This document shows positions 1-22,295 of a stretch of DNA of 22,295 nt, in pieces. Made by a program: the position numbers and the translations under genes. Every line of letters begins with the position of its first letter. Within the stretch, counting starts at the first letter, position 1. This DNA is from a virus. Below the pieces are notes generated by a model. The model worked only from the letters and a program-made list of their open reading frames with translations. It made no database searches and was not told where the DNA came from. The stretch lies in the IMG/VR virus record IMGVR_UViG_3300035698_030287, positions 1-22,295 of that record, one strand, 5' to 3'.

Positions 1-1
1 A

Positions 2-142
2 GGAACGGCTAAGGGTGGTTGGTTTACGAGAGGTGAAAGTCAACAAGCAAAATTTTTAGAAAGACCTTTGCGGTGGCATAAAGCTGAAATAAATATATTA
101 GTTAGAAATGAAATACTGAAGGCTAAAAATATAACATTTTAA
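2..142 (+). CDS. C-terminal end of an unidentified phage protein (partial)
   Basis: This frame is open from the window edge to a TAA at 140-142 and gives 46 residues with no start in view, so it is the tail of a gene that begins upstream. The peptide is basic and ends with an amphipathic stretch (KAEINILVRNEILKAK). No family is recognisable. Only 18 bases separate it from the next gene on the same strand, so it probably belongs to the same virion operon and could be a head or connector protein. That role is inferred from position only. Confidence 0.5.
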   Translation, partial: GTAKGGWFTRGESQQAKFLERPLRWHKAEINILVRNEILKAKNITF

Positions 143-160
143 AATAAGGTTGGATTTAGA

Positions 161-424
161 ATGGATTGGCAAAAAGATTTAGATGCTTTATCATTATTTA
201 TAGGTGCGAGAAAGCTTGAGCCCGAAGACATTTTGTCTATAGATTTATCGGAAATTAAAGTAGAAGGTTGCAAGAGTTATAAGAAGAATCTTTTAAATTG
301 TGCATACAAACAAGCTAAAGGCAATAAAGCACAAATAGTGAAACAAGTAGAAGTAGCAATGACTGTACAAGCGGTTGCAGAGTTTAAGGCACGTGCGGAA
401 GTATTGCTGGTAGTACAGAAATAG
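161..424 (+). CDS. Small helical protein, first copy of a duplicated phage module
   Basis: This 87-residue protein is predicted mostly alpha-helical and has no recognised domain. Residues about 25-50 contain a DLSEI ... SYKKNL pattern that is matched by DVRDI ... PFRKNL in the gene at 744-1058. Each of the two is followed directly by a gene with a WW[S/D]THT motif, so the pair looks like an old tandem duplication. It starts with ATG at 161; the ribosome binding site is weak (AAGG upstream). The next gene follows after 9 bases. A head-tail connector or other small virion role would fit the location, but nothing in the protein itself proves this. Confidence 0.7.
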   Translation: MDWQKDLDALSLFIGARKLEPEDILSIDLSEIKVEGCKSYKKNLLNCAYKQAKGNKAQIVKQVEVAMTVQAVAEFKARAEVLLVVQK

Positions 425-433
425 GAACTTATT

Positions 434-742
434 ATGTCTACAATTTATGATTCATCTGATTGCATGATTGTTGCCGGAGATGTGCCTATTGATGGGGCTG
501 GTAGTGGTATTGGTGCTAAAAATAATCAGTATGGTGCTGGGGCAACAAAATTATGGTGGAGTACTCATACAGTAGAAGATTTATTTAACAGCAACGGAAC
601 TGTTCTTATATATGCTTCTCCTGCTTCTTTTGACCAGGGAAGTAGTAGGCTTACAAAAGCGGGAACATTTACCAAAGCGGAAATCGGGATGATGGCTGAG
701 TTTTTGCGTAATATCGGAAATATTTCTTTGGAGAGGAACTAG
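434..742 (+). CDS. Short WWSTHT-motif virion-associated protein
   Basis: This 102-residue protein is not a family I recognise by name. Its first ~50 residues (VAGDVPIDGAG ... GATKLWWSTHTVEDLF) align by eye with the N-terminus of the beta-helix protein at 1058-2368 (GGATRVWWDTHTIED). A later stretch, FTKAEIGMMAEFL, resembles VTADLVGLVVEMAF in that protein. It therefore looks like a free-standing copy of that protein's N-terminal domain without the beta-helix. Such N-terminal domains often anchor a fibre or spike to the particle, so this may be an adaptor or decoration protein; that is inference. An AGGA ribosome binding site sits 8 bases before the ATG. Confidence 0.7.
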   Translation: MSTIYDSSDCMIVAGDVPIDGAGSGIGAKNNQYGAGATKLWWSTHTVEDLFNSNGTVLIYASPASFDQGSSRLTKAGTFTKAEIGMMAEFLRNIGNISLERN

Positions 743-743
743 G

Positions 744-1058
744 TTGCTACACTCAGAAGAATATAAAACTTTGCTTCAATATGTGAGGGACAATAGTTGC
801 ACTGTTCAGCAGGTAAAAGATTTAGATGTTCGGGACATTGGTATACTTAGAAACAGTCCTTTTAGAAAGAATCTTAAAAATGCAGTGTTGGTTGTTCTGC
901 AAACTGAAGAAGTTGCTTCTCAGTTAGAATTCATTAGGGGGCAGTTAATCAGTGGAAAGCGCACGGCATTATTAGCTAGATTTCCTAAATCTAAAATAGA
1001 GTTACAAAAACAGATTTCTACTACAGCTATCGACATTATTATAAAGTTGAGAAAATAA
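744..1058 (+). CDS. Small helical protein, second copy of the duplicated module
   Basis: This 104-residue protein starts at TTG 744, one base after the preceding TAG. The start is supported by a GAGAGGAA ribosome binding site about 5 bases upstream. It is predicted alpha-helical and rich in Lys, Leu and Ile, with no known domain. The DVRDI ... PFRKNLKNA segment parallels DLSEI ... SYKKNLLNC in the gene at 161-424, which suggests divergent duplicates. Its stop overlaps the ATG of the beta-helix gene (TAATG), so the two are probably translationally coupled. By analogy with the first copy, it may be a partner or chaperone of the WW[S/D]THT protein that follows it, but there is no direct evidence of function. 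Confidence 0.7.
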   Translation: MLHSEEYKTLLQYVRDNSCTVQQVKDLDVRDIGILRNSPFRKNLKNAVLVVLQTEEVASQLEFIRGQLISGKRTALLARFPKSKIELQKQISTTAIDIIIKLRK

Positions 1059-2368
1059 TGGCAAGCGTTTTTGAAGCAAAAGATACTGTATTTTTTAGTG
1101 GTACAATTGAGGGTGTTTCTGTTGCTGGCTCATATTTTGGCGGAGCTACTCGAGTTTGGTGGGATACCCACACTATAGAAGATTACATTGCTTGTGCTTT
1201 CCATGATACGGGTGTTGTAAACCCAAACACAGATCGTATTGAGAATTTGGATTTGTCAGGGTTGGTCACAGCTGATTTAGTAGGTTTGGTAGTTGAGATG
1301 GCTTTTGATGGAGGTTCCTTTGCCGAGATATTGGCCGCTGATGAAACAGGTATAACAGTTGATTACGCCTTTGGAGTTTATGCAGGGCAGTGTGAAATTG
1401 GTTTTGGTAGGTTGTGCCCATCACCATTTACGGCAATTGAAGAAACAGATGCAGAAGATTACAATGTAGAAATCTTCCTCTACGGGAATGTTACAGATAC
1501 AAGCGTACACACGATAACTGCGGGCGGAAATGCAGCAAATGGAACTTATAAAAGACTTACAGGGGTTGATGTTCCACTTTTAAGTTGTGGATTCTTTCAA
1601 TCACCTTGGTGTAATATTAGATGTGATAATTTAATTTTTAATGGGTTCGACTGTACAGGTAATGGCTTTATAGCAACTATTTTCGCTCTAAATTCAGCGG
1701 GTGCGGAGTATACTGGATTCAAGATGGAGAACTGCAATGTAGAGCGAGGGGTGGGTTCCTATCCAATAACTATTAGTTCTCACTGGAAGAGCGCTCTTTT
1801 CCAGAAATGTAAAATATCTGGTGAAACATCTGGAATGCAAATCTCGGGATCAGGTGTAAACCTTGATACTTGTATAATTACTGGAGATGCAAATTATGGC
1901 TTAGCAATAGTAGGCACTTCTGAAGTTTCCATTACCAATTCACGCATAGTAGCAAACGGTTCTTCAAATCCACCAATCTACACGTCAGCCCCAGTCTTCC
2001 TACGTAATGTTACATTGGAAAGTGCAAATGGAAATTGTATCTGGACAATAAACTCTAATGCAATTGCGTACATGACTAATACAATTTGTCACTTGGGAGA
2101 CACTTCAGAAGCGGTTGTAGGTGGCAATACTTTTTATGCGTCAATTAAGAATTGTGCTACAGATTCAATTGCGGCTAATCCATGGGGTTGTGCCCCCCAA
2201 TTGGTGAAGGCCAGTCAAGACGGAGTAAACTTGATGATGGAAGAGGGGGAGAGCAAGAATCCTGCAGTTCTCTATTCTGGTATGGAGGATGTGTTTGGCA
2301 ATCCTACATTAATAGGAGCTTCAAGAAAAAGTAATAGACCAACGCAATTGCTTGGAGGAGTATTATAA
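1058..2368 (+). CDS. Right-handed beta-helix spike/fibre-like protein
   Basis: The protein has 436 residues. Residues 1-75 form the shared N-terminal domain with WWDTHT. The rest shows repeated short turns of the type NLIFNGFDC, FKMENCNVERG, FQKCKISG, LDTCIITG and ITNSRIVANG, each ending in small or Asn/Gly residues. This is the pattern of a parallel beta-helix as in pectate-lyase-like phage tailspikes. The C-terminal DVFGNPTLIGA resembles the D-x-x-G-N-P-x-x-I-G-A ending common in beta-helix proteins of the DUF1565/polymorphic outer membrane type. Such proteins bind or cleave surface polysaccharide. No catalytic residues can be assigned by eye. Its position, upstream of the tail tube and tape measure genes, is unusual for a tailspike and could mean a head or neck fibre. 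Confidence 0.75.
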   Translation: MASVFEAKDTVFFSGTIEGVSVAGSYFGGATRVWWDTHTIEDYIACAFHDTGVVNPNTDRIENLDLSGLVTADLVGLVVEMAFDGGSFAEILAADETGITVDYAFGVYAGQCEIGFGRLCPSPFTAIEETDAEDYNVEIFLYGNVTDTSVHTITAGGNAANGTYKRLTGVDVPLLSCGFFQSPWCNIRCDNLIFNGFDCTGNGFIATIFALNSAGAEYTGFKMENCNVERGVGSYPITISSHWKSALFQKCKISGETSGMQISGSGVNLDTCIITGDANYGLAIVGTSEVSITNSRIVANGSSNPPIYTSAPVFLRNVTLESANGNCIWTINSNAIAYMTNTICHLGDTSEAVVGGNTFYASIKNCATDSIAANPWGCAPQLVKASQDGVNLMMEEGESKNPAVLYSGMEDVFGNPTLIGASRKSNRPTQLLGGVL

Positions 2369-3285
2369 TGTTTTTCCTCAAAGAAGATACGGTGTCTCAA
2401 TTAGTAGAAGTGAAGTTTGTTGACGCTGTTGATGGCTATTCAGAAGAAACTGGTATTACTTCTCCAACAGTAACGATAAGAAAGGCAGGAGGGGCTTTTG
2501 CAGCTATCAATGATGGCACTTGGGCCGAACTAGCTAATGGGTTATATACTGTGCGTTTTGATGCAACCGACTCGGAGACAAAGGGGTCTATTTGTTTGCA
2601 TATAGAGAAAAACGGCTGTCGGGATTACGACGAGCGAGGATATATACTTAGGGCCGATGTTTATGATACCTTGTTCGACAGCGACTATTTGCACGTTGAT
2701 GTTCGGGAAATGCAGGCAGATGTTTTAACTGCGGCCGCTGTTAAGGCAGAGGCAGTAACGAAACTTCAAGCCGATTTAGCCACTGCTTTGCAGATTACGA
2801 ATTTAGAATCTAGCACAACTTTGGCTGGCGTTATCAAAACGGCAGTCGAAGCAAATGGAAGTAAGATAGACCATGTTTGGGAAATGACCGAGGATGACGC
2901 AGGCGTTCGGAGATTAACAACGAATGCTTTAGAACAATCTCCAACAGACAAGATGTCTTCTGCCGAGCTTGCAACGGCTCTTGATGCTTATACAAACAAA
3001 GCTGATTTTAAAGCAGATGTTTCAGGTCTTATTACTAGCGTTGGAGAATTGAATGATATAAGTGTGAGTGATATATTAAGTGCTGTTGATGTTACTGAAG
3101 GCGGTACTTGGACTTTACAAAAAGCTTTTAAATTGATGTTTGGTATAATTGCAGGTAAATGGCAATTGAAAACAGGCACAACAGACACGTTTGAATTATT
3201 GGACGCAGAAGACGAGGAAACGGTATTACTCGAAATGACTGCAAGTGCTACTACTCCTTATAGAATAATGACGGTAAAAATATAA
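2368..3285 (+). CDS. Phage structural protein with N-terminal Ig-like domain
   Basis: The 305-residue protein starts at ATG 2368, which overlaps the preceding TAA and has a strong GGAGGAG ribosome binding site 7-8 bases upstream. Residues ~1-90 have the beta-rich pattern FLKEDTVSQLVEVKFVD ... VTIRKAGGAFAA ... GTWAELANGLYTVRFDA, seen in virion proteins with an Ig-like domain akin to the BppU N-terminal type. A central region of ~120 residues is Ala-rich and helical. The C-terminus (FGIIAGKWQ ... TPYRIMTVKI) is again beta. This arrangement fits a baseplate, fibre or neck protein. The family assignment is by remembered pattern and the exact role is unknown. Confidence 0.6.
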   Translation: MFFLKEDTVSQLVEVKFVDAVDGYSEETGITSPTVTIRKAGGAFAAINDGTWAELANGLYTVRFDATDSETKGSICLHIEKNGCRDYDERGYILRADVYDTLFDSDYLHVDVREMQADVLTAAAVKAEAVTKLQADLATALQITNLESSTTLAGVIKTAVEANGSKIDHVWEMTEDDAGVRRLTTNALEQSPTDKMSSAELATALDAYTNKADFKADVSGLITSVGELNDISVSDILSAVDVTEGGTWTLQKAFKLMFGIIAGKWQLKTGTTDTFELLDAEDEETVLLEMTASATTPYRIMTVKI

Positions 3286-3830
3286 TGACTATTTCAATAG
3301 CTCCTACTGGTGATTATATAGCGATGATGACTTTTGGTCTTTGGACTATTTCGTTAGATAGACGAACAGAGCAAGTCGGTGGTTTAGATCATTCGCCTGC
3401 AGCTATTTGTGTAAATTATATAGTAAATGATTTAAGTGGTTTTACTGATCCTGCGGATGATTCGGATTGGCCTATGTTTATCGGGCATGTACCAGAAATA
3501 ATCGAAGATTGTGCGGGAGTTTTTGATACAAGTGGGATAATTGATGGTCGTTACATGACAGGCGATACTATAGATCATTATGGTATTGAGATAATGGTTA
3601 GAAGTAGAAGTTATGAGACTGGCTATGAAAAAATAAATACTTTGGTCGAATTATTGGATACAATGCATAGAGAAGATTTGACTATTGGCGATGATTCTTA
3701 TAGAATCCAAGCTTTTACACGCACATCTAGTGTTGGTTTTTTAGGAATAGAAAATGAAAGGATAGATAGAAACAAAAAGCGTAGATTTGTTTTTAGTACT
3801 AATTTTTTGGTATCTGTAACGAAAATTTAA
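3285..3830 (+). CDS. Probable tail terminator / minor capsid-type completion protein
   Basis: This 181-residue protein lies immediately before the tail tube gene, the usual place for the tail terminator in siphophages. Its central and C-terminal part (IEIMVRSRSYETGYEKINTL ... LLDTMHREDLTIGDDSYRIQAF ... GIENERIDRNKKRRFVFSTNFLVSV) matches the layout of the phage minor capsid/tail terminator fold: a strand with R-x-R-x-Y-x-x-G-Y, a helix, a short hydrophobic strand after the helix, then a strand ending F-x-x-N-F. The N-terminal ~85 residues are longer than in small terminators. Such proteins form a ring that caps the tube and joins it to the head. Its ATG overlaps the upstream stop (TAATG). Confidence 0.6.
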   Translation: MTISIAPTGDYIAMMTFGLWTISLDRRTEQVGGLDHSPAAICVNYIVNDLSGFTDPADDSDWPMFIGHVPEIIEDCAGVFDTSGIIDGRYMTGDTIDHYGIEIMVRSRSYETGYEKINTLVELLDTMHREDLTIGDDSYRIQAFTRTSSVGFLGIENERIDRNKKRRFVFSTNFLVSVTKI

Positions 3831-3851
3831 TTTGTTTGAAGGGATTGATCA

Positions 3852-4301
3852 ATGGCTATTATGAATGAAGGTTTTGCAACTACTATTGAATTCACTGAAA
3901 CGACAAGCGGTGGCAATGCAATTATGGGCACTTCTCTAAAGGTTAAAAATCTAACTCCTCCGGGGATAGATGGTGGCGGAGAGAATGATACTACCACGAT
4001 GCACAATACAGCCTATCGAACTAAGCAGCCAAAGGAACTCAAAACACTAACGAATATGACTTTCATTGCGGCTTATGATCCTGCAGTTTATGATCATATT
4101 ATTACCATTTGCAATGTCAATCAGGAAATTACTATTACCTTCCCAGACACTTCAACTTTATCATTCTGGGGTTGGTTGAATACTTTCGAACCAAATAATA
4201 TTGAAGAGGGTGCGCAGCCAGAAGCAACTTGTTCTATTGTTTGTTCGAATCAGGATAATAGCGATGTTGAGCAGGCACCAGAGTTTACTGCTGCTGCTTA
4301 A
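3852..4301 (+). CDS. Major tail (tube) protein
   Basis: This 149-residue protein is the repeating subunit of the tail tube. Its sequence has the strongly conserved pattern of siphovirus tail tube proteins: VKNLTPPGIDGGGENDTTT followed by MHNTAYRTK, then the LKTLTNMTFIAAYDPAVYD strand, ITITFPDTSTLSFWGWL, and FEPNNIEEGAQPEATCSI. The ribosome binding site GAAGGGA lies about 7 bases before ATG 3852. It sits between the terminator and the tail assembly chaperones, the canonical order. Because many copies are needed, it is normally among the most abundant virion proteins. Confidence 0.88.
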   Translation: MAIMNEGFATTIEFTETTSGGNAIMGTSLKVKNLTPPGIDGGGENDTTTMHNTAYRTKQPKELKTLTNMTFIAAYDPAVYDHIITICNVNQEITITFPDTSTLSFWGWLNTFEPNNIEEGAQPEATCSIVCSNQDNSDVEQAPEFTAAA

Positions 4302-4364
4302 TAAAAGTTTATTGGGATTTGTTTGTGGTTTGTTTGAATAACTATTTTGGAAAGGGTATGTTTT

Positions 4365-4715
4365 ATGAGCACTTATTTAGAAGTTAAATCAGCGTTAAAG
4401 AGTGTAAAAGTACAATTTGAGGGTGATTTGGTTTATGAATTAAAGGAACTCACCTCAAAGCAACAAGGTATTTGGATGGACAAAGTAGCATCAAGGATGA
4501 AGTTTGACGAGAATGGCAAACCTGCTGGCTATTCAAGTTTTGGTGGTATACAGAATGATCTTCTGTCACAATGTTTATATGATTCTAATGGTGAACTTGC
4601 GACAGAAGATGTCCTAAATGGGTGGCCTGCCTCAACTGTAGATACTCTTTTTGAAAAAGCTCAAGAGATGAGCGGGTTAAATCAAAAAGGAAAAGATCAA
4701 CTAAAAAACGGTTAA
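4365..4715 (+). CDS. Tail assembly chaperone, short form (gpG-like)
   Basis: This 116-residue protein lies between the tail tube and tape measure genes, where lambda gpG-type chaperones lie. I chose ATG 4365 because GGAAAGGG (4349-4356) is placed 8 bases upstream; an in-frame TTG at 4347 lies just before that site and would add six residues. The protein has a beta-rich N-terminus (VKSALKSVKVQFEGDLVYELK) and then helices (KQQGIWMDKVASRM). Near its 3' end is the slippery heptamer A AAA AAC, four bases before the TAA. In this family the short form is the main product and a minor share of ribosomes shift by -1 into the frame that follows. Both forms bind the tape measure protein during tail assembly and are absent from the finished virion. 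Confidence 0.8.
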   Translation: MSTYLEVKSALKSVKVQFEGDLVYELKELTSKQQGIWMDKVASRMKFDENGKPAGYSSFGGIQNDLLSQCLYDSNGELATEDVLNGWPASTVDTLFEKAQEMSGLNQKGKDQLKNG

Positions 4716-4751
4716 AGGGTGCAAGGAGAAATTGGTTCCGCCTCGCATCCC
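4703..4751 (+). promoter_or_regulatory. Programmed -1 ribosomal frameshift site with 3' stem-loop
   Basis: The zero-frame codons CTA AAA AAC give the slippery heptamer A AAA AAC at 4703-4709, a classical X XXY YYZ site. The -1 frame is open from about 4655 through 4709 and on to 5047. Seven bases downstream, GGGTGC (4717-4722) can pair with GCATCCC (4745-4751) with one bulged U at 4748. After one mismatch a further AGG (4724-4726) can pair with CCT (4741-4743). This spacing and stem fit a frameshift stimulator. Shifting joins the two frames into one protein of about 227 residues. The stem is drawn by eye and no energy was computed. Confidence 0.85.
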
Positions 4752-5047
4752 ACCTTCATATACCTGTTTGGAAGTTGGAAGAACAAATGCCCGCATCTGA
4801 ATATATAGAATGGTGTTTGTATTTAAATTTAATAGAGGAAGAAAATTCTAAGGAAGAATTTTATCTTGCTCAAATTGCAGCAGAAGTAAGGAGATCATTT
4901 GTTAAAAATCCTGGCGGGGTTAAGTTAACAGATTTTCTTTTTAAGGTTAAAAAAGAACAAACTTTTACACTTAAAGAAGCTACTCGAAGGGCAAAGCAAT
5001 TTTTCTTTGCCCTAACAGGTTATAAACAAAAAGGACGGGTAAGATGA
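4710..5047 (+). CDS. Tail assembly chaperone C-terminal extension (gpT-like), made by frameshift
   Basis: This frame has no convincing start of its own: the first start-type codon is TTG 4775, inside a conserved segment and with no ribosome binding site. Read from the shift point it gives RLKGARRNWFRLASHLHI, then PVWKLEEQMPASEYIEWCLY. That is the gpT-like pattern of an A-x-x-L-x-x-P-V-x-x-L segment followed by an M-x-x-x-E-Y-x-E-W motif. I therefore read it as the extension of the gene at 4365 rather than a separate gene. The extended chaperone links the tape measure protein to tail tube subunits. The stop overlaps the tape measure start (ATGA at 5044-5047). Confidence 0.8.
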
Positions 5048-7722
5048 ATGTAGGCCATCTTTATGTCACATTAGATGCTTATACCCAAGGTTTTAGGAAT
5101 AATTTAAATAAAGCTACTGCTAAGTTGGAAGCTTTCTCTTTAAAAGCTCAAGCCGTTGGTCGTAAAATGACTTTCATGTTTACTTTACCTATTGTGGGAG
5201 CTGCTGCAATGGGGTTGAAAGCTTTCTCCGATTTTAATGACGAAATGACAAAGAGTCAGGCTATTATGGGTAATTTGTCTGATGAGATGAAGCGAAGTAT
5301 GGAGATTGAGGCTAAAAGGATCGCTGGCTCATCCATAACTTCAGCAAAAGAACTTGCTAAGTCGTACTATTACTTGGCTTCAGCTGGTTTAACTGCAGAA
5401 CAGTCCGTGGCAGCCTTAGCAGCTGTTGAGAGGTTTGCTGTTGCGGGTATGTTTGATATGGCAAGAGCTACGGATCTCGCAACCGATGCTCAAAGTGCTT
5501 TAGGATTAACTGTTAAAGATGCTTATGAAAATCAGCAGAATTTAATTCATGTAACAGATGTTTTGGTTGGGGCTAATACTTTAGCAAATGCATCGGTGGA
5601 GCAATTTTCCGAGGCATTGACTAGCAACGCAGGTCCGGCAATGAAAGCCTATAACATTTCACTTGAAGAAGGTTTGTCTGTTTTAGCCGCCTATGCAGAT
5701 CAGGGAATTAAAGCTGGGGCAGCAGGTAATATGATATCCCGTATGCTGAGGCTTTTGGTAAAAGGAGCAATAGCTAACGAAGAGGAATGGAAAAAGTTTG
5801 GTTTTACTATCTGGACGGCTGAAGGCGAACTAAAAAAGATGCACGAGATTATCAGAGGCTTGTCTGAAGGGCTTGATGGAATGAGCACTAAGCAGAAAGC
5901 TTCTCAATTAAGCATGCTTGGTTTTATAGCTCGTAGTCAGCAAGCTATTTTACCTTTGCTGGGTCTTCAGGATAGAATAGAAGAGTATAATGACGAGCTA
6001 TATAATATGGGCGGTATTACAAGAGAAGTGAGTGGAAAACAGTTACAATCTTTTATATCCCAGTTAAAGATTACATGGAATCAAATTAAGCTTCTTACAG
6101 AGGAAATAGGACAGCGTTTAGCTCCTATGGTTTTAAGCTTAGGAGAAAAAATAGGAGCAGTAACATTGTGGTTTAAGTATTTAAATGAAAGTACAAAGGA
6201 TTCAATTGTAAAGTGGGGTTTAATAATAGCTGCAATAGGTCCAGTTATATGGATTATGGGTAAACTGATTGGTTTGTTTCTTTCTCTTATTGGTATTTTT
6301 AAAGCTATTGCTGTTTTTGCTATTGCTAATCCTTATATTGCTCTTGCAGTGGCGATAGGAGTAGCAGCGGTAGCACTGCAGGACTTCCTTACTAATAATG
6401 AAGCTATGGTAGAGCAGAATAAACGACTTCGAAAAAGCATAGTAAGTGTGCAAGGTGTTACTGAACAATGGGCTGATGCTCAAGGTAAATTAAATAGAGC
6501 ATTAGAAATAGGTGACCAAAAAGCTGCAGATGTGCAAAATAAAAATATGCTTGGTGTTTTAAAAGGTTATTCTGAGAAGCTTAGAGGACAAAAAGGGAAC
6601 ATAACAGATATATCTACATTATATGATGTGGGATTAAATGATAAAGATTTTAAAGAAGCTCAAGAAAAAGTCTTTGTTTCATATATAGAGGGAATTAAAT
6701 CTGATTTAATTCGAAATTTGCAAAAAGAACCTAGTATAAAATTGTTCGGTCGAGTAATTAATTCCGAAGGTGGTTTTAGTGTAGAAAAAGCTATGCAACC
6801 TTCGGTACAAGAAATATATAAAGCGATGGAGAATAATCCGAAATTTAAACTTAAAGATGAACACAAAACAGCAGCACAAGTTGAATATGGAGATTTTTTC
6901 CGGGATGGTAAAATGCCGGATAAGAGTGTTAATGAAAGGTTGATGGAAAATTTTGAATTAACTCAATTTCCTAAAAAACAGGCATTGAATTTGTTAGAAA
7001 ATGAAATAGCTATAAGAGAAAAGAATGTGCGATTAGTTGACGACACAAATCAATCTCTTAAAAATCAAGTTGCTGAACAAATAAAAAATAATAAAGTATT
7101 AACTGAAGCAGAAACATCTATGCAAAACATGATAGAAAAATTGGAAATACAGAAAAGATTTGTAGGAGATACAGCTGGTTTAAGAAAATATAATCAAGTC
7201 GATAAATTTGCCAAACAAGCTGAATTACAATTTGGCATAGATACAGATAAATACAAAGACGCTATTGAGGGTTATACTGCTGAATTGGATGCGATCGAAG
7301 AGCGTAAGAAGCAATTAGGCTTAACTGGTGAACAACAGCAGATGTCACAAATGAATAATGCTCTTAGTTTGCAAGTAAAGTTATTAGGTTTGTCAAATAA
7401 GGAAAAAGCAAAAGCCATCCAATTATTAAAATATCAAGAATTAGCTTACATAGCTTATGGTAAAGAAAGTGAAAAGGCTGCGAAGTCAATAGCTGATTAT
7501 GAAGAGAGTTTAAATGAGTTATATTCAAAATCTGAAAAAGATAAAGTTTTCAAACCAGACGAATTTAGTGGTGCGACAAAAGAGATAAATACTGCTTATC
7601 AGAGCATTGCGGGAATGATAAATAGTGGACAAGGTAAAACAATATTAGAAGCTCAACTTTCGGAAAGTAAAACTCAAACTGGTTTGTTAGCAAAGATAGA
7701 AAAGAAGGAAGGAATATCTTAA
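5044..7722 (+). CDS. Tail tape measure protein
   Basis: At 892 residues this is the longest gene in the window and follows the chaperones, as tape measure genes do. Residues ~60-380 match the TP901-type PhageMin_Tail domain: MTKSQAIMGNLSDEM, ELAKSYYYLASAGLTAEQ, TDLATDAQSALGL, ANASVEQFSEALTS, GPAMKAYNISLEEGLSVLAA, then the MISRMLRLLV and GFIARSQQAILPLLG segments. Residues ~385-450 are strongly hydrophobic (several possible membrane segments), as in tape measure proteins that help pass DNA through the inner membrane. The remaining ~440 residues are Lys/Glu-rich and helical. By the usual ~0.15 nm per residue rule, the length corresponds to a tail of roughly 130 nm. I see no lytic domain. Confidence 0.92.
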   Translation: MNVGHLYVTLDAYTQGFRNNLNKATAKLEAFSLKAQAVGRKMTFMFTLPIVGAAAMGLKAFSDFNDEMTKSQAIMGNLSDEMKRSMEIEAKRIAGSSITSAKELAKSYYYLASAGLTAEQSVAALAAVERFAVAGMFDMARATDLATDAQSALGLTVKDAYENQQNLIHVTDVLVGANTLANASVEQFSEALTSNAGPAMKAYNISLEEGLSVLAAYADQGIKAGAAGNMISRMLRLLVKGAIANEEEWKKFGFTIWTAEGELKKMHEIIRGLSEGLDGMSTKQKASQLSMLGFIARSQQAILPLLGLQDRIEEYNDELYNMGGITREVSGKQLQSFISQLKITWNQIKLLTEEIGQRLAPMVLSLGEKIGAVTLWFKYLNESTKDSIVKWGLIIAAIGPVIWIMGKLIGLFLSLIGIFKAIAVFAIANPYIALAVAIGVAAVALQDFLTNNEAMVEQNKRLRKSIVSVQGVTEQWADAQGKLNRALEIGDQKAADVQNKNMLGVLKGYSEKLRGQKGNITDISTLYDVGLNDKDFKEAQEKVFVSYIEGIKSDLIRNLQKEPSIKLFGRVINSEGGFSVEKAMQPSVQEIYKAMENNPKFKLKDEHKTAAQVEYGDFFRDGKMPDKSVNERLMENFELTQFPKKQALNLLENEIAIREKNVRLVDDTNQSLKNQVAEQIKNNKVLTEAETSMQNMIEKLEIQKRFVGDTAGLRKYNQVDKFAKQAELQFGIDTDKYKDAIEGYTAELDAIEERKKQLGLTGEQQQMSQMNNALSLQVKLLGLSNKEKAKAIQLLKYQELAYIAYGKESEKAAKSIADYEESLNELYSKSEKDKVFKPDEFSGATKEINTAYQSIAGMINSGQGKTILEAQLSESKTQTGLLAKIEKKEGIS

Positions 7723-8537
7723 TGGCTTCCACACATGAAGAAATGATTCAAGGTGCATCAGGTGAAAGAGATTGGCGTGGTTGGAAAACTATAAATATGA
7801 TAACCATACAAGATGGATGCACTGGTAGTAGTTTTGTTGCAAAAGTGAATAATGCCATAACTTTAGCTGGATATACAATAGGTGGGAATTTCGGGGCATT
7901 GGCTCCTTATTGTTATTTACAGTCAGTCCATGCAAGTATTATAGACGGTAGTCCAAATACGGTAAGATTAGAATTAAAATTTGAAAGAGATTTTCCTGAA
8001 CGATTTAAACCAGGCACAATGGAACTTGGAGCCTCCTTAATTTCAGTCGAAACAAATAAGGATAAAGATGATAATGTTATGTGGCTTTCCCATACTTATC
8101 CGATTGGGTATCGAAGATCGCCTCAGGATGATCCATTAACTGTAGCAGTAGAGTCAGGTCAAATTACTCATACCACAAATAAATTCATACCAGAAAAAAC
8201 CAGAACATTTACAAAACAAGTAAGTGAGGCAGATGCTAAAACTGCTTCTGATTACACCGGCTGTATTAATAGTGTTGATTGGTTAGATTCAGGGGATGCT
8301 AATAAATGGATGGCTGTTCATATCCACGGTAGATCAGAAGACGGTGGAAATAGTTATAACATGACTTATAACTTTATATATAGAAAAGAAACTTGGTTAC
8401 ACGAAGCAATTTTTATTCAAGACAATGGTAAACCACCGTATCCTTTTTCACCTGCGGCTACATTAGGTAGTGATGGGGATTATAAAGAATATCCTATATA
8501 CGAAGAAAAAGCTTTTGCTAATTTAGGACTAACCTAA
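7722..8537 (+). CDS. Distal tail structural protein, unknown family
   Basis: This 271-residue protein comes directly after the tape measure gene and overlaps its stop (TAATG); AAGGAAGGA lies about 8 bases upstream. Its position is that of the distal tail (Dit-like) protein of siphophages. The composition is beta-rich with many aromatic residues (NTVRLELKFERDF, YNMTYNFIYRKETWLHEA). No Dit signature can be confirmed by eye, so only a distal tail or baseplate role is inferred. No signal peptide or membrane segment is evident. Confidence 0.6.
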   Translation: MASTHEEMIQGASGERDWRGWKTINMITIQDGCTGSSFVAKVNNAITLAGYTIGGNFGALAPYCYLQSVHASIIDGSPNTVRLELKFERDFPERFKPGTMELGASLISVETNKDKDDNVMWLSHTYPIGYRRSPQDDPLTVAVESGQITHTTNKFIPEKTRTFTKQVSEADAKTASDYTGCINSVDWLDSGDANKWMAVHIHGRSEDGGNSYNMTYNFIYRKETWLHEAIFIQDNGKPPYPFSPAATLGSDGDYKEYPIYEEKAFANLGLT

Positions 8538-8538
8538 A

Positions 8539-9177
8539 ATGGTATTTAATTCTTTATTTCAATTTAATGGTATTGGTTCAGCTGTAGATAAACTGAATGA
8601 AATTGTTAAGGTGCTAAATAATCTAGACAATTTAGTAGGTGACAATTTCATAAAAGTACAAAGAACACCTGCAGGTCCTCTAATCTCTTTAAATATTCAG
8701 CAAGTCTTGAATAAAATTCCGATTCTGGGGGGAAGTGGATCAGCCACTTCTGAAACTACAGGATTAGGAATTGTGGTTGAAACTTTAGCTTATGGTGCAA
8801 TAGGATCATCAGGAGATACCGGGTGCAATAGTTATGTTATTGAATTGATAACAGCTGATAGTTTAGCTAGTTCTTCATCTTCAGCTCCTTCTTCTTCATC
8901 AGCCACACAAATCACAATAGAAACGCAGGATGATTTATTAGGTTTAGAAGGTTTGTCTGAGGACGCTGCAACTAATTTTGATTTAAGAAATTGTGCTCCT
9001 TGGTATCCTGTTGATAGTATAGTACAATTAATACAAACAGATAAGGGTGGTTTGTTGGAAGCGGAGCAGTGGTGCTTAGCCGAGACATTAAACTGGCTGG
9101 GATACCATGATGAGGATAATGGTAAATATAAAACAATCAGCGTTAAAGATGGTGAAAAACTAACTGCGGTCTGGTAA
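8539..9177 (+). CDS. Tail protein with Ser-rich linker
   Basis: This 212-residue protein has three parts. The N-terminal ~75 residues contain VDKLNEIVKVLNNLDNL and then NFIKVQRTPAGPLISLNI, a segment that resembles trimeric or fibre-type virion proteins. The middle (residues ~110-125) is a low-complexity Ser/Ala/Pro stretch, SLASSSSSAPSSSSA. The C-terminal ~85 residues are acidic with Trp and Tyr. It lies between two putative tail tip genes, with spacings of 1 and 3 bases. The Ser stretch looks like a flexible linker and could be a target for O-glycosylation by the enzymes encoded downstream; that is speculation from context. The family is not recognised. Confidence 0.6.
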   Translation: MVFNSLFQFNGIGSAVDKLNEIVKVLNNLDNLVGDNFIKVQRTPAGPLISLNIQQVLNKIPILGGSGSATSETTGLGIVVETLAYGAIGSSGDTGCNSYVIELITADSLASSSSSAPSSSSATQITIETQDDLLGLEGLSEDAATNFDLRNCAPWYPVDSIVQLIQTDKGGLLEAEQWCLAETLNWLGYHDEDNGKYKTISVKDGEKLTAVW

Positions 9178-9180
9178 AAA

Positions 9181-11556
9181 ATGGATAACTATAATTGGTT
9201 TTACAAAACTTGGCCCATAGATTCTGATTCAAATTCTGGAGATGTTGACCACCGGGCGGCTGAAGACATTCGCAAAATGATGTGGCTGGTCCATGATCCG
9301 CATAGAGGTGGGTCGGATTTAGCGGCAAGATATGGTGATAGTGGAGGTGGTTATACTTTAGCTACATTAACTGCGGAGATGAATGCCTATTCAAATAGTT
9401 CAAAAATGCGATATGCTGGGTATTTTAAGATATATTATACCGATGATGCACTTGATGATTTGCAATTAGATAATCCTGATTTGTTTATCAATATCAGAGG
9501 AATGTCGCCTGATGATGTTGCCGACCACCCGCCGATTGATGTAGTTACTGGAAAAGTTGATTCGGATTATTGGGAGCCGATGGCAAATCCAAATTTGTAT
9601 CATCATTTCGATAAAAATTCTGGACGTTATTGGGGTAGTTATAAACATGCTGATGATAATTCTATTCCAGGACAGACCGGCACGGGTGGTTATCATTATG
9701 TAATGGAGGCAGACAAATGGTTGCCACGTCAAACTGACCCATGGGAACAGTATACTCCACTTATTGCTGATTTACCAGCCCGGCGTCATATGTTTGATGT
9801 TGATGATAGTATAGATGGTGTCGAGCGACTACCTAAACATATAGCTGAATATCCTTTAGCTCAATATAGGGGAAATGTTGTTGGTAGTTTTATAGAAACA
9901 GATTTATTATATACTGATTGGGCATTGCTTGACGGTCATCCATATACTATTAAAGGCGAATATTTTTATGAGCCCAAAATGGACGGCGGTTATCAAGATT
10001 GGGCAGAGGTGGTTATTGAATCCAGAGCCCGCGTTAATATAAGAGAAATAGCCACTACAAGTACTACTTTCATAGCAAATTATGATTTGATACGTTCTAT
10101 ATGGACAAGTGACCCTATTGGTTATGGTCGAGGTGAAAGTCCATGGGACCCGACTGCTCTTGGAGTAAATGCAAAATATGATCCCGTTATGGCATATACA
10201 TATGATTATCGTTGGGGTTGTAATGGCTCATCTTTTGAAAAAGCCCTTGCTGATATTTCGACAACAGAAGAAAAAAAATATGATTGGTATTATGATGACA
10301 AGTCCGGCGGAAATTGGAATTACTGGGCGTCGAAAAATAAAAATGTTTATGTAGATGATTACAGCTGGGTGAGGGGTTCAGAGCTATTCCCTCATCCTAA
10401 CGGATGTTGGCGACGAGTGTGGCGACATACAAATTATTGGCCTACTCTAAGCGATGGTAGTCCTGCTCCTATGTGGCCGGGCGATGCGGGTAGTCCGCCT
10501 TATTATGACTGCCTGAAGATGATGATTACACAAGCTCAAAAAGATGCTATTGTATCGGCAGCGGCAGAAGGTGATAATTCGGGATGTGATATAAGTGCCG
10601 GTTGGACATATTTCACGAATTTTTATAAGGTGGTTGAATATGCAAGTATTTCACAATGGTTTAATGCAAACGGCACGCCAAACGCGGCAGCAATAAGTAA
10701 TTATGGGAGTTTAACACAAGCAACAATTGATAGTTTAGAGTGGCGTCACAAAGCGATGGTTGACGATGATTGTGAACATGAAATGCATCCCGACTGGCTG
10801 AATGATATTATGGAAGTTTTACAACAGGTCGAAATGCAAAAAGGTGTGGCAGCAAGTTATCATAAGGTACGAGCAGAAATAGCCTGGGAGGCTGGTATTG
10901 AGTTTGATACAGCGTTGGAAGCAATTGAGGCCCAAATTGTTCGGGATGCAGCCAAATTAGCCGACCACCGATTAAATGACATTGAGTCGGCGACTAATGA
11001 TTTTAGTACTTGGGTGGGATGGTTTGGTGAGGTCCGATATGATTTATCAGGAGACTATTTTAAAAATTCTCGTTCTGCAGCGAGAATGAGTTTTAGTTAC
11101 GATAAAAGTTATAAAATCAATCGTACTGCAAATGATATGCCTACCCATATTTCAGCTGGTGCTGCCCGAATGGCTATTATGCAATCGCATCCCTCTTTTA
11201 CTCCTGCTTCTCCTCCAGAAGTTAATGGTGTATTACCGCCGGCATATGATGTTTCTGAGAATGATGTGGCGTATGTATATGTGAATTTGATATGGCAAGG
11301 GGAATATGGTTGGATAGGTACGTTTCTTCCTGCAAGCGATTTATCATTGCCGCTTACTGCTCCACCGAATGATGACCCATATCAATCATTCGATGCCTGG
11401 GAACCGACAGAGGATGATGTATTAAGGTGGTATAGATGGTGTAAAATGAAATTTGAAGCAAATGGCATTTATCTAGGTGTGGTTATAGATTACGGTGCCT
11501 ACGGAAGCTCTCCGACAGCGGGTGTGTTTATTTTCGACGAGACTAACGCAGTTTGA
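9181..11556 (+). CDS. Large Trp/Tyr/Asp-rich tail tip protein, unknown family
   Basis: This 791-residue protein is the last gene before the glycan genes and the second largest in the tail block. It is unusually rich in Trp, Tyr and Asp (for example YDWYYDDKSGGNWNYW near residue 365). A helical segment at about 530-600 (MEVLQQVEMQKGVAASYHKV, then IEAQIVRDAAKLADH) separates beta-type halves. Large proteins at this position after the tape measure are usually tip, hub or host-recognition proteins, and high aromatic content is common in carbohydrate-binding surfaces. No enzyme motif can be assigned. The start is ATG 9181 with only a weak ribosome binding site. Confidence 0.6.
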   Translation: MDNYNWFYKTWPIDSDSNSGDVDHRAAEDIRKMMWLVHDPHRGGSDLAARYGDSGGGYTLATLTAEMNAYSNSSKMRYAGYFKIYYTDDALDDLQLDNPDLFINIRGMSPDDVADHPPIDVVTGKVDSDYWEPMANPNLYHHFDKNSGRYWGSYKHADDNSIPGQTGTGGYHYVMEADKWLPRQTDPWEQYTPLIADLPARRHMFDVDDSIDGVERLPKHIAEYPLAQYRGNVVGSFIETDLLYTDWALLDGHPYTIKGEYFYEPKMDGGYQDWAEVVIESRARVNIREIATTSTTFIANYDLIRSIWTSDPIGYGRGESPWDPTALGVNAKYDPVMAYTYDYRWGCNGSSFEKALADISTTEEKKYDWYYDDKSGGNWNYWASKNKNVYVDDYSWVRGSELFPHPNGCWRRVWRHTNYWPTLSDGSPAPMWPGDAGSPPYYDCLKMMITQAQKDAIVSAAAEGDNSGCDISAGWTYFTNFYKVVEYASISQWFNANGTPNAAAISNYGSLTQATIDSLEWRHKAMVDDDCEHEMHPDWLNDIMEVLQQVEMQKGVAASYHKVRAEIAWEAGIEFDTALEAIEAQIVRDAAKLADHRLNDIESATNDFSTWVGWFGEVRYDLSGDYFKNSRSAARMSFSYDKSYKINRTANDMPTHISAGAARMAIMQSHPSFTPASPPEVNGVLPPAYDVSENDVAYVYVNLIWQGEYGWIGTFLPASDLSLPLTAPPNDDPYQSFDAWEPTEDDVLRWYRWCKMKFEANGIYLGVVIDYGAYGSSPTAGVFIFDETNAV

Positions 11557-11568
11557 GGGGAAAATAAA

Positions 11569-12789
11569 ATGAATAAAGATAGTGTTTATCTTGTAGGTGG
11601 TGGTATTAGTTTAAGTGATTTTGATTTTAAAGAATTAAAAGATTTAGATACTATTGCTGTAAATTATGCAGCGTATGATGTGCCAAATCCCACTTATTGT
11701 ATAACAGCAGATAGTGGGGTTTTTAAAAAATTATGTATAGGTAAATTTAATGAAATAGATACTTCTTGGGTTTTAGTTACCAATCCAGATCATGCTTCTA
11801 TGAAATGGAAGGATGGTGTTTTCCAACATATAAAAAGTCGGTATGTTTATAATTTGTTTGCTCCTCATATTTTAATAAGGAATAGTGGAACAGAGGGTAT
11901 CGGGTTTTCTTTTAAGGATTTTAAAACTGGTTATAATAGTGGGTTTTGTGCGTTCCAACTTGCTGTTCTTTTAGGGTATAAAAAAATTCATTTACTTGGT
12001 TTTGATTTGGGTGGAGGTAGTGGCTCTCATTATTCAAAGAAATATAAAAAGAATCAAATAGATAGAGAAGTTTTAGAAAGGTATTATAATAATTTTGTTA
12101 TCGCTATTGATATCCTAAAGAAACAAACAGATATAGAAGTTATATCACATTCTGCTATAAGTAAATTAAATCAGTTTATTCCATTTATCCCGTTTAAACC
12201 AAAACCAAAGCCCAAACCACATATATTAATTACTAAAATTAAAAGTAAAAAACATATTAAATTATCTATTTTAATTTGTTCATTAAGTTTGCGAATTAAA
12301 TCTTTAAATCGTCTTCTTGATATATTGGAAAAACAAGACAGGGATGACATAGAAATTCTTGTGGAAACAGATGATGGTGAAATAACAACTGGAGCAAAAA
12401 GAAATCTTTTATTACAAAAAGCTCGCGGTGATTATATTGTTTTTGTAGATGATGATGATGCGGTAAGCGAGGATTATGTAGAGCAAATTATTAAAGCGAT
12501 TAAAACTGATCCTGATTGTGTGGGTATAGAAGGAATAATAACATCTGCTCGTAAAAAATGGTCTAGATGTTTTATTCATTCAATTAGGTATGAAAAATGG
12601 TTTAGTAAAAATTCTATTTATTATCGCTGTCCTAATCATATCTCTCCGGTAAAGAGAGAGCTTGCCCTTAAAGTTGGTTTTCCAGATAAAACAGAAAAAG
12701 AAGATTTGGATTATTCAATGAGGTTATTTCCGTATTTGAAAACAGAAGTACAGATACTTAAACCAATATATTTTTACTATGCGAGTTAA
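11569..12789 (+). CDS. DUF115-like / family 2 glycosyltransferase fusion
   Basis: The 406-residue protein has two domains. Residues 1-200 resemble the DUF115/MptE-like fold, also found in sialyltransferase- and flagellin-glycosylation-type proteins: VYLVGGGISL near the start, then GYNSGFCAFQLAVLLGYKKI (121-140) and HLLGFDLGG. A Pro-Lys linker FKPKPKPKPH (209-218) follows. Residues ~230-406 form a GT-A family 2 glycosyltransferase: the LSILICSL strand, GAKRNLLL (275-282), a metal- and sugar-nucleotide-binding VFVDDDDA (291-298) and a possible catalytic-loop acidic motif KEDLDYSMRL (377-386). A strong GAGGGG ribosome binding site precedes ATG 11569, so this may open the glycan part of the operon. 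Donor and acceptor sugars cannot be deduced. Confidence 0.75.
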   Translation: MNKDSVYLVGGGISLSDFDFKELKDLDTIAVNYAAYDVPNPTYCITADSGVFKKLCIGKFNEIDTSWVLVTNPDHASMKWKDGVFQHIKSRYVYNLFAPHILIRNSGTEGIGFSFKDFKTGYNSGFCAFQLAVLLGYKKIHLLGFDLGGGSGSHYSKKYKKNQIDREVLERYYNNFVIAIDILKKQTDIEVISHSAISKLNQFIPFIPFKPKPKPKPHILITKIKSKKHIKLSILICSLSLRIKSLNRLLDILEKQDRDDIEILVETDDGEITTGAKRNLLLQKARGDYIVFVDDDDAVSEDYVEQIIKAIKTDPDCVGIEGIITSARKKWSRCFIHSIRYEKWFSKNSIYYRCPNHISPVKRELALKVGFPDKTEKEDLDYSMRLFPYLKTEVQILKPIYFYYAS

Positions 12790-12791
12790 CT

Positions 12792-13457
12792 ATGAAAATT
12801 CTATTTAAGTATCCCACATACGGTCGAGCGGAATGGTTTAAATCTACTTTAGAAAAGTATTATGAAATGATAAGTGGAAAGCATGATTATGAATTTATCA
12901 TTTCTTGTAACGAAGATGATCTCAGTATGAACAATGAGAAGATGATCGAATACATGAGCAGTAAACCCAATTTAAAATTTTACTTTGGCCCTCATAAAAA
13001 TAAAATAGAAGCTATAAATGCAGACATGGGCGTTTGTTGTTTTGATATTCTTTTTCTTATTTCAGACGACATGATACCGGTAGTTAAGAATTTTGATGAG
13101 ATTATCGTAACTAAAATGAATGAGCATTTTCCAAATTTGGATGGGGCACTTCATTTTAATGATGGTTGTTGTGGAAAAGATAAGACAATTACTCTATCTA
13201 TTTTAGGTGTAAATTTATACAATTGGTTTGGTTATATCTATCATCCAGCATATAAGAGTTTTTATTGTGATAATGAATTTACAGATGAGGTTTATAAAAT
13301 AAGTAAAGTAGTATACATTCCAAAAATTATTGTTAAACATGATTGGAAGGGATGGGGAAAAGGAGATGTTGTTTATAAAAGGAATCATGTTTTAGGCAGA
13401 TTAGACAAACGAACGTATGAACAACGAAAAGCGAATGGATGCCCGAAAGGAAAATAA
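12792..13457 (+). CDS. Glycosyltransferase-like protein (GT-A fold)
   Basis: This 221-residue protein begins KILFKYPTYGRAEWF, the first strand and loop of GT2-like enzymes, and carries FLISDDMIPV (residues 88-97), where SDD takes the place of the metal-binding DxD. A KNKIEAINADMG segment (69-80) corresponds to the conserved region before that motif. It is short for a full GT2 enzyme and may act as a minimal transferase. The gene starts 2 bases after the stop of the preceding gene. Its 3' end has a basic tail that overlaps the next start by one base. Confidence 0.65.
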   Translation: MKILFKYPTYGRAEWFKSTLEKYYEMISGKHDYEFIISCNEDDLSMNNEKMIEYMSSKPNLKFYFGPHKNKIEAINADMGVCCFDILFLISDDMIPVVKNFDEIIVTKMNEHFPNLDGALHFNDGCCGKDKTITLSILGVNLYNWFGYIYHPAYKSFYCDNEFTDEVYKISKVVYIPKIIVKHDWKGWGKGDVVYKRNHVLGRLDKRTYEQRKANGCPKGK

Positions 13458-14053
13458 TGTACTCGCAAAGAGATGAAGAGAAATATATTTTAGAATTTTT
13501 TGGTAAAGCACTGGGCAAGTTTTTAGATATAGGTGCATACGATGGGAAGACTTTTAGTAATATTTATCAGCTTGCCTTACAAAAATGGTCTGGGGTTTGT
13601 GTAGAACCTTCTCCTTCTGTTTTACCGAGTTTGAGAAGTCTATATGAAAATAATAAAAATATATGGATAGTGGATAAAGGAGTAGGATTAAAAAGAGGTG
13701 AGGTTTTATTTTATGATTTTAAAGGAGATGCTGTTAGTTCTTTTGTAAAAAAGCACGCTGAAACATGGAGGCTGGGGGAAGGGGATAAGCGGAATTATCG
13801 ACAAATAAAGATAGAGGTAATTACTGTAGCAGATTTGTTTAAATTGGTCGGTACGGATTTTAATTTTATAAGCATAGATGCCGAAGGGTGGAGTTTGAGG
13901 ATATTAGAAAATTTACCATTTAAAAGTTTAACTGATTTAACTATGATTTGTGTGGAATTTGATGGAGAAGAGCAGGAAGTAAAATCTATCTTAAAACCTT
14001 ACGGGTTTAAACAGTATCATAAAACAGCGGAAAATCTAATACTGGTCAGGTAA
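13457..14053 (+). CDS. FkbM-family methyltransferase
   Basis: This protein is 198 residues from ATG 13457. I prefer this start because GAAAGGA lies 5 bases upstream and the ATG overlaps the previous TAA; an in-frame ATG at 13439 would add six residues but has no good ribosome binding site. The SAM-binding motif I is FLDIGAYDG (22-30), followed by VEPSP (49-53). The FkbM-type SIDAEGWSLRIL (139-150) is also present. The family O-methylates sugars and related hydroxyls in polysaccharide and secondary-metabolite pathways. Here it probably methylates a residue of the glycan made by neighbouring transferases. Confidence 0.8.
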   Translation: MYSQRDEEKYILEFFGKALGKFLDIGAYDGKTFSNIYQLALQKWSGVCVEPSPSVLPSLRSLYENNKNIWIVDKGVGLKRGEVLFYDFKGDAVSSFVKKHAETWRLGEGDKRNYRQIKIEVITVADLFKLVGTDFNFISIDAEGWSLRILENLPFKSLTDLTMICVEFDGEEQEVKSILKPYGFKQYHKTAENLILVR

Positions 14054-14057
14054 AAAT

Positions 14058-14801
14058 ATGTATAAAGGATTGTTATATGTTGTTTTTGGTGAACAGTATG
14101 ATTCTTTAGCTGCTCATACCATTGTTCAAAGTAGACAAAATACTGAGTTACCTATATGTGTTCTCACTAATAGTTTGAATAGATGTAGTAAATGGAAAGA
14201 AGTGTCCAATGTTCATTATATTTATATAGATAAAAAGCAGAATGAAAACAGAGATGTCAAAACTCATATGTTATGTTATACTCCTTTTGATGAAACTATT
14301 TATCTTGATTGTGATTCTGTAATAAGAAATAAAGGGATTGAACAGGCGTTTGATTTACTTCAAAATAATGATTTGGTTTTGAATAAGTTTTTAAGATGGG
14401 GTATGGAAGATAAGATTTTAAGGTTGTATCGGAGAGTAATGAGAAGAGAGGAAGTAAAGTTACCTCTTGAAGTTTATAATGGTGCTTTTATTGGCTTTAA
14501 AAAAAATACTAATGTGGCCTCTTTTTTTTCTATGTGGAATTCTTTTTGGATAAGAGATGGGAAGGGTCGAGAAATGCCTTCCCTTGCATGTGCTCTTAAA
14601 AAGAGTGACAGTAAAATATTTTGTTTACCAAAAGGATTTTTCTGCCCTGATATTTATGATAAAAATTGTATAGTGCAACATAATTATAATAGTAATGCAG
14701 GGATGGATTTTCATCAAGAGTTTAGTCTTCCAAGAATCCGAGAAAACAAACCTTTTGATAATGATGCTTCTGATTGGAATTGGGTGGGGATGGATAAATG
14801 A
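14058..14801 (+). CDS. Nucleotide-sugar glycosyltransferase-like protein with DxD
   Basis: In this 247-residue protein TPFDETIYLDCDSVI (residues 75-89) contains the DxD motif (D84, D86) of GT-A enzymes, and VYNGAFIGFKKN (139-150) is the typical acceptor-side segment. The arrangement resembles family 8-like transferases and the nucleotide-diphospho-sugar transferase group. It follows the methyltransferase after 4 bases and overlaps the next gene by 4 bases (ATGA). Its substrate is unknown. Confidence 0.65.
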   Translation: MYKGLLYVVFGEQYDSLAAHTIVQSRQNTELPICVLTNSLNRCSKWKEVSNVHYIYIDKKQNENRDVKTHMLCYTPFDETIYLDCDSVIRNKGIEQAFDLLQNNDLVLNKFLRWGMEDKILRLYRRVMRREEVKLPLEVYNGAFIGFKKNTNVASFFSMWNSFWIRDGKGREMPSLACALKKSDSKIFCLPKGFFCPDIYDKNCIVQHNYNSNAGMDFHQEFSLPRIRENKPFDNDASDWNWVGMDK

Positions 14802-15529
14802 AAAAATTGTGTATAGTAAATTATATCACTTTAAATACTTGGCACCCACATGGTCAAGCCAGATTGAAGGAGAGTTTAGTTAGAGCAGGATTTGAAGGGG
14901 ATGTGTTATTATTTAATCAAAATAATTTGAAGGCTCCTTCTCATTGGGAGGTACCTTATGCCTTTAAATTTTATGCTTTAATGGAAGCCCGAAAAAGAGG
15001 TTATAAACAATTGCTTTGGGTAGATGCTTCTTTTTGGGCTATTCGGAATATGAATGGTTTGTTAGAATTGATTTGTAAGAAAAAAGTATTAACTCAAAAT
15101 AGTGGCTGCTCTTTGGGTCAATGGACTTCTGATAATTGTTTAAAGAAATTTGAAATAGACAGAGAAAGAGCTTTTAATCTTAATATGTTTTCGGGTGGTT
15201 TTGTTGGTTACGATTTAAGTGATGGAAAAGCAAAAGCTTTTTTTGAGGAGTTTTGTTTTTATGCTAAAGAGGGTTCTTTGTTTAAAGGGGCTTGGACAAA
15301 TAAAGACAAATTAGTTTCAAAAGACAATCACGTTAAAGGACATCGACATGATATGAGCGTTGGGAGTATTTTATTACAAAAAACAGGAATATCTATTTTA
15401 CCTGATAATAGTGTTTTCTCTTATTATGCTTGGTACCAAAAATATAAAACTGAAAAAGATTTGAGCAAGATATATTTTGTTTGTGAAGGTGGAACAAGGG
15501 AATTACCTTTGAAGGGATTCTTGATTTGA
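14798..15529 (+). CDS. Glycosyltransferase-like protein with LLWVDASFW motif
   Basis: This 243-residue protein has a first strand LCIVNYITLNTW, then PYAFKFYALMEARKRGYKQL, then LLWVDASFW (72-80) where D-A-S replaces the DxD metal motif, then FSGGFVGYDLSD. The C-terminal half has a HRHDMSVGSILL segment that may supply a second metal ligand. It shares general layout with the gene at 17749-18321 (short first strand, K-rich helix, WVD motif), so the two may be distant relatives. The role is inferred as sugar transfer in the same pathway as its neighbours. It overlaps both neighbours by 4 bases. Confidence 0.55.
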   Translation: MKKLCIVNYITLNTWHPHGQARLKESLVRAGFEGDVLLFNQNNLKAPSHWEVPYAFKFYALMEARKRGYKQLLWVDASFWAIRNMNGLLELICKKKVLTQNSGCSLGQWTSDNCLKKFEIDRERAFNLNMFSGGFVGYDLSDGKAKAFFEEFCFYAKEGSLFKGAWTNKDKLVSKDNHVKGHRHDMSVGSILLQKTGISILPDNSVFSYYAWYQKYKTEKDLSKIYFVCEGGTRELPLKGFLI

Positions 15530-16272
15530 ACCGAGTGATAATAAAATCATTCAATGGTATAGGAGATTTGTTATTTGCAACTCCTTCTTTCAGAGTTATT
15601 AAAGAGGCTTACCCTGATTGTTATTTGGAGGTTAATAGTAACAGATGGAGTTTGCTTGAGAATAATCCTTTTATAGATAAAATAGGACATAAAGATTCCG
15701 GGGTTTTTTTATTATACCCTGCTCCCGATGGTGGGAAGCTCCCCACTCAACATCATATACTTACAGATTGGCAAATAATATGTCAAACTTATGGTTTGGA
15801 AACTAAGAAGCCTCAACTTAGACCAGAACTTTTTTTAAAGAATCTACCACCCAAAAAAAATGTTATAGGAGTACAAGTAAACCATAAAAGAAATTATCAT
15901 AATAAAAGAGTGTGGCCTTGTTTTGACGAGCTTGCTAAACAAGAGGGATTTGAACCTATACCTCAAATTACAAGTGGCGATAAGATGCAGGGATTGGCAA
16001 AACAAGTGGCGAGCTATAAATGTGTGGTGTGTGCAGAAGGTGGTATATCTCATCTTGCGGCAGCTTTGCATATTCCTGCTGTTGTTTTATTTGGGGGGTT
16101 TTCAGATCCAATTTGGACTGGGTATAATGACCATTTGAATATAGTAAGTGATGTAGAATGTAAACATTGTTTTAATTTAAATCCGTGTAGAAAGGGTTTT
16201 ATATGTTGGGAGAATATCTCTGTGAATTATGTAATCGAAAATGTGCGACAATACCTAAGCAGGTGTGCTTAA
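15526..16272 (+). CDS. GT9 heptosyltransferase-like glycosyltransferase
   Basis: The 248-residue protein starts at TTG 15526, overlapping the previous stop as TTGA, with GAAGGGA 8 bases upstream. The N-terminus IKSFNGIGDLLFATPSFRVI is the family 9 signature (nucleotide-sugar-independent first Rossmann half). CAEGGISHLAAALHIPAVVL (169-188) and LFGG are the C-terminal donor-binding signature. A Cys-rich ECKHCFNLNPCRKGFIC also matches the tail of these enzymes. It is shorter than the usual ~320-350 residues, lacking part of the middle. The family transfers ADP-heptose or related sugars to lipopolysaccharide core or protein. This copy may add an unusual sugar to the phage-encoded glycan. Confidence 0.78.
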   Translation: MNRVIIKSFNGIGDLLFATPSFRVIKEAYPDCYLEVNSNRWSLLENNPFIDKIGHKDSGVFLLYPAPDGGKLPTQHHILTDWQIICQTYGLETKKPQLRPELFLKNLPPKKNVIGVQVNHKRNYHNKRVWPCFDELAKQEGFEPIPQITSGDKMQGLAKQVASYKCVVCAEGGISHLAAALHIPAVVLFGGFSDPIWTGYNDHLNIVSDVECKHCFNLNPCRKGFICWENISVNYVIENVRQYLSRCA

Positions 16273-16784
16273 GTAATCCTCATTTAAATTTAGGCAGCGG
16301 CTTGATGTTAAAAAAAGATTCAATTAATTTTGATGTTTCTTTTTTTACTGATAAAATCGGTTTGTCTACCGATATAATAGGAGACGCAAAAAACCTTCTT
16401 CAATACTTCAAACCAGATACTTTTAAGAGTATTTTTTGTGCTCATGTTATAGAACATTTTTATCCTCAAGACGGTAGAAAATTACTTTGTGATTGTTTTA
16501 CTATATTACAACCGGGTGGTGTATTGGTTTTAGAAGCCCCTGATATTTTGAAGATTATGAAAGAGAATCAAGAGAAAACTGATTTAATATCTATTGAAAT
16601 TGCTACTGCTGAATTATATGGGGACGCTAAGTATGGAGAGGATTGGACACATAAATGGGGATGGACTGCTCTTACCGCAGTTAAATATATGGAAGCAGCA
16701 GGTTTCAAGGAAGTAAAGGCTTCAGATGGGATTTCTCATAATAAAGAAAATAGAGATTTTAGAGTACAAGGAATAAAAATATGA
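16203..16784 (+). CDS. Class I SAM-dependent methyltransferase
   Basis: This 193-residue protein overlaps the preceding gene by 70 bases; the start ATG 16203 is supported by AAAGGG six bases upstream. A GTG at 16263 has no such site. SAM motif I is LNLGSG (28-33), motif II is the short CAHVIEHF (79-86), and ILQPGGVLVLEAPD (101-114) is the typical strand and loop. The N-terminal ~22 residues, CELCNRKC with a further Cys at 22, could be a small metal-binding patch, though they lie in the overlap and may be shaped by the other reading frame. It likely methylates a sugar or another intermediate of the glycan. Confidence 0.75.
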   Translation: MLGEYLCELCNRKCATIPKQVCLSNPHLNLGSGLMLKKDSINFDVSFFTDKIGLSTDIIGDAKNLLQYFKPDTFKSIFCAHVIEHFYPQDGRKLLCDCFTILQPGGVLVLEAPDILKIMKENQEKTDLISIEIATAELYGDAKYGEDWTHKWGWTALTAVKYMEAAGFKEVKASDGISHNKENRDFRVQGIKI

Positions 16785-17752
16785 AATTTTTAATAACAGG
16801 AATAACTGGATTTGTCGGACCTCATTTAGCAAAACTTTTATTGGAAGAGGGTCATACTGTCGTAGCCTTAATAAGAGGTTCCAATGGAAGACAGATGGAT
16901 TTACTTGATATTTTAACTGCTGAAGAGATTGATAAAATTGAATGGGAATTTGGTGATCTATGTGATTTGGATTCCCTTATTACTATATTTACCAAACATC
17001 AGTTCGATGGAGTCTTTCATTTAGGGGCACAAAGTCATCCGCCTACTTCTTTTAAGAATCCTATTTTAACATTCAATAATAATGTTATGGGTTCTGTTAA
17101 TTTAATGAATTGTGTAGAAAGATATCAATCAGAAAATTGTATTTTTCATTTTTGTTCCACATCAGAAGTATACGGCGACACTTGCAAGGAAGTGGGGATC
17201 TTAAAAGAGACTACACCTTTATCTCCTTGTAATCCTTACGGAGTGAGTAAAGCTTCCATTGATTTATATATGCAAGAAAGAATTAAAAATAAAAAGTTGA
17301 ATGGTTTTATAACAAGAGGATTTTCTCACACTGGTCCGAGAAGGGGTTTTAATTTCTCCATCTCCTCTGATGCTTTTCAAATAGCAAAGATGATAAAGAA
17401 ACTTCAAAAGAAAACTCTCTTGATTGGAAATTTAAAGAGCAAAAGAGTTGTTATAGATGTAAGGGATTGTGTTCGTGCTTATTATTTATTGATGATTGGA
17501 AAAGCATCTGGAGTTTTTAATGTGTGTGGTTCTGAAGTTCATGAGATGCAATACTTTACTGATGTCCTTTTAGATTGTTCAGGATTAACTGGGGTGGTTC
17601 AGAAGGTGCATGAGCCTTTTTATAGACCCATAGATATAGACATACAGATTGGCGACTCTTCTCGATTGAGAGCATTTACTAAATGGGAACCTATTTATCC
17701 AATTGAAACGACTCTGAATGATTTATTAAAATACTGGGTTAAAAAATTATGA
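16781..17752 (+). CDS. NAD(P)-dependent sugar epimerase/dehydratase (GDP-mannose 4,6-dehydratase-like)
   Basis: This 323-residue extended SDR enzyme has the Rossmann GITGFVG (7-13), the STS segment FCSTSEVYGD (124-133), and the catalytic Tyr-x-x-x-Lys as YGVSK (153-157). The GDLCDLDSL segment and the FHLGAQSHPPTSF stretch after it match the GDP-mannose 4,6-dehydratase group. That enzyme produces GDP-4-keto-6-deoxymannose, the precursor of GDP-fucose, GDP-rhamnose or perosamine. Other NDP-sugar dehydratases and epimerases share this fold, so the exact substrate is uncertain. It would supply the activated sugar used by the glycosyltransferases here. Start and stop overlap the neighbours by 4 bases each. 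Confidence 0.82.
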   Translation: MKFLITGITGFVGPHLAKLLLEEGHTVVALIRGSNGRQMDLLDILTAEEIDKIEWEFGDLCDLDSLITIFTKHQFDGVFHLGAQSHPPTSFKNPILTFNNNVMGSVNLMNCVERYQSENCIFHFCSTSEVYGDTCKEVGILKETTPLSPCNPYGVSKASIDLYMQERIKNKKLNGFITRGFSHTGPRRGFNFSISSDAFQIAKMIKKLQKKTLLIGNLKSKRVVIDVRDCVRAYYLLMIGKASGVFNVCGSEVHEMQYFTDVLLDCSGLTGVVQKVHEPFYRPIDIDIQIGDSSRLRAFTKWEPIYPIETTLNDLLKYWVKKL

Positions 17753-18321
17753 GGGATTTTAAGGTTGTTTCTTATTATACCGTTAATACCTTATACGAAG
17801 AAAGACAAAAAATTCTTGTCGAATCTATGAGGAAGTTGGACATACCTTATAGTGTAGAAGGCATTAAAAATTTAGGTAGTTGGCGAAAAAATACAAATTA
17901 CAAACCTACGTTTTTGGCTTCTTGTTTGAAGAGGTTTAATTGTCCAATAGTATGGGTGGATGTGGATGCAGAATTTAAATTGTATCCGTCTTTATTTAAT
18001 GAATTAGATTGTGATATAGCGGTGCATGAATACTATAACAAATCTAAAAAAATAAAAGAGACTTTAAGCGGTACTATATATTTAGGCAATACAGAAGGCT
18101 CAAAACAAATTGTAAATGAATGGATAGAAGAATGCAGAAGGCATCCTCATCAATGGGATCAATTATCTTTAAGAAAAGTGCTAAAAGGAAGAGAGACACC
18201 TTTGCCGGTCGAGTATTGTAGTATTTTTGATAAGATAGAATCCTCTCCTGTTATTGTGCATTACCAATGTAGCCGCATAGTTCGACAAAATAAAGGTAGG
18301 TTAGATGTGGGATTAAAATAA
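17749..18321 (+). CDS. Glycosyltransferase-like protein with DVD motif, last gene of the plus-strand operon
   Basis: In this 190-residue protein the N-terminal strand FKVVSYYTVN is followed by a helix, NTNYKPTFLASCLKRF (48-63), and then IVWVDVDAEF (67-76), containing the DxD metal-binding motif. SGTIYLGNTEG and HQWDQLSLRKVL (134-145) correspond to acceptor and catalytic segments of small GT-A enzymes. The overall layout parallels the gene at 14798-15529. It ends the plus-strand series; a terminator-like hairpin follows within 50 bases. Confidence 0.6.
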   Translation: MRDFKVVSYYTVNTLYEERQKILVESMRKLDIPYSVEGIKNLGSWRKNTNYKPTFLASCLKRFNCPIVWVDVDAEFKLYPSLFNELDCDIAVHEYYNKSKKIKETLSGTIYLGNTEGSKQIVNEWIEECRRHPHQWDQLSLRKVLKGRETPLPVEYCSIFDKIESSPVIVHYQCSRIVRQNKGRLDVGLK

Positions 18322-18333
18322 GACAAGTATTAG

Positions 18334-18394
18334 CAGGAGCATGCTGCCCTTTCCAAAAAGGTCTTAGCTCAAAAACAGTGTACTCCTGTTTTTT
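18334..18394. terminator. Probable bidirectional terminator between convergent gene strings
   Basis: AAAAACAG (18371-18378) can pair with CTGTTTTT (18386-18393) around a seven-base loop. It lies 50 bases after the last plus-strand stop, and its 3' arm overlaps the final base of the minus-strand operon, so it can serve both strands. An alternative outer stem, CAGGAG (18334-18339) with CTCCTG (18383-18388), is followed directly by six T residues on the plus strand, also terminator-like. A small hairpin CCTTT/AAAGG (18348-18361) sits inside it. No energies were calculated. Confidence 0.6.
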
Positions 18395-18971
18395 ATTCTG
18401 GATTTGGTAATCTTATCACATTCCCTGTTTGAAGCTCTTCGATATGAGTTACCATGATTATTTGTACATCAAAGTCCTCTGCTAATTCCTCTAGCATCTC
18501 TCTCACGTTGTCTCGATACTTTATCGACACGAACTTAAATGGCTCGTCCATAATAAGTATTCGTCTTAATTTCGGCTTTGAGAGAATAAGACATGAAAGG
18601 CGAAGAGCAAACGCAGCCACATCAACTATGCCTCCTCCGCTTGCAGACATGGGGTCCACTTCTACTCCATTTTTTTCAAAGACTAAATTAGCCTCTGTCT
18701 TGCCTCTCTTCTTCTCAAAATTTATTTTGAATATATAAGGTTTTTGGAAAACTGCTGTCAAACATTTGCTAACCACTCGGGCTACTTTATTGTGAGCTTG
18801 GTTTTGAATATATTCTGCAGTTTGTTGTGCAAGAGATTGGGCATTCTGGATAAAAATAAGATGTTGTTTTGTGTTTTTCAGTTCTTCCTGTTCGAGTTTA
18901 TATTGTTGACAAACCAATTTTTTATTTTGTACCCAACCTTCAACTTTTTTATGTAGTTCGTTCAAGCTCAT
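18393..18971 (-). CDS. SbcC/Rad50-like ATPase, C-terminal half
   Basis: This 192-residue protein is predicted coiled-coil over residues ~1-60. The ABC-ATPase signature is SASGGGIVD (109-117), Walker B is RRILIMDEP (136-144; D142, E143), and the H-loop is MVTHIEEL (173-180, H176). It has no Walker A and needs the N-terminal half encoded at 20143-21165 to make a complete nucleotide-binding site. Together they would equal an SbcC/Rad50 or phage T4 gp46-like subunit that partners the SbcD-like nuclease. Its start overlaps the upstream coiled-coil gene by 23 bases, in the +1 frame relative to it. It is the last gene of the minus-strand block. Confidence 0.82.
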   Translation of the reverse strand: MSLNELHKKVEGWVQNKKLVCQQYKLEQEELKNTKQHLIFIQNAQSLAQQTAEYIQNQAHNKVARVVSKCLTAVFQKPYIFKINFEKKRGKTEANLVFEKNGVEVDPMSASGGGIVDVAAFALRLSCLILSKPKLRRILIMDEPFKFVSIKYRDNVREMLEELAEDFDVQIIMVTHIEELQTGNVIRLPNPE

Positions 18972-19209
18972 CTTGCCATTTATCCTTAAATTCTTCTAAT
19001 GAATTCTCGAATTTGTTAGTTGCTAGTTCTGTTCGGACCTTTAGTTTTTCAAGACCTTCTTTTGCTTTGGCTAGAGTACTGAAACCAAATTCATCTTTTA
19101 ATTGTTTTTTTATCTGCTCCAAAGCCCCCTCAGCTCTATTAGCCTGCTCTTGTGCTCGATCAACCTTCTCTTTTATTTTTAAGAAATCTACATGTATGTC
19201 ATGTTTCAT
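18949..19209 (-). CDS. Small coiled-coil protein, probable SbcC arm segment
   Basis: This 86-residue, highly charged protein is helical throughout with heptad-like spacing (FLKIKEKVDRAQEQANRAEG, LEQIKKQLKDE, LEKLKVRTELATNKFENSL). It contains no catalytic motif. AGAGG lies 6 bases before its ATG, so it can be translated independently. In a normal SbcC/Rad50 the chain after the zinc hook returns as a long coiled coil to the C-terminal ATPase half; this protein sits exactly at that place and could supply the returning arm. It overlaps the SbcD-like gene by 11 bases. It could alternatively be fused to the next gene by frameshift. Confidence 0.65.
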   Translation of the reverse strand: MKHDIHVDFLKIKEKVDRAQEQANRAEGALEQIKKQLKDEFGFSTLAKAKEGLEKLKVRTELATNKFENSLEEFKDKWQDELERTT

Positions 19210-20197
19210 TTGTAACCTCTTCTATTATTCTTTCCAATATTTCTTTTACATTTTTGTTTATGCCTTTTTTCTTAAGTGTTTGTTTAAGAGTAGCCGTAAA
19301 ATCCATAGCTGTACTTTCTAATTTTTGCAGATCGTTAAAGAAATGAGTGAAGTCAATCCCATCCTCTGCTTCTTCATCCATTATAAAGATTTCCATTCTT
19401 TTGTCTTCTTTTGTATCTAAAAAATACTTCTGTACAGTACCATCTTTTTTAAGTAGCCCGACCATTGGTCTATAATCTTTTTCGTTTTTGTGTCTAATCA
19501 TAAAGGTGCCAGAATTGAAAATAATAGTATCAAATAAATTAGATATAAAACCTTTATGATTGTCTCCAAAATGAGCTACATTATATCCATTCCATAAATG
19601 TCCCATTCTGCCTTTATGATGCTTTGCAATCTTTACTAAGTTTCCACTATTTGGTGCTCCTCTAAATTCATATCCGGGCACCCACATATACTCATGAGCC
19701 ACACAAAGATGAATGCCTTCTAAATTGGATGCATTGTTAGCTCTAATTTCATGCCCAAAAGGATGACCGTATATATGTAAATCGGTGCCATGTGTTGATA
19801 TTAAATATGGAATTTTAGGTTTTAGATTTTTTATTTTTCCACTTTCTACTAAAGTCCAATAAGCACTTTTCCTCCTTGCTTTGTAACCATGATAAGGTAG
19901 ATCATGTTGACCGGGTATAGCATACATTTGAGGTAAAAACTTCATAGCGAAATTAATAACTTCTGGAGTAGTGTTCCATTTATCAAATATATCACCGGCA
20001 CAAATAACAGGACAACCTATATTTTCTGCAAGTTTTGTAAGTTGGTTTAATGGTCTTGTCATCGCCTCTAACCAATTCTCCTCTTCCGATCTGTAAACAG
20101 GAGGAGCTTGAGATAAATGCAAATCAGAACATAAAATTGCTATTATATTGTTATCTGCCCCGTACCTTTGCAAACCGGACATTTTTCCCCTGCACAT
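19199..20197 (-). CDS. SbcD/Mre11-like metallophosphoesterase (gp47-like)
   Basis: The 332-residue protein is the nuclease subunit of an SbcCD-type complex. Metallophosphoesterase motifs are in order: SDLH (24-27), AGDIFD (67-72), PGQHD (95-99), AHEY (167-170) and HFGDNH (209-214). Two differ from the usual forms: GQHD for GNHD, and FGDNH for the GHxH motif. SbcCD/Mre11-Rad50 enzymes process DNA ends and hairpins; in T4 the homologues gp46/gp47 drive recombination-dependent replication. Start ATG 20197 has AAGGA nine bases upstream and overlaps the SbcC N-half gene by 55 bases; ATG 20182 is an alternative. The gene sits between the two halves of its partner ATPase. The C-terminal ~80 residues are helical. 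Confidence 0.85.
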   Translation of the reverse strand: MCRGKMSGLQRYGADNNIIAILCSDLHLSQAPPVYRSEEENWLEAMTRPLNQLTKLAENIGCPVICAGDIFDKWNTTPEVINFAMKFLPQMYAIPGQHDLPYHGYKARRKSAYWTLVESGKIKNLKPKIPYLISTHGTDLHIYGHPFGHEIRANNASNLEGIHLCVAHEYMWVPGYEFRGAPNSGNLVKIAKHHKGRMGHLWNGYNVAHFGDNHKGFISNLFDTIIFNSGTFMIRHKNEKDYRPMVGLLKKDGTVQKYFLDTKEDKRMEIFIMDEEAEDGIDFTHFFNDLQKLESTAMDFTATLKQTLKKKGINKNVKEILERIIEEVTNET

Positions 20198-21165
20198 TTT
20201 TCTAATTCCTTTTTATATATTTTTAAAACTTTTTGTGTTTGGTTTATCTTTTCTTCACCTTCTATATATGCAGTCAAAACCGGTTTTAGTGATTCAATTC
20301 TTTTCTCTAGTTTTTGAGTTTGTTGTTTTTGTTTTGCTACTTCGACAAAGCTAACAGGTTCATTTACAATTACTCTTTTCCAATACGAACCATCTTTTAG
20401 GAGAGCGGAAAGGCAAGAGAAAGAGTCTTCTAATTTTTTACACAAATCACCTGATTTTATTAAATTTTGGACTCGAGAGTTAAGGTTAGAAGCCCGATCC
20501 AATTTATGGGTATATGTTATAGCCTGGCTAATTTTAGAGCGTAAATCATCATAATTTTTATTTAGCTTTTTTGCTTTATCATCGGTTTTCTTGAGCTCAT
20601 CAAATTCACTTTTTATATCTTTAACAAAAAGAAGTTCCTTGTTCCTTTTTTGTAATTTGTCTATTTTTTCTTCTTGTAAGGTTATTTTCCAAGTATCTTT
20701 GCGAAGCTCTGATGCGATAGTCGCAAGTGTCTTATCTATTATTCCTAAGTCCACAATACTATTGAGTTGTCTTGAAACCTCACCCGCAGATATACTAAAC
20801 CAAAAAGGCGAGTCGTGCTGTCTTTGTACATTTATATCGCCTATGTTAAAAAGGTTGGAAATAGGATCCGGGACCTTATTTCCAAAAGCATAAAATTCTT
20901 CTTTATTAAGAGTGTATAAATTTTGAGATTTACTTCGTTTCCTTTTAATAGTGCTGTCATCTGCAATAAGTTGGACCGATGCTTTTTCAGTTCCGTCCTT
21001 TATAAAAGCATCTCCGGTAGGGTGGTTCTCCATTATCCATAACAAAGCTCTCAATACTGCACTTTTGCCGATATCGCTCGGCCCGATGATTGAGGTCACT
21101 TTACCGAAATAAAGGTCCAACTTTTTATGTGATTGAAAATTTCTTATTTTGAGGGACTTGAGCAT
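20143..21165 (-). CDS. SbcC/Rad50-like ATPase, N-terminal half ending at a zinc hook
   Basis: In this 340-residue protein the Walker A motif is GPSDIGKS (28-35) after an IRNFQSHKKLDL start typical of the family. A possible Q-loop lies in NIGDINVQRQHDSPFWF (107-123). Residues ~150-320 are coiled-coil. The last 17 residues contain CPVC (329-332), the zinc hook at which two Rad50 molecules join, and the protein stops eight residues later. No signature, Walker B or H-loop is present; these are in the separate gene at 18393-18971. The start is ATG at 21165 (TAATG overlap with the upstream gene). The gene is thus one lobe and one arm of an SbcC-like subunit, divided at the natural turning point of the chain. 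Confidence 0.85.
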   Translation of the reverse strand: MLKSLKIRNFQSHKKLDLYFGKVTSIIGPSDIGKSAVLRALLWIMENHPTGDAFIKDGTEKASVQLIADDSTIKRKRSKSQNLYTLNKEEFYAFGNKVPDPISNLFNIGDINVQRQHDSPFWFSISAGEVSRQLNSIVDLGIIDKTLATIASELRKDTWKITLQEEKIDKLQKRNKELLFVKDIKSEFDELKKTDDKAKKLNKNYDDLRSKISQAITYTHKLDRASNLNSRVQNLIKSGDLCKKLEDSFSCLSALLKDGSYWKRVIVNEPVSFVEVAKQKQQTQKLEKRIESLKPVLTAYIEGEEKINQTQKVLKIYKKELEKCAGEKCPVCKGTGQITI

Positions 21166-21437
21166 TAGATTAATTTTTTACGTCTTTTTCCTTTATTATT
21201 TTTCTTTTTTTTACGTTTTTTCTTTTTTCTATTTTGATTTAGTAGACCAAATAGCCCGCCGAGTTCTACCAAATTAGAGGTACCATAAAGGAGTTCTCTT
21301 AGTTTATCTTCTTTCTGTACTTTTAAATTGTAGTAATCTATGCAATCAGGAATATGATAACCTAATCTTGCTTTTATCTCAGCTACAGTCCATTCTTCTA
21401 TTAATTTATAAACTTGATTGGCTTCTGATTTTTTCAT
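21165..21437 (-). CDS. Small protein with Lys/Arg-rich C-terminal tail
   Basis: This 90-residue protein starts at ATG 21437, which overlaps the zinc-ribbon gene's TGA as ATGA, so it is likely translationally coupled. Residues 1-68 are helical (KKSEANQVYKLIEEW, then VAEIKARLGYHIPDCIDYY). Residues ~69-90 are almost only Lys, Arg and Asn, a tail that could bind nucleic acid. The family is not recognised. The coding sequence of the tail has long A runs, which makes it prone to length change. Its place in the recombination block suggests a DNA-binding accessory role; that is inference. Confidence 0.65.
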   Translation of the reverse strand: MKKSEANQVYKLIEEWTVAEIKARLGYHIPDCIDYYNLKVQKEDKLRELLYGTSNLVELGGLFGLLNQNRKKKKRKKKKNNKGKRRKKLI

Positions 21438-21592
21438 GGTTGAGAAGTAGCAAATCCACAATTACCACATTCATACATTTTATGGTTTTCATTCCAGGTT
21501 AAGGTATCGGAGTCACATAAAATACATTTATATACTTGATCTTTTTTACACGCTTTTTCTTCTTCGCGTTCTTTTTTTGTTTTTGGGATCAT
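21434..21592 (-). CDS. Small zinc-ribbon protein
   Basis: This 52-residue gene is short enough to be missed by length cut-offs. It starts at ATG 21592 with AAGGAG six bases upstream, inside the 3' end of the nuclease gene (47-base overlap). The mature part has YKCILCDSDTLTW (21-33) and MYECGNCGFATS (39-50), two CxxC pairs that make a classical zinc ribbon; C15 lies outside this. The start is basic and charged (KTKKEREEEK). Similar ribbons occur in transcription-factor and replication-accessory proteins and in phage middle or late regulators. The stop overlaps the next gene as ATGA. The function is unknown, but it is probably nucleic-acid binding. Confidence 0.78.
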   Translation of the reverse strand: MIPKTKKEREEEKACKKDQVYKCILCDSDTLTWNENHKMYECGNCGFATSQP

Positions 21593-22226
21593 CAGTGTCT
21601 CCTTGTTTATTTTTAATTTGCTTCTGCATACTTATTATCGTATTTGGACTTACAGATTGTAAAAAATTATTGAATGTTGTTAGGCATATTTTTTTATATG
21701 ACTCAAATCCCTTTAATTTGACTTTGGTATAAAACCATGCTCCTTCAATATTAGAATATCTCTTTAGTTTTTTGTAAAAAGAATATGGCATAGAAATAAT
21801 ACCATTTCTATTGTCTCGTTGAGAGATAAGTAACCAAGCAGGTGATCCAGCCTCTACCGCACTATTGATACATTGGATTAAGAAGTTTTCATATCCGGTA
21901 GGATTTTTAGAGGAGCGATTACTTTTTTCTATCAAGTTGGAAAATGTGTCTTTATTATATCCTCTTTTTATCTCTATAGGACAGACATCAATGAGAGGCT
22001 GTCCAATTGGATCTGTCGCTTGTACATCACCATACTGACCAAAGGTGGACTGATTAGTTTTGGAACGTTGAGTAGCTCTTCCGCCACTGCTAGCCGTGCG
22101 CCAAAAAACATCGTCCCGTTCTTCATCAGTCCACCATAAGCTTAGTAGTTTACAAACCTCTCTTTCGTAAGAGGATCCTTTTCTCTTCCCCATTCCTCTT
22201 TTAGATTTTTGTTTCTTCTTAATCAT
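21546..22226 (-). CDS. PD-(D/E)XK-type nuclease / putative Holliday junction resolvase
   Basis: In this 226-residue protein GSSYEREVCKLLSLWW (17-32) carries the first acidic residue (E21 or E23), GQYGDVQATDP (63-73) carries the catalytic Asp (D67), and CPIEIKRGY (82-90) carries the E-x-K pair (E85, K87). Together these form the E...D...E-x-K active site of PD-(D/E)XK nucleases. WRTASSGGRAT (42-52) is typical of phage resolvase/RecB-like proteins of this type. The C-terminus from residue ~205 is Lys/Arg-rich. It probably resolves or cuts branched recombination intermediates made by the SbcCD-like genes downstream. The start ATG 22226 has no strong ribosome binding site; it overlaps the upstream partial gene by eight bases. 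Confidence 0.75.
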   Translation of the reverse strand: MIKKKQKSKRGMGKRKGSSYEREVCKLLSLWWTDEERDDVFWRTASSGGRATQRSKTNQSTFGQYGDVQATDPIGQPLIDVCPIEIKRGYNKDTFSNLIEKSNRSSKNPTGYENFLIQCINSAVEAGSPAWLLISQRDNRNGIISMPYSFYKKLKRYSNIEGAWFYTKVKLKGFESYKKICLTTFNNFLQSVSPNTIISMQKQIKNKQGDTDDPKNKKRTRRRKSV

Positions 22227-22295
22227 GGTTTAAAATATCTTCTGGTCCCTTTACTTTCTTAGCCGTATTTGCAATTTTTATGTCGATTTCTTTTA
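22219..22295 (-). CDS. C-terminal end of an unidentified protein (partial)
   Basis: The minus-strand frame is open from the window's right edge to a TAA at 22219-22221 and encodes 24 residues (KEIDIKIANTAKKVKGPEDI, then LNHD). It overlaps the nuclease gene by eight bases, as the other genes of this block overlap one another. No start is visible and no family can be named. Confidence 0.45.
   Translation of the reverse strand, partial: KEIDIKIANTAKKVKGPEDILNHD

Follow-up and report, generated by a model that had tools for sequence, protein, structure and literature searches.

The window, a 22.3-kb viral contig (IMGVR_UViG_3300035698_030287, positions 1–22,295), carries four overlapping genes that resemble a Rad50/SbcC ATPase divided at its zinc hook, an SbcD/Mre11-like nuclease and a small coiled-coil protein (Table 1). 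The successive overlaps are 55, 11 and 23 bases, the first of these assuming that the nuclease starts at its first ATG (40 bases if it starts at the next). Walker A of the N-half reads GPSDIGKS, and the CPVC of the half-hook occupies residues 329–332 of 340, with the stop eight residues further on. The genes of the split system and a PDDEXK/RusA-like gene occupy the minus strand of the window; the plus strand encodes a tape-measure protein and has a cluster of sugar/glycosyltransferase genes. Between 11569 and 18321 (+), glycosyltransferases, methyltransferases and a GDP-mannose-dehydratase-like epimerase lie clustered.

Table 1. Features of the split system in the window, with its upstream neighbor and the chromosomal loci of similar organization
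Feature	Positions or loci	Strand	Length
Rad50/SbcC N-half: N-lobe (Walker A, Q-loop), outgoing helical arm, C-terminal CPVC half-hook	20143–21165	−	340 aa
Hook-region codons (CPVCKGTGQI), overlapping the nuclease-gene start	20151–20181 (approximate)	−	
SbcD/Mre11-like nuclease; motifs DLH, GDI, GQHD, H168, GDNH	19199–20197	−	332 aa
Small coiled-coil protein	18949–19209	−	86 aa
Rad50/SbcC C-half: short returning coil, signature-like SGGG, Walker B LIMDEP, H-loop THI	18393–18971	−	192 aa
PDDEXK endonuclease/RusA-like resolvase family gene, upstream neighbor (context only)	21546–22226	−	
Chromosomal split loci, mostly between recA and rny (herA in L260, L262, L264; nurA in L262, L264)	L206, L253, L254, L256–L264		

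An earlier note, made from the letters of the window, had described these four genes, their overlaps and their motifs, with Walker A, arm and a near-terminal CPVC in one half and signature, Walker B and H-loop in the other; all were located as described. Its assignment of the genes to an SbcCD/gp46-gp47-like complex divided at the hook also held up in profile and fold searches of the halves. Rad50 N-lobe chains match the N-half profile (E 1e-12), and fold matches by Foldseek and VIA agree. The AlphaFold model of the N-half (pLDDT 86) is an SMC/Rad50 N-lobe followed by helices spanning residues 140–177, 179–267 and 274–324 and the hook at 329–332. Rad50 C-lobe chains match the C-half profile (E 2.5e-10); another match of the window C-half is PHROG 15167, “ATPase.” The SbcC model TIGR00618 does not match the window N-half at E 0.01, and the C-half is likewise without a TIGR00618 match among the matches listed. 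The nuclease matches Metallophos, has all five phosphoesterase motifs, and gives a model (pLDDT 89) for which Mre11 chains are the best Foldseek matches; tblastn of annotated phages returned no relative of it.

The window has an N-lobe with Walker A and Q-loop, a C-lobe with signature, Walker B and H-loop, and, by sequence motif, a CxxC at the distal tip of the arm. These features (both lobes, a helical arm, a CxxC hook and an Mre11-fold partner nearby) are shared with T4 gp46/gp47, E. coli SbcCD and the archaeal-eukaryotic Mre11-Rad50 complexes. In T4 gp46, SbcC and Rad50, however, a single chain carries the hook in its middle (we confirmed the earlier note's statement for gp46, which is 560 aa with a mid-chain CPTC), whereas here the chains are separate and the hook lies at a C terminus. 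We class the system as a variant of Mre11-Rad50 because the lobes are not joined in one polypeptide by a coiled-coil hairpin; they are on separate polypeptides in all split relatives except an armless 700-aa fusion described below.

The catalytic motifs also deviate. The signature of the C-halves departs from SGGE, reading SGG(G) or GGG(x), and Ser usually replaces the Asp of the canonical LD in the D-loop. These changes imply that details of the ATP site differ, and ATP contacts across the dimer may be remodeled in the split forms. In about half of the C-halves the signature Ser is replaced by Gly. The nucleases of the window's group have GQHD for the Mre11 GNHD and GDxH for GHxH (90 of 112 non-redundant sequences), so that motif III Asn becomes Gln and the first His of motif V becomes Asp; in the other group N and H are retained. 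The two altered positions are those that we take to be metal-2 ligands in P. furiosus Mre11.

A different identity for the halves was considered, in which the N-half is a stand-alone ABC ATPase, SMC-related (ASRP-like) or defence-like, and the C-half belongs elsewhere. The NCBIfam model for the archaea-specific SMC-related proteins (ASRP, ClsN/Sph1; NF045487) matches the window N-half with E 2.8e-13 and aligns over nearly its whole length, scoring 49 bits where the cut-off is 300, and the two share an N-lobe, an arm and a zinc-hook motif; AriA, Old and GajA models match weakly. An N-lobe lacking Walker B and signature, however, cannot be a complete ABC ATPase, both halves are found together, in the same orientation, at 98 viral loci (among the matches listed), and fusions exist both of Mre11 to the N-half and of Mre11 to both lobes (L255). 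ASRP, moreover, is one chain, and the portion of PMC9389158 available to us describes no split chains. In the Gabija, PARIS and OLD defence ATPases a TOPRIM nuclease lies on or beside the ATPase, whereas none of the four window proteins has a TOPRIM match. We therefore regard the stand-alone reading as improbable and retain a divided Rad50. A defence-system ATPase as such was rejected, the matches being weak and generic.

Overlapping, split frames in a single contig are also what a frameshifted or decayed gp46/SbcC gene might look like, whether from assembly error or as a pseudogene. We examined this against viral loci from IMG/VR scans seeded with split sequences, in which the best 80 matches were kept where more were found. 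Among the matches listed, 98 non-redundant loci have both halves, with the genes all on the same strand, and 84 of these have the order N-nuclease-small-C. The earlier note had named, as grounds for giving up its reading, relatives with fused halves and a window that alone is disrupted; the relatives turned out to be split as well. No open reading frame matched both halves among 200 viral loci (split queries; among the matches listed), though, given how the scans were seeded and their matches kept, an uncommon fused relative may have escaped them. The motifs are intact, and recurrence of the genes and of the CxxC in dozens of divergent phages speaks against chance. Across 50 aligned N-halves the invariant positions are G28, G33 and K34 of Walker A, Q116, N135 and both hook cysteines, the latter thus being as invariant as Walker A. 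With the same arrangement, nuclease between the halves, in a cultured cyanophage (below), the conservation of split relatives refutes the broken-gene reading, to which we assign next to no probability.

As the earlier note had proposed, the hook has become a C-terminal feature: a CxxC lies within 30 residues of the N-half end in 96 of the 98 loci (among the matches listed), and Pfam Rad50_zn_hook gives partial, below-cut-off matches exactly at the C termini of two relatives. Gene order is less constant. Twelve of the 98 loci, among the matches listed, are N-C-nuclease, with a small gene that the profile missed visible by eye in several, and two are N-nuclease-C by profile. One of these two is the cultured cyanophage, Microcystis phage Mvi-JY20, whose small gene also escaped the profile and whose overlapping genes run N, nuclease, small, C; its C-half as a query found no matches in IMG/VR. 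A nuclease gene between the ATPase halves, which the earlier note had put forward as a layout of which it knew no description, is therefore real in the window without being unique to it, and is one of several orders. Bacillus phages have N-small-C-nuclease, and in Bacillus phage vB_BboS-125 an AP2/HNH-like gene follows the N-half, ahead of small, C and an unannotated nuclease frame. In Tunturi_5 and Magritte, cultured phages like vB_BboS-125, the N- and C-half genes are far apart, and the Magritte N-half has no CxxC hook. In the orders N-nuclease-small-C, N-small-C-nuclease and nuclease-N-small-C, the small gene keeps its place ahead of the C-half.

HNH/AP2-like genes lie right at the split points in five loci (L002:6407–6979, L109, L118, L012:1846–2598 and L008:5371–5973); by Pfam, those in L002, L118 and L012 match weakly, L109 matches AP2 only and L008 has no match. 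Their position suggests that the split could stem from homing endonucleases. In addition, some C-half N-terminal extensions (L111:6716, L112:5299, L113:6914, L118:6854) begin with SKNLNDLFG- or SLKDLL-like residues resembling a sliding-clamp-binding motif.

The split organization is also conserved on plasmids and on Bacillota chromosomes. Mre11 is fused to the N-half on plasmids pSC2 (Paenibacillus, 841 aa) and pGspE55-1 (Geobacillus, 801 aa); both fusions end in CPxC plus ∼20–25 residues and are followed by the small gene and the C-half (L200, L201). An Alkaliphilus plasmid carries nuclease, N, small and C, all unfused. In one Bacillota genome (L255:4652–6754) a single 700-aa chain joins Mre11 to both the N-lobe and the C-lobe, and lacks the hook and nearly all of the arm. 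These fusions indicate joint action of the genes that are separate elsewhere. Fusions of Mre11 to Rad50 have been reported, among them those of Bacillus phage 0305φ8-36 and Anaerostipes, which lack one NTPase segment (Yoshida 2011, PMC3175470). The pSC2 and pGspE55-1 proteins likewise join Mre11 to the Rad50 N-half; a separate C-half gene is not described in the portion of that paper available to us, and such a gene may explain the segment missing from the 0305φ8-36 and Anaerostipes fusions, which may be the same type of split.

On an Ezakiella chromosome the genes run recA, nuclease, N-half (CPLC 24 residues from the end), small, C-half, rny, and N, small and C are arranged likewise in eleven further Ezakiella-family loci. 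Among 61 genomes of this family, a split C-half is present in 38 (E < 1e-20) and a fused SbcC in 13 (E ≤ 1e-15), with both in 2 and neither in 12, so that the two are nearly exclusive (Fisher p = 1.5e-4). In a phylum-wide Bacillota sample the C-half was found in 49 of 299 genomes. Twelve Bacillota chromosomal loci comprise eleven with nuclease-N-small-C and the one 700-aa fusion; of the eleven, eight adjoin recA and rny and three adjoin herA, two of these three also nurA, the RecA, RNase Y, HerA and NurA neighbors having been checked with Pfam in part and otherwise read by eye. Archaea have a herA-mre11-rad50-nurA gene cluster, which the three herA-linked loci recall in following a herA-like gene (two also with nurA), but here Rad50 is in three pieces and the gene order is different.

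A tree built on both lobes, N and C (55 rows), places every split form, along with the 700-aa fusion, apart from SbcC and T4 gp46 (99/98), and distinguishes the window's phage group from a second group of cell, plasmid and Bacillus-phage members; several deep forks in it are unsettled, with long branches to T4 gp46, Mvi-JY20 and Tunturi_5. Our literature search, largely of sources other than subscription papers and preprints, found no published description of a split Rad50/SbcC, and priority is not established.

The arm of the N-half, from N-lobe to CxxC, is quantized across L008–L199 at ∼145, 187, 229 and 271 residues, in steps of 42; none of 5000 jittered sets matched this periodicity, and autocorrelation of sequence within arms has a weak peak at 41–44. 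SMC arms are also of discrete lengths, with steps of about 100 residues (PMC5344682). The small protein and the C-half coil together span ∼147 residues, equal to the shortest class of N-arm, and the 187- and 229-residue classes are not matched; lengths of the small protein and C-half are uncorrelated with that of the N-arm. Longer arms must therefore end differently, because the arm steps come without a matching change in either partner. The small gene precedes the C-half, the position of the distal returning strand in a single-chain Rad50. The small protein of one relative matched ASRP positions after the hook, other members matching other coiled-coil regions instead, and between the two phage groups the profile-profile similarity of this protein is weak. 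The idea that the small protein is the exact missing strand of the arm was rejected, as the lengths fit the shortest class alone and do not correlate, and is kept as a lead.

A genuine split Mre11-Rad50 could do without zinc-mediated dimerization of its tips, the C-terminal CxxC binding zinc within its own chain or meeting another protein, as might fit a hook located at a chain terminus instead of in a loop, the hookless Magritte N-half, and the 700-aa fusion without hook or arms. We consider this unlikely. Against it, the CxxC is both invariant and terminal. One CxxC gives two zinc ligands, so that two N-half tips are natural partners; no CxxC was found by sequence reading in the small proteins read, leaving N-half pairing as the simplest route to four ligands.

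Considered as a whole, the window very probably encodes a phage Mre11-Rad50 (SbcCD-type) end-processing complex whose Rad50 consists of permanently separate chains. We infer the physical complex from gene linkage and fusions. Within it, N- and C-half would pair non-covalently into one ABC head, an assembly with precedent, as P. furiosus Rad50 was crystallized as separate N- and C-fragment chains (PDB 1f2t, A and B). Two such heads, seated on an Mre11 dimer, would clamp ATP and DNA between them, and the CxxC tips of two N-halves would share one zinc, building the hook from chain ends. The small protein would pack against the arm and probably make up the distal portion of the returning strand. 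Binding of ATP would gate Mre11, which would process DNA ends or hairpins, for recombination-dependent replication in phages, as for T4 gp46/47, and for recA-dependent repair in bacteria. With rather less assurance, we lean toward a separate, old class of Mre11-Rad50, common to phages, plasmids and many Bacillota chromosomes, with an obligate three-chain Rad50 of N-half with its terminal half-hook, small arm protein and C-half. This class would replace SbcCD in its hosts, and its arms and hook would be free to open or be exchanged at the chain ends.

Rad50 is usually pictured as one long polypeptide that folds back at the hook, and this picture underlies models of how the ring opens, how DNA enters and how head and hook communicate. 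A natural Rad50 with a covalently discontinuous arm would test which of these single-chain ideas are essential, and the split form would give small, separable subunits for structural work. It would also allow annotators to name four families now listed as hypothetical protein, ATPase or metallophosphoesterase, and would explain DNA-end processing in many Bacillota without a recognized SbcC.
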